A stretch of DNA of 64,000 bases, from positions 1,178,001 through 1,242,000 of the forward strand of contig NC_015559.1 of the NCBI RefSeq assembly GCF_000214215.1. Direction: 5' to 3'. A program made the translations under genes and the position numbers. This document shows, piece after piece, positions 1 to 64,000 of this stretch (its first letter is position 1; every line of letters begins with the position of its first letter). This DNA comes from Marinomonas posidonica IVIA-Po-181. GTDB lineage: Bacteria; Pseudomonadota; Gammaproteobacteria; Pseudomonadales; Marinomonadaceae. The notes under the pieces were generated by a model that searched no databases, was not told where the DNA came from, and saw only the letters and a program-made list of their open reading frames with translations.

Positions 1-682
1 GATCGTATAGGTGAACAGCATTGCCTTGACCGTCGGCCAGTACTTGTACTTCAACGTGACGAGGGTTGGTTAGGAATTTTTCCATGTAAACCGTGCTGTC
101 ACCGAAGTAAGAACCCGCTTCAGATTGCGTGATGCTGATGGATTTTAGTAGGCTGGCTTCGTTATGAACGACGCGCATACCACGACCACCACCACCGGCA
201 GCGGCTTTTACAATCACTGGAAAGCCAATTTCATTGGCGATGCGCAAACACTCATCTGGATCAGAAGGTACTGGACCATTCGACCCTGGTACAGTGGGTA
301 CGCCCGCTTCTTTCATGGCTTTGATCGCAGAAACCTTGTCACCCATTAGGCGAATGGTTTCCGCTTTTGGACCAATAAAGGCAAAGCCTGAGTTTTCAAC
401 TTGCTCAGCAAAATCCGCATTTTCCGCTAGGAAACCGTAACCTGGGTGAATTGCAGACGTATCCGTTAATTCAGCGGCACTGATGATGGCCGGAATGTTT
501 AGGTAACTTTGAGCAGAGGGATTCGGACCAATACAGATGGATTCATCTGCTAGGCGAACATGTAATAAGTCACGGTCAATCTTTGAGTGAACCGCAACGG
601 TTTTGATACCAAGTTCTTTACACGCACGTAGGATACGTAGCGCGATTTCGCCTCGGTTAGCAATCAATACCTTATCAAGCAT
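1..682 (-). CDS. accC: Biotin carboxylase subunit of acetyl-CoA carboxylase, partial (3' end outside window)
   Basis: AccC carboxylates the biotin carried by AccB, the first step of fatty acid synthesis in the cytosol. About 227 N-terminal residues are visible, roughly half of the usual ~450; the rest lies beyond the left edge. The start reads [16 protein letters not shown], the classic biotin carboxylase N-terminus. A glycine-rich ATP-grasp loop ([12 protein letters not shown]) lies near residue 160. The gene follows accB on the same strand with a 21-base gap, the usual accBC operon. Recognition is secure; the C-terminal half cannot be judged. Confidence 0.97.
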
Positions 683-703
683 GATAAAACCTTTAATGTT
701 GGG

Positions 704-1147
704 TTATACGATGGTAACTAGCGGTTGGTCGAATTCAACTGGCTCGCCGTCTTCAACTAGGATCGCGCCGATAGTACCCGCTTTATCCGCTTCAATTTGG
801 TTCATCATCTTCATCGCTTCAACGATACAAATGGTATCGCCAACATTTACTTTTTGGCCAACTTCAATGAATGGCTTCGCGCCAGGAGCGGAAGATTTGT
901 AATAAGTGCCGACCATTGGAGATTTAACAATATGTCCTGTGATAGCCGCTGGTGCGTCAGCCACTGGAGCAGCAGGCGCCGCCACTGGTGCTGGAGCAGC
1001 AACGGGAGCAGGAGCAGCAATAGAGGTAACTACTTGTGCACCACCACGACTAATACGAACGGCTTCCTCGCCTTCCTTGATCTCGATTTCGTAGACGTTT
1101 GACTCTTCTAATAGTTCAATTAGTTTTTTAATTTTACGAATGTCCAT
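704..1147 (-). CDS. accB: Biotin carboxyl carrier protein of acetyl-CoA carboxylase
   Basis: AccB carries the biotin that moves carboxylate from AccC to the carboxyltransferase. The 147-residue protein is normal for the family. It has an N-terminal segment (1-35), an Ala/Pro-rich flexible linker (about 43-68, with repeated APAPVA units) and a C-terminal biotinyl domain (about 71-147). The biotin-accepting lysine is K113 in the EAMKM motif. It is the first gene of an accBC operon, and about 260 bases without a gene separate it from the end of dsbD, so the promoter should lie there. Confidence 0.97.
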
Positions 1148-1406
1148 GGGTACTCTCTTCTGTCTGTATTAGTTTATCAGTGCAACACACACTGATGGTT
1201 ATAAATATAATCACTTTAAAAAGTGGCTTTAAACAAAAAATGCAGTCTAAAAATAGAAATGTTAAAGCGTGTAATTGAGGCGATTATCGATAAAAAGCGG
1301 GATATTGTCCAGTTCTTCGGGGAAATATCATAAAAAACTCAACTTTGCTTAAAATTCAATCAAGAGTAAACCTGCCTATTTAGCTAAAACCTTTTAACGT
1401 GAATTT

Positions 1407-3308
1407 TTAGAAAGGCGTTTGAAGACGCTTTAGTCGACTAATGAGCTCTGCCTTACTGGGTTCTCCTATCAAGGCCAATTGGGGGAGTGGGTGACCCGCG
1501 GCGTTTAAAAACACCAAAGACGGTGGCCCATACAAATTGAAGTGTTTCATCAGAGCTTGATTAGCGAGCGAATTGTCGGTGACGTCTACACGAACGAGAC
1601 GAACTTGCGGCAACAGAGCTTGGGCTTCGCTTGAGGCCAGTATCGCTTCAACCGTTTTACAGCTCACGCACCAATCCGCGTATAAATCCAACACCATCGG
1701 CCTTGAGTCGGTGTTGGCCAGTAACTGATCCAATTCTTCTAAACTGCCAATTTGGGCGTCAAACAGCGAATCGATACTGGTCGTACTGTTGGACGGCAAG
1801 CGAATCCCTTGTAACGGCTGTAAGGGAGAGGAACCACCACTAAAGCCCCCCACCATTTGAACACTGCCAATTAAAAATAGTATCAGCACCAAAAACCAGC
1901 GCACAGGGTGAGACGCGACTGTGATAGCGCGATGAACAAAGTAGCCACTCATAGCCAATGCCAGCGCACTCCATAAAAATAAGTGTCCAGACAGGGGCAG
2001 CCAAGGGGTTAGCAACCAAATGGCGACGGCCAATAACCCAAAGCCGAATACCACTTTAATGTCTTCTAGCCAATCTCCTCGTTTAGGCAAAATACTGGGG
2101 CCAAATAAACCAACCAATAACAAGGGCACGCCCATTCCCAACGCCATGACAAACAAGATGAAAGCACCGTATAGGGCATCGCCTTGGCTGCTAATATAAA
2201 GTAAGGTGCCGGCCAGTGGCGCAGAGACGCAAGGTGAGACAATCAAGGTCGCCAAGATGCCCGCAATAAAAACGCTAACACTCGCGCGCCACGGCGAGGA
2301 GGTTTGTATGCGAAACGCCGTCAGTTTATTTTGCCAAGAAGACGGCATTTGCAACTGAAAAACGCCAAACATAGCCAGCGCCAACATCACAAAAATCGCC
2401 GCACTGAGAACAACGAAGAGGGGGCTTTGTAGTTTCGCTTGTAAATTAAATTGCAAGCCAAGCAATCCGACCAAACCGCCAATGGCGGCGTAAGTAAATG
2501 CCATGCCCAGCACGTACATTAAACTCAAGTAACCCCCTCTAAAGCGCGAAGGACCTTCTGTGGTTGACGTTTGCGTGCCAATGACAATCGCACTGACAAT
2601 TGGGATCATAGGCAGAACGCAAGGTGTGAGGGAGAGCAGTAATCCCAATCCAAACATCAGCATCATACTTTGCAGCAAGCCATTGTCTTGTAGGTCCGTC
2701 AGAATTTTTTGTGCTGCAGAAGGTTCAAGTACCGATGGTTCTGTTGTGCTTGCCTTGTTGATCGCATTTGTCACGCTAGAAGGGTCTGTATCGGCTTCCG
2801 TTGTTGTCAAACCTTCTGGTACTTTGAACTGGATGGGGACGGTTTGTGGCGGATAGCATAACCCCTGATCGGCACATCCTTGGTAATGTAAGGTAGCTTG
2901 GATGGTCGTGCCGGCTGGCAGTTGAATGTCATAATACATTGGCAAACGTACCTGTTGGCGATAAATCATCACCTTGCCATAGTATTCATCTTCATGATCT
3001 TGAGCCGTTGGCAAGGGAGCAAAGTGCAGATGACTGGCTTGTGGACCTGAAATGCTAAAGCGTTGCTGGTACAAATAATAGCCGTCGGCTATGTTCCATT
3101 GAGCATGAAATTGACCTTCGATTGGCGCGCTTATGCTCAACTGGAAGGCTTGCTCGACGGGAAGAAATTGTGGTTTTTCAAAGGGCGTAGTCGGCGCAAA
3201 AGTAAAAGCATAAGCCGAGAAATGAAATATGAAAGCAGACAGAGCAACAAGCAAGCGCATAGATAAATTCAACAAGTAGAGAAGACCAAATAGTGATAAA
3301 GTCGTCAT
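1407..3308 (-). CDS. dsbD: Thiol:disulfide interchange protein DsbD
   Basis: DsbD carries electrons from cytoplasmic thioredoxin across the inner membrane to periplasmic partners. All three modules are visible in 633 residues. After a signal peptide ending near SAYA comes a periplasmic alpha domain with the cysteine pair GCADQGLC. A multi-pass beta domain carries the two redox cysteines in LTPCVLPMIP and VSPCVSAPLAG. The C-terminal thioredoxin-like gamma domain carries WCVSCK. GAGGTGA lies six bases before the ATG at 3308, favouring this start over the in-frame ATG at 3260. It diverges from the lipoprotein gene at 3376, with a shared 67-base promoter region. Confidence 0.95.
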   Translation of the reverse strand: MTTLSLFGLLYLLNLSMRLLVALSAFIFHFSAYAFTFAPTTPFEKPQFLPVEQAFQLSISAPIEGQFHAQWNIADGYYLYQQRFSISGPQASHLHFAPLPTAQDHEDEYYGKVMIYRQQVRLPMYYDIQLPAGTTIQATLHYQGCADQGLCYPPQTVPIQFKVPEGLTTTEADTDPSSVTNAINKASTTEPSVLEPSAAQKILTDLQDNGLLQSMMLMFGLGLLLSLTPCVLPMIPIVSAIVIGTQTSTTEGPSRFRGGYLSLMYVLGMAFTYAAIGGLVGLLGLQFNLQAKLQSPLFVVLSAAIFVMLALAMFGVFQLQMPSSWQNKLTAFRIQTSSPWRASVSVFIAGILATLIVSPCVSAPLAGTLLYISSQGDALYGAFILFVMALGMGVPLLLVGLFGPSILPKRGDWLEDIKVVFGFGLLAVAIWLLTPWLPLSGHLFLWSALALAMSGYFVHRAITVASHPVRWFLVLILFLIGSVQMVGGFSGGSSPLQPLQGIRLPSNSTTSIDSLFDAQIGSLEELDQLLANTDSRPMVLDLYADWCVSCKTVEAILASSEAQALLPQVRLVRVDVTDNSLANQALMKHFNLYGPPSLVFLNAAGHPLPQLALIGEPSKAELISRLKRLQTPF

Positions 3309-3375
3309 TTATCACCTCGAATGAAGAGAGTAGACTACCAATCCACCTTTAAGTTGCCAAATGTAAGGGGCTAAA

Positions 3376-4236
3376 TTGAGTAAAAAGCTAATTTCTTTAC
3401 TGTTTCCTGTGGTTTTCTTAGCCGCTTGCCAGAGTCAACCAGTATCACAAGACGATGCGGCACCAGCATTAGCGTTAGACACGTCAACGGCGGAAGACAC
3501 ATCGGAATCTGCCGCGGCAAGGTCAGAAAATGCTTCACCAGTCGCAGAAGAAGCGCCAACCCCAGCCCCTCTTACACCGGCCCAACAGCTGACCCAATCT
3601 CTGATCGAAAACGGTCGTCTGGCCTTATTAGCGGATCGCTTATTAACGCCAGAAGAAGACAATGCCAATTTGTATTTTCAAGCCGCGCTAGGTCGTGACC
3701 CTGGTAACTTCGACGCCATTCAAGGCATTGCCCAAATTGTCGAAATCTACACAGATTGGGCATGGCAAAAAGCACAAAATCGTCAATATCGACAAGCGGG
3801 AAAATATTTAGACCGCGCTCGGTCTGTTAATGCCCAAGATCCTCTCATCGTGGAGATGAACAGTCGCATTGAAGACCTAAAATTAAAACGCCAACAGCAA
3901 GCCGCGCAAGCCAAGCAACGTCAGGCCAAAGTACAAAAAAACACAGTCAGCTCGTCATCCGCTGCAAGCCAGACAGAACCGAGTGTGGCTGAGCAAGAAG
4001 GGGTTTTTAGATTACCAAAAGATTTATTTACATTGAGCGAAAAGGAAATAGTTGTCAAAATACAGCCTATTATTAACGCTGTTGCGGCAACGCAGAGTCG
4101 ATTGGAAATTAACTGGCCGAATGATAAACAGGCTCGATTGATTTACCAGATTATTAACAGTCGCGTGACCGATTTTCGTGTACGAGCCATGATCTTCCAT
4201 CGGGCCCGTTATACCGTAGCGTTACAACAGGATTAA
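3376..4236 (+). CDS. Putative outer-membrane lipoprotein with TPR-like segment
   Basis: The function is not recognised. The N-terminus is a lipoprotein signal with lipobox LAAC, so Cys18 should be lipidated after signal peptidase II cleavage. Residues 25-70 are an acidic, Ala/Pro-rich linker. Residues 75-170 are helical and resemble TPR repeats (NLYFQAALGRDPGNFDAIQG). A Gln/Lys-rich stretch (about 172-192) could form a coiled coil, and a C-terminal domain of about 70 residues follows. The stop is next to the start of the DUF2333-type membrane protein gene, so the two probably form an operon and may act together at the envelope. Confidence 0.75.
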   Translation: MSKKLISLLFPVVFLAACQSQPVSQDDAAPALALDTSTAEDTSESAAARSENASPVAEEAPTPAPLTPAQQLTQSLIENGRLALLADRLLTPEEDNANLYFQAALGRDPGNFDAIQGIAQIVEIYTDWAWQKAQNRQYRQAGKYLDRARSVNAQDPLIVEMNSRIEDLKLKRQQQAAQAKQRQAKVQKNTVSSSSAASQTEPSVAEQEGVFRLPKDLFTLSEKEIVVKIQPIINAVAATQSRLEINWPNDKQARLIYQIINSRVTDFRVRAMIFHRARYTVALQQD

Positions 4237-4249
4237 GGTGGTACAAAAG

Positions 4250-5299
4250 ATGTCTTGGTTAAAGGAAAAATGGCAAGCTTTAAGAGAGCGTTTGAACTTT
4301 TCTGGCGTCGGAAAAGTGGCAGCGGTTGTTGTATTGGTCTTAGCCGTATTGTTGAGCTTTTTAGGCATGTATTGGAGCAGTGAGCCCGATCAATTTGATG
4401 TGGTGGCCAGTGCCAAAGAACAAGCCGCCGAGCGTGGTTATCTTAACAACAGTAAAAAGCTAGTGGTTGGCTACACCACGGCCAGCACATTACACACTTT
4501 AGTGTCCACCTTGCTAGACAAGCCGGGTGGCTTCATTAGTAATGATTTGATGCCACCGGGATTGTTCATGGACAACATGCCGGCTTGGGAATTTGGGGTG
4601 TTGGTTCAATCTCGTGATCTAGCGCGGGCGTTCCGTAAAGAGTTCAGTCGTTCTCAGTCTCAGTCCACCGAAGATGTGAATTTGAAAATTGCCGAGCCAC
4701 AATTTAACTTTGATACCAGAAGCTGGGCTTTACCATCCAGTGAAAGCGAATACCGTCGTGGTAATCAAGAATTACTGGAATACTTGGACCGTTTGGCGGG
4801 ACAAGGTAATGACAAGGCGAACTTCTATGCTCGCGCTGATAACCTATCGGATTGGTTGTCTGATGTGAGCACGCGTTTGGGCAGCTTGTCTCAGCGTCTA
4901 TCCGCCAGTGTTGCTAACGTACGAGAAAACACCGATCTTGCTGGTGACAGCAGTGCTCGTCAAAGTAATGATTCTGGAGCCTACCAATACGTCAAAACCC
5001 CTTGGTCAAAAGTGGACGATGTATTTTACGAAGCGCGTGGGGCCAGCTGGGCATTGATCCACATATTACGTTCTATCGAAGTGGACTTTGTGTTTACCCT
5101 ACAAGACAAAAACGCCTTGGTTAGCCTGCGCCAAATCATTCGTGAATTGGAAGCGACGCAAGCCAGTATCTGGTCTCCCATTATTTTAAACGGCAGTGGT
5201 TTTGGGGTGTTGGCGAACCATTCTTTGGTGATGGCGTCTTACATCTCTCGCGCCAATACGGCCATCATTGACCTGCGCCGTTTGCTTGAGCAAGGCTAA
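4250..5299 (+). CDS. DUF2333 family inner-membrane protein
   Basis: This is a DUF2333-type protein of about 349 residues whose function is not established. One transmembrane helix near residues 20-40 (VAAVVVLVLAVLLSFLGMYW) is followed by a large soluble, probably periplasmic domain. I prefer the ATG at 4250, because AAGGTGG ends eight bases before it; an in-frame GTG at 4238 has no such site. The gene begins within about 15 bases of the upstream lipoprotein stop, suggesting translational coupling. The family name is from memory of its sequence pattern; a profile search would settle it. Confidence 0.72.
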   Translation: MSWLKEKWQALRERLNFSGVGKVAAVVVLVLAVLLSFLGMYWSSEPDQFDVVASAKEQAAERGYLNNSKKLVVGYTTASTLHTLVSTLLDKPGGFISNDLMPPGLFMDNMPAWEFGVLVQSRDLARAFRKEFSRSQSQSTEDVNLKIAEPQFNFDTRSWALPSSESEYRRGNQELLEYLDRLAGQGNDKANFYARADNLSDWLSDVSTRLGSLSQRLSASVANVRENTDLAGDSSARQSNDSGAYQYVKTPWSKVDDVFYEARGASWALIHILRSIEVDFVFTLQDKNALVSLRQIIRELEATQASIWSPIILNGSGFGVLANHSLVMASYISRANTAIIDLRRLLEQG

Positions 5300-5327
5300 C
5301 CCGCCAATAGCATAAGGAAGGGCAGAA

Positions 5328-5843
5328 GTGGCTTTAAACTGTGTAGTTCGTCACGCTGAGTTTGAAGACGCTTCCGCCATGCTCGATATCTTTCGACAAT
5401 GCGACCCGCATTCGACATTGGCCGATCGCCATCATGACATTAACCTGTTGGACGTCATGGATTGGCTCGAAACCACCACAGATCGACACCCTATTTTTAT
5501 GGCGGAAAGAGATCAGCAAGTCATTGCTTGGTGCTCATTAGAAGCGTTTTACGGTTTACCCGCCTTTGATCAAGCCTGCGAAATCAGCCTGTATGTCCTG
5601 CCACAGTGGCAAGGCCAAGGGGTTGGCAAAGCCTTGCTTGAACACATCATCCAACACCGACAAGAGATTGGTTTTCTGCATCTGGTCGCCTACATCTACG
5701 CGGGCAATGACAACAGCCTGTGCTTCTTTAAAGCTAATGAGTTTGAAACATGGGGCAAACTGCCCAATATTGCTCGCAGTGAAGAGCGGGTTGAGGATGT
5801 TTATCTTTTGGGGCGGGAGTTTGCGGAAGGTCTAGTTGAGTAG
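5328..5843 (+). CDS. GNAT family N-acetyltransferase
   Basis: This 171-residue protein has the GNAT fold, which transfers an acyl group from acyl-CoA to an amine. Motif A is visible as QWQGQGVGKALLEHII near residues 88-103, giving the Q/R-x-x-G-x-G/A pyrophosphate-binding loop. A preceding beta strand (CEISLYVLP) and a C-terminal segment with NxxxxxFF fit the fold. The substrate is unknown; the closest general match is the phosphinothricin/RimI-like branch. Translation starts at GTG 5328 after AAGGAAGG. It may be co-transcribed with the DUF2333 gene (28-base gap). Confidence 0.85.
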   Translation: MALNCVVRHAEFEDASAMLDIFRQCDPHSTLADRHHDINLLDVMDWLETTTDRHPIFMAERDQQVIAWCSLEAFYGLPAFDQACEISLYVLPQWQGQGVGKALLEHIIQHRQEIGFLHLVAYIYAGNDNSLCFFKANEFETWGKLPNIARSEERVEDVYLLGREFAEGLVE

Positions 5844-5849
5844 GTTTTG

Positions 5850-6016
5850 CTTGGCCTGAGAATTTTGGGATTTCCTCTGAATGGCTTTGGTTGGGGAGCA
5901 TTGTTATCTCTGCCCGAGAGGTCTTTTGCTTCCTCGGATTGGCTTTGGTTGAGAAGCATTTTTCCGCTCTGCTGAGCGGGTAACTTTTGCCAAACGCTGC
6001 AAAAGTAACCAAAAAA
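5850..6016. repeat. Imperfect tandem repeat and hairpin, repeat-rich junction
   Basis: Two imperfect copies follow each other. One runs from TTTTGCTTGGCC near 5845 through GAATGGCTTTGGTTGGGGAGCA; the other from TTTTGCTTCCTCGG near 5921 through GATTGGCTTTGGTTGAGAAGCA. A third TTTTGCC begins near 5986 and forms the hairpin ACTTTTGCC-AAACGCT-GCAAAAGT. The hairpin resembles GTTACTTTT...AAAAGTAAC repeats that are dispersed in many proteobacterial genomes (from memory). No gene is supported here. Confidence 0.55.
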
Positions 6017-6028
6017 TCTTTTTCAGAA

Positions 6029-6234
6029 TCATAAGGGCTCATTTCTTTTGGATGTTGCCAATGTTTGCACAGGGTTCTCTATTGTAAGGTGTTGAGCTGT
6101 TTCAATGGTTGGAGAAAGGTCTTCGGTTACTGACTTGGGAAGACCATAAGGTCGCGCAATCAGGATCGCGTCGAACTGACAACAGTAGAGTTGCTGATTA
6201 CCTCTTTTTACGTTTAAAAGCAGTCCGTTGAGAT
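6029..6234 (-). pseudogene. Open reading frame remnant without a start codon
   Basis: On the minus strand about 68 codons are open, ending in a TGA at 6031-6029, with an in-frame TAG just upstream and no ATG, GTG or TTG in the first half. The translation contains QFDAILIARPYGLPKSV and reads like protein rather than random sequence, but I do not recognise it. It may be the tail of a gene whose front was lost when the adjacent cassette region was rearranged, or part of a dispersed repeat. It is not an obvious tyrosine-recombinase C-terminus: no HxLRH..A or GH....T...Y pattern is present. Confidence 0.3.
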
Positions 6235-6259
6235 TGAGTGTCTAAGTTTTACAAAACGG

Positions 6260-6421
6260 TCATTTGAAATACAACTTTAATTTACAATAAAAGTTGTATT
6301 TTGGTGTTTGTAGTGAAGCTAGGTGGTTAAGGTTATTCGATAGATTGTGTTCGCCAAATTGGATTTGAGAGGTGTAATGATCCTGGAAGCGCATAATGTT
6401 AAGAAGCGTATAGGATGGCAT
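6260..6421 (-). CDS. Small ORF (53 aa) downstream of a LexA-like box
   Basis: This tiny ORF begins MPSYTLLNIMRFQDHY and is preceded by a perfect AAGGAG six bases before the ATG at 6421. A LexA-type box lies 32 bases further upstream, so an SOS-controlled transcript is plausible. The product is not hydrophobic and matches no family I know. It sits where an integron integrase gene would begin (leftward, ahead of the cassettes), so it could be the scrambled 5' end of a lost intI, but the sequence does not clearly show this. Its last codons run through a strong hairpin (6266-6301). Confidence 0.35.
   Translation of the reverse strand: MPSYTLLNIMRFQDHYTSQIQFGEHNLSNNLNHLASLQTPKYNFYCKLKLYFK
6266..6301 (-). 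terminator. Hairpin, probable terminator of the leftward small ORF
   Basis: The sequence AAATACAACTTT (6267-6278) and its complement AAAGTTGTATTT form a 12-base stem around a short A/T-rich loop, with T-rich sequence on either side. It could terminate transcription leaving the LexA-box promoter leftward. It overlaps the last codons of the 53-residue ORF, which weakens the case for that ORF or suggests its end is eroded. Confidence 0.5.
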
Positions 6422-6452
6422 CACACACTCCTTGTGTATACTTTTAATAAAG

Positions 6453-6468
6453 CTGTATAAATATACAG
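6453..6468. promoter_or_regulatory. LexA-type SOS box
   Basis: CTGTATAAATATACAG matches the gammaproteobacterial LexA consensus CTGT-N8-ACAG with an all-A/T centre, and the sequence is a near-perfect palindrome. It lies 32 bases upstream of the AAGGAG-ATG at 6421 (minus strand) and about 300 bases before the first cassette gene. In many integrons a LexA box controls intI, which points away from the cassettes; the geometry here is the same although no intI is present. Confidence 0.7.
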
Positions 6469-6594
6469 TTTATTTTTTTGGTTGCCAATTTTTGGCTCGT
6501 TTAGCCTAAAAAATAATCACAGTATTGCGCGTTTGCGCTAGTAGAAAAATAAAAAGTCTTTTAGTATCAATGGATAAGAATATCCGCAGCAAAA

Positions 6595-6755
6595 ATAACA
6601 GGCCGTGGATAAATGTGTAAACGCGCATGCTCGTTTTTCCAGTTTTGGATTTTGTTGATATCTTGATAAAAACTTTTTTTATCAGTTATTTATAAAGGTA
6701 TTGGTAAAGTCTTTGAGTTGTCTAAACGCGCATGCGCACTATTAAAATGTTATAT
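6595..6755 (+). repeat. Candidate degenerate attC or attI site at the left edge of the cassette array
   Basis: The stretch begins with ATAACA (6595-6600) and ends with AATGTTATAT, whose last seven bases (6749-6755) fit the integron core site GTTRRRY. Between them the 13-base direct repeat TAAACGCGCATGC occurs at 6618-6630 and 6723-6735, and the inverse core GCGCGTTT occurs at 6527-6534. Pairing of the two arms is poorer than in the later sites. It could be the last attC of a lost cassette or an attI with integrase-binding direct repeats. Confidence 0.45.
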
Positions 6756-6774
6756 GCTCAGAAGGAAAATAGCA

Positions 6775-7203
6775 TTGATTAGAGAAATGGATATCTCAGA
6801 TTACTCTCAAGTAATTGAATTATGGTCTCAAACAGAAGCCATGTTGTTGCGTGACGCAGATTCTAGAGAGAACATTGGCAAATACTTAGAACGCAACCCA
6901 AACCTCAGCTTTGTTGCTTTAGATGGTGACATTATTGTTGGTGCAATCTTAGTGGGTACAGACGGTCGTCGAGGTTACGTGCAACACTTGGCGGTCGACT
7001 CGATCTGTCGAGGTAAAGGTATTGGTGCCAAACTGATATCATCTGAAGTAGATGCTCTTGAGAAAATGGGTATAGCGAAAACTCATCTGTTTGTAGCCAA
7101 TGAAAACCTTAATGCTCAATCATTCTATGAAAAATTGGGTTGGTTTCCTCGTGATGAAGTGCGGATGTTTTCCTTTAATTCGTCTGACAGTGGTAATGTC
7201 TAG
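6775..7203 (+). CDS. GNAT family N-acetyltransferase (gene cassette 1)
   Basis: This is an acetyl-CoA-dependent acetyltransferase of about 142 residues, most like the RimI/small GNAT group. Motif A is clear as VDSICRGKGIGAKLISS, and the C-terminal NENLNAQSFYEKLGW matches the GNAT motif-B region. The substrate is unknown; GNATs are common integron cassette cargo. I choose TTG 6775 because AGAAGGA lies eight bases before it. The upstream in-frame codons run back through the recombination site and are unlikely to be translated. The gene is AT-rich and is followed within 10 bases by a well-formed attC site. Confidence 0.82.
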   Translation: MIREMDISDYSQVIELWSQTEAMLLRDADSRENIGKYLERNPNLSFVALDGDIIVGAILVGTDGRRGYVQHLAVDSICRGKGIGAKLISSEVDALEKMGIAKTHLFVANENLNAQSFYEKLGWFPRDEVRMFSFNSSDSGNV

Positions 7204-7209
7204 CACGCA

Positions 7210-7305
7210 TATAACAAAGCATTTAAGAGTGATTCGCAACGCTTGGCAGTTTCGCTTCGCTCAAGTATAGCCAAGCGCTGCTCACACCTTAATGCGGCGT
7301 TATAT
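7210..7305 (+). repeat. attC recombination site (integron cassette 1)
   Basis: The outer ends are TAACAAAGCATT and AATGCGGCGTTATAT, with core site GTTATAT at 7299-7305. The arms pair along almost their whole length, including CGCTTGG near 7240 with CCAAGCG at 7271-7277. This is the extended imperfect palindrome with small bulges that is typical of attC. The site starts a few bases after the cassette gene stop, as expected. Confidence 0.88.
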
Positions 7306-7326
7306 TTACCTTAATAGAGGCGTCAA

Positions 7327-8037
7327 TTGGAAGTTGAAACGATAATTTCATACCTTGAAGAACTTGAACATCATCCAAGTGCTCAAATGTTTCGTGGTCA
7401 CGGGAATTCCGAGTGGGAGTTGATTCCATCGATTGCTAGACTTAAACCTAAAGAATTACCAGTTAGGCACTATGACGGTTGGAAAGGCATTGAAAAACAC
7501 TTACTAATGGAGTTTAAAAAGTATGCTTTAAGGCATATTGATAGAGAACCCGCCTCACAAATAGAATGGATGATTCAAGCGCAACATCATGGGGTTCCAA
7601 CAAGGTTATTAGATTGGTCAACAAATCCACTCAAAGCTTTATATTTCGCCATCGAAAATGCTGAGCATGATGATAAAAACGGAAAGGTTTATGTTTTTAC
7701 TCCACAGTCATGGTCACCCAGCCCAGACCTAGTAGATGTAGAATGCAATAAAAGCATCAAAGCATTTCACCCTGTGGTCATAAATGATCGAATTTTAGCG
7801 CAAGAAGGCTGTTTTACTTTATTCCCTCAAAAGGATAATCACAAAAGTTTCGAGCCTCTTGAAGAAGGTTTTGCTCCTCAAGAAGATGTGGTAAACATGG
7901 CTGTTATTATTATTCCCAAAGAGGCTAAAGCCCCTTTAAGAAACCAATTAAGAAAGCTAGGGGTTACAGATATGACTATGTTTCCTGATTTAGATGGAAT
8001 TGCTAAAAAAATCCGACGAGATTTTGGTGTACTGTAA
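7327..8037 (+). CDS. FRG domain-containing protein (gene cassette 2)
   Basis: This 236-residue protein shows the FRG domain signature: the eponymous MFRGHGNSEWELIPSIAR near residues 21-38 and AQHHGVPTRLLDWSTNP near residues 87-103. The biochemical role of FRG domains is unsettled. They occur in phage-defence and mobile contexts and often stand alone in integron cassettes, so a defence or toxin role is possible but is inference. Translation probably starts at TTG 7327, six bases after AGAGG. The stop lies just before the next attC, and there is no partner antitoxin in the cassette. Confidence 0.85.
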   Translation: MEVETIISYLEELEHHPSAQMFRGHGNSEWELIPSIARLKPKELPVRHYDGWKGIEKHLLMEFKKYALRHIDREPASQIEWMIQAQHHGVPTRLLDWSTNPLKALYFAIENAEHDDKNGKVYVFTPQSWSPSPDLVDVECNKSIKAFHPVVINDRILAQEGCFTLFPQKDNHKSFEPLEEGFAPQEDVVNMAVIIIPKEAKAPLRNQLRKLGVTDMTMFPDLDGIAKKIRRDFGVL

Positions 8038-8038
8038 A

Positions 8039-8135
8039 CATAACAAGCTAATTAATAAGGACAAAAAACAGTTGGCTGTTTTCGTTCCTCAACATTTTAG
8101 CCAACAATTTTTTGCCCATTATTAGGGCGTTATGC
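8039..8135 (+). repeat. attC recombination site (integron cassette 2)
   Basis: The left arm starts CATAACAAGCTAATTAATAAGG and the right arm ends CCCATTATTAGGGCGTTATGC, with core site GTTATGC at 8129-8135. Inside, CAGTTGGCTG pairs with TAGCCAAC. The near-complete complementarity and the TAAC/GTTA ends make this a convincing attC of about 97 bases. Confidence 0.88.
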
Positions 8136-8150
8136 AATAAGGAGAAGACG

Positions 8151-8567
8151 GTGCTAAAGCCCGTAATACAGGAAGAACCTACAGGTTGCGGAATTGCGTC
8201 GGTGGCTAATGTTTTGGGCAAAACTTACTCGGAAATGAAGGCCGTAGCGAACGCTATGGATATCTATGCCGAAGATAAATCGCTGTGGTCCGATACCCAA
8301 TATGTTAGGGGGATGCTGTCCAGCGCCGGAGTAGAGACGTCTCCTGATGAAATTCCTTTTGAATCTTGGGGCTGTCTGCCTGATTTGGCACTATTGTCCA
8401 TCAAGCACCATCAGGAAGCTGGTAAAAATTTCTGGCATTGGGTTGTTTTTAAGCGCCAGGAGGGCCAAGAGTTTGTTTTGGATTCAGCGAGTTATCTGCC
8501 ATCCAACATTCGGACGGACTTTGATGAAATGCAGCCCAAGTGGTTTATTGAGGTCATGAATGCATAA
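8151..8567 (+). CDS. C39-like cysteine peptidase-type protein (gene cassette 3)
   Basis: The 138-residue product starts MLKPVIQEEPTGCGIASVAN. It has the order of catalytic elements of C39-type papain-like folds: a Q/E..TGCGIAS cysteine segment (Cys about 13), a histidine in WHWVVF (about 93-98), and an aspartate in VLDSASY just after it. Peptidase activity is not shown; the protein is smaller than ABC-linked C39 peptidases and carries no transporter. GTG 8151 is the likely start, six bases after AAGGAG (8139-8144); upstream in-frame codons fall in the attC. Its TAA stop is part of the next site's TAAC. Confidence 0.65.
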   Translation: MLKPVIQEEPTGCGIASVANVLGKTYSEMKAVANAMDIYAEDKSLWSDTQYVRGMLSSAGVETSPDEIPFESWGCLPDLALLSIKHHQEAGKNFWHWVVFKRQEGQEFVLDSASYLPSNIRTDFDEMQPKWFIEVMNA

Positions 8568-8651
8568 CAAACCGCAGCAGTCGCTCCCGTTGGTCGCTGG
8601 GACCGCCAAAACGCTGCGCTTATTTGTCGGCCCCTGTACGGGGCGTTATAA
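8563..8651 (+). repeat. attC recombination site (integron cassette 3)
   Basis: The ends are CATAACAAACCGCAGC and GGGGCGTTATAAG, with core site GTTATAA at 8645-8651. CGCAGC near 8571 pairs with GCTGCG near 8612, and GGCCCC...GGGGC lies in the right arm. Pairing is less continuous than in the first two sites, but the ends, length (about 89 bases) and position fit attC. Confidence 0.75.
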
Positions 8652-8669
8652 GCCAAAGAGGTGTCCAAG

Positions 8670-9305
8670 TTGCATCATGTAATGTTCGATATTGATGGTA
8701 CATTAGTTGAATCATATGACTTGGACTCAGAGCTTTTTTGTGATTCGGTCAAAGAGGTTACGGGAATTGCCTTAGATGCAGATTGGGGACGCTATCACCA
8801 CGTTACGGATTCAGGGATTCTTCAGGAAGTTTTTGAGATGAATGGAATTCCGAATAAAGAAGAGACTGAGGCCAAAATAAAGCGGATCTTTATTGCGAAA
8901 CTAGAACACTCTATCGCTTCTCAGCCAATTCAAGAAATACCTGGTGCAGAATCTTTTTTGTCGCTTCTTAAATCAATGAGTAATGTAATAATTTCTATTG
9001 CCACTGGGGGCTGGTATGAGAGTGCTGTTTTAAAGCTAAACTCGGCAGGAATAGACATTGATTCTCTAATAATTTCCTCATCGAATGATCACATATCAAG
9101 AACCGAAATAATGAAACATGCAGCGTCTAAAGCCACAAGAGGCAAAAATTATCCATGCACCTATTTTGGTGACGGCATCTGGGATAAAAAAGCTTGTGAA
9201 CAACTTGGTTTTAACTTTGTCCTCGTGGGAAACAAAGTTAAGCATAATCAAAATATTACTTCTTTTAAGTCATCAAACAAGGCTCTTGCATATGTTGGCT
9301 TATAA
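8670..9305 (+). CDS. HAD family hydrolase (gene cassette 4)
   Basis: This is a haloacid dehalogenase superfamily enzyme of about 211 residues, probably a phosphatase. Motif I is MFDIDGTLVES with the nucleophile Asp and the general-acid Asp. Motif II is a Thr in ISIATGGW. Motif IV is YFGDGIWDKKACEQLG. A helical cap follows motif I, as in the phosphoglycolate-phosphatase-like group. The substrate is unknown. TTG 8670 is likely the start, with AAAGAGG eight bases upstream; the GTG at 8661 abuts that site. The stop is embedded in the following attC. Confidence 0.85.
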   Translation: MHHVMFDIDGTLVESYDLDSELFCDSVKEVTGIALDADWGRYHHVTDSGILQEVFEMNGIPNKEETEAKIKRIFIAKLEHSIASQPIQEIPGAESFLSLLKSMSNVIISIATGGWYESAVLKLNSAGIDIDSLIISSSNDHISRTEIMKHAASKATRGKNYPCTYFGDGIWDKKACEQLGFNFVLVGNKVKHNQNITSFKSSNKALAYVGL

Positions 9306-9365
9306 CAAATGTGTCATGTACGCACGCGCTGCGTGCAGGACTCGCCTCATACACAAGCGTTATAT
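9301..9365 (+). repeat. Short attC recombination site (integron cassette 4)
   Basis: The ends are TATAACAAATGTGT and ACACAAGCGTTATAT, core site GTTATAT at 9359-9365. The inner stem GCACGC-GCT-GCGTGC is perfect. At about 65 bases it is much shorter than the other sites of this array, in the size range of compact class-1-type attC sites, so it may derive from a different source. Confidence 0.88.
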
Positions 9366-9380
9366 GTAAAGGGAAGTTCA

Positions 9381-10022
9381 ATGAGATTATTTGGCCGTAC
9401 AACTTCATTTAATGTACAAAAAATTCTTTGGTTACTTGAAGAACTAGATGTTGATTATGAACACATTGAACTTGGCGGTCGTTTTGGCGGGTTAGATACA
9501 GAAGATTTTGTTAAATTAAACCCAATGAAAAAAGTGCCAGTACTAATTGATGGTGATAAATCCATTTGGGAATCACACACAATTTTAAGGTACTTAGTCG
9601 CAAGCTATGGAAATAGTACATGGTATTCTAACTGTCCTTACGAACGATCTTTGTATGAACGGTGGTTAGATTGGTCACAAACTATCTTTCAGCCAGCATT
9701 TATGGGTACTTTTTGGGGGTATTATCGAAAACCTGAAAGTATGCGTGATATGGAAGCGGTAAATAAAGATTTGGAAACTTGCATAAATTGCTTACAGGTT
9801 GTTGAAAAGCAGCTTTATCAAACTGAATATTTGGCAAGTAAATCCATAAGCCTTGCTGATATAGTCGTTGGTGCCGTTATCTATAGGTTAATTTCACAGG
9901 GGCTAACTATAGAGTTACCTGAAAAGGTAGATAGTTGGTACAAGGCTCTAAATACTCGCCCAGGTTATAAAAAATGGGTTATGAGTGACTTTACCGAACT
10001 AAAAGCCCGAGAAGATTTTTAA
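9381..10022 (+). CDS. Glutathione S-transferase family protein (gene cassette 5)
   Basis: This 213-residue GST has an N-terminal thioredoxin-like domain and an all-helical C-terminal domain. Visible hallmarks are the catalytic Ser/Tyr-type loop TTSFNVQKILW (about 7-17), the cis-Pro segment KKVPVLI near residue 50, and the glutathione-contacting ESHTILRYL near residue 62. The ATG at 9381 follows AAAGGGAAG, so it is the likely start. It belongs to a cassette with the downstream PNPOx-fold gene, since no complete attC separates them. The likely role is detoxification or a reductive step; the substrate is unknown. Confidence 0.88.
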   Translation: MRLFGRTTSFNVQKILWLLEELDVDYEHIELGGRFGGLDTEDFVKLNPMKKVPVLIDGDKSIWESHTILRYLVASYGNSTWYSNCPYERSLYERWLDWSQTIFQPAFMGTFWGYYRKPESMRDMEAVNKDLETCINCLQVVEKQLYQTEYLASKSISLADIVVGAVIYRLISQGLTIELPEKVDSWYKALNTRPGYKKWVMSDFTELKAREDF

Positions 10023-10043
10023 TATCACAAACGCATCAACGCG
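10023..10043 (+). repeat. Possible remnant of a lost attC left arm
   Basis: Immediately after the GST stop, TATCACAAACGCATCAACGC differs by one base from the usual attC start TATAACAAACGC. No matching right arm or GTTA core follows before the next gene. This suggests a deleted attC that joined two cassettes into one. Confidence 0.35.
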
Positions 10044-10064
10044 GATTTCGAGGATTGAATTTCT

Positions 10065-10514
10065 ATGCTAACGGAAGAAGTTAAACAATCAATAAAAGAA
10101 AGCGTTTTGTGCTGGCTAGCGACCTCTGATGAAAAAGGAGAGCCAAATTGCTCACCAAAAGAGGTATTTACATACTCAGACAATGACGAACTTGTAATAG
10201 CAGATATTGCGTCACCAAATAGTGTAGCGAATCTAAAAGTAAATCCACACGTATGTGTTAGCTTTATTCACGTTTTTAAACAGAAAGGTTTTAAAATCAA
10301 GGGCCGCGCCAGATATTTCACGCCTCAATGTAAAGAATACCCCAGCCTTTTCAGCTTAGTGGAGCCTGTAGTCGGCAGAACTTTTCCCGTCAAGGGTATT
10401 ATTTTGGTATCAGTGACAAGCTGTAGTCCAATTATTGCACCCGCTTATTACTTGGTCAGTGGTACCACCGAGGAAAGTCAAATAGATTCAGCTAAACAAA
10501 CTTATGGCGTATAA
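10065..10514 (+). CDS. PNPOx-fold (FMN-binding split barrel) family protein, gene cassette 5
   Basis: This 149-residue protein matches the pyridoxamine 5'-phosphate oxidase-like superfamily. The N-terminus LCWLATSDEKGEPNCSPK is the typical first strand pair of the split barrel. Later VSFIHVFKQKGFKIKGRARYF fits the strand lined with flavin-binding residues. Family members bind FMN, F420 or heme; the reaction here is unknown. The ATG at 10065 follows GAGGATT. Its TAA stop overlaps the TAAC end of the next attC. Confidence 0.85.
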   Translation: MLTEEVKQSIKESVLCWLATSDEKGEPNCSPKEVFTYSDNDELVIADIASPNSVANLKVNPHVCVSFIHVFKQKGFKIKGRARYFTPQCKEYPSLFSLVEPVVGRTFPVKGIILVSVTSCSPIIAPAYYLVSGTTEESQIDSAKQTYGV

Positions 10515-10590
10515 CAAACACGATCAAAAATCGTTCCACTTTGTTGCACTGGACCTTCCTATCGGTCGACCTTTTATGTAGGCGTTATGC
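10510..10590 (+). repeat. attC recombination site (integron cassette 5)
   Basis: The ends are TATAACAAACACG and TGTAGGCGTTATGC, with core site GTTATGC at 10584-10590. The arms pair imperfectly around GGTCGACC. The TAAC overlaps the stop of the preceding gene and the core lies just before the next gene's ribosome site, as expected of a cassette boundary. Confidence 0.8.
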
Positions 10591-10625
10591 GTAGCCCAAA
10601 AAAATCAAACAATTTGAAGGAATCA

Positions 10626-10937
10626 ATGTTTATGATTACTTGTTATGTTAGGTATGTAATAGATCCAAAGAAGGTCAAAGAGTTCGAAGAGTACGCGAAA
10701 ATGTGGATTCCACTTGTTGAGAAATTTGGTGGTCAACATAATGGCTACTTTCTGCCATCGGAAGGCGCAAACAATGTAGCTTTGGCGCTTTTTACGTTTG
10801 AAAGTTTGTCAGCTTATGAAGACTATCGCACTAAGTCTCTAAATGATCCTGAGTGTACTAAAGCTTTTGAATTTGCCGATCAAGTGGACTGCATTATTAG
10901 CTATGAGCGTAGCTTTTTTAGACCAGTACTCGGTTAA
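10626..10937 (+). CDS. NIPSNAP family protein (gene cassette 6)
   Basis: About 103 residues form a dimeric alpha-beta barrel-type fold. MITCYVRYVIDPKKVKEFE and the later FTFESLSAYEDYR are typical of NIPSNAP/ABM-like small proteins. The function is unknown; such proteins may be small monooxygenases or ligand-binding proteins. GAAGGA (10616-10621) precedes the ATGs at 10626 and 10632; I use 10626, though 10632 has more usual spacing. Upstream in-frame codons fall in the attC core. It is the last clear cassette gene; beyond it the boundary is degenerate. Confidence 0.75.
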   Translation: MFMITCYVRYVIDPKKVKEFEEYAKMWIPLVEKFGGQHNGYFLPSEGANNVALALFTFESLSAYEDYRTKSLNDPECTKAFEFADQVDCIISYERSFFRPVLG

Positions 10938-11017
10938 ACAAGCTATGCATGAATTAAAGTAAATAATTAGGGTCAGAGTTAAATTAAATTCTAACGGACC
11001 CATGACCCCAAAGTATT
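10934..11017. repeat. Degenerate right boundary of the cassette array with a REP-like palindrome
   Basis: Past the NIPSNAP stop the usual TAAC...GTTA pattern is replaced by TTAAACAAGC on the left and TATTATGCG on the right, resembling a mutated attC. Within it GGGTCAGAGTTAAATT and AATTCTAACGGACCC (10970-11003) form an imperfect palindrome. GGGTCAGAGT...ACCC elements occur as dispersed repeats in several gammaproteobacteria (from memory). The right edge touches the ATG of the next gene. Confidence 0.4.
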
Positions 11018-11362
11018 ATGCGTAAATCCGATAAGAAACTCGATAATCAAATCCGTTTAGCCCTGACTGATGTGTGTGAATCGGCGTTGAAAAGCCTTAA
11101 TGGCTTTGAGTGGTTAACTCACAGTGTGAATTATGATCGCTTTCCGGAGAGTCTGAAGGTGGTGTGTGTGTTTGACACCAATGAGCATCTTGGGGCGTTT
11201 AACGTGTCTCCTTTGAGTCGCCAACTTGAAAGGCAAATTCATGCTGAATTTAACGCTTTAGGGGTTAAGGTTAAGAATATTCAAGGTCATGTGTTTTACG
11301 ATACGGAAGAAAATTGCGAGCAGTTTCATAATGGCAATTGGGCGAGAAGGCTGCAAGGTTAG
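11018..11362 (+). CDS. Conserved hypothetical protein, Fis-family-annotated type
   Basis: The 114-residue product starts MRKSDKKLDNQIRLALTDVC. It resembles a family found in Vibrio, Shewanella and relatives that is often labelled Fis family transcriptional regulator; from sequence alone I see no clear helix-turn-helix. The middle part (EWLTHSVNYDRFPESLKVV) is the conserved core of this type. It has no obvious ribosome site because the cassette boundary ends at its start codon. It probably belongs to the chromosome right of the array. Confidence 0.6.
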   Translation: MRKSDKKLDNQIRLALTDVCESALKSLNGFEWLTHSVNYDRFPESLKVVCVFDTNEHLGAFNVSPLSRQLERQIHAEFNALGVKVKNIQGHVFYDTEENCEQFHNGNWARRLQG

Positions 11363-11572
11363 TGGTTTTTTTCATATTGCATTCTCAAACGTAAATGCCT
11401 GTCTGAAGAGCGTTTTGATTCAACGAGTGGTTCACAAGTCTCAAAGCGAGAATGTTGAAGATAAGAAAGAGCTAAGTTGTTGATATCATAAGCTTGTTGT
11501 TTGTAAATTAAACTGTTTGACGGCCTGATTACATGGACCAATCATGCATTTACTAAGGAATCGGTACCTTAT

Positions 11573-12211
11573 ATGAGATTCGAGTTGGATCATTTCTTTA
11601 TATTGACTGATCAGCCTGAGCAAGCGGGAGATTTGTTGGTGGCGTTTGGTCTGCAAGAAAGTTTTCGCCGGGATCACAAGGGGCAGGGAACCTCGAATCG
11701 TCGTTTTGAGTTTGCTAATGGCATGTTGGAGATCTTGTATCTGCGAGATGTGGAGGAAGCCAGAAATGGCCCAGCTAAGGAGATGTATTTAGCGGAGCGA
11801 GTGGCACAGCCTGAGACGTCACCTTTTGGTGTGGTTCTGACTCGAATCAGTGGGTCGGAATCGGTTAGGCCTTTTAAGGGGTGGTCTTATCAAGCCGATT
11901 ATTTTCCCGCGCCGAATGCGTTCCATGTAGGGGATAATTCAAATCGTCTGCACGAGCCTTTGTGCGTGTATGTGCCTTTTATGGCACCAGTAGAACGCAG
12001 TATAGATGCAAATCCGTTGCGAACCCTTGCTGAAGTGACACTCTTGGTTCCCGCACAAGCCTTCTCTGACACCTTAGATAGCTTGTCATCGGTTGATAGG
12101 TTAAGCGTTGAAAGAGGCGATGAGCATCTCGTCGAAATGACATTAGGCGAGGGAGTGTGTGGGAAATGGAAAGATTTTCACCCTCAATTGCCACTCAAAA
12201 TTCACTGGTAA
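11573..12211 (+). CDS. VOC / glyoxalase-like domain protein
   Basis: This 212-residue protein begins MRFELDHFFILTDQPEQAG, matching the glyoxalase-like fold that places a metal-binding His in the first strand (DHFFI). FEFANGMLEILYLRD supplies the next strand pair with a metal-ligand Glu. Family members are isomerases, dioxygenases or metallothiol transferases, and the reaction here is unknown. The preceding 210 bases (11363-11572) hold no clear gene. It is followed 30 bases later by a GNAT gene. Confidence 0.7.
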   Translation: MRFELDHFFILTDQPEQAGDLLVAFGLQESFRRDHKGQGTSNRRFEFANGMLEILYLRDVEEARNGPAKEMYLAERVAQPETSPFGVVLTRISGSESVRPFKGWSYQADYFPAPNAFHVGDNSNRLHEPLCVYVPFMAPVERSIDANPLRTLAEVTLLVPAQAFSDTLDSLSSVDRLSVERGDEHLVEMTLGEGVCGKWKDFHPQLPLKIHW

Positions 12212-12241
12212 CATGCGTTAATTTAACGACAAGGATGGTGT

Positions 12242-12745
12242 ATGTTAGTCACGCCCAGTTTAAAGTATGAAGAGAGTTTTTATCGCTATGTTAAAGAGCT
12301 TGCTGATGAAGACCCTTATCCCTATCCGCTGACGTTTGATTATTCTGATTTTGCTCACTATGTGACTCTGTTAAAGCATTATTCTGAAGGCAAAACGTTA
12401 CCGGATTCCCTTGTGCCGAATACCACTTTCTGGCTGATTGAAAATAATGAGATGGTCGCTTGCTCTCATTTACGACACGTTTTAAATGATTCACTTCGCT
12501 TTGCTGGTGGTCATATAGGAGTGGGTGTACGACCGTCTATGCGTGGCAAAGGTTATGGTCGGAAAATATTAGATTTAACCTTAGTGAAGGCCTATAAAAT
12601 GGACATTTCTGAAGTACATGTCCATTGTTATGAAAGCAATTTAGCATCAAGAGCCATGATTGAATCTGTGGGGGGACAGTTTGATTCCAGCACCTATATA
12701 GAGTCTAAGAACGAAAAGATACTCAGATTCATACATTCTCAGTGA
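12242..12745 (+). CDS. GNAT family N-acetyltransferase
   Basis: This 167-residue acetyltransferase has motif A in GVRPSMRGKGYGRKILDLTL (about 97-116). HCYESNLASRAMIESVGG is the typical following helix-strand pair. It resembles the group annotated as predicted acetyltransferases with the GVRPS-x-R motif. The substrate is unknown. The ATG at 12242 follows AAGGATGG. It ends 45 bases before the convergent GntR gene, with no clear terminator between. Confidence 0.88.
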   Translation: MLVTPSLKYEESFYRYVKELADEDPYPYPLTFDYSDFAHYVTLLKHYSEGKTLPDSLVPNTTFWLIENNEMVACSHLRHVLNDSLRFAGGHIGVGVRPSMRGKGYGRKILDLTLVKAYKMDISEVHVHCYESNLASRAMIESVGGQFDSSTYIESKNEKILRFIHSQ

Positions 12746-12789
12746 CTCAGAATCCACATCATATCTGTTTGGCTTATGCCTTTGACCTA

Positions 12790-13545
12790 TCAATGAGTGT
12801 CATGAATTTCCGCCACGAAGTCATAGCTGTCTCCTGGGAACCAAGAACGGGTAAATTCGACCGGTGTGCCTTCTTTATCGACACCGGTTCGTTCAATATA
12901 CAGCACCGCAGCCTGTTCAGAAATATCCAATAATTGGGCGCGATTATCGTCCAGTGTAATGGCTCGAATGCGCTGAAATGCTCTGACGGGACGTCGGCCT
13001 TGTGCTTCTAGAATCTCATACAGAGAGCCTTCAATGGCAAAGGGGTTATCCAGATAATGACTGGGCACGGTTGCCAGTTCCAGCGCCATTGGCTTGCCAT
13101 CCACATAGCGCAGACGATAAAAACGGACGACTTCTTCTTCGGGTGACAATTGCAAGGCATGGCGCTCATCGTCATGGGGCACACCAAGGGACCGATCAAG
13201 CCATTTGGCGGTGGTTTCTTTGCCTCTGTCGCGCATCACTTCGGTAAAGCTGCGCAAGTGATTTAACGGTTGTTCTACTCGCTCACTGACAAAGGTTCCG
13301 GCGCCTTGACGTTGTGTCAGAACGTCTTCTTTTACCAGTTCATCAATGGCTTTACGAATCGTCACTCGGGACACATCCAGATATTTCGCCAAATCTCTTT
13401 CGGGCGGTAATACGTCACCATTCCCTAATCTTTCTTCTGCAATGGCCGTTTGAATGGCATTTTTTACCTGAATATACAGTGGGATGCCCTTCTTTTTAAG
13501 GGCATCAGATGGACCAAAAAGGTCGTTCACTCTATGTATCGTCAT
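12790..13545 (-). CDS. GntR/HutC-family transcriptional regulator, probable amino-sugar regulator
   Basis: A 251-residue repressor-type regulator. The N-terminal winged helix is clear: IPLYIQVKNAIQTAIAEER followed by LPPERDLAKYLDVSRVTIRK. A C-terminal UTRA effector domain follows (about 95-250, with RLRYVDGKPMALE). GntR/UTRA proteins such as NagR/DasR sense GlcN-6-P or GlcNAc-6-P and control GlcNAc genes. Here the gene is in the same strand block as a sugar ABC transporter and next to nagBA, which supports that role. Start ATG 13545 follows CAGGAA; an in-frame ATG at 13572 lacks this. Confidence 0.85.
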   Translation of the reverse strand: MTIHRVNDLFGPSDALKKKGIPLYIQVKNAIQTAIAEERLGNGDVLPPERDLAKYLDVSRVTIRKAIDELVKEDVLTQRQGAGTFVSERVEQPLNHLRSFTEVMRDRGKETTAKWLDRSLGVPHDDERHALQLSPEEEVVRFYRLRYVDGKPMALELATVPSHYLDNPFAIEGSLYEILEAQGRRPVRAFQRIRAITLDDNRAQLLDISEQAAVLYIERTGVDKEGTPVEFTRSWFPGDSYDFVAEIHDTH

Positions 13546-13616
13546 AATGTATTTCCTGAATCGACACTCCATGCCACTGTTAAATTCATGACCGAGTCCC
13601 CCGTTTCTAGGTGACT

Positions 13617-14711
13617 TTATTCATTCGTCACTCTGTCCAAAGTCACCCCATTGGCATCAAAAACGTATACTTTGTGAGGCTCTATACCAAAGGAGACGGT
13701 GTCTCCCGCCTGAAAAGCCTGATCCCCGTCTACTTTTGTTACCAGCTCGCCTTCGTCTCCCAAATCCATATAGACATAAGAGACTTCACCAAGATGTTCA
13801 ACGAGAGAAACAGAGCCTGTCAAAGGATTGTCCAGAGAGGCTTGAGTACAGTGCTCGGGACGCAAACCTATGGTCACCATTTGCCCTTGATGCAACTCTG
13901 AGCTGTTAACCGATGCGCTAATAATGCGACCGGATTCTAACATGACTTGCGTCGACTCAGGACCTTGTTGATGGATTTTCCCCGTTAAAAAGTTCATCTT
14001 AGGCGAACCAATAAAACCCGCCACAAACTGTGTTTTTGGTTGATGATACAGTTCAAGTGGGGCGCCGACCTGTTCAATGCGTCCCTTGTTCATCACCACA
14101 ATTTTGTCGCCCAGAGTCATGGCCTCTGTTTGGTCATGGGTGACGTAGATTACCGTGGCCTGTAACTCTTGATGCAACTTACCCAACTCTACTCGTGTTT
14201 GTACCCGTAAAGACGCATCCAGATTCGATAAAGGCTCATCAAATAAAAATACTTTAGGTTCTCGAACAATCGCCCGACCAATTGCCACACGTTGACGCTG
14301 ACCACCGGATAATTCACGCGGTAAACGCTCTAAAAGGTGATCGATTTTGAGTTTTTTGGCCGCTTCTAACACCTTGTTCTTAATAAAGGCTTTATTTTGA
14401 CCTGCGATTTTGAGACCAAACGCCATGTTCTTATACACATTCATATGAGGGTATAAGGCGTAAGACTGAAACACCATTGCCACACCACGCTTGGCAGGGG
14501 GGCTGGTGTTGACTCGCTGACCATCAATCATCAAATCGCCTTCTGAGATCTCTTCCAACCCTGATAACAGCCTCAGCAGGGTGGATTTTCCACATCCGGA
14601 TTCGCCAATTAAAACAACGAATTCCCCTTCTTTGACCTCAAGATCAATGCCATGAAGAACTCGGACATCTCCAAAGCGTTTTTGAATATTTTTCAGTTGT
14701 AAATTTGCCAT
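13617..14711 (-). CDS. Sugar ABC transporter ATP-binding protein (UgpC/MalK type)
   Basis: This 364-residue ATPase energises the adjacent permeases. Walker A (GESGCGKSTLLR, about 36-47), signature (LSGGQRQRV, about 133-141), Walker B (VFLFDEPLSNLD) and the H-loop (VTHDQTEA) are all present. A C-terminal TOBE/regulatory region follows (about 285-364, with GLRPEHC). MalK/UgpC-type ATPases serve carbohydrate importers. The start at 14711 has AAGGAT upstream; a longer frame from 14732 is less likely. It follows the second permease with a 29-base gap. Confidence 0.93.
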   Translation of the reverse strand: MANLQLKNIQKRFGDVRVLHGIDLEVKEGEFVVLIGESGCGKSTLLRLLSGLEEISEGDLMIDGQRVNTSPPAKRGVAMVFQSYALYPHMNVYKNMAFGLKIAGQNKAFIKNKVLEAAKKLKIDHLLERLPRELSGGQRQRVAIGRAIVREPKVFLFDEPLSNLDASLRVQTRVELGKLHQELQATVIYVTHDQTEAMTLGDKIVVMNKGRIEQVGAPLELYHQPKTQFVAGFIGSPKMNFLTGKIHQQGPESTQVMLESGRIISASVNSSELHQGQMVTIGLRPEHCTQASLDNPLTGSVSLVEHLGEVSYVYMDLGDEGELVTKVDGDQAFQAGDTVSFGIEPHKVYVFDANGVTLDRVTNE

Positions 14712-14740
14712 ATTAAATCCTTCTAGTCGCAATAAAACGA

Positions 14741-15607
14741 CTACTTCACCGCGCCGCTGGTCAGACCACGGATTAACTGCCTAGAAAAAATGGTATAGAG
14801 AATCAGAACCGGAACAATGGCCATCGTCAGCGCCGCTAATACCGATGTCCAGTTGGTCACATATTGGCCCACGAACTGTTGAACCCCTAGGGTAATCGTC
14901 CTTGTTTCTTCACTCGGGGCGAGAATTAAGGGGAACCAAAGGTCATTCCAGATCGGGATCATGGTGAACACGGCCACCGTTGCCATTGCAGGTTTCAGTA
15001 GAGGCAAGATGATGCTAAAAAAGATACGGTATTCGCTGACCGCATCACATCGTGCGGCTTCCACTAGCTCTTTTGGAATCGTGCGGACAAACTCCGAGAG
15101 AATGTAGACCGCCAAGGGTAAGCCCTGCGCTATGTACACCAGCACCAAGGAGGTCAGTGTATTGACTAGATTAAGGTCGACCATCAGTCGCAAGATGCTC
15201 ACCGTACCCAGGCGAATCGGAATCATGATGCCCATTGCAAACAAAAAGGTAATCAGCAAATTCATCCGGAAACGGTACTCAGTGAGTGCCCAAGCGGCCA
15301 TGGCCCCCAACAAAATCACCAAGCCCACCGCCAAGACGGTTACCAGCAAGCTGTTCCAAGCAAACAAGCCAAAGTCAGAACGCAACAGCACCTGTTCAAA
15401 TCCAACCAGTGAAAATGTCTCACTGGTTGGCAGGGCCAATGGATCACGAAAAATCCCCTTACGGTCTTTGAAGGCATTCATAATGACAATCAAGATAGGA
15501 AACAAGGCAATGACGGTATAGGCGAGTAAGATCCCATGAACGGTCACACTCTTAGACATCTGGCCTGCCGAGGTGTTTTTAGGTAAAAAAACCTGCATTA
15601 ATTTCAT
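14741..15607 (-). CDS. Sugar ABC transporter permease (MalG/UgpE-like)
   Basis: This 288-residue inner-membrane permease has about six transmembrane helices. The EAA loop that contacts the ATPase is seen as VEAARCDAVSEYRIFFSIILP (about 188-208). The N-terminal segment after the first helix (IVIMNAFKDRKGIF) fits the MalG type. Together with the upstream permease, the ATPase and the binding protein it should import a sugar, probably GlcNAc or a chitobiose-like oligosaccharide judging from the neighbouring nag genes. ATG 15607 follows AAAAGGG. Confidence 0.93.
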   Translation of the reverse strand: MKLMQVFLPKNTSAGQMSKSVTVHGILLAYTVIALFPILIVIMNAFKDRKGIFRDPLALPTSETFSLVGFEQVLLRSDFGLFAWNSLLVTVLAVGLVILLGAMAAWALTEYRFRMNLLITFLFAMGIMIPIRLGTVSILRLMVDLNLVNTLTSLVLVYIAQGLPLAVYILSEFVRTIPKELVEAARCDAVSEYRIFFSIILPLLKPAMATVAVFTMIPIWNDLWFPLILAPSEETRTITLGVQQFVGQYVTNWTSVLAALTMAIVPVLILYTIFSRQLIRGLTSGAVK

Positions 15608-15619
15608 GATTGGGCCCTT

Positions 15620-16555
15620 TTAAAACTGGAAGCGTTGAATACGACGCTGAATAAAAAACAAGAACAGCATCACACCCACCAAGATAATTAGGAACATCAA
15701 GGTCGCCACCGCCGCGCCCATTGTGCTGCTACCTTGTTGCAACTGAAACCCGAAGAAGGTTCGGTAGAAAAAGGTCCCCAACAGGTCGGTCGAAAAGTTC
15801 GGACCTGCGAGCGCTCCCTTTACCGCATAAATCAGTTCAAAGGCATTAAAATTGGCCACAAAGGTTAAAATCGACACCATCGCAATGGTCGGTAAAATCA
15901 ACGGCAATTTTATGTGGAAAAAGGTTTGCATGGGGCTTGCGCCATCCACGGTACTGGCGTCAATAATGTCATCTGGAATATTCAACAAGGTGGCGTAAAT
16001 CAGCATCATCGGAATGCCAACAAATTGCCAAACGGAAATAAAGCTTAAGGTCACCAGCGCACTGCCTTCTTTGCCCAGCCAGGCATCAAAGTATTGACCT
16101 AAACCTATGCTGTATAAAAACTCTTCCGAAATTCCCCAAATGGGGCTGAGTATCAGTTGCCAAACAAAACCAATGATCACCACAGACAGCATGGTTGGCA
16201 TAAAAATCAGGGTTCGATAACTGCTGGCCAGTCTTAACTTAGGGGAACTCAGCAACACGGCTAATAACAGTCCAATCGGATTCTGTAGCAGCATATGAAA
16301 GGCAAAAAACTGAAGATTATTGGACAATGCATTCCAAAAAGCAGAGGACCAATTCTCATCCGTTACCAAGGTGATAAAATTCTTTAAACCAACAAACTCG
16401 CTTTGCCCTGCCTGTTCCTCATAAAGACTGAGAATCAGGGTGTCGAGAAGAGGGTAAACGCTAAAGGTAAGGTAAATGAGTAAACCTGGCCCAAGAAACC
16501 CCCATAGGTGCCATGGAAAAGGTTTGTGTTCTTTAGTACGTTTGGAAAACATCAT
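15620..16555 (-). CDS. Sugar ABC transporter permease (MalF/UgpA-like)
   Basis: This 311-residue permease has about six transmembrane helices beginning near residue 14. Its EAA-type loop reads IDASTVDGASPMQTFFHIKLP (about 198-218). The LDTLILSLYE motif after the first helix is typical of MalF/UgpA partners. It precedes the second permease by 12 bases, indicating one transcript. A strong hairpin separates it from the binding-protein gene upstream. Confidence 0.93.
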   Translation of the reverse strand: MMFSKRTKEHKPFPWHLWGFLGPGLLIYLTFSVYPLLDTLILSLYEEQAGQSEFVGLKNFITLVTDENWSSAFWNALSNNLQFFAFHMLLQNPIGLLLAVLLSSPKLRLASSYRTLIFMPTMLSVVIIGFVWQLILSPIWGISEEFLYSIGLGQYFDAWLGKEGSALVTLSFISVWQFVGIPMMLIYATLLNIPDDIIDASTVDGASPMQTFFHIKLPLILPTIAMVSILTFVANFNAFELIYAVKGALAGPNFSTDLLGTFFYRTFFGFQLQQGSSTMGAAVATLMFLIILVGVMLFLFFIQRRIQRFQF

Positions 16556-16572
16556 GATTCACTCTCATCAAT

Positions 16573-16617
16573 AAATGACAAGGAGGCGACGTCATTGGTC
16601 GTCTCCTTGTCATTTCA
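16573..16617 (-). promoter_or_regulatory. Intercistronic hairpin between the binding protein and permease genes
   Basis: AAATGACAAGGAGGCGAC (16577-16594) pairs with GTCGTCTCCTTGTCATTT (16600-16617) with one mismatch around a short loop. Such hairpins after solute-binding protein genes usually reduce readthrough or stabilise the upstream message, so that the binding protein is made in excess. There is no strong T-tract, so partial termination or mRNA protection is more likely than full termination. Confidence 0.7.
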
Positions 16618-16639
16618 CAGAACTGCGGCTGATTCAGCC

Positions 16640-16678
16640 ATCTTTCTGTCATCTTTCTATCAGCGATCTTTCTATCAA
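16640..16678. repeat. Short repeats ATCTTTCTnTC
   Basis: Three near-identical 11-base units (ATCTTTCTGTC, ATCTTTCTATC, ATCTTTCTATC) lie between the hairpin and the binding-protein stop. The unit is A/T-biased and its role, if any, is unknown. Confidence 0.5.
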
Positions 16679-16687
16679 GGATTCATG

Positions 16688-17953
16688 TTACTGCTGAGGT
16701 CCGTACCACTGTTCTAATCCTTGTTGAGTTTCAGTGGCCGCTTGCTCTGGTGTCATGGTGCCATTAATGACCTGAGCACTGACGTTCCACAGTTGGTTTT
16801 CCAGATTTGGTGTACCGCGAGAAAGAATCTGATACGAGTTACGAATCGTGGATTCGCACTGTTGGCGCCAACTGATAAAGGTTTGTGCCGCAGGGTCTTT
16901 TATCGCAACACTGTGATTTGACAGTGGGAAGAAGCCAGGCACTGCATTCGCAAACAATTCCCCAAACTCGGCGGAAGCCATCCAATTCAAGAAAATTTTG
17001 GCCGCTTCCTTATGCTTCGAAGCCGTATTAATGCCCATGCCAATGTCTGTGTGGTCACTGATATAGCAGGTGTCACCTTGTTTTAGGACGGGAGGTGGAA
17101 AGGCACCAAATTCAAAGTCCGCCTGATTATTAAAGGTTTGAATATCCCAAGACCCCGCTGGGTAAATGGCGGCCCGACCTAGCGTAAATAAGTTCTGTGA
17201 GTCTGAATATTTCTGGGCTTCAAAACCGCGCCCCAAATAAGGTTTCCATTTTGCTAACTCTTTCCAAGTATCCACATACGCTTGGTCCGTTAGCTTAGCG
17301 GTGCCATCAATCAGACCTTTACGACCGGCTTCTCCTTTCCAGTAATTAGGTCCAATGTTTTGAAAGCCCATTGTCGCCGCTTCCCATTGATCGGCGGTGC
17401 CCATATCCAACGGGGTATAACGACTTTCTGATTTGATTTTGGCCAATACTTTAAAAAACTCGTCTTGTGTTTTTGGCACCGTCAGATTGAGTTCTTCAAA
17501 AATCTCTTTGTTATAAATAAAACCGTGGATCACAGACGCCATTGGCAAGCAGAATTGCTCACGACCATCGTCTGTTACCCAAGCACTTTTCGCCACATCA
17601 GAAAAGTCTTCCAAACCCTTTAAGCCATTTAGCTTTTCAAGGTAACCAGAGTCAAAAAGCTGCAACGAAGCGTCGAAGGGGCGGCAAGTAATGATGTCGC
17701 CAGCTGAGCCTGCTTGGAGCTTTGCCTGTAAGGCGGAATTGTAGTCGGTCGGTGGGGTGGGGGAAAACTGTATCTTGATGTCTGGATGGTGCTTGTTAAA
17801 AGCGGGAATAATGGTATCAGACCATATATTTGCGTCGTCAGTTCTCCAGCTTTCGACATATAAGGTGTCCGAAGCCTGGGCCATGCCAGCCAACAATAAT
17901 GTGGCAAAACAGGCTAGCTTGTAACTAGGTAAAGCGGAACATACTTTTCGCAT
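16688..17953 (-). CDS. Sugar ABC transporter substrate-binding protein
   Basis: This 421-residue periplasmic protein is of the extracellular solute-binding family 1. A signal peptide ends near residue 27 (LLLAGMAQA). The mature part begins with SDTLYVESWRTDDANIW and contains the hinge-type segments typical of carbohydrate binders (LGRAAIYPAGSWDIQ near residue 262). Its ligand is inferred to be GlcNAc or a derived oligosaccharide from the neighbouring genes; it is not shown by the sequence. The gene is divergent from nagB. Confidence 0.9.
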   Translation of the reverse strand: MRKVCSALPSYKLACFATLLLAGMAQASDTLYVESWRTDDANIWSDTIIPAFNKHHPDIKIQFSPTPPTDYNSALQAKLQAGSAGDIITCRPFDASLQLFDSGYLEKLNGLKGLEDFSDVAKSAWVTDDGREQFCLPMASVIHGFIYNKEIFEELNLTVPKTQDEFFKVLAKIKSESRYTPLDMGTADQWEAATMGFQNIGPNYWKGEAGRKGLIDGTAKLTDQAYVDTWKELAKWKPYLGRGFEAQKYSDSQNLFTLGRAAIYPAGSWDIQTFNNQADFEFGAFPPPVLKQGDTCYISDHTDIGMGINTASKHKEAAKIFLNWMASAEFGELFANAVPGFFPLSNHSVAIKDPAAQTFISWRQQCESTIRNSYQILSRGTPNLENQLWNVSAQVINGTMTPEQAATETQQGLEQWYGPQQ

Positions 17954-18145
17954 GATAACTCTCCGATTGTGTTTTGTTGTTCTCTTAGTGTCATTTTCGT
18001 CATTGGTATTTCTTAGGTATTGTTATTTTTTCAAGATATCGCCAATAATGGGCAAATGTCAAACCAAAATAATCAGGTGATGCATTTCGTTTTGCACTTT
18101 TGGTTTTTTTGGTATTAAATTGGTTTTATTTTTCGGAATTGACTT
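17954..18145. promoter_or_regulatory. Divergent promoter region of the amino-sugar locus with candidate GntR half-sites
   Basis: This 192-base region separates the leftward ABC transporter genes from rightward nagB. TTGGTATT occurs twice (18003-18010 and 18109-18116), one copy near each gene start. It resembles the left half of NagR-type operators (TTGGTAT...). A 9-base inverted repeat AAACCAAAA (18061-18069) / TTTTGGTTT (18098-18106) lies between them. Binding by the GntR protein at 12790 is inference. Confidence 0.45.
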
Positions 18146-18931
18146 ATGCGAGTTATCATTCTTGATACTGCCAATCAGGTGGCTCAGTATGCCGCTGACC
18201 TTCTATTAGAGACGGTGCGCAAAAAAAGCCGACCTGTTTTAGGGTTGGCCACAGGTTCTACCCCCATTAGCACCTATCAGCAGGTCATTAATGCCGTTCA
18301 AGCAGGTCAGGCTTCCTTTAAAAACACCACCACCTTCAATTTGGATGAATACATTGGTATTGATGACACTCATCCGCAAAGCTATCGTCATTTTATGAAG
18401 CATTACCTTTTCAATCATATTGATATCGACTTAGCCAACACCCACCTTCCTATGGCGGCGTCACTTGATGAAACGCGATTAGTGGAAAACGCTCAAGATT
18501 ACGAAAACGCCATTCAAGAGGCTGGCGGGATTGATTTACAACTGCTTGGGATTGGCGAAAATGGCCACATTGGTTTTAATGAGCCTACTTCCAGTCTGCG
18601 TTCTCGCACCCGAATTAAATCTTTGTCGGAATCCACCATCGAAGCCAATAAGCGCTTCTTTGCCGATGGTGAATATCAACCCCACCTCGCTTTAACCATG
18701 GGCATTGAAACCATTCTAGAAAGCAAACACATCTTATTGCTGGCGACAGGTCATAAAAAAGCCGCTGCTGTAAAAGCCATGGTAGAAGGCCCACTCACCG
18801 CCATGTGTCCAGCCAGTGCATTACAGCAACACGCCAAGGCTTGCTTGGTACTCGATCAAGATGCCGCCGCTCAATTGTCATTAAAAGATTATTATGTCTG
18901 GTGTGAGAAACAACGTCAGGAGCTGACATAA
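18146..18931 (+). CDS. nagB: Glucosamine-6-phosphate deaminase
   Basis: NagB converts GlcN-6-P to fructose-6-P and ammonia, the last step of amino-sugar catabolism. The 261-residue length is normal. The phosphate-binding LGLATGSTPIS (about 33-43), the catalytic-region NLDEYIG (about 66-72) and the GIGENGHIGFNEP loop (about 133-145) are the family signatures. It heads a nagB-kinase-nagA operon; the kinase starts 10 bases after its stop. ATG 18146 lies after a T-rich leader with only a weak ribosome site. Confidence 0.96.
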   Translation: MRVIILDTANQVAQYAADLLLETVRKKSRPVLGLATGSTPISTYQQVINAVQAGQASFKNTTTFNLDEYIGIDDTHPQSYRHFMKHYLFNHIDIDLANTHLPMAASLDETRLVENAQDYENAIQEAGGIDLQLLGIGENGHIGFNEPTSSLRSRTRIKSLSESTIEANKRFFADGEYQPHLALTMGIETILESKHILLLATGHKKAAAVKAMVEGPLTAMCPASALQQHAKACLVLDQDAAAQLSLKDYYVWCEKQRQELT

Positions 18932-18941
18932 GGAGATGCAA

Positions 18942-19823
18942 ATGAAACAGTTTTATCTGGGCGTGGATGGGGGCGGGACGTTCTGTCGAGCCCGTCTGGT
19001 CGACCACAATGGACAGGTCTTAGGAGAGGCGGTGGGAGGTTCTGGCAATCCAAGAACCGGAATCGAAAGCGCTTGGCAAAATATTCTTGAAGCCTGCTTT
19101 GAAGCGTGCAAGCAAGGGCACATTGACATAGAAGATTATCCAAATATTTCGATTGGTCTGGGGTTGGCTGGAGTCAATCAAGCATTAGAGCAAGAGCTCA
19201 TCTTATCTCAACATTCTCCGTTTGGCCGTTGTTACCTACTGACCGATGCGCATGCGGCCTGTTTAGGGGCGTTTGATGGCGAAAACGGCGGTTTGATGAT
19301 CGTCGGTACGGGCAGCTGTGGTGTTGTTTATATTGACAAGAAATTCGATATTGTTGGGGGATGGGGGTTTCCGCTTTCGGATCAGGGCAGTGGCGCACGA
19401 ATTGGCTTGAGTGCATTAGAGTACTCTCTTGCGGCCTTGAGTGGCGTCTTGCCTGAGTCGGCTCTCACCCAATCCATTAATCGCGACTTTGGTCACCGCC
19501 CTGAACAATATGTGCAATTTCAAAACCACTCTCCCTTGCCTAAAGAGTTCGGTACATTCGCCATTAAAGTCTTTGATTTTGCCGAATCTGGTGACCCAAT
19601 CGCTTTACGAATTATCTCAGAACAAGCGCAATGGATAAGCCAATACCTAACCTGCTTAATCCACAAAGGCGCACAGAGCATTGCCTTAGTGGGGGGCGTC
19701 TCTGAGGCAATAGCGCCTTATTTGCCCGATGACATACAAGCCTATTTACGTCCACCACAAGGCGACGCTATGGATGGTGCCATTAAAATGGCAAAAGAAC
19801 AGATTGGGAGAACGTCTTTATGA
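18942..19823 (+). CDS. N-acetylglucosamine or glucosamine kinase (BadF/BadG/BcrA ATPase family)
   Basis: This 293-residue kinase begins MKQFYLGVDGGGTFCRARLVD, the phosphate-1 motif of the BadF/BadG family. TDAHAACLGAFDGENGGLMIVGTGS gives the phosphate-2 region with its Asp, and the adenosine motif ALVGGVS lies near the C-terminus. The family includes the glucosamine kinase of Vibrio and GlcNAc kinases. Here it would phosphorylate imported GlcNAc or GlcN to feed NagA and NagB. AAGGAG ends six bases before ATG 18942, so the ATG at 18936 is not the start. Its last codon overlaps the nagA start. Confidence 0.88.
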   Translation: MKQFYLGVDGGGTFCRARLVDHNGQVLGEAVGGSGNPRTGIESAWQNILEACFEACKQGHIDIEDYPNISIGLGLAGVNQALEQELILSQHSPFGRCYLLTDAHAACLGAFDGENGGLMIVGTGSCGVVYIDKKFDIVGGWGFPLSDQGSGARIGLSALEYSLAALSGVLPESALTQSINRDFGHRPEQYVQFQNHSPLPKEFGTFAIKVFDFAESGDPIALRIISEQAQWISQYLTCLIHKGAQSIALVGGVSEAIAPYLPDDIQAYLRPPQGDAMDGAIKMAKEQIGRTSL

Positions 19824-20965
19824 CAGTACTGAAGGTGAAGCGTCTATTTGATGGTGAACAATGGCTTAACCACCAGCAAGTTACGATAGAAAACGGTAAA
19901 ATTCAGGATATTACCCCCATTGATTATCCCCAGTTAGCAACGCAACTCATTGACATACTGGCCCCAGGGTTTATTGATGTCCATGTGAACGGCGGCGGGG
20001 ACGTTCTGTTTAACCATACGCCCACTCTGGATGCCTTAAAGGTGATCGTCAAAAACCATGCTCAATTTGGCACGGTCGCCATGATGCCAACGTTAATTTC
20101 CGATGACTATGACGTCATGTCACAAGCTCATGACGCTGTGTGCGAGGCATTACAACAGGGTTTGGCGGGTATAATTGGTTTACATTATGAAGGGCCTTAT
20201 CTGAACCCGATTCGAAAAGGCGTGCATAACGAAGACAAGCTTCGTATGCCAAACGAAGAAAAGCTGTTCAAAATACTCGATGTCGCGAACCATGGCAAAC
20301 TCATGGTCACCTTAGCGCCAGAGCAAGTCCCCGATGGCTTTATTGAAAAACTGGTTAAACAACACGCCATTGTTTGCATTGGGCACTCCGCCGCTACCTA
20401 CGATGAAGCGATCAGGGCAGTCCATTGTGGTGCACGTGGCTTTACGCATCTCTTTAATGCCATGACGCCCCTGACAAGTAGAGAACCTGGGGTGGTTGGG
20501 GCAGCCTTGCAAAACCAATATAAGACTTGGTGCGGACTGATTGCCGACGGACATCATGTGCACCCTGCGACCATGAATATCGCTATGCAAGCCAAAGGCT
20601 GTGAACACATAATGCTGGTCACAGATGCCATACAAAGCGTTGGTTCCAGCAAGTCCGAACTGCCATTTTTAGGTCAAAAAATACATCGTAAAAATGGTAA
20701 GGTGACCACCGCCGACGGCACCTTAGCTGGGTCAGATCTGGACATGGCCAGTGCCGTTAGAAATACCATACAATTGATTAAACGAACCCCTCAAGAAGCT
20801 TTCCAAATGGCCTCCTTACGACCCGCGCAGTTTTTAGGTCTCGACCATCAACTTGGTCGTATTAAAGTCGGCTACCAAGCCAGCTTGGTTGCGCTTAACC
20901 AAGACTATTATGTCACCCAGACTTGGATCGACGGCCACCCCATGTTGGAGCCAAAAACGCACTAA
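19820..20965 (+). CDS. nagA: N-acetylglucosamine-6-phosphate deacetylase
   Basis: NagA removes the acetyl group of GlcNAc-6-P, giving GlcN-6-P for NagB. The 381-residue protein shows the family order: IDVHVNGGGDVLF near residue 51, the metal-ligand Glu in LHYEGPYLNP near residue 120, His pairs in IGHSAATYDE and GFTHLFNAM (about 186-215), and the catalytic Asp in LVTDAIQSVG near residue 270. It overlaps the kinase gene by four bases (ATGA). Since a kinase rather than a PTS feeds the pathway, substrate entry is through the ABC transporter. Confidence 0.95.
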   Translation: MTVLKVKRLFDGEQWLNHQQVTIENGKIQDITPIDYPQLATQLIDILAPGFIDVHVNGGGDVLFNHTPTLDALKVIVKNHAQFGTVAMMPTLISDDYDVMSQAHDAVCEALQQGLAGIIGLHYEGPYLNPIRKGVHNEDKLRMPNEEKLFKILDVANHGKLMVTLAPEQVPDGFIEKLVKQHAIVCIGHSAATYDEAIRAVHCGARGFTHLFNAMTPLTSREPGVVGAALQNQYKTWCGLIADGHHVHPATMNIAMQAKGCEHIMLVTDAIQSVGSSKSELPFLGQKIHRKNGKVTTADGTLAGSDLDMASAVRNTIQLIKRTPQEAFQMASLRPAQFLGLDHQLGRIKVGYQASLVALNQDYYVTQTWIDGHPMLEPKTH

Positions 20966-21171
20966 TAAGAATCACAACGCCACTTTTTTGGTGATCTAGC
21001 ATGCATGTTTACTAAGCTTCTATCCTATGGATAACGCCAGCAAACCATGTGATGTTTGATGGCTATTTTTCTAACCTCTCTCCATCAGAATGGGCATGAA
21101 TATTGCGTTAGGTTAATGAGTTACTTGAGTTACTCAATCGTATGTTCATCATCCGCTGTAGAGGTCATAAC

Positions 21172-22980
21172 ATGTTAAATAGATTATTTAAAAAACAGAA
21201 AACACCTCATTTCGCTATTGACGATAGTCGCCTAAATGACATTTCAGAAGATCAATATTCTGCAACGACTCAACAGAATAATCCTCTTGAGAATTTTTCT
21301 CACGGCGTTTCTAGTGCACTAAACTTTCTGCAAAATTTACTCAGATTTGCCAGCACAGCAGGGGAAGCCCAAGACAGTTTAATGCGGGAAATAGACGTTC
21401 GTTCTCATAATTTACGCACTGGGTTGAGTCAAACACGTCAAGAAATTGAAGCCAGCACCAAGAGTGCTAGCCAAATTAAAGAGAATACTCGACAGTCGGT
21501 TGAGCAAAGAACCCTTGCCATCAGTAATGAACTGGCTCGCATTAGTAATGAATTGGACGCCAAAGCCGAAGGCGCGACAAAAGTTTTGAACAATATCGAA
21601 GACATAGGGAAAGGCATTCAACTGCTTGCTCTCAATGCGACCATTGAAGCCGCACGTGCAGGGGATCATGGACGAGGGTTTGCGGTCGTTGCGAAAGAGG
21701 TTGGTGAACTTGCCAAAAAAACCATGGCACAAACCAATGAAGCCGTCAAACTGATCGACTTATCCAGTATGACTCAGTCACTCCAACAAACGATGAACAC
21801 AGTTGATCAGGAACTCAGAACTCTGGATGTGGAAATTGCGTCTTCCCTATCTGACATTCAAACGCGTTTTACTCAAATGTCTGATCGTCTAGAAACCATC
21901 AGTGGACACAATTCAGTGGTATTTGAATTACTCGAAGCCAGTAAAGAATCGTCAAATCGAACCATCAATAAGGTGGGGTGGGCTTCTGATATAACGCAAT
22001 CTCTAGACTCATACCTTACCCTTGAGGGTGACTTGATAGAAGATGGCATTAACCAATTTTTAAAAGCCAATCATGTTTACAACACGCCTTCCTTTGATAA
22101 ATTAGCGGAAATTAAAAAGCGTGGCGTCATTTACGTTGCCGTTGATCCTGCGTTGGTAGGGGTGACATTTCGTCGTTCTCCTAATGGTGCTATTCAAGGT
22201 ATGGATGCAGAGTATGCCAGAGCCTTTGCGGATTGGTTGGGGGTCAAATGTGAATTCATAGAACATCCTTGGGATCTACTAACCGAATTGTTATTCGCAG
22301 GAAAAGAAAAAGGCCAACCAAATGTGGATGTGGTGTGGTGCGCGATACCACCCAGTGATTTTTATCAAGGCATTGCCTTTTCAGACACTTACACCTATCT
22401 CAAGTTTGTTTTATGTCGACAAGCCAATGACACCTCAATCAAACATCTGTCTGATTTAGAAGGCAAGGTACTGGGGGTGATCAATGATCCGGCCGCCTTA
22501 ACCACTTTGGAAGAACAGGGTTTTCGCTGGGCAGAAAATGAGCACAAACCTGGTGGCAAGATAAGATTGTCGAATCTCATTGCTTATGGCGACATATCAA
22601 GGATTCATGATGCTTTAGCCGATGGTTCGATTGATGCTTTCGCATCCGATCATCCTATATTTCATTGGGCGTCGGTCAACCCAGCCAGTCCTTGGCATAA
22701 CAAGATAGAGGTGATTGACAGCATCTTGCCTGAGCCGTTTTACTATTCTGCGGTGGTCTCAGCCGAACCTTCTTCTTATCACTTATTAAAAGCCATCAAT
22801 GACTTTATAGAGGAATTTAAACAAACGCCTCAGCGCTTGAAAATTGAAAACGAATGGCAAGGAGAGGTGATTGATCACACTCTGAGTTATCGTGATGAAA
22901 TGGGCAACCTAAAGGGCATTGATGAGTTGCAAGCTCTTTACTTAGAGCATCAACAAAAATATGCCCTGATTGAAGCCTGA
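21172..22980 (+). CDS. Soluble chemoreceptor-like protein with C-terminal solute-binding (SBP family 3) domain
   Basis: A 602-residue protein with no signal peptide or transmembrane helix. Residues 40-290 are coiled-coil, with the chemoreceptor hairpin tip [20 protein letters not shown] at about 151-170, the region that docks CheA and CheW. Residues 316-570 resemble amino-acid-type periplasmic binding proteins ([43 protein letters not shown]). A cytoplasmic binding domain joined C-terminal to a soluble receptor is unusual. The start at 21172 is chosen for GAGGT six bases upstream. It is 200 bases past nagA, with a terminator hairpin after it. Confidence 0.85.
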
Positions 22981-22992
22981 CGTTTTATGGTG

Positions 22993-23048
22993 AAAAGGCC
23001 AAATAAGAACCTATAAAGAAACCTTCTTTTGGCTTATTTCAGCCTTTT
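22993..23048 (+). terminator. Terminator-like hairpin after the soluble receptor gene
   Basis: AAAAGGCCAAATAAG (22994-23008) and CTTATTTCAGCCTTTT (23033-23048) form a long stem with one bulge around a 24-base loop that may fold further. The T-run in the right arm supports termination. Confidence 0.6.
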
Positions 23049-23409
23049 GGTTTTCATATAACCATTGGCTTTGTTGAATGCATGACAGTCTTCTTTTACA
23101 TAGAGGGTTATTCATGTTTTCAGAAAGGCACTTTTTTATGTTCTTAGTGGCATTCATGGTGGATCATGGCGAGATGCGTTACCTTAAAATGCTTAATAAG
23201 AGCAAATTAGACTGACAAGTAAGCCGTTATCTACTGTTTTTTTTGAGTCCTATAGGTGACAATTTTTCAATAAAAAATCGAGTTTTCGCGTTTTAAAAGA
23301 AGGTTTGTTCTCATGAAAAAGAGCTGGAACTTGCCGTTCCAATACGGGTTAAGGTTGGCATGATTACGCAGCTTGAGTTTTACACCATGTTAGTCTGTTA
23401 CGAGGGTTT
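23049..23409. other. Gene-poor interval before a GNAT gene
   Basis: No convincing gene. A 33-codon ATG frame at 23114-23215 (MFSERHFFMFLVAFMVDHG) and a 16-codon frame at 23314 (MKKSWNLPFQYGLRLA) each have a possible purine-rich ribosome site, but nothing else supports them. The interval is AT-rich. Confidence 0.35.
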
Positions 23410-23862
23410 ATGACGGTTTCGCTTTTGGTTGACTTTCCCAATGAAGTGCCTGTTGTTGCAAAGTGGTACTTCGATGAATGGGCTCATGTGGACGAAGATG
23501 CCACATTGGAAAGTGTTATTCAAAAATTGTCATTAAGCCTAAACAAAGCGTCCTTGCCTTTGGCTTTTGTTTCGCATCTGGAAAATAAGCTCGTTGGAGC
23601 TGGTGAGATAAAACAGCGAGCATTGCCTGAATATGTTGGTTGTCATTATTGGTTGGATGGTATTTATGTACCGCCCGATCATAGAGGAAAAGGTGTGGCA
23701 AAAGGCTTGATTGAGTTTGCACTCTATGTCGCAAAAACCATGCAATTACCATCCTTATATTTAAGGTGTTTAGAGCATAATGTTGCACTCTACCAAAAGC
23801 ATGGTTTTCAAGTCGTAGGAGAGGCGCAGAATAAATACATCATGGCGATTCAATTCTCTTGA
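23410..23862 (+). CDS. GNAT family N-acetyltransferase
   Basis: This 150-residue acetyltransferase has motif A as VPPDHRGKGVAKGLIEFAL (about 92-110) and a C-terminal NVALYQKHGFQVVGE that fits the last helix-strand unit. The start region PNEVPVVAKWYFDEW is characteristic of one small predicted-GNAT group. The substrate is unknown. ATG 23410 follows ACGAGGG. Confidence 0.88.
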   Translation: MTVSLLVDFPNEVPVVAKWYFDEWAHVDEDATLESVIQKLSLSLNKASLPLAFVSHLENKLVGAGEIKQRALPEYVGCHYWLDGIYVPPDHRGKGVAKGLIEFALYVAKTMQLPSLYLRCLEHNVALYQKHGFQVVGEAQNKYIMAIQFS

Positions 23863-23912
23863 AGTATGTCTCTAGTGACCAAAGCACTCATCATAAAAGT
23901 TCAAAACGCCTG

Positions 23913-24560
23913 CTAATCCAACAACACGCCATACAGAATGCCTGTTCCTAAGAGGCAAAAGAGCACACCGCACAGTAAATCTATGTATCGACTGAGCCGT
24001 CCTAATAGGACCTGACTGGTTGGCTTGGTGAGCAGCCAAGCCAAGGCACTGAACCAGCCGAGTGACAATCCCCCAATAATCAGCAACGCCGTGCCTTTAC
24101 CTGTCCAAGACATGCTGGCAGGGATTAAGCTGGACATCAAGCTGATGAAAAACACTAATGCTTTTGGGTTGAATAGGTTGGTCAATAACCCCTTAGAAAA
24201 AGCCTGATGCTTTTGATTTAACAAGGCTTTGTTCTGCGTCTGAACCAAGTTGCTTGCTCGCTGCCAGTTTTGGTAACTGCTGATTAACGCGCCGCCACCC
24301 AGATACAAAAGATAAGCGCCACCTAAACATTGCAAAAAGCGAAATAGGGTGGGCTGCTGGTGAACCAATAAACTGATGCCTGTGATACTCAATACGGCGT
24401 GAGTCAAAATGCCCAGTGATAGGCCAAGAGCAATGTAAAAGCCGGTTTGACGACCATAGCGCGAAGCGTTTTGTACCACTAAGGCGAAGTCTGGCCCAGG
24501 GCTGATCAAAGCAACAAAGTGCACCAATGCAAGTGTTAGTAAGATGGATGGCTCGTTCAT
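23913..24560 (-). CDS. LysE/RhtB family amino-acid exporter
   Basis: An inner-membrane exporter of about 215 residues with six predicted helices, beginning MNEPSILLTLALVHFVALISP. The family signature ISPGPDFALV (about 18-27) is clear. Substrates of relatives are basic or neutral amino acids and homoserine lactones; none can be assigned here. I choose the ATG at 24560, where the sequence aligns with the family start, over an in-frame ATG at 24638. It lies directly downstream of the AraC gene on the same strand, so that regulator may control it. Confidence 0.9.
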   Translation of the reverse strand: MNEPSILLTLALVHFVALISPGPDFALVVQNASRYGRQTGFYIALGLSLGILTHAVLSITGISLLVHQQPTLFRFLQCLGGAYLLYLGGGALISSYQNWQRASNLVQTQNKALLNQKHQAFSKGLLTNLFNPKALVFFISLMSSLIPASMSWTGKGTALLIIGGLSLGWFSALAWLLTKPTSQVLLGRLSRYIDLLCGVLFCLLGTGILYGVLLD

Positions 24561-24638
24561 TATGTTCTCTACTGTTTTCAACAAGAAGGTGCTGATTATC
24601 GCCACCCTTTCTGTATTGGGCTTGTAAAATAATGACAT

Positions 24639-25433
24639 TTAACGAATTTGTGAGGGAGAAACGCCAAAACTGTGTTTAAAGGCTTTGCTAAAGTGTGCTT
24701 GATCGTAAAAGCCCACTTGTTGGGCCACGTCTGTACCAGGTATCTTGGCTTTTAATAATTTCATGGCTTGCTCTAGGCGCAAGCGAGAGAACCAAGCATA
24801 GGGTGTCATTCCGACTTTGGCTTTAAATTGACGTTGGAATTGGCTTGGACTGAGGTGACACAAGTCCGCCAGTTGTTGTAAGGAGACAGGTTCGGCTAGA
24901 TGCGCCAGTAAAAACGCTCGCAAACGTTCAAGGTTGCTTTTCCCTAGGGCATAAATTGGCTTGGCGTGACTTTGTCCATAACGCTCCACTAAAGGTGAGA
25001 AGCCTTCGAACGGCAGGCAGTCGCGAGCCAGTTGGCTTAATTCTTCGTTGCATAAGGCCATGTAAGCTTGAGTGAGTGATTGGAATACTATTGGGTCCTG
25101 AATGACATTGTCAGTAAAGGTCAACTGGCCTTGAGAAGATCTAGTGATGTGCATTTCGTTAAACCAATGTGGCTCAACTGAAAATACCTGAGTTTTGTAG
25201 CCCGAATCCAACATAGCTTGGCCATCATGTAGGACATCAGGCGGCATGATAATGATGTCGCCAGGTCCAACGCGATGACGTTCACCTTGTGAAGCAAAGG
25301 CTTGCTGACCTTCCAAAATGAGTCCAAAGTGATAATCGAGATGGTAGTGTCGATCAAATTCAAACGATTGATAATGTCCGCTGATTAAACTCACACAAGG
25401 GTCGGGAGAAGTGAAATGTTGTACTCTGTCCAT
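24639..25433 (-). CDS. AraC family transcriptional regulator
   Basis: This 264-residue regulator has an N-terminal cupin-like sensor (about 20-100, with HYHLDYHFGLILEGQQAF) and a C-terminal double HTH (about 165-264). The HTH is visible as SLQQLADLCHLSPSQFQRQF and TDVAQQVGFYDQAHFSKAFK. The gene is the first of a minus-strand pair with the LysE exporter, likely its target. An AraC-LysE pair of this kind is common in gammaproteobacteria. Confidence 0.9.
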   Translation of the reverse strand: MDRVQHFTSPDPCVSLISGHYQSFEFDRHYHLDYHFGLILEGQQAFASQGERHRVGPGDIIIMPPDVLHDGQAMLDSGYKTQVFSVEPHWFNEMHITRSSQGQLTFTDNVIQDPIVFQSLTQAYMALCNEELSQLARDCLPFEGFSPLVERYGQSHAKPIYALGKSNLERLRAFLLAHLAEPVSLQQLADLCHLSPSQFQRQFKAKVGMTPYAWFSRLRLEQAMKLLKAKIPGTDVAQQVGFYDQAHFSKAFKHSFGVSPSQIR

Positions 25434-25461
25434 GTCAGTACTTTATCCAAGATGATACTTT

Positions 25462-25512
25462 TATTTATGAAGGCATAGTATTTATGAAGGCATAGTATTT
25501 ATGAAGGCAAGC
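25462..25512. repeat. 17-base tandem repeat, three units
   Basis: TATTTATGAAGGCATAG occurs at 25462-25478 and 25479-25495, with a third copy to 25512 that diverges at its end. It lies between the AraC gene start and the next gene. Copy-number variation at such sites is common. Confidence 0.75.
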
Positions 25513-25570
25513 GAGGGAGGGTATTAACCTTCCAGCTCACTCTTGCCTTAATAGGACGTTTCACTGATAA

Positions 25571-25595
25571 GACTGACGTTCAGAAGACTTATTCG
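25571..25595. repeat. Dispersed repeat copy 1 (25-base shared motif)
   Basis: GACTGACGTTCAGAAGACTT followed by ATTCG matches the sequence at 38837-38861 without mismatch, and flanking bases CTGATA and TTCnCTG are also shared. Both copies lie between genes, in stretches rich in inverted repeats. Confidence 0.65.
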
Positions 25596-25603
25596 TACCA
25601 TCC

Positions 25604-25631
25604 CTAATCAATAGCCGACGCTATTGATTAG
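25604..25631. repeat. Perfect 12-base inverted repeat
   Basis: CTAATCAATAGC (25604-25615) and GCTATTGATTAG (25620-25631) pair perfectly around CGAC. There is no T-tract, so this is a stem in the divergent promoter zone between the AraC gene and the SpoIIAA-like gene, perhaps an operator or part of the nearby dispersed repeat. Confidence 0.6.
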
Positions 25632-25731
25632 CTTAAAGGATGAATCGATTGCTGTCTTGTAAAAAACTGACAGCCAGAGTGAAAACGACTAACTTTAATA
25701 TCATTGATTGCTAGATCATCAGGAGAAGGTT

Positions 25732-26100
25732 ATGTTCCGTGTTGAAAAACAAGGTGAAAACCACTTATACATTGAGCTTGATGGCCAGATGGATTCTGAG
25801 CAAATGGAAGTGGCTCTGAATGAATTTATTTTACTGGCTCAAGGCATTGAAAAGGGCACTATGTTGTACGAAATAGCCTCCTTTCACTTTCCTTCTTTTA
25901 GTGCCATTGGCATTAAACTATCCAAGCTGCCTACTTTGTTTAGCTTGATCGGTAAGTTTCGTAAAGCCGCGGTGCTGACCGATGAAACGTGGCTGCAAAA
26001 AGTCAGCGAGATTGAAGGGCTGTTGATTCCGGGCCTCGACATCGAAGCTTTCCCATTGGATGAGAAGGCGGCTGCCGAGGCATGGCTGGCAGCAGAGTAA
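25732..26100 (+). CDS. STAS/SpoIIAA-like protein
   Basis: This 122-residue protein resembles the SpoIIAA-like (STAS-fold) family. It starts MFRVEKQGENHLYIELDGQM with the typical first strands; the C-terminal part ends IEAFPLDEKAAAEAWL, characteristic of the family. Its role is unknown; family members may bind lipids or act in anti-sigma-type switching. The start at 25732 follows AGGAGAAGG, so an earlier in-frame TTG is not needed. It converges with dgt and ends 7 bases before its stop. Confidence 0.8.
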   Translation: MFRVEKQGENHLYIELDGQMDSEQMEVALNEFILLAQGIEKGTMLYEIASFHFPSFSAIGIKLSKLPTLFSLIGKFRKAAVLTDETWLQKVSEIEGLLIPGLDIEAFPLDEKAAAEAWLAAE

Positions 26101-26107
26101 AAAAGGT

Positions 26108-27451
26108 CTACATAGGTTCAAAGACCGACCCCAAACTTGGCACGAACAATTTGTTGTACATGCGGCTGGCGTAGTCGTCAGTCATGGATGCCATGTAGTC
26201 ACAAATGATGCGCAACCCGCTCTCGCCTTGATCACGGCTTCGCTGCCATTCATGGGCAATTTCTCTGGGCAATAATCTGGCTGGATCGGCGCTGTAAGCT
26301 TCAAACATTTCCAACAGCATTTGTTGGCCTTTGTAAACCAGCATTTGCACTTCTGGGCGCTGGATAATGTGCTGCATTTCAAACTGTTTTAAAAGCGCCA
26401 GTGCTTGTCGCTGTCCTTCTGGCAAGCCAACTTGGTAACGCAGTAAAGGGTGTTCGAATTTTAGGTTTTCAACGACCCGACAAGAGGTAATAAACCAGCT
26501 AACCAGATTGCCAATGGCTTCTTTTCTTAAATGACTTTGACGGCTGAACAATTGAGTTCGTAAGCTGTTCAGGTTTTCCGCTAAGAAGGGCGAGGCTAAA
26601 GCCGAGAGCTTTGGTTCTAAGTGCTCTAGCCACATTTCTTTGGTTACCATGCCAAGCACAATGGCGTCTTCTAAATCGTGTACGCCGTAAGCAATGTCGT
26701 CGGCTAAGTCCATGATGCTGGTGTCAAAGCTGGCATGCTTGGCTTTGGCGTGAGTCGCTGTGGTATTTTGCAGGTCTTGTAAAGCGGCTTTGTCAGCGTC
26801 ACTAAAGGGTTCAATGATCCAATCTAATAAGTCTTGCTCGTCTTCATAAACACATTTTGGAGGGGCCCAATTTGCGGCTTTGAATTGACGAAAATTGTTT
26901 GGTTTTTCTGGGTATTGGCCTACTACCTGATTGTGTAAAACCGGGTATTTCAAAATGCCGAGCAAAGCACGGCGGGTCACGTCCATGCCGTAATTTTCGG
27001 AGTAAGAGCCGCGTTTGCCAAGAATACGTAATGACTGGGCATTGCCTTCAAAACCACCTTTATCCAGCATCATATAATTAAGTGCAATTTCACCACCATG
27101 GCCAAAAGGCGGGTGGCCAATATCGTGACTTAGACAGACGGTTTCAATCAGTGCGTCGTCTGCTAGCCAAGGTTGGAATTCAGCATCATCAGCGGAACTG
27201 AACTTGAGGTGGTGAACAATGCCATTGCCAATTTGCGCCACTTCTAATGAGTGAGTTAAGCGCGTGCGGCTGTAGTCGTTTTGACGTATCGCCAGAATTT
27301 GGGTTTTTGATTGCAAACGACGAAAGGCCGCGCTATGAATGATGCGCGCCCTGTCTCTTTGATAGGGGGTTCGATAATCATTGTCACGGGATTCTTTATG
27401 ACCAGATTGCCTTTCTTGCCAAGGTAACATCTTATCGTTTGCCACTGTCAT
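26108..27451 (-). CDS. Deoxyguanosinetriphosphate triphosphohydrolase-like protein (dGTPase)
   Basis: This hydrolase of about 447 residues belongs to the HD-domain dNTPase family, which cleaves dGTP or other dNTPs to the nucleoside and triphosphate. HSLEVAQIGNGI (about 66-77), CLSHDIGHPPFGHGGE (about 109-124, with the HD pair) and DLADDIAYGVHDLED carry the metal ligands. It is of the shorter dGTPase-like type rather than E. coli Dgt, and its start region DNDYRTPYQRDRARIIHS is typical. The ATG at 27451 is used; an upstream TTG at 27466 is possible. Confidence 0.92.
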   Translation of the reverse strand: MTVANDKMLPWQERQSGHKESRDNDYRTPYQRDRARIIHSAAFRRLQSKTQILAIRQNDYSRTRLTHSLEVAQIGNGIVHHLKFSSADDAEFQPWLADDALIETVCLSHDIGHPPFGHGGEIALNYMMLDKGGFEGNAQSLRILGKRGSYSENYGMDVTRRALLGILKYPVLHNQVVGQYPEKPNNFRQFKAANWAPPKCVYEDEQDLLDWIIEPFSDADKAALQDLQNTTATHAKAKHASFDTSIMDLADDIAYGVHDLEDAIVLGMVTKEMWLEHLEPKLSALASPFLAENLNSLRTQLFSRQSHLRKEAIGNLVSWFITSCRVVENLKFEHPLLRYQVGLPEGQRQALALLKQFEMQHIIQRPEVQMLVYKGQQMLLEMFEAYSADPARLLPREIAHEWQRSRDQGESGLRIICDYMASMTDDYASRMYNKLFVPSLGSVFEPM

Positions 27452-27561
27452 ATTTTTATCTATCAAGGTAAAGAAACCTCAATCTTTCATGAAAACACGA
27501 TATAGGTCAATGTTCCATGAAAAAGCCTTGGGCATAATGAAGCTTATTATAAGGAATCTTT

Positions 27562-27837
27562 ATGCTTAATACTCAACATCTGATGACATACAAAGCCTTG
27601 GTGGAGACGGGGAGTTTTACCCAGACCGCTAAACAATTAGGGCTGACACAGCCAGCCATTAGTCAGCACATTCAAAAACTGGAAAAAGAGCTGGGTGAAT
27701 CATTATTGATTCGTCATGGGCGCCGAATTGAACTGACGCCAGCAGGTCAAGTGTTGCTAAAACACATTGATCAACTAGAAGTCTGCTATCGTGATTTTAT
27801 GACCTCATGGGAAAGGGTCGCTGAACACGCGCACTAA
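27562..27837 (+). CDS. LysR-type DNA-binding domain without an effector domain
   Basis: Only 91 residues: a complete LysR N-terminal winged helix (MTYKALVETGSFTQTAKQLG; TQPAISQHIQKLEKELG), ending shortly after the linker helix. A full LysR has about 300 residues. The stop overlaps the end of the convergent Nudix gene by four bases, leaving no room for an effector domain. Ribosome site AAGGAA precedes ATG 27562. It may be a truncated gene or a self-sufficient small regulator. Confidence 0.8.
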   Translation: MLNTQHLMTYKALVETGSFTQTAKQLGLTQPAISQHIQKLEKELGESLLIRHGRRIELTPAGQVLLKHIDQLEVCYRDFMTSWERVAEHAH

Positions 27838-28493
27838 AGAGTATTAGCAAGGTGTCTTGATAGGGTCTGGTAAAGGCCGTACAAAATTCCCGCCGTGACT
27901 CCCCAAATACGAATGTCTTGGTAATAGATTTCAAAGTAACCACGAGAAATGGAATCCAGCTTGCGTTGTTTGAAGGCATAGTTCTGAGGCGTCAGTAGGT
28001 GACGTAATGGCACCCAGTGGACGGATTTAACCTCTTCCTCACACAAACTCAGTTCACTTCGGCGTGTCATTTCAGCCACAATGGGCTTAATGCAGAAACC
28101 TGATAAGGTACAATATTCTCCAAGCTCCCCGAGTAAATCAAAGCAATCTGGTGCCAATCCGACTTCTTCCAATGTCTCTCTCAACGCTGTGTATTGAATG
28201 CTGGCGTCGTCTGGGTCGTGTTTGCCACCCGGAAATGCGATCTGGCCTGGGTGATTGCGCATGTGCAGGGCTCGCTGAGTCAGCAATACATACAGCTCAC
28301 CGTCTTCTGGCGCTTGCCAGATCGGAATCAATACTGCCGCGGAACGGTAATCCAACTCATAACCTTGTGGAAACATTTCTTCGTCTGGGTTATGGATACT
28401 CTGCCGATAGGGGGTTTTGTCTAAGGCGGCACGAATGTCATCTAAACTAAGGTCAATAGGTGGAGCATTTAAAAACTGCTCAATGTCTGACAT
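27834..28493 (-). CDS. Nudix CoA pyrophosphatase (NudL/YeaB type)
   Basis: This 219-residue Nudix hydrolase carries the CoA pyrophosphatase signature LLTQRALHMRNHPGQIAFPGG (two parts, about 71-91). Directly after it, GKHDPDDASIQYTALRETLEEVGL is a Nudix box (about 91-114) in the Ala-containing variant usual for this subfamily. The family cleaves CoA to phosphopantetheine and 3',5'-ADP. It lies 8 bases downstream of pabB on the same strand, so the two are co-transcribed, as in several relatives. Confidence 0.9.
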   Translation of the reverse strand: MSDIEQFLNAPPIDLSLDDIRAALDKTPYRQSIHNPDEEMFPQGYELDYRSAAVLIPIWQAPEDGELYVLLTQRALHMRNHPGQIAFPGGKHDPDDASIQYTALRETLEEVGLAPDCFDLLGELGEYCTLSGFCIKPIVAEMTRRSELSLCEEEVKSVHWVPLRHLLTPQNYAFKQRKLDSISRGYFEIYYQDIRIWGVTAGILYGLYQTLSRHLANTL

Positions 28494-28501
28494 GGTAAGA
28501 C

Positions 28502-29935
28502 CTACTTCAAAAAATCTCTTTCTAGAGTATGGGTTAATTTACCCACTTTGGTAAAGGTTTCTTGGTACTCTTCTTCACATTTTGAATCGGCAACCAATCC
28601 GCCACCGGCCCAACAATCTAGCTTACCATGATCGGCCACTAAGGTTCGGATGGTAATGCTAGAGTCCATTTGTCCGTTGCTGCTGAAATAAGCAATGGAA
28701 CCGCAATAGGCTGAACGCTGATGAGGTTCCAGCTCATCGATGATTTCCATTGAACGGATCTTCGGCGCACCGGTAATAGAGCCGCCAGGGAAACTTTGAT
28801 GGAATACCCGAATGGCTTGATCTGTCTGTTCTACACGGCCTTCGACGGTGGACACCAGATGATGCACATTGGCGTAGGTTTCCAAGGCAAATAACTTCGG
28901 CACCTTGATGCTGCCGGTTAAACAAGTACGGCCTAAATCATTGCGTAATAAGTCAACGATCATAAGGTTCTCGGCGCGGTCCTTTTTCGACGATAAGAGT
29001 GTCTCTGCGTTAGCTTGATCTTCTTCAGGCGTTTTCCCACGTGCGATGGTGCCTTTAATGGGCTTGGACTCGACACGCCCTTGATCACACAATAGAAAGC
29101 GTTCTGGTGAATGACTTAATACGCTTTGTTGTGGGGATAATTCCAAGTAGGCCGAAAAAGGGGTCGGACAGACTTGGCGAAGCGTTTGATAAGCGGTAAA
29201 GGTGTCGCCTTGATACTGAGCGGAAAAGCGCTGTGCCAAATTTACCTGATAACAGTCGCCCGCCTGAATGTAGTCCTGCACCTTGGCAAACTTGTTCGCG
29301 TAGTCTTCGGCAGTCATGTTAGACGTAAACCCCGAGGTCAGCTCGAACGCGTGTTTTTCCAATAAATCGTGATGAACCAAGACATCATCAGACGCACTGG
29401 TGAAACGGTTGATCAACTGACTGACGTCGTCTTCGTGGCACCAAGGCGTGTAAATTAGCTCGGTTTTTTGCTCGTGATGGTGGGTAACAATGGCCCAGCC
29501 ATATAATCCCATGTTCAATGTGTCGAGCTGGATATCATGAGTGACACTGTCCGGTAGTTTTTCCACATAGTGGCCACTTTCGTAACCATAATAGCCCAAT
29601 AGTCCCCCCGTAAAAGGTAAGTCTTTTGGTGCCGATTGCGCCCAACTTTCTTGGCAAATACGTGACATTAATTCATTGAGTAACGCCATCGGGTTCTGCC
29701 GCTCGGATAAGTTGTACAAAGGCGTGTTTGTCCAATGGATGAAGCCAGTGTCATTGTCTTGATGGTTCGCATGAATGCGGGCAATGGGATTGGCCACCAG
29801 AATGTCGAATCGTGTGTCTTTGAAATGTTCGTGGTTACTGTCCAGTAGTGCAGGGTAAGGTAAATCCCGTACGGCGGCGTAAAAAGCAAGTAAATTGGAC
29901 TGATAAGGAAGGTTTATCCGTTTGATTTCTGACAT
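28502..29935 (-). CDS. pabB: Aminodeoxychorismate synthase component I
   Basis: PabB aminates chorismate to 4-amino-4-deoxychorismate for folate synthesis. The 477-residue protein shows the chorismate-binding C-terminal domain: AGDCYQVNLAQRFSA (about 227-241), PERFLLCDQGRVESKPIKGT (about 280-299) and the active-site run GGSITGAPKIRSMEII (about 376-391). The PIKGT motif favours PabB over the TrpE PIAGT form. No fused amidotransferase is present. It leads an operon with the Nudix gene. Confidence 0.93.
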   Translation of the reverse strand: MSEIKRINLPYQSNLLAFYAAVRDLPYPALLDSNHEHFKDTRFDILVANPIARIHANHQDNDTGFIHWTNTPLYNLSERQNPMALLNELMSRICQESWAQSAPKDLPFTGGLLGYYGYESGHYVEKLPDSVTHDIQLDTLNMGLYGWAIVTHHHEQKTELIYTPWCHEDDVSQLINRFTSASDDVLVHHDLLEKHAFELTSGFTSNMTAEDYANKFAKVQDYIQAGDCYQVNLAQRFSAQYQGDTFTAYQTLRQVCPTPFSAYLELSPQQSVLSHSPERFLLCDQGRVESKPIKGTIARGKTPEEDQANAETLLSSKKDRAENLMIVDLLRNDLGRTCLTGSIKVPKLFALETYANVHHLVSTVEGRVEQTDQAIRVFHQSFPGGSITGAPKIRSMEIIDELEPHQRSAYCGSIAYFSSNGQMDSSITIRTLVADHGKLDCWAGGGLVADSKCEEEYQETFTKVGKLTHTLERDFLK

Positions 29936-30023
29936 TTTGTCTGATTACCTAGTAAAATGTTACCGCAGATGGCGTGGCGAATATTGTATTCTTTTAATAA
30001 GGGGCCTCACAGGTTAATTACAA

Positions 30024-30890
30024 GTGTCAGACGTTTTTTTTCTTTCTTTACACAATGCGCGTATCGCGTATCGCTTACTCGAAAATCCTAATGCGACGAC
30101 GGATGCCGCTTGTTTAATGCTGCATGGCGCGGGTGTGGCTGGTGACATTACCTTTTCACCAATGTTGCCTTATTTGACGTCATGGCGTTGGATGCTGATT
30201 CCCGACTTGAAGGGAATGGGAGATTCCTTTCACGCGGATGGAGAGGAAAAGGCGGTGTCGATTGCGGATTTTACTGATGAGGTGATGGCTTTGCTGAATC
30301 ATTTAAACTGGACTCAGTTTGATTTGGTGGCTTATTCCTTAGGCGGTTTAGTGGCGCTGAATTTAAATTATCAGCGACAGCAAGCAGGTCAACCGCCGGT
30401 GAAAATGGCCTTGTTAGAACCGGCTTCGCTGGATCGACAAGATTTGAGTCATTTAAAAGAGGTACGCCAAAAGTACCGTCATGCCTCACAATTGATTCGT
30501 GAAACGGATGATGTTGAACTGGGTGTTGCGTGTTTTATGGACGGTGTATCGCCTAATCGTCGCAAGTATCCTGTGGCAGAGGCCACCACTCAATCCCGTT
30601 TGGCGCATCGGCCTTTTGGTTTTGCCTTTGCATTGGATGCGGTCACGGACTTTGTTGAACATGCGGCCCATAATCCAAACGTTCGACACGCTATGATAGA
30701 AGCGTCACCGGAAGTCTTTTTGTTCTCAGGCGAATTGAGTCATGAGGCATTGAAACAGCATTATGAATGGTTAAGTGAACGCAATTCAGCATGGCAACAC
30801 ACTGTGATGAGTGCTTGTGATCACTCTTTGCCATTTCAAAAGCCGAGGCAAATTGCCAAGCATTTGAATAAGTGGTTTGCCTCGTCTTAA
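30024..30890 (+). CDS. Alpha/beta hydrolase
   Basis: This 288-residue alpha/beta hydrolase has the oxyanion motif MLHGAGVAGD (about 32-41), nucleophile elbow AYSLGGLVALN (about 103-113, Ser105) and a C-terminal histidine in CDHSLPF (about 267-273). The substrate is unknown. It appears to start at GTG 30024 and diverges from pabB with an 88-base shared spacer. There is no signal peptide, so it is probably cytoplasmic. Confidence 0.8.
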   Translation: MSDVFFLSLHNARIAYRLLENPNATTDAACLMLHGAGVAGDITFSPMLPYLTSWRWMLIPDLKGMGDSFHADGEEKAVSIADFTDEVMALLNHLNWTQFDLVAYSLGGLVALNLNYQRQQAGQPPVKMALLEPASLDRQDLSHLKEVRQKYRHASQLIRETDDVELGVACFMDGVSPNRRKYPVAEATTQSRLAHRPFGFAFALDAVTDFVEHAAHNPNVRHAMIEASPEVFLFSGELSHEALKQHYEWLSERNSAWQHTVMSACDHSLPFQKPRQIAKHLNKWFASS

Positions 30891-30957
30891 GCTTACGCTA
30901 GGATAGATTGGTGAGCAGGATGCTCATCAGTAAAACAATAGAACAAGGAGGCGTTCT

Positions 30958-31491
30958 ATGGTTCAGCAATTTGGTTATTCCTTATTGGAGTTGTTGTGTG
31001 TGTTGGCGATTCTGAGCTTACTGGCGCACCTCGGCTCGTCCCAAGTTCTGTCTTTCAATCAAGATCTAGAAGATCAACGCATTCTCAAAACACAAGTCAC
31101 GCGTTTAGCAAATGGTTTAACTCAAGCGCGTCAATTGGCCGTCGCTAGTGGCCGACTTAGTTACCTTTGTGGCGGGATTCAGCGTTGCACTGGAGATTGG
31201 TCAACCGGCTTTCGTTTGTATCAAAACACCGAATCTAATCAGGCTGAGAAGACGTTCGCCAGTATCTCATTTACCTCAGACTTATTGGTCGCCTGGCGTG
31301 GTTTTCCCGCTCAGAAAAAGCAAATTGAGTATCGACTTAATGGCTTGTCAGGTTATCAAAATGGCACGTTTATCTTTTGTTTAGGGCGCTGGAAAATGGG
31401 ACTGGTGCTCAACCAAGGTGGTCGTTTTTATGTGTCGGCTTTACAACTACAGTCACAGTCACATTCATCGAGTGTGGGTGACTGTGAATGA
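30958..31491 (+). CDS. GspH/FimT-type minor prepilin
   Basis: This 177-residue prepilin has the class III leader MVQQFGYSLLELLCVLAILS: cleavage after the Gly and methylation of the next residue are expected, with Glu at mature position 5. The C-terminal part is a GspH/FimT-like domain with a cysteine pair (YLCGGIQRC). It heads a four-gene cluster of prepilin-like genes with tiny overlaps, resembling the ppdA-ppdB-ygdB-ppdC set next to recC in enterobacteria. AAGGAGG precedes ATG 30958. Confidence 0.82.
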   Translation: MVQQFGYSLLELLCVLAILSLLAHLGSSQVLSFNQDLEDQRILKTQVTRLANGLTQARQLAVASGRLSYLCGGIQRCTGDWSTGFRLYQNTESNQAEKTFASISFTSDLLVAWRGFPAQKKQIEYRLNGLSGYQNGTFIFCLGRWKMGLVLNQGGRFYVSALQLQSQSHSSSVGDCE

Positions 31492-31850
31492 AAAAATTAC
31501 GGCAAATAAGGCCATTGAGTGTTCATCAAGGTGGTTGGGTTCTACTGGAAGTCACACTCTGTTTAATCGTCATTGGGGTCATTCTTTGGAGCATCATGAG
31601 GCAAAGCGATGCGCAATGGTACAGCCTGTCTTTGAGTGAGGCGCAGATAAAGGCAGAGCAAAATCGTCAGAAAGCAGAACGGATGACTCATTTATTCGGG
31701 CAGGACGTTGCGTTTTTAGTCGACGACGTTGAGAGCGCTGATCATAGTTTTGATTACCCGGATTGTTTGGTATGCACTCAGCAGAATCTCTATCAATGGT
31801 TTAAGGCCAGTTTGAATCCAGTTTCCCCTTTAATGGTGTCGCAAGAGTAA
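31488..31850 (+). CDS. Small prepilin-like protein (PilV/PpdB-type position)
   Basis: This 120-residue protein overlaps the first prepilin by four bases. It has the prepilin-like segment GGWVLLEVTLCLIVIGVILW (about 15-34) with Gly before the hydrophobic helix and Glu near mature position 5. The rest is short and lacks a recognisable domain. Its role as a minor pilin in a pilus or pseudopilus is inferred from operon position. Confidence 0.65.
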   Translation: MKKLRQIRPLSVHQGGWVLLEVTLCLIVIGVILWSIMRQSDAQWYSLSLSEAQIKAEQNRQKAERMTHLFGQDVAFLVDDVESADHSFDYPDCLVCTQQNLYQWFKASLNPVSPLMVSQE

Positions 31851-32746
31851 TGCGTTCTCGTGTGGCGTTAGCAGGAGGCATCTTATTTGAATTGCTCATC
31901 GCGTGTGCTGTGTTAAGTCTCTGCTTACCCTTTATGATGAGTGCTTTGCGGGACATACAAGGTGAGCAATTCAAGCGTCAGGTATATCAACAAGGGCAAA
32001 GTCTTCAATCGGCCATTGATGCGCATTTTCGTTCCCAGTGGCAGCGCTTACTTCCGGCGCAATGCCAGCTAAATAGCGAGGCGTCTCTTACCATTCAAAG
32101 CTCGGCGAAGCCACCAAAACGCTTGTCTGCTCGTTCTTTGCTGGCTGGCTCGGATTGGTTGTTAGCAAGGGATTATGGCTTGTGTCGAGCTTCGATTGAG
32201 GTGACCGAAAACCCATTGACAGTGGCATTGGCTTGTCATTGGAAAAGTGGCGACCAAGTGCGCTTTAGCAGTTGTAACGGCAGCTTTTTAGGGCAGGTGA
32301 TGGCGGTATCGAGTCAAGGAGCCAAGGTGACATTTGATACGGATCAAGTGCTCGGTCAGTCTGGTGTGATTGCCAGTGAAGACAGCTTTTATTGGTATCT
32401 GGCTGAAGGTAAAACGGGGCAAGGTGCATTATGGCGCTCCCCTGAGGTCAGTGGCAATGCGTTAGAGTTATGGAATGGCATTGAGCGTTTATCGATTTTC
32501 CCCTTGTTGGATCAGGATCAAAATGGTTTTGTCGACACCTTAGACACTCGTTACGGTCATTACGCTTTGCAACATGTTCGAGCTTTGTGGGTGGAATATC
32601 AATTTCGTCTAGGGGATTGTCAAGTAGACCAAGAGAAAGAGGCCCCACAGCGTTATCTTTCGATGCGAGGAGAGGAATGGCAATACCAGCGACCTTGTCA
32701 GCAGGTGGGCAATCAGATTATTGATTTGCAGGGGCGGTCCTGGTGA
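31850..32746 (+). CDS. PilW-like minor prepilin
   Basis: This 298-residue product begins MRSRVALAGGILFELLIACA, a prepilin leader with Gly followed by I-L-F-E-L-L. The Glu is in the expected place near +5, though the residue after Gly is Ile rather than Phe. The large C-terminal part with DQDQNGFVDTLDTRYG resembles PilW/PpdB-type proteins. Overlap of one base with the previous gene shows co-transcription. Confidence 0.72.
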   Translation: MRSRVALAGGILFELLIACAVLSLCLPFMMSALRDIQGEQFKRQVYQQGQSLQSAIDAHFRSQWQRLLPAQCQLNSEASLTIQSSAKPPKRLSARSLLAGSDWLLARDYGLCRASIEVTENPLTVALACHWKSGDQVRFSSCNGSFLGQVMAVSSQGAKVTFDTDQVLGQSGVIASEDSFYWYLAEGKTGQGALWRSPEVSGNALELWNGIERLSIFPLLDQDQNGFVDTLDTRYGHYALQHVRALWVEYQFRLGDCQVDQEKEAPQRYLSMRGEEWQYQRPCQQVGNQIIDLQGRSW

Positions 32747-33195
32747 ACCCGCAAACCATGAATCAGCAAACCTTAGCCGGTTGGCTGGGCTTACCTGTGT
32801 TGGTATTGCTATTGGCCGTGGCGAGTATGTCGGTGGCGTTCCAAGACAGATTGCTGGCGCAATACCAGTGGCGCAGTCAATTGCAAGAGGTGGCCGTTGG
32901 GCAGTCTGTGTGGCAAGGTTTTGAACGCTTGCTTGTTGTCGAACCAGAGTTTTCGCAAGCAAATGATTCTAACTGTCTTGGCTTTTGTCCGTTGCAACAA
33001 GACAAGGCAAGCTTAAAGCAAACGGAATGGAAGATTGAAGAGGATTCTTTCTTATATCAATGGCACAGATACGAAACAGTCGATGGTATAGAATACCATC
33101 GACTGTGCGCTTCCATTAATCGACAGAGTTATCATTGTTGGTGGTGGCAAAATCGAATCTTACAACACCAAGGCTGGCTTACTCTGCTTGATTAA
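32743..33195 (+). CDS. PilX-like minor prepilin/pilus assembly protein
   Basis: This protein of about 150 residues has a single N-terminal helix (LAGWLGLPVLVLLLAVASMSVAF) and a periplasmic remainder with a WWW segment near the end. It lacks a clean GFTLIE cleavage motif, as is usual for PilX/YgdB-type members. The GTG at 32743 overlaps the previous stop by four bases; an ATG at 32758 is an alternative. It is the last gene of the prepilin cluster and overlaps the convergent gene end by 17 bases. Confidence 0.62.
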   Translation: MNPQTMNQQTLAGWLGLPVLVLLLAVASMSVAFQDRLLAQYQWRSQLQEVAVGQSVWQGFERLLVVEPEFSQANDSNCLGFCPLQQDKASLKQTEWKIEEDSFLYQWHRYETVDGIEYHRLCASINRQSYHCWWWQNRILQHQGWLTLLD

Positions 33196-33439
33196 ATTCT
33201 TTTAAGTGCTCAGCACTGCAAAAAGGGCGTGCTGCTTGGTCATGTATGGCATGAGAACGAGGAAGGTACGTTTGGCACTGTTGGCAACGAACCATGCTTT
33301 CTTGTTCTGCTGATTGAGACTCTTGTGAGCGCTTTTTGTGTTTAGTCGGGGCTTTTTTTCCTTTCAAAATGACAAATTGGCGGTATAACCACCAGCCAAT
33401 AAAGAAAATCGCAATAAAAACGATCAAACGGACGATCAT
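33179..33439 (-). CDS. PP0621 family zinc-ribbon-like membrane protein
   Basis: This 86-residue protein has one transmembrane helix near the N-terminus (LIVFIAIFFIGWWLYRQFVI), a basic linker and a C-terminal four-cysteine-type segment (MVRCQQCQTYLPRSHAI; PFCSAEHL). It matches a small conserved family often labelled PP0621. The role is unknown. Its stop lies inside the end of the convergent prepilin gene. Confidence 0.82.
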   Translation of the reverse strand: MIVRLIVFIAIFFIGWWLYRQFVILKGKKAPTKHKKRSQESQSAEQESMVRCQQCQTYLPRSHAIHDQAARPFCSAEHLKEFNQAE

Positions 33440-33512
33440 ATACTTTACCTAAGTTGGCTAATTCCAGACAATAAAGGGCATATTCTAACAGAGTTGATGA
33501 GATAGCAACGGT

Positions 33513-35150
33513 ATGACATTAAGAATTGCAATGGCCCAACTGGATATGTTGGTCGGCGACATTACCAAAAACACTCAATCTGTGATTGATGCTGCCCTTA
33601 AAGCGCGTGATCAAGAACAGGCTGATGTCGTGGTTTTTCCAGAATTAACCTTGACGGGCTATCCCCCAGAAGACTTATTACTGCGCCCAAGTTTAGAACC
33701 ACGTATTGAATCGGCCTTGGCGAAAATACAAGCTGAGGTAACTGGCATTCATCTAGTATTAGGTTACCCAAGACGCATTGATGGCGAGTTGTTTAACTGT
33801 GCAGGGGTCATTTATCAAGGTCAGTTATTAGTCGAGTACGCCAAGCAAAAATTGCCTAATTTTCTCGTGTTCGATGACAAACGTTATTTCAGCGAAGGGC
33901 GTGACGCCGCTTTGGTGGACATTAAAGGGGTTAAGGTGGGTCTGAGCATTTGTGAAGACATCTGGCATCCAGAACCCATCGCGCAAGCTAAAGACGCTGG
34001 CGCGGAGCTGATTCTGAACTTGAATGCCTCGCCGTACCACATTGAAAAAATGGGTGAACGTGAAACCTTATTGCATAAGCGAGCCACGGAAACCACCTTG
34101 CCGATTGTCTATGTAAACTACATGGGGGCGCAGGACGAATTGGTCTACGAAGGTGGCTCGTTTGTGGTGAATGCAAAAGGTGAAAAAATCATGCAAGCGC
34201 CTTGGTTTAAGTCTGGATTGTATTGTGCTGACTTTATCGTGAATGACGGCCAAAGTCATAAGGTTGAACCCGTTTCTGCCACCATTGCACCAGCCTTGAG
34301 TGAAGAGGCCAGTGTGTATCAGGCGATGGTACTTGGTCTTCGTGATTACATTGAGAAGAACCGTTTCAAAGGCATAGTGTTAGGTTTGAGCGGCGGTATA
34401 GATTCCGCTTTATCCTTAGCGGTGGCAGTGGATGCCATTGGGGCTGATCGTGTCCAAGCGGTGATGATGCCTTACACTTATACGTCTTCTATTAGCCTTG
34501 AAGATGCGGAAGAAGAAGCCAATTTGCTGGGTGTGAAATACAGTGTGTTGCCTATTGAATCTATGGTGTCGGCGTTCGGTGATGTTTTGGCTCCAGAATT
34601 CGAAGGTTACGGTAAAGACACTACGGAAGAAAATTTGCAGGCGCGTACGCGCGGTGTGACCCTGATGGCAATTTCTAATAAGAAAGGCTACATGGTGCTG
34701 ACCACGGGCAACAAGAGTGAAATGGCAGTAGGTTATGCCACCTTGTACGGTGATATGGTTGGCGGATATTCGGTATTAAAAGATGTCTTTAAAACCTTAG
34801 TCTTTAAGCTTTGTCGTTACCGAAATACCCTGGGATATGTGATTCCTGAGCGTGTGATTACGCGTCCGCCATCCGCTGAATTGGCGCCTGATCAGAAGGA
34901 TGAGGATTCCTTACCAAGCTACGACATTCTTGATCAGATTTTGCATATGTACATTGAGCAAGATATGAGTGCAGAAGCCATATTAGCAACGAATAAGTTT
35001 GATCGCGATACTGTTTATCGTGTGCTGCGTCTTGTGGATTTGAACGAATATAAGCGTCGTCAGGCGCCAACAGGGGTTCGTATTACGGCGCGTGGCTTTG
35101 GTCGAGATCGTCGTTATCCGATTACCAATGGCTGGCACATCGGCGAATAA
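33513..35150 (+). CDS. nadE: Glutamine-dependent NAD+ synthase
   Basis: NadE amidates nicotinic acid adenine dinucleotide to NAD+. The 545-residue protein is the two-domain form. The N-terminal nitrilase-type glutaminase has its catalytic Glu in VFPELTLTGYP, Lys in AKQKLPNF and Cys in LSICEDIWH. The C-terminal synthetase has the ATP P-loop SGGIDSALSLAVAVDAIG (about 292-309). The start ATG 33513 is downstream of GATAGCAACG. A hairpin (35159-35183) follows the stop. Confidence 0.95.
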   Translation: MTLRIAMAQLDMLVGDITKNTQSVIDAALKARDQEQADVVVFPELTLTGYPPEDLLLRPSLEPRIESALAKIQAEVTGIHLVLGYPRRIDGELFNCAGVIYQGQLLVEYAKQKLPNFLVFDDKRYFSEGRDAALVDIKGVKVGLSICEDIWHPEPIAQAKDAGAELILNLNASPYHIEKMGERETLLHKRATETTLPIVYVNYMGAQDELVYEGGSFVVNAKGEKIMQAPWFKSGLYCADFIVNDGQSHKVEPVSATIAPALSEEASVYQAMVLGLRDYIEKNRFKGIVLGLSGGIDSALSLAVAVDAIGADRVQAVMMPYTYTSSISLEDAEEEANLLGVKYSVLPIESMVSAFGDVLAPEFEGYGKDTTEENLQARTRGVTLMAISNKKGYMVLTTGNKSEMAVGYATLYGDMVGGYSVLKDVFKTLVFKLCRYRNTLGYVIPERVITRPPSAELAPDQKDEDSLPSYDILDQILHMYIEQDMSAEAILATNKFDRDTVYRVLRLVDLNEYKRRQAPTGVRITARGFGRDRRYPITNGWHIGE

Positions 35151-35158
35151 GTTCACCA

Positions 35159-35183
35159 AGTTTGTCGGCTTAGCCGACAAACT
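35159..35183 (+). terminator. Hairpin after nadE
   Basis: AGTTTGTCGGC (35159-35169) and GCCGACAAACT (35173-35183) pair perfectly around TTA. There is no T-tract, so it is a stable stem that may stabilise the mRNA end or terminate weakly. Confidence 0.5.
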
Positions 35184-35254
35184 GTCAAGGGGTTAGATTG
35201 ACGTCAATGGTACGGTAAACATTTGAGGAAACAATTGAACCGCAGGAGAGAGCG

Positions 35255-35851
35255 ATGGAGACCATTAAAACGCTTGATGCGTTAGAAGAAATCTATGGCC
35301 AACCGGTCGAAAGGTCGTTATGGAAAGAGATTGATCATATTAATCCCCATTACCGTGCGTTTATTGAAAAATCCCCTTTTCTCATTTTGGCAACCTATGG
35401 TGAAAATGGTCTTGACTGTTCACCGCGAGGCGATCCTGCGGGTTTTGTTCGAGTCGTTAACGAGCGCTGCATTCAAATCCCAGATCGTCGAGGTAATAAT
35501 CGACTGGATTCTTTAAGGAACATCATTCACAACCCTCAAGTCGGTTTGATTTTTCTTGTGCCGAATGTGGGGGAAACCATTCGAGTGAGTGGTAGGGCAG
35601 AAATTTTGGTGGACAATGATCTTTGTGACTCGTTTTCGATACAAGGAAAAGCCGCCAGTTCAGTCTTGTCTATTTCAGTTGAAAAGGCTTACTTTCAGTG
35701 CCAAAAAGCCATTGCTCGTTCTGGGTTATGGGATCCGAGTCAACATATTGATCGAGGCGAGTTACCCTCGGCTGGTGATATGGCGAAGGTGTTTGCTGAT
35801 ATGAAAAACATTGAGTTTGATGCTCAAGAGTACGATAAACAGTACCCATGA
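35255..35851 (+). CDS. PNPOx-fold flavin-nucleotide-binding family protein
   Basis: This 198-residue protein belongs to the pyridoxamine 5'-phosphate oxidase-like superfamily, in the branch with FLILATYGENGLDCSPRGD near residues 42-60. GFVRVVNERCIQIPDRRGNNRLDS and IRVSGRAEIL are typical strands. The reaction is unknown; no FMN or F420 choice can be read from the sequence. GGAGAG precedes ATG 35255. It is followed by a LysE exporter. Confidence 0.85.
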   Translation: METIKTLDALEEIYGQPVERSLWKEIDHINPHYRAFIEKSPFLILATYGENGLDCSPRGDPAGFVRVVNERCIQIPDRRGNNRLDSLRNIIHNPQVGLIFLVPNVGETIRVSGRAEILVDNDLCDSFSIQGKAASSVLSISVEKAYFQCQKAIARSGLWDPSQHIDRGELPSAGDMAKVFADMKNIEFDAQEYDKQYP

Positions 35852-35939
35852 ACACATGAAGAAGACGATTTACTAAAGGTTTAAAATGGCATTCAGTGAA
35901 GACTGGAATTGCCATTTATTATTAACAAGGAGATTGAAA

Positions 35940-36575
35940 ATGATCGATGTTTTGTCCTTATTTACCATAGGTTTTGCGTTTTTCGTGGTAGCGGTTTCTC
36001 CAGGACCTGCGACCTTATCGAATGCCACTATCGCCATGAGTAAAGGACGCAAAATTGCACTCGTGTATGGCTTAGGCTTGTCTTCTGGCATGTTTTTATG
36101 GGGCGTGGTGGCGGTCAGTGGTATGGGAGCCGTACTGCAAAGCTCGGTGTATGTCTTGATGGTACTTAAAGTGCTAGGGGGATTGTATCTATTACGTTTG
36201 GCTTATGTGTCCTTTAAAGCATCATTAGTCATAGAGGATCAGGAGAATCTTGCACAGATTCAAGCCTGCAGCTACCGAAAGTGGTTTATGCGAGGTTTTA
36301 TATTGAACTCTTCAAACCCGAAAACTGTGGTTGCCTGGATGGCGGCCTTGTCTATGGGCATGCAAGGCCATAATGATGTGATGTCTTTGATCTTGGCTTT
36401 GTTGACTTGCATGCTAGTTGGTTATCTTGTCAACATCATGTATTCGTTGGTGTTTTCAGTTAAAGGTATTATGGGAATGTATCAAAAGTGTCGTCGCTGG
36501 GTAGAACGAGCGGCGGCTGGTATGTTTGCTCTGGCCGGTTTTGGTTTACTTAAGTCCGCTTTAAACAGAAGCTAA
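35940..36575 (+). CDS. LysE/RhtB family exporter
   Basis: This 211-residue inner-membrane protein has six helices and the signature VSPGPATLSNATIAMSKG (about 19-36). AAGGAGA lies seven bases before ATG 35940, so an upstream frame start at 35886 is unlikely. Substrate unknown. It is followed 16 bases later by the ABM-domain gene. Confidence 0.9.
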   Translation: MIDVLSLFTIGFAFFVVAVSPGPATLSNATIAMSKGRKIALVYGLGLSSGMFLWGVVAVSGMGAVLQSSVYVLMVLKVLGGLYLLRLAYVSFKASLVIEDQENLAQIQACSYRKWFMRGFILNSSNPKTVVAWMAALSMGMQGHNDVMSLILALLTCMLVGYLVNIMYSLVFSVKGIMGMYQKCRRWVERAAAGMFALAGFGLLKSALNRS

Positions 36576-36591
36576 TATTGTAAGGAAAGGT

Positions 36592-36942
36592 ATGTCTAGT
36601 AAAGTCTATTGTATTGCGCAATTTCTCCCTAAGCCAGGTCAAGAAAAGGCGCTTTATAAGGTGCTACAATCTTTGGAGCCCAACACCTTACGCGAAGACG
36701 GTTGCATTGCGTATCGAGTGACGCGACACTTGACCAGCCCATTTGCTGAAGGTAAGAGTTTTCCGATTGCCTTTAATGAGATTTGGCAGGACATGGCAAG
36801 CTTTGAAGCTCATTGTCAGCGTAAGGAAATCAGTGACTTTTTCGCCACTTACTGCCAAGCCGAAGAGGGGTTAGCTGCAGACTGGAATGTGTGTATTTAC
36901 ACGGATGAGCCAGAGGATTTTGATGCCCCTGTGCTGGATTAG
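36592..36942 (+). CDS. Antibiotic biosynthesis monooxygenase (ABM) domain protein
   Basis: This 116-residue protein has the alpha-beta barrel type ABM fold, with CIAQFLPKPGQEKALYKVLQ and FNEIWQDMASFEAHCQRKEI matching the conserved strands and helix. Family members include quinol monooxygenases and heme-degrading enzymes; the reaction here is unknown. AAGGAAAGG precedes ATG 36592. It is likely co-transcribed with the exporter. Confidence 0.82.
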   Translation: MSSKVYCIAQFLPKPGQEKALYKVLQSLEPNTLREDGCIAYRVTRHLTSPFAEGKSFPIAFNEIWQDMASFEAHCQRKEISDFFATYCQAEEGLAADWNVCIYTDEPEDFDAPVLD

Positions 36943-37190
36943 GATAAGCGAGAAGCAAGCGCTTAGCCTCTTACTTTAAGTCTTTTAGGGGCGATCTGGA
37001 TTGCCATATTTGGAAATGTTTGGGTAATGGTGTTTAAAGCCTGACTTGTTGATCGTATGGCGTGGTTATGCAAGGACGTGGAGGTGAATGAGTAATTCGC
37101 CTTCACGTCCAGATTCGTCTTATGTCAGAGTGACTTAAGTGTATAATACCCAGTTCCTATAAGTTACCCCAAGAATGACAGCGATTTTTT

Positions 37191-38210
37191 ATGTTCAATT
37201 CCTCAATTCGATTAAACAAATACATCAGTGATAGCGGGATGTGCTCTCGTCGTGAAGCCGACCGCTATATTGAGCAAGGTAACGTGTTTATCAATAGTAA
37301 GCGTGCCAAGGTTGGGGATCAGGTTGCTCTAGGTGATACGGTGCGTGTGAATGGTCAAGTGATCGAACCACAAGATGCCGAGGATTTCGTATTTATTGTA
37401 TTGAATAAGCCAGTGGGCATTGTTAGTACAACCGAAAGCAGTGAACGTCATAATATTGTCGATTTTGTTAGCCACGGCGTGCGGATCTTCCCCATTGGCC
37501 GTTTAGACAAAGACTCACAAGGTTTGATCTTTCTCACTAATAATGGGGATTTGGTCAATAAGGTATTGCGGGCAGGTAATAACCACGAGAAAGAATACTT
37601 GGTGACGGTTAACAAACCCATTACAGACAATTTTGTTTCTGGTTTGGCTGGTGGCGTGCCTATTTTAGGAACCATGACCAAAAAATGCCCGGTGGTTAAA
37701 GTCGCACCCAATGTCTTTAATATTACCCTTGTTCAAGGGTTAAATCGTCAGATTCGTCGCATGTGTGAGCACTTTGGTTATGAAGTGACTAAGCTAGAAC
37801 GTACTCGCATTATGAATGTGAATTTAAAAGGTTTGCCAGTAGGTGAGTGGCGAGATTTAACTCAGAAAGAGTTGTCTGTTCTATTGAAAGCGGTGGAGGA
37901 GTCATCTTCCGAAGCGAGCCCATCGACCAAACGTTCTCGTCCGAACAGTAAAAAAAGCACCGCTAGTCATACGGCTAAGAAAAATCCGGCGAAAATGCCT
38001 TATGCGCCGAAACCAAATACTAAGCATCCTCGTGGTGAAGGAAAGAAGCCTGCAACCTCTGGTAAAGGCAAGGATAAGCGACCCTTTGGTGATCCCAATA
38101 AACCCATGAAAGGGCGCAAACCAACAGGGAATAAAGCGCAGACAAATAAACCGCAAGGTAAAGCGAATCCTACTGGTAAACGTCCTGTGCGCGGCAAAGG
38201 GCCCCGCTAA
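37191..38210 (+). CDS. rluF: 23S rRNA pseudouridine(2604) synthase, RluF-like
   Basis: RluF makes pseudouridine in 23S rRNA. The 339-residue protein has an N-terminal S4 RNA-binding domain (about 4-60, with [20 protein letters not shown]). The catalytic domain has the Asp motif [14 protein letters not shown] (about 101-114) and [17 protein letters not shown]. The unusual part is the C-terminal tail from about residue 235, roughly 100 residues of Lys/Arg/Pro/Gly repeats. E. coli RluF is shorter, and this tail is probably disordered and RNA-binding. RluB is the main alternative; the KPVGIVSTT and [12 protein letters not shown] segments fit RluF better. Confidence 0.88.
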
Positions 38211-38393
38211 ACGAAGCATGCTTTCTTGCAATGTCATTATATATCGCTTAAGCCGTTTACGTCCTAGGTCCTTAATCTGGTCATAATCCTCGCTTTTCTC
38301 GCCAACTATGAATTCTTCATGATTGTTGAGATGAGAGGTTTGTATGCGTTCTCAGCGTTATTTATCATGTTGATTTTCGCAGGCGAGGTAAAT

Positions 38394-38531
38394 ATGAAGA
38401 CAACATTAGGCGGTATCTTATTAGTGGGTTTATTAATGACTTTATCCGCTTGCGTGTTCATACCGCCGGGTGGACCTGGGCCGAACGGTGTTCCTGGTCG
38501 TGTTGGTGGTAGTCCAACCTTGCATAGGTAA
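38394..38531 (+). CDS. Very small lipoprotein
   Basis: A 45-residue product beginning MKTTLGGILLVGLLMTLSAC, with lipobox LSAC. The mature peptide is only about 26 residues, rich in Pro and Gly (FIPPGGPGPNGVPGRVGG). GAGGT precedes ATG 38394 and a clean terminator follows. The function is unknown; it may resemble small lipoproteins that decorate the outer membrane. An upstream in-frame start at 38319 is less likely. Confidence 0.7.
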   Translation: MKTTLGGILLVGLLMTLSACVFIPPGGPGPNGVPGRVGGSPTLHR

Positions 38532-38536
38532 AAATG

Positions 38537-38562
38537 AAAGAACGCTTCGGTGTTCTTTTTTT
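38537..38562 (+). terminator. Rho-independent terminator after the small lipoprotein gene
   Basis: AAAGAAC-GCTTCGGT-GTTCTTTTTTT forms a short stem with a UUCG-type loop and T-run, six bases after the stop codon. Confidence 0.85.
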
Positions 38563-38908
38563 ATGTCTGTCAATTTGCTTAGGGAAGGTATGAACAGCTT
38601 CATTGGCTACGGCAAGGTGCTCCTCGGCAACTGCTCCTGCGTTGCCCTACTACACTACATCCCTGTAGGGGGCAGCGTGGCAATCACGCTCTTTTATTCG
38701 AGGCAAGTTTCGCCGTCCAATATCAGTATATTGGCAACAAGCTTAACAAAAAATAAAGAGAGCTTAGCCCATGCCCTTCGGGTCTTTCAGAGAAACGGCC
38801 TCGCTGTGTTAAGCGTGATAGACAGTTTCTCTGATAGACTGACGTTCAGAAGACTTATTCGCACCTTGCTTAGATAAGAAGACAATTGATCTGGAAACCT
38901 GATGTGTT
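38563..38908. other. Repeat-rich interval without a supported gene
   Basis: No gene is supported. The interval holds inverted repeats, including CAGAGAAAC (near 38789) with GTTTCTCTG (near 38825), and a 25-base motif shared with 25571-25595. The long open frame through it has no ribosome site and runs through the stems. Confidence 0.55.
38837..38861. repeat. Dispersed repeat copy 2 (25-base shared motif)
   Basis: Identical over 25 bases to 25571-25595 in the same orientation. It lies just after the hairpin arm GTTTCTCTG, so the unit probably extends to both sides of the shared stretch. Confidence 0.65.
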
Positions 38909-39508
38909 ATGGAATGGAACATAAAATTTGTTTTTAGCGGCATGGCTGTCCTGCTCACGCTAGTGGCTTTTTTGCCGTATTTATTTTCGATTATCAAGGG
39001 GCAAACTAGACCTCATGTCTTTACTTGGGTGATCTGGGGTCTTACCACTCTAATTGTCTTTTTTGCACAGTATGAGGCTCAAGCTGGTTGGGGAGCCTGG
39101 CCAGTTGGTATCTCTGGGGGAATTACTATCTTGGTGGCGATGGCGGCTTACTGCAAACGGGCTGATGCTAGTATTCACACGGTTGATTGGGTGTTTTTTT
39201 TAGCGGCTTTATCTTCTCTGCCATTTTGGTATGTTATGTCAGATCCAATGTGGGCGGTGATTTTATTAACCACAGTCGATATGTTAGGTTTTGTACCAAC
39301 GTTACGCAAAGCCTACGTCTTTCCTTATCAGGAAAGTGCAAGGTTTTTTGTTTTATTTATCTTGCGCAATACCCTTGTGCTATTGGCTTTGGAAGAATAT
39401 TCGATCGCCACCGCCTTATTTCCATTTGCCGTGAATATAGGGTGCTTAGCGCTACTCTTTTTGGTTTTATTTCGACGCTACCAGCTTCGTACCTTCCATA
39501 AACAATAA
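38909..39508 (+). CDS. Hypothetical integral membrane protein (about six helices)
   Basis: A 199-residue protein with about six hydrophobic segments, beginning MEWNIKFVFSGMAVLLTLVA. The pattern of a short helix pair with FTWVIWGLTTLIVFFAQYEA resembles a family of small predicted membrane proteins; I cannot name a function. The next gene, also a membrane protein, starts 8 bases after its stop, so they are probably co-transcribed. No N-terminal signal apart from the first helix. Confidence 0.72.
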   Translation: MEWNIKFVFSGMAVLLTLVAFLPYLFSIIKGQTRPHVFTWVIWGLTTLIVFFAQYEAQAGWGAWPVGISGGITILVAMAAYCKRADASIHTVDWVFFLAALSSLPFWYVMSDPMWAVILLTTVDMLGFVPTLRKAYVFPYQESARFFVLFILRNTLVLLALEEYSIATALFPFAVNIGCLALLFLVLFRRYQLRTFHKQ

Positions 39509-39516
39509 GGACAATT

Positions 39517-40515
39517 ATGTATACAGATGAAGATCTTGATTCAGCAGTAAAGCAAGGTGTTTTGTCATCGCAATCCGTCACGGCATTTCGTGACTTCATT
39601 GCAGCCTCCCGAAAAACCGCAGTGGTAGACGAGGAAAACTTTCGTCTGGTGGGCGGGTTTAACGATATTTTTGTGGTGATTGCCTGTGGTCTATTGCTCT
39701 TTTCTTCTTTGTGGGTATGGCAGCTGGTGAATCCGACTGTGGCCCATTTAGTTTTTGTTGCCTTGGCTTGGTGGCTAGGGGAAGTGTTTATTTTGAAACG
39801 CAAAATGGCTTTGCCAGCGATTTTTCTCCTGCTCAATTTTGTCGGCGGGAGCTTTATGTTGAGCCAAACGATTTTTGCAGGTCAGCAGTTCGCGGAAGTG
39901 GTTTCAACCTCTGTTGCCTTGGCGGCGGCTTATGGGCATTGGCGACGTTTTAATGTGCCTATGACCATTGCGGTGGCAACCGCTGCTGCTATGGCTATTG
40001 TGGCCTCCGCGATTGTCGCCTTTCTTCCTGAAGATGGTGTGGCGGTTATGTCGGCTTTGTTTGTCTTTGGGATTTTGTGTTTTGCGTTTGCCATGTATTG
40101 GGATGCTCAGGACACGCAACGTATCACTCGTAAATCCGATGTGGCGTTTTGGCTGCATATGTTGTCAGCGCCCTTGATTATTCATCCTGTGTTTTCGACA
40201 TTGGGTATTCTAAACGGCAATGAAAGCATTTCTAATATGGTGTTCATCGTGTTGCTGTATTCGCTTATGACATTGGTTTCTATTACGGTGGATCGTCGCG
40301 CGTTTATGGTGTCTTCCTTATTTTACGTGATTTATGCCTTGCAGGAATTGTTTGGCAATTTCGGTAATGTGGCAGACAGTATCGCTATGACTGGTATGGT
40401 AATGGGAAGCATATTGCTCTTATTATCGGTTTATTGGCAAACGTCTCGACGCTTTATTGTATCTCACTTACCTTCCACACTAAGTCAGTATCTGCCAGCG
40501 GTAAAGCCGCAATAA
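39517..40515 (+). CDS. Hypothetical polytopic membrane protein
   Basis: A 332-residue protein. Its first 45 residues are soluble (MYTDEDLDSAVKQGVLS), followed by about nine hydrophobic segments and a short basic C-terminus. It resembles DUF2157-like membrane proteins, where a cytosolic N-terminal helix pair precedes the helices, but I do not assign it firmly. It follows the six-helix gene after an AAGGAC-containing gap. Confidence 0.7.
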   Translation: MYTDEDLDSAVKQGVLSSQSVTAFRDFIAASRKTAVVDEENFRLVGGFNDIFVVIACGLLLFSSLWVWQLVNPTVAHLVFVALAWWLGEVFILKRKMALPAIFLLLNFVGGSFMLSQTIFAGQQFAEVVSTSVALAAAYGHWRRFNVPMTIAVATAAAMAIVASAIVAFLPEDGVAVMSALFVFGILCFAFAMYWDAQDTQRITRKSDVAFWLHMLSAPLIIHPVFSTLGILNGNESISNMVFIVLLYSLMTLVSITVDRRAFMVSSLFYVIYALQELFGNFGNVADSIAMTGMVMGSILLLLSVYWQTSRRFIVSHLPSTLSQYLPAVKPQ

Positions 40516-40631
40516 ATTAGAACGTATTATTACAGTTTACTACAGGTTTACAGGAAAAAATTGACTAGTATAAAGAATTGAAAGAGAGCAAAAATCAACC
40601 CATTAACAACATCATTTTTAGGGAAGAAAAA

Positions 40632-41135
40632 ATGCTGGATGTACCAAATGCGGCAGCCATTAATCGTTTAATGGCTAATGCTTATTTTACAGATTGTTTT
40701 ACTCATCGGACTTTGAATAAAGGGCAATCGGCGATGCAGGTGTGGTTAGACATGGCCAACAATACGCCAAAATGGGTGGATTGCATCATGTGGATCCGAA
40801 ATCGAGTGGTGGCGCTATTTGGGTTGAAAAAGTTGAGTTTAATTGGGGATGTCATACCAGCGAAACAAGCGTGTGATTACCTAGTTGGTGATCAAGTGGG
40901 CATTTTCAAGGTTTTGTTTAGCCGCGATCAGGAAGTGATTTTGGAAGGCAGGGACAAACATTTGGATGTGAAGCTGTCTTTGTTTTTGGAGCCCGAAGGC
41001 CATGTGCTCAAGCTCTATGTCACCACTGTGGTGCATGTGAAAAATCGTTTTGGTAAGGTTTATATGTTTTTTGTTGTGCCTATTCATAAAAAGGTTGTCC
41101 CAGCGAGTTTGGCTCGCTTGGAGCTGGTCAAATGA
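40632..41135 (+). CDS. DUF2867 family protein
   Basis: A protein of about 167 residues in the DUF2867 family, whose activity is unknown. WVDCIMWIRNRVVALFGLKK and FFVVPIHKKVVPASLARL are characteristic segments. The ATG at 40632 follows GGGAAGAAAAA; an in-frame start at 40578 lacks a ribosome site. A terminator follows at 41212. Confidence 0.75.
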   Translation: MLDVPNAAAINRLMANAYFTDCFTHRTLNKGQSAMQVWLDMANNTPKWVDCIMWIRNRVVALFGLKKLSLIGDVIPAKQACDYLVGDQVGIFKVLFSRDQEVILEGRDKHLDVKLSLFLEPEGHVLKLYVTTVVHVKNRFGKVYMFFVVPIHKKVVPASLARLELVK

Positions 41136-41211
41136 GCCATCGCGGTTGCATTTGCTAAAATATGAATGAGTTAGCTGTTTTTGTATATCTTAGATAGCTT
41201 GCGAAAAGGCT

Positions 41212-41240
41212 GGGGTATCGTGTTTGATACCCCTTTTTTA
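41212..41240 (+). terminator. Rho-independent terminator after the DUF2867 gene
   Basis: GGGGTATC (41212-41219) and GATACCCC (41226-41233) pair around a six-base loop, followed by TTTTTT. Confidence 0.85.
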
Positions 41241-41278
41241 TCTTTCGAACATTGAGTGTCATTAAGCCATTTGTATAG

Positions 41279-42565
41279 TTGCCTTGTATGAGTCAAAGGA
41301 CGTTTTCTGAACATGTAACAGTCTGCGAGCAGTGTGATCAGGTTAATCCAATGCCTGATTTGCAGAGTGGCGAGCGCCTGCGCTGTACTCACTGTGATCA
41401 TATTCTGGTCAGTGTTCATGCTTATGCGCCTCGTCGTATTTTGTCTATTGGCATATCTTGCTTATTGATGTTGGTCTTAGCCATCAGCTTTCCATTTCTG
41501 AGCTTTGCCACAAATGGAGTCGAAAGAAGCGTGACGCTGATTGATACTCTGACGGTTTTATTAGGGCAAGGATATCTGATTTTAGGAGCTGTGATTAGCT
41601 TGGCGCTGTTTGTCTTTCCCCTAGTGTATTTGGGCTCTATTTTGTTTTTGGTGTGGAGCTTTCATCATTCTAATGTGTTGGATAACGCTCGGCGATACTG
41701 TGTACGATGGTTATTAGTGGTACAGCCTTGGTTGATGGTGGATGTTTTTTTAGTTGGCATTCTCGTGGCTTTGGTTAAGGTTAACGGCTTGGCGGACATC
41801 ACCTTGGGGCTATCATTTTGGGCTTTCTGTGGCTATGTGGTGCTGTTATTAAAAACCGTCACCCTAGTTGATAAGCGTTGGTTATGGCATCAGGTGGCTG
41901 GCGCCGCAATGAACCATGCGGTAGATAAGGGGAATGCTCAGTCGCAAGGGCTGATTGGTTGTCACTTTTGTGGTGCGGTTTTGTCCAATGACCATCGACA
42001 TTGTCAGCGTTGTGGGCATTCGATTTATACTCGGCGACCACGTAGTTTATCCACCACATTGGCGTTATTGATTGCGGCTTTAGTCATGTACATTCCCGCT
42101 AATGTGTTTCCGATTATGCAAACAACGTTTCTCGGTAATACTGAGCCTTCCACTATTATGGGAGGAGTATTTTTACTTTGGTCACTGGAATCTTATCCTG
42201 TCGCATTGGTGATTCTTGTGGCGAGTGTAGTGATTCCATTGGCGAAAATAGCGTCTTTATCTTGGTTGATTTGGCAATGTTATTTTCCTAGCCGTCACCT
42301 GACCAAACAGAAAGTGAAATTGTATAGGCTGACGGAATTGGTTGGACGTTGGTCAATGATTGACGTGTTTGTGGTGGCGATTTTAACCAGCATGGTACAA
42401 ATGGGAAATTTGATGGCCATTTATCCAGGTCCAGCGGTATTGTCTTTTACGTCGGTGATTATACTAACCATGTTAGCTGCCATGTCGTTTGATCCCAGAT
42501 TACTGTGGGACAAAGACAGACAAGCAAATGATCTTTATAACAAGGGAGCAAAGCGTGAGCGATGA
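41279..42565 (+). CDS. pqiA: Paraquat-inducible protein A (PqiA)
   Basis: PqiA is the inner-membrane partner of PqiB in the Pqi system, which links inner and outer membranes for lipid transport. The 428-residue protein has two tandem PqiA units. Each has a zinc-ribbon (VCEQCDQ...CTHCDH near residues 16-38; CHFCGA...CQRCGH near residues 227-248) and four membrane helices. Its C-terminal end overlaps the PqiB start (GTGAGC in a shifted frame), indicating tight coupling. Start TTG at 41279; the upstream terminator suggests its own promoter. Confidence 0.92.
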   Translation: MPCMSQRTFSEHVTVCEQCDQVNPMPDLQSGERLRCTHCDHILVSVHAYAPRRILSIGISCLLMLVLAISFPFLSFATNGVERSVTLIDTLTVLLGQGYLILGAVISLALFVFPLVYLGSILFLVWSFHHSNVLDNARRYCVRWLLVVQPWLMVDVFLVGILVALVKVNGLADITLGLSFWAFCGYVVLLLKTVTLVDKRWLWHQVAGAAMNHAVDKGNAQSQGLIGCHFCGAVLSNDHRHCQRCGHSIYTRRPRSLSTTLALLIAALVMYIPANVFPIMQTTFLGNTEPSTIMGGVFLLWSLESYPVALVILVASVVIPLAKIASLSWLIWQCYFPSRHLTKQKVKLYRLTELVGRWSMIDVFVVAILTSMVQMGNLMAIYPGPAVLSFTSVIILTMLAAMSFDPRLLWDKDRQANDLYNKGAKRER

Positions 42566-44201
42566 TCTGAACCCAGTCGAGAATATGCGCAAGGTACGTT
42601 TTAATTCTATCTGGTTAGTGCCACTGATTGCCTTGATCGTGGCCGCTTGGATGTTGTATCAGAATTGGTCCAGCCAAGGGCCCGTGATTACTCTAGTTGC
42701 TGCGAACGCAGACGGTTTGGAAGTGGGTAAAACGAAACTTAAATCTCGTAATGTGGATGTTGGCAGGGTAATCGATATTCGCTTAAGTGAAGACTATGAA
42801 AATGCCGTTATTCAGGTTCGAATGAATCAAGGTACGGACCAAATGCTTAAGCAGGATGCGCAGTTTTGGGTGGTAAAACCACGCATAGGTAAAGAAGGGG
42901 TGAGTGGTTTAGGTACCTTATTATCCGGAGCTTACATTGATATGACACCGGGAGAAAGCGGGGATATCCAGACTCGCTTTACCATTTTAGATCAGCCGCC
43001 TTTAGCGATGGAAAATGAAGGTATTCGAGTGAAGCTAGTCAGTCTAAAAGGAGCAAAATTAGACGTAGGCGCACCAGTACATTTTCGTGGTTACGAGGTA
43101 GGTTACATTGAGAATGTCGGTTTTGATGCCAATCGAAAAGCCATTACCTATCAGTTAGTTATTCGTTCGCCTTATGATGCTTTGGTGAATTCAGCCGTGC
43201 AATTTTGGGTAACGCCTGGCGTGTCGTTCAAGAGTTCAGCCAGTGGTTTTGAGTTTAGTTTTGATTCTTTGGAAACCTTCTTATCTGGGGGCATTTCCTT
43301 TTCGTTACCGATTGGTCGACCCGCAGGTGATACGGTGGCAGATTTGTCTGAGTTCCAGTTGTTTGACTCGAAAGAAAGTGCTGACAATCAAGTCTATGAT
43401 GAGTTTATAGAATATGTATTTTTGTTCGATGCTAATTTGAGTGGCTTGTATCCAGGGGCGGCTGTTGAGTTTCGTGGGGTTCGTATTGGTACTGTCATGG
43501 AAGTGCCTTTTAGCGGTATTTCAATGACCTCCTTATCTAAGTTAGATACACCAGTAATTCCTGTTTTGGCACGCATAGAGCCGCAGCGCCTAAATACCCC
43601 AGACATGCCGGATGTGATGTCATTGTCACAATGGAACGCCATGTTAGAAGATCGTATGGAAAAGGGACTACGGGCGTCCTTGGTGATTGGTAATTATTTG
43701 AATGCGGCCAAGGTCATTAGTTTGGACTTCATGGACACACCTTCTCCTATTCGCTGGCGGGAATTTGAAGGTTATGATGTGTTTCCGACTGCTCCTAACT
43801 CACTGGCGAACATAGAGTCCAAAATTAGCCTGATGCTCGACAATCTAGCACAAGTGCCGTTGCAGAAAACCTTCAATCAATTGGGTAATACCATGTCAGA
43901 AGTGGATACCACACTACAGCGCTTGCAACAAGTCAGTGACAGTGTCAGGAAATTAGTTGATAAATCGGAGACACAACAAATTCCGGCGGATTTATCGGCC
44001 GCCATTCGAGAGTTGAATCAGACGTTGGAAACCTACCAAGCGGACGGTTTGATTGGCCAACCATTACGTCAGAACTTGGTGTCATTAGACAGGGCGTTAA
44101 ATGAATTACAGCCTTTGCTCAGACAATTGAGAGAAAATCCGAATCGATTGATTTTTGATAGTAAACCCAAGGTAGATATACAGCCCAGAGCGGCTCAATA
44201 G
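42555..44201 (+). CDS. pqiB: MCE-domain protein PqiB
   Basis: PqiB forms the needle that spans the periplasm, made of three MCE domains and a C-terminal helix bundle. The protein is about 548 residues. One membrane helix (NSIWLVPLIALIVAAWMLYQ) is followed by MCE units (about 45-150, 165-285 and 290-420; note GAYIDMTPGE and VEFRGVRIGTV). A coiled-coil tail runs from about 435 to 540. Start GTG 42555 lies after AAGGGAG and overlaps the pqiA stop. It is followed by the lipoprotein PqiC. Confidence 0.92.
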   Translation: MSDDLNPVENMRKVRFNSIWLVPLIALIVAAWMLYQNWSSQGPVITLVAANADGLEVGKTKLKSRNVDVGRVIDIRLSEDYENAVIQVRMNQGTDQMLKQDAQFWVVKPRIGKEGVSGLGTLLSGAYIDMTPGESGDIQTRFTILDQPPLAMENEGIRVKLVSLKGAKLDVGAPVHFRGYEVGYIENVGFDANRKAITYQLVIRSPYDALVNSAVQFWVTPGVSFKSSASGFEFSFDSLETFLSGGISFSLPIGRPAGDTVADLSEFQLFDSKESADNQVYDEFIEYVFLFDANLSGLYPGAAVEFRGVRIGTVMEVPFSGISMTSLSKLDTPVIPVLARIEPQRLNTPDMPDVMSLSQWNAMLEDRMEKGLRASLVIGNYLNAAKVISLDFMDTPSPIRWREFEGYDVFPTAPNSLANIESKISLMLDNLAQVPLQKTFNQLGNTMSEVDTTLQRLQQVSDSVRKLVDKSETQQIPADLSAAIRELNQTLETYQADGLIGQPLRQNLVSLDRALNELQPLLRQLRENPNRLIFDSKPKVDIQPRAAQ

Positions 44202-44221
44202 TTAAAAGGTTAAAGCTGTTT

Positions 44222-44815
44222 ATGTTAGTAAGAATAATGGTCTTAAGTCTGATTGCTGGTGTATTGATGGGCTGTGCGAGCCAAACGCCACTAAGTTATG
44301 AATACCTTTTGATCGACAGTTCAAGTGACAAGGTGGACGCCATACCAACCGCGCCAATGCAGATCCAAATGATGCCGGTCGTGGTGGCGAATTATTTGTC
44401 TGGTAATGAGATTGTCTTGGTATCAAAGAGTGGTGGCGTGCATCGTTCGCAAAGTCATTTATGGGCAGAACCTCTCGCGCCACAATTAACACGATTAACT
44501 CAACAAAGGTTTGAGAAGTCCCTGACAAATATTTCTTGGTATGCCAGACAGCGTTTACCAAGTTACGCCATCGCCCAACTGAACATAGAGGTGGATAGGT
44601 TCTATGCGGATTTACAAGGTAGAGTGAACATTACTGGTCGCTGGCAATTAATGTCAGCGGAAGGGAAGATACTGAATACCCAAGTGTTTGATGTCTCAGA
44701 TTATCTCCGATCTGACGGTTACGCGACCTTGACTCAAACATTGGCCAGTAATTGGATCAATCAAGTGGTGGATCCTATGGCGAAGCAGATTGCGGCAGAA
44801 CTAAACACCCCATAA
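44222..44815 (+). CDS. pqiC: PqiC family outer-membrane lipoprotein
   Basis: PqiC is the outer-membrane lipoprotein that forms the top of the PqiB needle. This 197-residue protein has a lipoprotein signal with lipobox LMGC (Cys18) and the DUF330/ABC-type auxiliary domain (IQMMPVVVANYLSG; LWAEPLAPQLTRLTQQRF). It is the third gene of pqiABC, 20 bases past pqiB, and a bidirectional terminator follows. Confidence 0.92.
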   Translation: MLVRIMVLSLIAGVLMGCASQTPLSYEYLLIDSSSDKVDAIPTAPMQIQMMPVVVANYLSGNEIVLVSKSGGVHRSQSHLWAEPLAPQLTRLTQQRFEKSLTNISWYARQRLPSYAIAQLNIEVDRFYADLQGRVNITGRWQLMSAEGKILNTQVFDVSDYLRSDGYATLTQTLASNWINQVVDPMAKQIAAELNTP

Positions 44816-44822
44816 AATCATA

Positions 44823-44859
44823 AAAAAGTAGGGTGAGTACGTCACTTACCCTACTTTTC
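44823..44859. terminator. Bidirectional terminator between pqiC and mmuM
   Basis: AAAAAGTAGGGTGAG (44824-44838) pairs with CTTACCCTACTTTT (44846-44859) with a short loop. A-runs and T-runs on both sides allow it to serve both convergent genes. Confidence 0.85.
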
Positions 44860-44869
44860 TGGCTCAAAA

Positions 44870-45781
44870 TCAGTGGTTTTGAGTGTATTCTTTGATGGCG
44901 AGAATGTGCTCGGGCCCAATGCCACAACATCCACCAATTAAGCTTGCGCCTTTGGTTTGCCATTGCTGAACCCAAGTCAGGTAGGCTGGTGGGGTTAGGT
45001 CTTCACGTAACTCATCCAAGCCATCATTCGCGGTGGCATCTTTTGGTGTTGGTGGGAAGGCGTTGGCGTAAGCGCCGATCTGGATCGTATTCGCGCCCAG
45101 TTCACCCAAGACATTGTGAGTCAATTCAATGGCTTCACCAATGATTTCAGGTTGGCTGCAATTAAATAGAATTGCGTCGACCCCCAGTTTTTGCATGGCT
45201 TTAACCGCGTCTATGACGGTTTCACCAGAACGTAAAATGGGTTCTGCCGTTTGCTCTGAATCTTCTAGTGTAAAGGATACCCAAATAGGCTTTTTAGCGG
45301 TGTCGATTTGTTCGATTAAAGCGATGACACGGCTGGATTCATCCATTAAGCATTGGGTTTCTAATAACCATAGATCAGCGAATGGGGCCAGCTCTTCAAT
45401 AATGGGCGTGGCGATTTCGGTGACGCGATCAGCTTGATACAGGTCGGCACGGTAAGAGCCAAATAAAGGCGCAACAGACGCTGCTACTTGTACTTTATGG
45501 TCAGCTTCATCCGCGGCTTCACGAGCCAGTTTGCCAGATAAGTGAGTCAGTTCACGGGCGCGTTGTTGAAACACGTCTTCGCCTATGTGAAAAGGCACAA
45601 GAGAATAACTGTTCGTGGTGATCACCTGAGAACCGCTGTTAATAAAAGACTGGTGAACGGCTTTTACGGTTTCTGGTGCTTCCATTAGGGCAAGGGCAGA
45701 CCATTCTGGCTGTTTAAAGGGCGCGCCAAGACGTTCAAGTTCACGGCCCATGCCGCCATCTAGAATGGTGATTGCAGTCAT
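44870..45781 (-). CDS. mmuM: Homocysteine S-methyltransferase family protein (MmuM-like)
   Basis: The enzyme transfers a methyl group from S-methylmethionine (or SAM) to homocysteine, giving methionine. The 303-residue protein has the family start ILDGGMGRELERLG (about 5-18). Zinc-binding cysteines are seen in LFNCSQPEI (near residue 206) and GGCCGIGPEH (about 283-292). No amino-acid permease gene (mmuP) is adjacent. MmuM is the likely assignment; BHMT-type methyltransferases are alternatives. Confidence 0.9.
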   Translation of the reverse strand: MTAITILDGGMGRELERLGAPFKQPEWSALALMEAPETVKAVHQSFINSGSQVITTNSYSLVPFHIGEDVFQQRARELTHLSGKLAREAADEADHKVQVAASVAPLFGSYRADLYQADRVTEIATPIIEELAPFADLWLLETQCLMDESSRVIALIEQIDTAKKPIWVSFTLEDSEQTAEPILRSGETVIDAVKAMQKLGVDAILFNCSQPEIIGEAIELTHNVLGELGANTIQIGAYANAFPPTPKDATANDGLDELREDLTPPAYLTWVQQWQTKGASLIGGCCGIGPEHILAIKEYTQNH

Positions 45782-45942
45782 AAATAATCCTAGTCTAAAG
45801 TTGAATATGTGGCGATTTTAGACAAATTTTATAACTTATCAATAGCTAATCGGTTAGGAACTTATGATAAAGAAACGTACCTTGTAATTGTTTTGAAATT
45901 AAAATTTAATAAAGAGCCAAAGGCGTTTTGAAGGAAGATAAA

Positions 45943-46590
45943 ATGTTACCGATCTGGAAAGGACTTGGTTGGCTTGCTCCCGTCATTTTTGTCGCTGCCT
46001 TTGTGGATGTTCAAATGCTCATCGATGGCGTGATGGGGGAAGATTTCTATCAGCAGAATCGCTGGGTGAAAGTCTTTTCGCTGGTCGCTGTCGCCTTGTT
46101 TGTCGCCGCTATTGGCTTATGGCTGAATGTGCGTGATCGGATATGGCGAGTGCATTCAGAAACCGGTAAAAAAACACGTCCTCCTGCTCATACCTTTTTA
46201 TTTCTCCCCATCGAAGTATGGGCGGTAATTGTGCCTTGTGTATTTTTGGCGAACGATTACTTTCAGCAAGAACAAGAAAGCAAGACGTTAGGCTATATAG
46301 AAACACCCAGGGTGAATGATATCTACTCGGTTGATTTCTCGAAAATTTTTCAGAATGAAGATCCTATTTACAAGTACGGCACCATGATTGTGCTCACTGT
46401 AGAAGGCAATCAGATTGCTCTAAAAAGCAGTTCTCACGCCTATGATGGCAAACGGGGTGTACGCAAAGATCTTAAAAACGGGACGGCCGCAGAAGCCTCT
46501 TATTACAATAACCAAGTGACCCAAATGACTATTCGAGAGTTACTTGGTTATTATAAAGAAGGTACATTGTTTGCAGTTCATCGAGAGTGA
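45943..46590 (+). CDS. Hypothetical membrane protein
   Basis: A protein of about 215 residues. It has two N-terminal helices (LGWLAPVIFVAAFVDVQMLI; VFSLVAVALFVAAIGLWLNV), a third near residue 87 (FLPIEVWAVIVPCVF) and a soluble C-terminal part of about 100 residues. I do not recognise it. GAAGGA lies seven bases before ATG 45943, so an in-frame TTG at 45928 is not the start. It converges with the hydrolase gene. Confidence 0.65.
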   Translation: MLPIWKGLGWLAPVIFVAAFVDVQMLIDGVMGEDFYQQNRWVKVFSLVAVALFVAAIGLWLNVRDRIWRVHSETGKKTRPPAHTFLFLPIEVWAVIVPCVFLANDYFQQEQESKTLGYIETPRVNDIYSVDFSKIFQNEDPIYKYGTMIVLTVEGNQIALKSSSHAYDGKRGVRKDLKNGTAAEASYYNNQVTQMTIRELLGYYKEGTLFAVHRE

Positions 46591-46647
46591 CTATCAGCCG
46601 AGAGCGACCATTCAAAAAAGAGCGGTTATCAGACAAGAGAGCGGATC

Positions 46648-47508
46648 TTAATTTTCCTCTAAAAAGCGCTTTATACTCTCTATGACATTCGCTGGGTGAG
46701 TCATATGTAAGCAATGTCCCTTACTTTCTATAATGTCTAAACGGTTATTGGGGATTTCTCGTGCCATGAACTCAGCGACCTCTAAGTTCACTAATAAATC
46801 GTTTGAACTCTGCAAGATTAAACTAGGTCGGTTGATGTGCTTTAAGAGGTGTCGGTTATCCGAGCAAAAACAGGCTTTGGCAAAGGGTAAAGAAAAGGTC
46901 ACATCCGTTGCGCAAAAACTGTTCAGGAGCTCCCAAACCATAGGCTCTTCTTCACTCGATTGGGTGACATCAACGGATAATTCGTGCCCCATAACCATAG
47001 GGGCCAAGCATTGTCCCCAACCTAGATAATCTTGACTCATCAGCTCAATCAAGGCATTTAAGTCTGCCATATCAAAACCGCCTGAATAGCTGTCATCTAT
47101 GTTGATAAAGCAGGGCGATGGGCATACCATAATGTGATGAGAAATCAGATCAGGCCGTTGTTTATTAATAATCCAGCCAACGGTAGCGCTGATGGAGTGG
47201 CCGACAAAAATACAGTCTTGGAGATTGAAAGCATCGCAAATTTCAATGATGTCTTGTGCATAGCCATCTAAGCAATCGTAACGGTTTTCTTGATATGCCC
47301 GACAGTCTGATAAACCACTACCAACATAATCGAATAGTACTATTTTATAGTGTCTTTTTAGCTTCGGTAGAAGAAAGCGCCACATGGTTTGATTAGAGCC
47401 AAAACCATGTGCCAATATCATGACTTTTTCGCCTTTCCCCAGTATTTTTACATTATTACGTTTGCTTAACCTTGCTTGGTCAAGAATTCTCTTAGGGGGA
47501 ATTTGCAT
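46648..47508 (-). CDS. Alpha/beta hydrolase of the RsbQ/KAI2-like type
   Basis: This 286-residue hydrolase has the features of the RsbQ/D14/KAI2 group: ILAHGFGSNQTMWRFLLPKL (about 31-50), FVGHSISATVGWI (Ser nucleophile in GHSIS near residue 104) and GHCLHMTHP with the catalytic His near residue 267. Members hydrolyse small signalling molecules; the bacterial RsbQ acts with the sensor phosphatase RsbP. No RsbP-like partner is visible nearby, so the role is open. Confidence 0.85.
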   Translation of the reverse strand: MQIPPKRILDQARLSKRNNVKILGKGEKVMILAHGFGSNQTMWRFLLPKLKRHYKIVLFDYVGSGLSDCRAYQENRYDCLDGYAQDIIEICDAFNLQDCIFVGHSISATVGWIINKQRPDLISHHIMVCPSPCFINIDDSYSGGFDMADLNALIELMSQDYLGWGQCLAPMVMGHELSVDVTQSSEEEPMVWELLNSFCATDVTFSLPFAKACFCSDNRHLLKHINRPSLILQSSNDLLVNLEVAEFMAREIPNNRLDIIESKGHCLHMTHPANVIESIKRFLEEN

Positions 47509-47622
47509 GGCTTAAGATCCTTCTTAGTCATCAAAAATGTATTTTGAATCAAATCCTAATCTAACGTCAATGTAATAAATTTAACCATTTGTATCAGTTG
47601 TTTACCCTTTATTAAGAGTAAT

Positions 47623-47645
47623 AAAAAAGGCCTTTCGGCCTTTCT
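47623..47645 (-). terminator. Rho-independent terminator after the CPA1 antiporter gene
   Basis: Read on the minus strand, AAAGGCC-GAAA-GGCCTTTTTT forms a short, strong stem with a T-run. It ends the transcript of the antiporter gene at 47656. Confidence 0.88.
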
Positions 47646-47655
47646 TATTTGTGCG

Positions 47656-48945
47656 TTAATTATCTGTTTTATGTTTAGCCGCTTCAATGCTTCTTTGAAT
47701 CAAAGGTGAAATGGTTAAACCTTGCACTATGATGGAAAAAATAACCACCACATAGGTGATGATGACGATTAAATCATGTAGATCAAACCCTTTAATCATA
47801 ATTTCTCCAGAAGGAATTGCCGCAGCCATTGCCAAGGCAAGACCGCCACGGAGTCCACCCCAAGTCAGAATTTTGATCGAATGCTTATCGTAGTGACGGA
47901 ATCGTTTGAAGATTAAATAAGGGCTACCCACGCTGATAAAGCGCGCGAACAACACTACTGGAATCATAATTAAACCAAGTCCAATGACTTCCCATGAGAA
48001 TGGCATGGTGACGATGAGCATACCAATGATGAGGAAAAGCAAGGCGTTTAAAAAACTATCTGTAGCGTGCCAGAAGTCTTTCACATAACGGGTGCCGTCT
48101 GGGCCACGACGTTTAATGGCTTTCTGGCGGGTGATGTTACCCAACAAAATACCACTGGTTACCATGGCCAGCGCGCCAGAAATTTCCCAGATGTTTGCTA
48201 GGGCAAACCCAGCGGATGGGATGGTTAAAGTCACCAGTAAGCGAATATTAATGTCTTTACAGTTAATAATGACAAAGTGGCCAACCACGGCAATGACTAA
48301 ACCAAATACAATGCCGCCAATCGCATCGACCAGGAAGAGTTCCGCCACATCCACGAAATGCGCTTCCGTCCCGTAAAATGCGACTGAAAAAATGGTAGTG
48401 AAGATGACTAAGCCAACTCCATCATTAAATAACGATTCCCCTTCTACTTGAATGGAAATGCCTTGTGGTGCACTCATTTGTTTTATGATGGCCAATACAG
48501 CAATCGGGTCTGTTGGGCTGATCAGGGCACCGAACAATAAGCAATAGATCAATGGCACAGGGAAGTTCAGCATGCCAAAAATATAGAAACTAAGGTAGCC
48601 AACAATCAAGGTTGAAACCAAGGTTGAAAAGAGTACCAGAATGGTAATTTCCCAGCGTTGTTTGCGCAGAGCCGTTAGATCGATTTCTAATGCACCAGCA
48701 AAAAGAAGGAAGCCCAGCATGCCTTTGAGAAGCAGTTGATTAAAATCTATCCCCGCCACCACCTGTGTAATGAACAGGGCGGTTTGATCGCCAAGCATTT
48801 TCACCGCTAGGATCAAAAGTAGTGAAATAACCACCGAGCCTGTTGTGATGGCGATGGTGGTTTGCATTTTTAGGACATATTGGTTCGTAAAAGCGATAAA
48901 AACCGCTAAAGCCGAAAGAAAGCAAATGAGATACCAAGCGTTCAT
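47656..48945 (-). CDS. CPA1 family sodium/proton antiporter
   Basis: This 429-residue inner-membrane antiporter has about 12 helices, starting MNAWYLICFLSALAVFIAFT. The family signatures are visible: ALISPTDPIAVLAIIK (about 144-159), ESLFNDGVGLVIFTTIF (about 169-185) with the conserved Asp pair, and LTWGGLRGGLALAMAAAIP (about 371-389). Members exchange Na+ or K+ for protons, as expected in a marine bacterium. It stands alone between two unrelated genes. Confidence 0.93.
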   Translation of the reverse strand: MNAWYLICFLSALAVFIAFTNQYVLKMQTTIAITTGSVVISLLLILAVKMLGDQTALFITQVVAGIDFNQLLLKGMLGFLLFAGALEIDLTALRKQRWEITILVLFSTLVSTLIVGYLSFYIFGMLNFPVPLIYCLLFGALISPTDPIAVLAIIKQMSAPQGISIQVEGESLFNDGVGLVIFTTIFSVAFYGTEAHFVDVAELFLVDAIGGIVFGLVIAVVGHFVIINCKDINIRLLVTLTIPSAGFALANIWEISGALAMVTSGILLGNITRQKAIKRRGPDGTRYVKDFWHATDSFLNALLFLIIGMLIVTMPFSWEVIGLGLIMIPVVLFARFISVGSPYLIFKRFRHYDKHSIKILTWGGLRGGLALAMAAAIPSGEIMIKGFDLHDLIVIITYVVVIFSIIVQGLTISPLIQRSIEAAKHKTDN

Positions 48946-49217
48946 TTGAGAACCTTATTATTATCAAAAATATTGAAGACAAGAATAGACGCATAGAGGA
49001 ATGCTAGGCTGGTTATGTTAGCCCTTGAGATCAGTTGTGTCACGGAAATCACTGCTTAAAAACTGATCTTAATCTAATTAAGTGCTGATTAAGGCAAAAA
49101 TGTTGTAATTTACTTTCAAAACCTAACCAAACGGTTCGATAGAGGTGAAGCAAAATCATAAGCTCTGTATAATGCTGCGCAATCTCAGTTAGTGACCGTT
49201 TTTTAGGAGTAACTCTA

Positions 49218-50081
49218 ATGGCAACACCTTCGCAGCACGATTTGCGTAATGATTTTCGTAAGCTACTACAAAGTGGTAAATGTTATTACACCGCTTCTAC
49301 TTTTGACCCTATGTCAGCTCGTATTGCTGAAGATTTAGGTTTCGAAGTGGGCATCTTGGGTGGCTCGGTTGCCTCATTACAAGTATTAGCGGCGCCTGAC
49401 TTTGCCTTGATTACCCTAAGCGAGTTTACTGAACAGGCGACACGTATTGGTCGTGTGGCTCGTCTGCCAATCATTGCCGATGCTGACCATGGTTATGGTA
49501 ATGCATTAAACGTGATTCGTACGATTGTTGAATTAGAACGTGCTGGTGTGGCGGCGTTGACCATTGAAGATACCTTATTGCCGGCAAAATACGGTCATAA
49601 ATCAACGGATTTGATCCCACTGGAAGAAGCCGTGGGCAAATTGAAAGCGGCGTTAGATGCACGAATTGATCCTGCGATGAGCATCATCGCACGTACTAAT
49701 GCAGGCCAGCTAACAACAGAGCAAACCATTGAACGAGTGAAAGCCTACCAAGCGGTTGGTGTTGATGGCATCTGTATGGTTGGTATTCGTGATTTTGCAC
49801 ACCTTGAAGAGATTACCCAGCACATTGATATTCCTGTCATGCTGGTGGCTTATGGAAACCCCGAATTGGCTGACAGAGATCGTCTTGCAGCCAACGGCGT
49901 GCGCATTGTGGTGAATGGTCACGCAGCGTATTTCGCGGCCATTAAAGCCACTTATGACTGCCTTCGTGAACAACGAGGCATCGCTGAAGGTAAGTTGAAT
50001 GCGTCTGAACTTTCAACACGTTATTCAACATTGGACGAAAACCGTGTTTGGGCCAACAAATACATGGACGTTCAAGAATAA
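49218..50081 (+). CDS. Oxaloacetate decarboxylase-like protein (PEP mutase/isocitrate lyase superfamily)
   Basis: This 287-residue protein begins [20 protein letters not shown] and has the fold's metal-binding [10 protein letters not shown] (about 89-98) and ARTNAGQ (about 159-165). It resembles the PA4872-type oxaloacetate decarboxylases of pseudomonads. These act on oxaloacetate but lack the isocitrate-lyase KKCGH motif, which is absent here too. The substrate is inferred from that resemblance. ATG 49218 follows TAGGAGT, and a strong terminator follows. Confidence 0.88.
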
Positions 50082-50124
50082 TCGATTGCCTTCTCGTTCG
50101 AACGGTTAAAAAGTCGGTGACATT

Positions 50125-50155
50125 AAAAAGCCTGCAATTTGCAGGCTTTTTTGTT
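50125..50155 (+). terminator. Rho-independent terminator after the oxaloacetate decarboxylase-like gene
   Basis: AAAAAGCCTGCAA (50125-50137) and TTGCAGGCTTTTTT (50139-50152) form a perfect stem with T-rich tail. It also faces the convergent dapA end. Confidence 0.9.
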
Positions 50156-50195
50156 TTTGGGCGGCTCGTGACTTCGGGCCTATCTCGGTGAGTGT

Positions 50196-51068
50196 TTAAA
50201 TTAGGTTAATCGCTTCCATGGCTGCTTTTATAGTGGCCTTAGTACTGGCTTGTAAAGCAACAATCGGCAGGCGGCACTCTTCCGTGCATAAGCCAAGCAA
50301 AGACATGGCGTATTTTGGTCCCGCTGGGTTTGGCTCGATGAATAAGGCACTGTGTAAAGCGAACAGTTTGTCTTGTAATTGTGCCGCTTCGACAAATTTC
50401 CCCTGACGACACAAGTCGTGCAGTTCGGCCATTAACTTAGGCGCTATGTTAGCGGTAACGGAAATACAGCCATTACCACCACCAATGTTGTATGCAACAC
50501 TGGTCACATCATCACCACTTAGGTAGTTAAAGGTTTTGTTGATGAGGGCGCGTTCACGAATCGGACGAGTCAGGTCACCTGTGGCATCTTTTACGCCGAT
50601 GATTCTAGGCAGCTCAGCCAGTTTTGCCATGGTGTCGACCTCCAGTCCGACAATCGAACGAGGTGGAATATTGTAGAGGATAATCGGTAATTTGCTGTTG
50701 TCGTGCACGTATTTGAAATGCTCGTACAATCCCGCTTGATTTGGACGGTTGTAATACCCCGCCACATGAAGTGTCGCATCTGCTCCGGCCTGATAAGCAT
50801 AATCAGAGTAGGTGACAGCTTCGACTGGGTTGTTTGAGCCAGCGCCTGCTAAGATAGGGACGGCTTTGTTGGCTTCTTGCACAGTGATTTCAATAACGCG
50901 CTTGTGTTCGTGCTCGCTTAAAGTCGGGGATTCACCTGTCGTACCAACCGGCACTAAGCCGTTGATGCCTTGATCAATCTGCCAACGAACGATTTTTCGT
51001 AACGCTTCTTCGTCTAATTGACCATCACGAAATGGGGTAATTAAAGCCGTAATTGCACCGTGAAACAT
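50196..51068 (-). CDS. dapA: 4-hydroxy-tetrahydrodipicolinate synthase
   Basis: DapA condenses pyruvate with aspartate semialdehyde, the first committed step to diaminopimelate and lysine. The 290-residue protein has the family signatures: VPVGTTGESPTLSEHEH (about 39-55), the tyrosine in ILYNIPPRS (about 131-139) and the Schiff-base lysine in IGVKDATGD (about 158-166). Start ATG 51068 is used; an upstream frame to 51137 adds a non-conserved N-terminus. A second, genome-typical copy cannot be excluded. Confidence 0.95.
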   Translation of the reverse strand: MFHGAITALITPFRDGQLDEEALRKIVRWQIDQGINGLVPVGTTGESPTLSEHEHKRVIEITVQEANKAVPILAGAGSNNPVEAVTYSDYAYQAGADATLHVAGYYNRPNQAGLYEHFKYVHDNSKLPIILYNIPPRSIVGLEVDTMAKLAELPRIIGVKDATGDLTRPIRERALINKTFNYLSGDDVTSVAYNIGGGNGCISVTANIAPKLMAELHDLCRQGKFVEAAQLQDKLFALHSALFIEPNPAGPKYAMSLLGLCTEECRLPIVALQASTKATIKAAMEAINLI

Positions 51069-51419
51069 GTTTTTGCCTCGTTTGTACCGGTGGACATTCT
51101 TGCTGAGAGTATTTGCTGCTTGAGCGAGGGGATACACCGTCAGCGAGAATGCTGCCGGGTAATAATGAAATCTTAAATACGCACGTCAGCATCGCAAAGC
51201 TTGTATGCTTTACGTTTATCGCCGTTGCGTTTATTCAAGACAGTTAAGTTCATAAGATAAAATAGATCGCTTTGTAAAAAGTCATTTTATCCTGACGTTT
51301 TTTGAGTGAAAGGTCAACACGATTTTTTAATTTTTGAATACAAAATGCACGTCGTTTTTTGACCATGGCTTCGCTAGAATAGCGTCTTAAACTACAAACT
51401 CGGTGTACAAGGTGAAAAA
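51069..51419. promoter_or_regulatory. Divergent intergenic region of dapA and a LysE exporter
   Basis: About 350 bases without a supported gene. A T/A-rich stretch (51285-51345) precedes the exporter and should hold promoters for both directions. I see no riboswitch-like fold I can name. Confidence 0.45.
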
Positions 51420-52037
51420 ATGGATTTAGCCAGTTGGTTATCTTTGGCGGTGATTTGTGTCATGGGCGCTTTATCTCCTGGTCCGAGTCTGGCGGTGATT
51501 CTTCGCATTTCTGTTTCTCAGTCTGCTTGGCATGGTGCATTGGCCGCGATTGCTCATGGCTTAGGCATTGGATTTTGGGCCTTTTTAACCTTACAAGGCC
51601 TAGCGGTATTGATGCAGCAATATCAAGACGTATTCTCAGTGTTAACTGTATTGGGGGGATTGTATCTTGCTTGGTTGGGGATTAAGGCTTGGCGCTACGC
51701 AGGTATGTCGAGCGATGACAGTATTGAGCTGGTGTCTTCTTCCTACTTTGAAGCGGCCCGTGATGGCTTGTTGATTGCGTTAATGAACCCGAAAGCGGCG
51801 TTGTTTTTCTTAGCATTATTTAGTCAAGTGATTCCCCATGAGATGACAAGCATGATCAAGCTCCAACTTTGGTCTACCGTGGTGTTTATCGACAGTAGTT
51901 GGTATGTGATTGTCGCCTTGTTGTTGGCAGGTGGTCCCGTATTGGCTTGGTTAAAACGTCATATTGTATGGGTTGACCGAGGGATGGGCAGTTTATTGAT
52001 CTTATTGGGTGCCAAAGTCGTATCAGGAATTTTTTAA
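51420..52037 (+). CDS. LysE/RhtB family exporter
   Basis: This 205-residue exporter has six helices and the signature LSPGPSLAVILRI (about 19-31). It is adjacent and divergent to dapA, which raises lysine export as a possibility, but the substrate is not shown by the sequence. TACAAGGTG precedes ATG 51420. A bidirectional terminator follows. Confidence 0.92.
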   Translation: MDLASWLSLAVICVMGALSPGPSLAVILRISVSQSAWHGALAAIAHGLGIGFWAFLTLQGLAVLMQQYQDVFSVLTVLGGLYLAWLGIKAWRYAGMSSDDSIELVSSSYFEAARDGLLIALMNPKAALFFLALFSQVIPHEMTSMIKLQLWSTVVFIDSSWYVIVALLLAGGPVLAWLKRHIVWVDRGMGSLLILLGAKVVSGIF

Positions 52038-52074
52038 GTGGCCAGTTGGTCATGCTGATGTGAATTTCATGCAG

Positions 52075-52117
52075 AAAAAAACGCTCAGTTCACCATGTGA
52101 TGACTGAGCGTTTTTTT
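52075..52117. terminator. Bidirectional terminator
   Basis: AAAAAACGCTCAGT (52076-52089) and ACTGAGCGTTTTTTT (52103-52117) pair perfectly around a 13-base loop. It serves the exporter and the convergent 872-residue gene. Confidence 0.9.
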
Positions 52118-52133
52118 ATTATGCTGCTACAGG

Positions 52134-54752
52134 CTATTTGCTCTGGAAAATAAAGTCCGCATTCTCTAGTAGCTTTTTGCTCCATAACTCATAGGCTTTG
52201 GGCGCCAAATGCAGACGATCTCCTTCAAATAAGGTCTCTTTGATCAGGTTATTCTTATCCAGCAGCGTGGAGAACAAATCAACATATTGAGTGTTTGGAC
52301 GCGTTTGCGCTAAGCGTTCAATTTGTCGGTTGGTTTGCTCAATCACATCGCGCATTTTTTCACGGGTCGGACTGCATTTTATGCTAATCAGCGTGACCGG
52401 TGTGCCCGCCATATAGCGATCTACTTTCTGTAATAGCTCAATATAGAGTTCAATCACCCGATTACTGTCACAATGATTGCCGATGTCGTTGTCACCAGCG
52501 TAGATGACTAATGAACGCGGTTTGTGGGGCAATACAATGCGTTCAAAGTAATACAGGCAAGCTTCTAAGGTCGCGCCACCAAAGCCTAGGTTAATGCCAT
52601 CTTTGTCACGGAATTGCTCATCAAAGTCGTGCCACAATCGCATGGTAGACGACCCATAGAAGGCCACAGGCTGGTCTGCATATTCTTGATGAGACAGATG
52701 GAATTCCAGCTGACGTACGTCAGATTCAAATTCCACATCAATCTGGTTTAGACTCATGACATTGGAACGATAACCACTTTTTGCGCTGAAAATCGGATAC
52801 TGTCTAATTTCTTGCGACAATTCGACGGCTTCGTTTACATAACCTTTGTATTCCTGCTGATACTCTATCAAAAAAGCATCCAGTGCGGCTTTGTCGGTAT
52901 AGTCCACTCGGCTTGACAATTTAAAGGCGGGTTTGATGACCACAGTATAAATATTGTGGTCGGCGCGTTTGTCAAAGTTTGCCACAGCAATGGGTACTAT
53001 CCATGGCTCGTCCTCCCCCATGGAACCAGCAATTTCAAATGCATGAGGTAAGAAGGTCCCAGGAGAATGTTGGGTATTAAAGCTTTGCCCTTCTGGTGAA
53101 ATCATCAGCGGGAAGTTTTGTTTTAGGGTGGTTTGAGACGCCTGAATAAAGTCATCGTATTCTGGTGTCTCGCGGCTTAATCCTTCCCAGCTACTGATAA
53201 AAATATTGCCGAATTTTTCATAGAAGTTATCACGCCAAAATTCGCTGTCTTTACTACGACGAACAACCCGTTGGCCTGAAATGCCATACTCGTTATCAAT
53301 GACCATGGAGCTGATGAACTGAGCATCCATGGAAAAACGAAAGCCATTCGGCAATCGATTGGTTGCTGAGCCAAGTAAATGGTTGTAGATGAAGATAGAA
53401 CCGGCTTTTTTTGGAAGATTTTCCAGACCTTTGATCACGTAAGGTACTTGTTGGAAAGCCTGTTTGAAATACTCAGTCCCGAACCGTCTGGCGTCCAGAG
53501 CAGGGGTATCCATGGGTAAACTGTTAATGCCGTCATAGGCGGTCTGCAATTGACGATAGAAGGCATTCTCCCGTTGTAAATCTTTTAAGATGTCCAAACA
53601 CATGCCTGAGATGGTTCTTTCTAGGACACTGCCAAAATGCAGGCACTTGTACATGATGCCAAATGCTTCGTCCGTGGTAATGGCGCTTTTTAACAATTCG
53701 CTGACTTTGTAGAGCGGTGAACTGACGGGTAAAAGAGCGGCGTTTTGCTCAATAACATTGCTGACTGCAAGCACTTCATCGTTAGCGATTTGTGATAGAT
53801 AGCGCATACGAGCCGCTAGCAAATGTGCGCCCACTAGCCAGATTAAACGATACATGTACTTGACGGAAAACTTGATGTTGTCTTGAAACAGCGTCATTAA
53901 ATCATCTTGTTTGATGTATAGGATGCTGCTGTCTCTTGATGAAATGATGGAGGTACGATTTTTCAGTTGAGCGTTAGGGGTCGACCAAGCTAACACGGTT
54001 CCCGCCCTCGAAATAGAACGAGTGGTAATGATGTCGCCTGAATCGGTTTGATAGCTTACTACCACCTTACCCTTGATTAAAAAGTAGAGACCATCCGATG
54101 GTTGATCTTGCTGACACAGGATATCGCCTTGGTGAGCTAACAAGATGGTGGATTTTTTGGCTAAGGCATGGATATCCGCTTGGGTAAAGGTGTCACAAAA
54201 TGGTGCATAGCTAAGCAGTCCGATTGCGTCTTTTAGAGCATGGGTTTGTGTTTCTGCCTGAACCAACGGACGCGTTTCTTCAAATGACAGTGATTCATTG
54301 GAAAAGAAAGGGCGAGTCTGGTTTTGAATATTGGTTAATACTGGTAAAGATTCTTGATAGACAAATTGCAAGAAGGCATTGGCAAAAGGTAAATTGCTGT
54401 CCAATAGCTTTTGCAATTTGACTAATGGCCAAACCAAGAGTTTAGAGGATTTGGTGGCCGTAAAGGTCGTTGCATAACGAGAAGGGTGACGAAACGCAGA
54501 CCAGCCAATAGGGGATAATAGCTGGCTGATGGTGCCGACCTTGTAAGATTTTCCTGAGTCTTGTAATGGCACGGAAATGGATACTTCGCCCGATAATAGA
54601 AAATAGATATTTTGCCCAATTTCGAATTGTTTGGCTAAGACTTCACCGGCCTTTAAGCTTCTGATACTGGCCAGATCCGCAAGAGATGAATGCAATTCTG
54701 GGTCTAAATCGGCCATGAATGAAAAAGCACTTAACTGTTTTGTTACGTCCAT
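52134..54752 (-). CDS. Four-domain protein: two cNMP-binding-like domains, PlsC-like acyltransferase and SGNH hydrolase
   Basis: An 872-residue protein without signal peptide. Residues 15-125 and 188-295 resemble cyclic-nucleotide-binding beta barrels (GQNIYFLLSGEVSI; SDGLYFLIKGKVVVSYQ), though key phosphate-binding Glu/Arg residues are not evident. Residues 435-615 resemble a PlsC acyltransferase, with SIFIYNHLLGS and ISPEGQSFN; the usual HxxxxD is altered. Residues 695-865 are an SGNH hydrolase: AFYGSSTMRLW (block I), INLGFGGATLEA, YAGDNDI (block III) and DRLHLAP with His848 (block V). The combination suggests a lipid-modifying enzyme with sensory domains. I do not know a named family with this layout. 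Confidence 0.78.
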   Translation of the reverse strand: MDVTKQLSAFSFMADLDPELHSSLADLASIRSLKAGEVLAKQFEIGQNIYFLLSGEVSISVPLQDSGKSYKVGTISQLLSPIGWSAFRHPSRYATTFTATKSSKLLVWPLVKLQKLLDSNLPFANAFLQFVYQESLPVLTNIQNQTRPFFSNESLSFEETRPLVQAETQTHALKDAIGLLSYAPFCDTFTQADIHALAKKSTILLAHQGDILCQQDQPSDGLYFLIKGKVVVSYQTDSGDIITTRSISRAGTVLAWSTPNAQLKNRTSIISSRDSSILYIKQDDLMTLFQDNIKFSVKYMYRLIWLVGAHLLAARMRYLSQIANDEVLAVSNVIEQNAALLPVSSPLYKVSELLKSAITTDEAFGIMYKCLHFGSVLERTISGMCLDILKDLQRENAFYRQLQTAYDGINSLPMDTPALDARRFGTEYFKQAFQQVPYVIKGLENLPKKAGSIFIYNHLLGSATNRLPNGFRFSMDAQFISSMVIDNEYGISGQRVVRRSKDSEFWRDNFYEKFGNIFISSWEGLSRETPEYDDFIQASQTTLKQNFPLMISPEGQSFNTQHSPGTFLPHAFEIAGSMGEDEPWIVPIAVANFDKRADHNIYTVVIKPAFKLSSRVDYTDKAALDAFLIEYQQEYKGYVNEAVELSQEIRQYPIFSAKSGYRSNVMSLNQIDVEFESDVRQLEFHLSHQEYADQPVAFYGSSTMRLWHDFDEQFRDKDGINLGFGGATLEACLYYFERIVLPHKPRSLVIYAGDNDIGNHCDSNRVIELYIELLQKVDRYMAGTPVTLISIKCSPTREKMRDVIEQTNRQIERLAQTRPNTQYVDLFSTLLDKNNLIKETLFEGDRLHLAPKAYELWSKKLLENADFIFQSK

Positions 54753-54778
54753 TATTATTACCTCTAATCAGTATTGCC

Positions 54779-55399
54779 CTAATCAGGACGTTTAATCGTC
54801 ATGGTCTCGCCTAACAAGGCATAATCATTTCCACCCAGTCGCGCGAGTGGATTGAGCGACTTACTATTCACATAGGTGCGTTCGCCTTTTTGTTGAATGA
54901 GTTCGTCCTCAACGTATAGCTTTAGTATTTCCAGATACACGGCTTCAAAACGGGTTCCCGCTAAGCTATGAACGTCAAACAAACGGCAATGAAAGGCGAC
55001 TTTCGCTGCTTTTATACGAGGTAAGTTTGGCACAAACTCTGTCAGTTCGAGTCCAGTTTTAGAGATTTCAGATTCCCCGTAAGAAAGGCTGGCAGCACTT
55101 TCATTGACTTCCTCTATTAGTTCGCCACTGGGAATATGCAAAACACATTCCTTTTCGCGGAGTAAATTACGCTTGGTATCTTTTAAGATTTTCGGGTTCT
55201 TATTACCAATTGAGACCACCAGTAAAGCCGGATCAGATGAAAGAGATGTGAAGTAAGAAAACGGGGCAAGGTTAAAGGAACTGTCTTCATTCTTGGTCAT
55301 GATCCAAGCAATGGGTCTGGGTATCACAGTTTGAGTGATCAGGTGGTAACGTTCCGTGCCACTAAGTTGATCAAACGGATAATGCATAACGCTCCCCAA
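54779..55399 (-). CDS. Flavin reductase-like, FMN-binding split-barrel protein
   Basis: This protein of about 206 residues has the flavin reductase-like fold: the N-terminal RYHLITQTVIPRPIAWIMTK with LAPFSYFTSLSSDPALLVVS is the canonical FMN-binding segment, including the SSDP loop. It resembles the flavoredoxin branch. The start is either ATG 55399 or ATG 55387. The partner oxygenase or acceptor is unknown; its position next to the 872-residue gene on the same strand may mean co-transcription (26-base gap). Confidence 0.88.
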   Translation of the reverse strand: MGSVMHYPFDQLSGTERYHLITQTVIPRPIAWIMTKNEDSSFNLAPFSYFTSLSSDPALLVVSIGNKNPKILKDTKRNLLREKECVLHIPSGELIEEVNESAASLSYGESEISKTGLELTEFVPNLPRIKAAKVAFHCRLFDVHSLAGTRFEAVYLEILKLYVEDELIQQKGERTYVNSKSLNPLARLGGNDYALLGETMTIKRPD

Positions 55400-55541
55400 G
55401 AAGGTAAATAGTATTTTGTTAAATTACTACAAAACCCCTTTGCTTGTGAATCATTGCATAAAAACTTAACAAAAATCTTTATGGATTTACCCGTAGAGTG
55501 CGTCGAACTCGACGGGCTTTCTTATTGATTATAAAGGACAA

Positions 55542-56225
55542 TTAATACAGTTCAATCATACTGTTAAAAGCAATCACTACTCGATCTTTGTCGCCAAAGT
55601 AAGGTAGGGCGGAATGTTTTAAATAAGAAGGGAATAGCACAATTTGCCCTTCTATCGGCGTGAAATCCCACACGCCATGTTGACCTAAATACGCTGTGCC
55701 TGGATCGGCATAATGTTCGGCATTGATACGAGGATCATAAAAACGATTCACACCGCCCATGTTCGACTGAGAAGCGTCACCTGGATCGACATAATAGATG
55801 CCACACCAAGAGCAATTTGGATGTGAATGGGCGTCATGGTAACCGCCTTTGGTTGTAACGTGATACCAAGATTCAATAATATGAGCATCCGCTTGTGCGT
55901 CCTCTGGCCAATGGGCTTGGTTTAGCCCAGTGGCGACCTCTAATATTAACTCTTCAAGTTGGCGTTTAGTTTCCATCAAGGTGGCATCCTGCTGATCAAG
56001 GAAGTCCAACTGACTCTCGTGCAAAGCGTGTTTCGCAGAGGGCGCAACTAAGCTATCGATGGCGGTCTGTTGCTGTGCTTTTTGCTGATAAATCAGCGTC
56101 ATCAAGTCGTCTTTCAGAAATTCATGATCTGGCATTTGCGTAACAAACAGCGGCGTTGTCCAGACATCCAGTTGTTCGATGCTGTGTTCAGCGGGTTGGT
56201 CTATTGAAAGGTCAGCGAGGTTCAT
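55542..56225 (-). CDS. Putative 2-oxoglutarate/Fe(II) oxygenase (TIGR02466-like)
   Basis: A protein of about 227 residues. The metal-binding region is HDAHSHPNCSWCGIYYVDPG (near residue 138) with a distal His in FPSYLKHSALPYFG and the 2OG-binding Arg in DRVVIAFN, the double-stranded beta-helix order. The N-terminal region WTTPLFVTQMPDHEF also fits this family. The substrate is unknown. I use the ATG at 56225; an upstream ATG at 56264 has no clear ribosome site. Confidence 0.82.
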   Translation of the reverse strand: MNLADLSIDQPAEHSIEQLDVWTTPLFVTQMPDHEFLKDDLMTLIYQQKAQQQTAIDSLVAPSAKHALHESQLDFLDQQDATLMETKRQLEELILEVATGLNQAHWPEDAQADAHIIESWYHVTTKGGYHDAHSHPNCSWCGIYYVDPGDASQSNMGGVNRFYDPRINAEHYADPGTAYLGQHGVWDFTPIEGQIVLFPSYLKHSALPYFGDKDRVVIAFNSMIELY

Positions 56226-56361
56226 GGATTCGTATCTTATGCTTAGGTTAATGCTGGGCATCATATCAGGCTAACAAAATAAAGGAAGCAGCGGGCGTTC
56301 CATTATTCTGTGTCTTTTTATCATTATTATAGATTGCTCTACAGTTTGTGCGTTGTGCGGA

Positions 56362-57399
56362 TTAAAACTGAGGTGGTAAGTCCAATTCTGTCATGGTGGG
56401 TTTGTAACCGCAAAACATCATGACTAGGTTTCTGAGGCCGATTTCAAGGTCGGGACCATCCAATCCTTTGAGGCTTTTATCCATCAAAGCGAGGTAGTTT
56501 TGCATGTAGGGCAGGGTAACTTGATTGTGTCGAGACAGGGCACTTTCATAAAACGGAATGCGCTTGTCCCATATTCTTTGGTTCTGACACGCTTGGCGTA
56601 AACTGCTTGATGCCATGGCCTGTAATAAGCCAACCAAGGTGTTGGCTTCGCGGTTAATCAGCCAAAGAATAATGTTGCTTTCAATCCCCTCGGCTAATAA
56701 TTGATTAAGACAGTGTAAGGCCTCTTTGGTTTTTCCCATCAGCAGGCGATCACTCAAATCATAAATCGAGTAACGACTGCTGTCTGTCACCGAGTCGATG
56801 ACTTTTTCAGCATCGATTTTCGCACCCGTGCCATGCATCAAGGCAAGTTTTTCCAGCTCTTGCGATAAGGCTAAAAGGTTGCCTTCACCTCGTTCACAGA
56901 TGATGGCAGCCGCATCACGAGATAAAGATAAATCAATGGCTTGCGCTCTTTGTTGTACCCAAGCCGGTAGGCGATTGCCATCAATTGGCCAAATCTGCAC
57001 AAACACCCCTTGTGACTCAAGTTGGGTAAACCATTTGGCTTTTTGAGTGCGGGCATCTACTTTGGGCAAGGTCAGCAAAATGACATTGTCTTCGCTTAGG
57101 GATTGGCCCAATTGTGCTAACGCTTTACTGTGTTTTTCTGCCATTTTGTCGATTTGAATATCGAATAAACGACGAGAAGAAAATAGGGACAAACTTTGGC
57201 TTTCAACAATGACATCTTGCCAATCAAACTGAGCATCTGCGACAAACCTAAGACGCTCTTCAATTTGATGATGTTGAGCGGCTTTGTGAATGCTGTCAGC
57301 GGCTTCTTGGCACAGCAACACCTCGTCCCCTGAAATAATATAGATCGGGGCCAGGTTTTTGTGTACTTGAGCGGCAAGCTGATCGGCACGAACTTTCAT
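56362..57399 (-). CDS. holA: DNA polymerase III delta subunit
   Basis: HolA is the clamp-loader subunit that opens the beta clamp. The 345-residue protein has the usual start KVRADQLAAQVHKNLAPIYIISGDEVLL and the central RLFDIQIDKM and NVILLTLPKVDARTQKAKWF. Its C-terminal helical collar region is complete. It follows lptE by 24 bases, in the conserved leuS-lptE-holA order. Confidence 0.93.
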   Translation of the reverse strand: MKVRADQLAAQVHKNLAPIYIISGDEVLLCQEAADSIHKAAQHHQIEERLRFVADAQFDWQDVIVESQSLSLFSSRRLFDIQIDKMAEKHSKALAQLGQSLSEDNVILLTLPKVDARTQKAKWFTQLESQGVFVQIWPIDGNRLPAWVQQRAQAIDLSLSRDAAAIICERGEGNLLALSQELEKLALMHGTGAKIDAEKVIDSVTDSSRYSIYDLSDRLLMGKTKEALHCLNQLLAEGIESNIILWLINREANTLVGLLQAMASSSLRQACQNQRIWDKRIPFYESALSRHNQVTLPYMQNYLALMDKSLKGLDGPDLEIGLRNLVMMFCGYKPTMTELDLPPQF

Positions 57400-57423
57400 G
57401 GCGTTTGTATGCTGTCTCGCTGG

Positions 57424-57945
57424 TTACAGCGGAGCGTATCCTAGGTCGTACATAAGTTGTTTCGCCAGATCGGCATACATGTCTTTCATTTGCGCTTGGT
57501 TGTAAGACAATTTGGCACTTTCTTCCGCATCTTGGTTTACCAGGGTCTTATCGGTACTGATGTTACGAGGACCATATAAGGATTTTCCGTCTGCTTGGCG
57601 AATGAAATAGGCACCAGTAAGACGACGTTGGACTTGAGACACATCGTTGGAACTGTTGCGCGCTAATTCCGTGTCGGAGGTACTGAGTTTATTAACCTTT
57701 AATTCTAATGTGTCGGCATTGGCTTGAGAGGCCTCTATGATGCTGACACCCTGCTGAGAAAGGGCAAGACGTAACGCACGATCAAAATCATCTGAGCCAC
57801 TTTGGGAAGATAAGGTCAGTACTTTGAGTCTGTCTGGAATTTGCACGGACCCTACAAGACGAAAACCACAGGCCACTAGACTCATAGTAAAAAAGGCAAG
57901 TATAAAGAGACGAGTAGAGTGTTTGAAAGTGACTGTCATATCCAT
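57424..57945 (-). CDS. lptE: LPS-assembly lipoprotein LptE
   Basis: LptE plugs the LptD barrel that inserts LPS into the outer membrane. The 173-residue protein has a lipoprotein signal with lipobox LVAC (Cys26) followed by GFRLVGSVQIPDRLKVLTL, the typical LptE N-terminal strand. A Leu/Asp-rich C-terminus follows. The start at 57945 may be at ATG 57939. It is in the conserved leuS-lptE-holA order. Confidence 0.92.
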   Translation of the reverse strand: MDMTVTFKHSTRLFILAFFTMSLVACGFRLVGSVQIPDRLKVLTLSSQSGSDDFDRALRLALSQQGVSIIEASQANADTLELKVNKLSTSDTELARNSSNDVSQVQRRLTGAYFIRQADGKSLYGPRNISTDKTLVNQDAEESAKLSYNQAQMKDMYADLAKQLMYDLGYAPL

Positions 57946-57970
57946 GATCTCTGTGCGAGTTTAAAAAATA

Positions 57971-57991
57971 GGGATGGCCGTTGGCCATCCC
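57971..57991 (-). terminator. Intrinsic terminator between leuS and lptE
   Basis: On the minus strand GGGATGGCC-AAC-GGCCATCCC is a perfect 9-base stem followed by TATTTTTTAA. It lies between leuS and lptE and should reduce readthrough, so lptE-holA may depend on attenuation or a separate promoter. Confidence 0.82.
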
Positions 57992-58002
57992 AGATGCATT
58001 GC

Positions 58003-60498
<2,496 letters not shown>

Positions 60499-60626
60499 TT
60501 ATATGTGATTGTTCCGCATTATAACGACCTGGCTCAAGATTAGGGAGCAAAGGCCAACAGAGTCTGAAAATATCCGCTATTTTATAGAGATGGCGCTCTA
60601 ATTAGAAGGTGCATAGAGAAGGAGTT

Positions 60627-61052
60627 ATGAAATCTATGAAAAAAGATTCGCAAAAAAGCACTTCGGATTCCAATTTAGTCGAAGAGGCACGGAAAACCTT
60701 ACAAGGTGCGAAAGATTGGTTGTTGGAAGATATGGCGTTAATGTCCGCTTATTGGCACGACAAAATGGGCTACACAGAAGCTTGGGTGGATGCCAATTGG
60801 CATCTGGTGTTAGACGGTGGACACGAATTGGTCGAAGAGCTGGATGATAAGGAAGATGCGGCCTTACTTTGGCTTATTAACCACGTCAACAATAACCCAG
60901 TACCTCTAGAAGAGTGTCATGTGGCAGGAACTCAGGTAGAGGCTGGAGTCTACACTTGCATGGCTTGTGGTCACTTAAATGAGCTGACACAAGCGCAAGC
61001 ATTACCGGCATGTGAGATCTGTCATTATGGCTTGATGTCTTCTCACGACTAG
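60627..61052 (+). CDS. Zinc-ribbon-containing protein (DUF1451/YbeL-like)
   Basis: A protein of about 141 residues. It has an N-terminal helical region (EEARKTLQGAKDWLLEDMAL) and a C-terminal zinc-ribbon (YTCMACGHLNELTQAQALPACEICH, shown here in two parts). It resembles YbeL, whose gene lies near leuS in E. coli too. The role is unknown. AGAAGGAG lies before ATG 60627, which I prefer over the ATG at 60609. It converges with lnt. Confidence 0.85.
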   Translation: MKSMKKDSQKSTSDSNLVEEARKTLQGAKDWLLEDMALMSAYWHDKMGYTEAWVDANWHLVLDGGHELVEELDDKEDAALLWLINHVNNNPVPLEECHVAGTQVEAGVYTCMACGHLNELTQAQALPACEICHYGLMSSHD

Positions 61053-61060
61053 GCTTGTTC

Positions 61061-61094
61061 AGAGCAAAGTGATTATGCACTTTGCTCTTTTGCT
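61061..61094. terminator. Hairpin between the YbeL-like gene and lnt
   Basis: AGAGCAAAGTG (61061-61071) pairs with CACTTTGCTCT (61078-61088) and is followed by TTT. The stem overlaps the last codons of lnt. It can serve the rightward gene and stabilise or end the leftward one. Confidence 0.75.
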
Positions 61095-62662
61095 GTCTGA
61101 CGAACCGAACCGGTTTTGGGGAAAAGACTGTTGAGATAGCAAAACAGTGCCACTAGTGCCATTAAGGCTAGTGTTGGCCAAGCGCCCCATGTCACATAAG
61201 GTGTGCTGCCCGCAAAGGCTTTGGCGTTCGTGGTTAATGTGGTTTGTTGGAACTGCGGGGCCTGAGCGACAATCTCACCCTGTTCATTAATCACTGCAGT
61301 AATGCCTGTGTTGGTGCCCCGAATCACATAGCGGCCTGTCTCTTTGGCTCGAAACTGGGCAATTTGAAGGTGCTGCCAAGGGCCGAAAGACGTGCCAAAC
61401 CAGCCATCATTACTAATGGTGATCAACAGATCACTGTCACGTACCATCTCACGAACCTGCTCAGGGTAAACGATTTCATAGCAAATGAAAGGGGCGATAC
61501 CCCATTCACCCACTTGTAACACGGGTTGATTGTCATCGCCGGATTGAAAGTTGGACATGGGCATGCCGAAGATATCCAAAATAGGACCAATGTAATTGGC
61601 TAAGGGGAGATATTCACCAAAGGGTACCAGATGTTTTTTGTAGTAAAGGCCAAAGCCATCACCGGTTGCCCAAATGGCGTTGTAATAGTCTCTACCGCCT
61701 TTTAAGACGTCTGGAATGCCAGTAATCAGTGTGGTTTTGCTGTCAGCCAATTGCTGACTGAAATTCGCAAAATAGGGTTTGATTTGCGAATAAGCATAGG
61801 TCACAGCGGTTTCGGGCCAAACGATCAAATCACTGTCTAAATGCGCGAGTGTGGTTTGTTGATAATACTTCAATGAGCTGGACGCTGTTTGCGCTAACCA
61901 TTTTTCATCTTGTTTTACATTGCCTTGCACCAAGGTGGTTTTCAAGGTGCCGGTTTGCGTGACCCATTGGGTCGGGGAATAGTTCAAGTAGGCTGCGCCA
62001 CCCCAGCTCAAAACCACAACTGTCATTAGCATGATTTGATTACGCTGCTGTAACACTAAACCGGCAAGGGTTGTCGCGGTTAGTACCACGACAAAACTGG
62101 TGAGCCAAATGCCGCCAATCGGTAACAGCTCAAAAAGCCAAGTATTTTCAACCGCGTAGCCGGGGAGTAGCCAAGGGAAGCCAGTAAATAAGACACTTCG
62201 ACCTAGTTCGGCTAACAACAGGCTGAACATTACCCAAAAGGTGGCTGGCAGTGCTTTGACGCTATTTTGTAAGCGCCATCCTAACCAAGCTGAAAAGGAC
62301 CAAAAGACACTTAAAACGGCGATAAAACAGAAGGTGATCAAGGCGGCAATCAGATCGCCGACTTGGCCGTATTCAGCAATGCTGACAAATACCCACGACA
62401 CACTAGAGGCAAATACCCCAAAGGCAACTGACGTGCCTCGCCATAATGCGATTTTGGCGGTTGGACTGGTAATGACCAAGATGGCGTAGAAAAATAGACT
62501 AATAAAATAGCCAGGCCAAAAATGGAAAGGGGCAAAGCTAGTGACACCAATTGCACCGGCGATCACGCCAATGAGCAGGGCGGCTGATAGAGGTAAATTT
62601 GAGAAAAAGCGAGGAATTCGCCCCGCCATTATATCGGTTGAATCGGGGCGAATGTCTGACAT
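61073..62662 (-). CDS. lnt: Apolipoprotein N-acyltransferase
   Basis: Lnt adds the third acyl chain to lipoproteins in the inner membrane. The 529-residue protein has N-terminal helices (about 1-230) and a nitrilase-like catalytic domain with the triad Glu in LIVWPETAVTYAYS, Lys in YYKKHLVPFGEYLPL and Cys in FICYEIVYPEQVR. Its order after corC on the same strand, with two bases between, is conserved (ybeY-corC-lnt). Confidence 0.96.
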   Translation of the reverse strand: MSDIRPDSTDIMAGRIPRFFSNLPLSAALLIGVIAGAIGVTSFAPFHFWPGYFISLFFYAILVITSPTAKIALWRGTSVAFGVFASSVSWVFVSIAEYGQVGDLIAALITFCFIAVLSVFWSFSAWLGWRLQNSVKALPATFWVMFSLLLAELGRSVLFTGFPWLLPGYAVENTWLFELLPIGGIWLTSFVVVLTATTLAGLVLQQRNQIMLMTVVVLSWGGAAYLNYSPTQWVTQTGTLKTTLVQGNVKQDEKWLAQTASSSLKYYQQTTLAHLDSDLIVWPETAVTYAYSQIKPYFANFSQQLADSKTTLITGIPDVLKGGRDYYNAIWATGDGFGLYYKKHLVPFGEYLPLANYIGPILDIFGMPMSNFQSGDDNQPVLQVGEWGIAPFICYEIVYPEQVREMVRDSDLLITISNDGWFGTSFGPWQHLQIAQFRAKETGRYVIRGTNTGITAVINEQGEIVAQAPQFQQTTLTTNAKAFAGSTPYVTWGAWPTLALMALVALFCYLNSLFPKTGSVRQTAKEQSA

Positions 62663-62663
62663 C

Positions 62664-63533
62664 TTAGTCTATCATCTCTTCGGTAACGGATTTTGATACT
62701 TGGATGGTTTTCACGCGACGACCGTCGGATTTCACCACTCGAAAATCGAAGTGGTCAAAACTGATGGTTTCATCACGTTGCGGTACATGACCGAATTGTT
62801 GCACGAGAATGCCACCAACGGTGTCAAATTCTTCTTCGTTAAGCTCGGCTTTGAAAAACTCGTTAAAGTCCTCAATGGTGCACAGTGCTGGCACCAAATA
62901 CACCCCTGCTTCACTGGTGACTTGGATACCTTCATGTTCGAGTTTGTCGGTTTCGTCTTCGATCTCGCCAACAATTTGCTCTAACACATCTTCAATGGTC
63001 ACTAATCCAGACACACTGCCGTATTCATCAAGCACCAGCGCCATGTGGTAGCGCTTGGTTCGAAAGTCGTTAAGCAAGACATTTAAACGCTTACTTTCCG
63101 GAATAAAGTTGGCAGGACGCAAACGCGCTAAAATGTCTTCGTTGGTGATGTCGCCGTCTTTGAACAGTAGTGGTAATAGGTCTTTGGCGAGCAAAACCCC
63201 TAAAATTTCGTCCGAATCTTCACCCACCACAGGGAAGCGTGAGTGAGAAGAATCAATGACTTTGCGAAGCGACGTTTTGGGGTCGTCTTCAGATTTGATG
63301 ACCACCATTTGCGACGGTGGAATCATGATGTCTCGAGCCTGTACTTCAGACACTTCTAAAGCGCCTTCGACAATGGTGAAGGCATCGCGGTCTATGACGT
63401 CAGACTGCACAGCGGTTTCCAGAAGTTGAATGATGTCAGTGCGGCTGCGTGGTTCATCATTAAAGGCTTGAAGGAAACGCTCAAACCAGGATTTATGTTG
63501 ATCGTTGTGTAAGCTCGATCGGTCATCGCTCAT
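62664..63533 (-). CDS. corC: CNNM/CorC-type magnesium and cobalt efflux protein
   Basis: This 289-residue cytoplasmic protein has two CBS domains (about 65-180, with ARDIMIPPSQMVVIKSED) and a C-terminal CorC/HlyC domain (about 205-289, with FDTVGGILVQQFGHVPQRDE). It acts with CorA-type or related transporters in Mg/Co efflux, and it neighbours ybeY and lnt in many genomes. Its seven-base gap from ybeY suggests one operon. Confidence 0.94.
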   Translation of the reverse strand: MSDDRSSLHNDQHKSWFERFLQAFNDEPRSRTDIIQLLETAVQSDVIDRDAFTIVEGALEVSEVQARDIMIPPSQMVVIKSEDDPKTSLRKVIDSSHSRFPVVGEDSDEILGVLLAKDLLPLLFKDGDITNEDILARLRPANFIPESKRLNVLLNDFRTKRYHMALVLDEYGSVSGLVTIEDVLEQIVGEIEDETDKLEHEGIQVTSEAGVYLVPALCTIEDFNEFFKAELNEEEFDTVGGILVQQFGHVPQRDETISFDHFDFRVVKSDGRRVKTIQVSKSVTEEMID

Positions 63534-63540
63534 TAGGGGA

Positions 63541-64000
63541 TTAACTCTCTTTTATCAAATAAGGGTCGGAAATCGACAAAGAAGCCAATAATTCGGTTTC
63601 TAAGTTTTCCATTTCTTCAGCGTCATCGTCATTTATATGGTCATAGCCACGTAAATGCAAGATGCCATGAATCGTCATATGAGCCCAGTGGTCGAATAGG
63701 GCTTTTTGCTGTTCATTGGCTTCTTTGCTAACGACTTGTTGGCAAATCACAAGATCGCCAAGTAAGGGGAGCTCAATGCCAGGTGGCGCCTCAAAAGGAA
63801 ACGACAAAACATTGGTGGGTTTGTCTTTACCACGATATTCGTGATTGAGTGCCTGGCTTTCCTCTTCGTCCACGATGCGAATCGTCACTTCGTATTCTTC
63901 ACCAGAGGTGGGTAAGGCTTTTGCAACCCATAAGCGAAAGTCAGCTTCACTAGGAAGCTGATCTGTTTGTTCGGTGGCAATTTGCAAGTCGAGTTCTAAA
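63541..64000 (-). CDS. ybeY: Endoribonuclease YbeY, 5' end outside window
   Basis: YbeY is a metal-dependent RNase in 16S rRNA maturation and ribosome quality control. The zinc-binding motif [11 protein letters not shown] is complete (His ligands in H-x3-H-x5-H). The frame stays open to the right edge as [11 protein letters not shown], matching the E. coli N-terminus ILDLQLACED, so the TTG at 63985 is not the start and a few codons are missing beyond 64000. PhoH-like ybeZ is expected just outside. Confidence 0.93.

Follow-up and report, generated by a model that had tools for sequence, protein, structure and literature searches.

An integrase-less cassette array headed by an attI region and a remnant of intI in Marinomonas posidonica, with further attI-headed arrays elsewhere on the chromosome

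The stretch of DNA analysed here (the window, 64,000 bases) spans positions 1,178,001-1,242,000 of the single 3,899,940-base contig of Marinomonas posidonica IVIA-Po-181, the chromosome of which has been published as a circle without accompanying plasmids; the main text of the genome paper mentions neither integron nor integrase nor recombinase (PMC3577112). The region of interest is flanked by conserved genes and consists of a row of cassettes with attC sites that is preceded by a region homologous to attI, the start of an integron integrase gene (intI) and repeats. From left to right, the features are the following.

4238-5299, plus strand: DUF2333 gene of the left flank (PF10095, 496.7 bits), the orthology anchor, with orthologs in 36 of 37 genomes
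5328-5843, plus strand: GNAT acetyltransferase gene of the left flank (PF00583, 51.2 bits), which in genome G012 adjoins DUF2333 and intI
5870-6022, no strand: repeat module M1, which recurs beside attI and attC arrays in the genome and beside intI in G012
6238-6388, no strand: sequence X, joined to intI where the gene is truncated; also present in arrays C, D and E
6421-6389 (6389-6421), minus strand: what is left of intI, namely its start codon and 11 initial codons (MPSYTLLNIMR, compared with MSSSPFLNFIR in the G012 integrase)
6453-6468, no strand: palindromic, LexA-like box CTGTATAAATATACAG upstream of intI, which aligns with intI-linked copies
6573-6752, plus strand: attI region (323.7 bits with a profile of eight intI-linked copies)
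6750-7299, plus strand: cassette 1, GNAT acetyltransferase (ORF end 7203; cassette start placed by the putative attI crossover)
7211-7304, plus strand: attC site 1 (58.1 bits, E 7.8e-12 with the attC model R1, as for the sites below)
7300-8129, plus strand: cassette 2, FRG-domain protein (ORF 7327-8037; PF08867; candidate defence family PDC-S15, E 8.4e-71)
8040-8134, plus strand: attC site 2 (63.6 bits, E 3.5e-13)
8130-8645, plus strand: cassette 3, protein originally labelled C39-like; also found in array D
8564-8650, plus strand: attC site 3 (35.5 bits, E 2.4e-6)
8646-9359, plus strand: cassette 4, HAD hydrolase (ORF 8661-9305; PF00702)
9302-9364, plus strand: attC site 4 (31.2 bits, E 2.6e-5)
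9360-10584, plus strand: cassette 5, GST-like (end 10022; PF02798) and PNPOx-like (10065-10514; PF01243) genes
10511-10589, plus strand: attC site 5 (26.9 bits, E 3e-4)
10585-10937, plus strand: NIPSNAP gene region at the array end (PF07978)
10960-11005, no strand: REP-like repeat at the right edge, of which 10960-10989 is found again in other array loci
11018-11362, plus strand: conserved hypothetical gene of the right flank, 72% identical to a G012 protein within the orthologous interval
11573-12211: glyoxalase-like gene on the right side (below the Pfam cut-off)

The five attC sites are real and lie where the original prediction had put them: the intervals it gave (7210-7305, 8039-8135, 8563-8651, 9301-9365 and 10510-10590) agree within 1-2 bases with the results of both a pattern search and a covariance model. 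The pattern ATAACAA-N(40-130)-GCGTTAT occurs five times on the plus strand of the 64-kb window (7211-7303, 8040-8133, 8564-8649, 9302-9363 and 10511-10588) and never on the minus strand; 100 dinucleotide shuffles of the window produced 0.03 matches on average and at most one, and the count was four on the two strands of 883 kb from 52 unrelated loci. The covariance model, R1, which was used in place of IntegronFinder's attC model, was built from 35 sites of intI-linked arrays on ten stretches of other Marinomonas genomes and contains no window sequence; the 66 training candidates included 38 from the genus, and a near-duplicate, the longest and a nested one were left out along with the 28 from other genera. 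The training sites were picked via the motif TAACAA...GCGTTA, so that the model is biased to attC of this type. The stems of the R1 alignment covary (score 0.484 compared to 0.118 in shuffles, with none of 500 as high). Exactly five attC are found by R1 in the window (E from 3.5e-13 to 3e-4), the sixth match being at 13.1 bits and E 0.67, and the same 52 unrelated loci (883 kb) yield no match at E up to 1. In 557 kb around DUF2333 orthologs (28 loci, from Marinomonas and a neighbouring genus), there are eight matches at E <=0.01, seven of these in attI-holding loci. Site 1 and an attC of the intI-bearing array L018 share 92% identity across 96 bases.

When folded as single-stranded DNA, all five sites have the lower minimum folding energy on the bottom strand, with z-scores of -4.2, -5.4, -2.9, -3.0 and -0.1 for sites 1 to 5; the fold of site 5 is thus no better than its shuffles. 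As had been noticed, three of the sites run into the stop codon of the gene before them (8565-8567, 9303-9305 and 10512-10514). R1 detects no attC that would separate the GST gene from the PNPOx gene, and the NIPSNAP gene is not followed by one. The labels given to the cargo are matched by Pfam for GNAT, FRG, HAD, GST, PNPOx and NIPSNAP, but not for the C39-like protein, which has no Pfam match at E 0.01. By analogy with integrons in general, the cassettes are assumed to be expressed from a promoter in the attI region. A search of the window against Rfam at the gathering threshold gave no matches.

The flanks of the array had been regarded as ordinary chromosome, which is not the case on the left, where 5870-6752 is a platform remnant with repeats. 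The interval 6389-6752 is homologous to the DNA that separates intI from the first cassette at those Marinomonas loci that have an integrase, and the attI profile that detects it gives no match in the control DNA (883 kb) even at E 10. The region is assigned as attI by this homology, and we infer its function from its position: it ends with AAAATG|TTA (6749|6750), immediately followed by the first cassette. The crossover would lie between G6749 and T6750 because the first cassettes of two other arrays of this genome, C and D, diverge exactly past the matching GTTA. Module M1 is present at eight other places in the genome, seven of which have an attI or attC no more than 3 kb away and one of which (2,810,507) has neither nearby. 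An interpretation of the repeat at 6590-6770 as an unrelated mobile element was considered and rejected, given that, where a locus has an integrase, copies of this repeat separate intI from the array.

Searches of the entire genome with PF00589, PRK15417 and the G012 integrase as queries detected no integron integrase. The sole PF00589 match in the genome, at 2,068,396, is below the cut-off (22.4 bits) and belongs to a 415-aa ORF that is distantly Xer-like and does not match the integron-integrase model, in agreement with the claimed absence of a tyrosine recombinase from the window; PRK15417 gave no match at E 0.001, and the G012 integrase gave none up to E 10. The controls cover the two family searches, PF00589 and PRK15417, which were positive in 14 of 14 control genomes. 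The original description of the locus as a cluster of attC sites without intI is accordingly correct, with five significant attC and no intI within 10 kb or detected in the chromosome, and yet incomplete, having missed the attI and the intI stub. Clusters of attC without an integron integrase are known as CALINs and have been proposed to represent degraded integrons (PMC9024848); with five R1 matches at E up to 3e-4, where at least two attC define the class, and no integrase nearby, the window array is a CALIN. As for the components of a complete integron, an attI precedes the first cassette, as judged by homology, but the intI gene is reduced to 11 codons.

The orthologous place in G012 is occupied by an integron with an integrase. 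There, DUF2333 (93% identity) and GNAT (72%) are followed by a 321-aa integrase (396.7 bits on TIGR02249, cut-off 265), attI and seven R1 matches, and the match to the glyoxalase-like gene is located on the far side of the integron; the two flanking genes are about 43.5 kb apart in G012, compared to 6.3 kb in the window. In G004 (Marinomonas sp. TW1), the closest relative for which the available stretch is sufficiently long (97%), there are an attI and four attC at this place, with no IntI match. A clean empty site was not obtained among the 37 genomes, seven of which (including M. posidonica itself) have a match to the gene at 11573. Because an attI and an intI stub lie upstream of the array and an integrase is found at the orthologous place in G012, the window array is very probably an eroded form of a resident integron, that is, a CALIN that is a decayed integron. 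The window attI is closer to that of array B in the same genome (96% identity) than to the intI-linked copy of G012 (83%), and therefore conversion between platform copies may have replaced the original platform in the window.

Matches to attI, some of them short fragments, were found in 23 of the 24 genus genomes (M. posidonica included; none in G009) and in one of 13 genomes outside the genus. A long IntI match was found in 13 of the 24 genus genomes; some of these matches have an in-frame stop, and one is cut by a contig end. Of the remaining 11 genomes, 10 have attI-like matches (in G015, 45 bases only). Among the complete attI copies, 39 of 42 have a same-strand attC within 3 kb downstream and none has one on the opposite strand; this pairing is seen for 28 of the 30 copies without intI and 11 of the 12 on the intI side, the latter including the G004 copy, where intI is cut at about residue 103. 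Duplicate places were removed from the 42 copies, and the stretches were chosen for holding attI, so that these fractions are not a genome-wide rate. Locus L147 has five attC.

In a tree of 43 attI copies, those from G000, G004 and G012 group together (support 85/97; 20 rows, 18 of these without intI), which points to multiplication of attI within the G000/G004/G012 lineage. A single lineage of intI-less attI was considered and rejected, the tree requiring 11 label changes, at least six of which are forced by well-supported branches; the clustering of the intI-less label is no stronger than in shuffles (246 of 500 as low), and the bootstrap had not settled. Our guess is that the platforms spread via recombination between the M1 and attI repeats. 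REP/TnpAREP (PMC8266576) was also considered for the movement of attI and is no more than a lead: several of the copies have REP-like sequences at their borders, but such sequences occupy intergenic DNA anyway.

The window array is not alone in its genome. The attI profile identified six complete attI and three fragments in 210 kb of the genome from 17 sources, and R1 identified 40 attC at E up to 0.01 in the same 210 kb; the whole-genome attC search scored 150 of 1,017 first-look candidates, and hence the attC counts are lower bounds. There is also one lone attC at 1.67 Mb. The arrays with a complete attI and no intI are the following.

Array A: the window
Array B: 2.51 Mb
Array C: 1.44 Mb
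Array D: 1.41 Mb
Array E: 2.31 Mb
Array F: 1.26 Mb

The junction between X and the cut intI is common to arrays A, C, D and E and apparently also to a copy in G012, at 1.169 Mb. Two comparisons among these truncated arrays bear on cassette movement. First, window cassette 3 and the second cassette of array D (L040 3890-4412) are identical at 522 of 523 bases; the identity begins at GCG|TTATGC and stops at the attC end, and the neighbours on both sides are unlike. The platforms of A and D share their intI truncation and have 82% identity. Because A and D have the same cut intI end, the truncation looks older than the 18% divergence of the platforms; if the truncation is indeed ancestral to both arrays, cassette 3 would have moved when neither had an integrase of its own. 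Second, the platforms of C and D, both truncated, are 98.8% identical over 497 aligned bases, and their first cassettes differ from the exact attI crossover onward; array D has one cassette more than C, again with exact edges. From these sequence comparisons, we consider it probable that cassettes moved in trans after the loss of intI, through the action of an integrase that is no longer detected in the genome.

The scenario that we favour starts from an ancestral integron, with intI, promoter, attI and cassettes, that would have adjoined DUF2333 and GNAT as it does in G012. In the window lineage, intI would have been reduced to 11 codons, and the promoter region, attI and five cassettes would have been kept. 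An integrase encoded at another locus or coming from outside could then have worked in trans, inserting cassettes into attI and moving them through folded attC. As no integrase is detected now, we infer that the cassettes are at present immobile, and they would have become fixed as ordinary accessory genes; mobility might be renewed if an IntI enters the cell or if the DNA reaches an IntI-bearing relative. Extended to the whole chromosome, this scenario becomes a distributed integron, with integrase-less, attI-headed arrays that would multiply and spread over the chromosome and a single resident or passing integrase that would fill and reshuffle all of them in trans, to which we assign a probability of about 0.45.

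Several other explanations have to be weighed. Conceivably, nothing has moved since intI was lost, and the cassette common to A and D was acquired from outside on two occasions, when both arrays still had integrases of their own. The failure to detect an integrase in the present genome is compatible with such a history, as is the frequent decay of intI in the genus (no long IntI match in 11 of 24 genomes); yet, the A/D truncation looks older than the 18% platform divergence, and the cassette differs at a single one of 523 bases, and the truncated arrays C and D, at 98.8% identity, differ by whole cassettes with exact edges. We regard this explanation as somewhat unlikely. Still less probable is the movement of cassette copies among arrays through ordinary homologous recombination or transformation, with no involvement of IntI: attI, M1 and the attC ends could supply the homology between arrays, and arrays C and D contain duplicate segments, but the observed identity is bounded by the cassette edges (GCG|TTA), with different neighbours on both sides. 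Placement of the cassettes by an integrase at attG-type secondary sites, where no integron had been before, has been reported as a process that yields intI-less arrays (PMC12444791, PMC11023631); here, however, an attI and an intI stub, which should be absent under such a history, are located directly upstream of the array, and G012 has an integrase at the orthologous place, which makes this route very improbable. Finally, it is scarcely credible that the folded spacers represent terminators or REP elements, despite the REP-like sequences in the region, given that R1 matches nothing in the 52 unrelated loci up to E 1, or that the integrase was lost in an assembly gap, given the single contig and the chromosome published as circular and plasmid-free (PMC3577112).

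The window array can be compared with several known systems. It resembles reported CALINs, of which 2,961 are listed compared to 2,760 complete integrons (PMC9024848), in having two or more attC, cassette genes and no integrase; it differs from them in having an attI and an intI stub, which are not sought by the finder outside class 1, where attI is poorly described according to the same paper, and also in that one genome contains several such arrays, the cassettes of which seem to have moved even after intI was lost. With sedentary chromosomal integrons it shares a platform, made up of attI and the region of the intI promoter, and behind this a cassette array of variable content on the chromosome, but here there is no integrase, and several small arrays are present instead of one large array (PMC11023631). 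The integrons of Xanthomonas offer a parallel in the ancestral locus of the genus, the loss of intI and CALINs at secondary loci, with mobilisation in trans stated to be possible; however, the passages on the secondary CALINs in that paper describe no attI, whereas attI heads the arrays here (PMC12444791). In Delta-attI-type cassettes of mobile integrons, attI likewise occurs inside arrays, away from intI, but these are mostly short attI pieces that replace attC in integrase-bearing class 1 and 2 integrons, unlike the whole attI regions that head separate chromosomal arrays in M. posidonica (PMC12901181). A literature search that covered mostly non-subscription papers, and in which the orphan-attI phrase search was weak, found neither integrons of Marinomonas nor integrase-less arrays headed by attI described anywhere; judging by this, the attI-headed satellite arrays look new among CALINs.

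These arrays bear on the question whether CALINs are dead integrons, products of off-target insertion or working satellites. The G012 integrase, the legible intI stub and attI, and the exact cassette differences make both decay and service in trans testable within one genus, which is non-pathogenic, and the array set supplies attI sequences from outside class 1. If the distributed arrangement is real, the integron would be a system of many sites, satellite platforms among them, and numerous CALINs might be satellites in working order instead of dead relics.

A further integron platform, caught in the middle of decay, was observed in one of the other genomes compared, G004 (contig 23, positions 2952-3584 of the fetched stretch L147). 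Here, intI is cut at approximately residue 103, and the remaining part is 97% identical to the 321-aa integrase of G012; attI is retained and is followed downstream by five attC matches. In a different genome, G014, a contig-end integrase fragment (contig 133, 2378-3178; L002) scores 629.5 bits against PRK15417, exceeding the cut-off of 435 bits, in contrast to the remaining Marinomonas integron integrases. Searches of the whole M. posidonica genome with PF00589 and TIGR02225, each of which produced matches in all 14 of the 14 control genomes, detected no XerC/XerD-like recombinase over the cut-off; the sole match to either model was a distant relative of 415 aa (L001, 832-2079).

Among the attI-headed arrays of M. 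posidonica that lack intI, arrays C and D, located at 1.44 Mb and 1.41 Mb (L039 and L040, respectively), are a segmental duplication, with the copies about 29 kb apart and differing by whole cassettes. Three stretches (L045, L010 and L054) contain several attI copies within a single array, all in the same orientation, each copy followed by its own attC sites.

Two repeat features border the array in the window:

5870-6022, repeat M1, which includes an inverted repeat around GTAACTTTTGCCAAACGCTGCAAAAGTAACC, to the left of attI

10960-11005, REP-like palindromes at the right edge of the array

Copies of M1 also adjoin arrays, both in the M. posidonica genome and in relatives. REP-like palindromes are also found at the left borders of attI copies in L010, L046, L047, L049, L053, L054 and L069.

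Within the window array, the FRG-domain cassette gene (7327-8037) matches the PADLOC family PDC-S15 with an E-value of 8.4e-71; PDC-S15 is a candidate phage-defence family.
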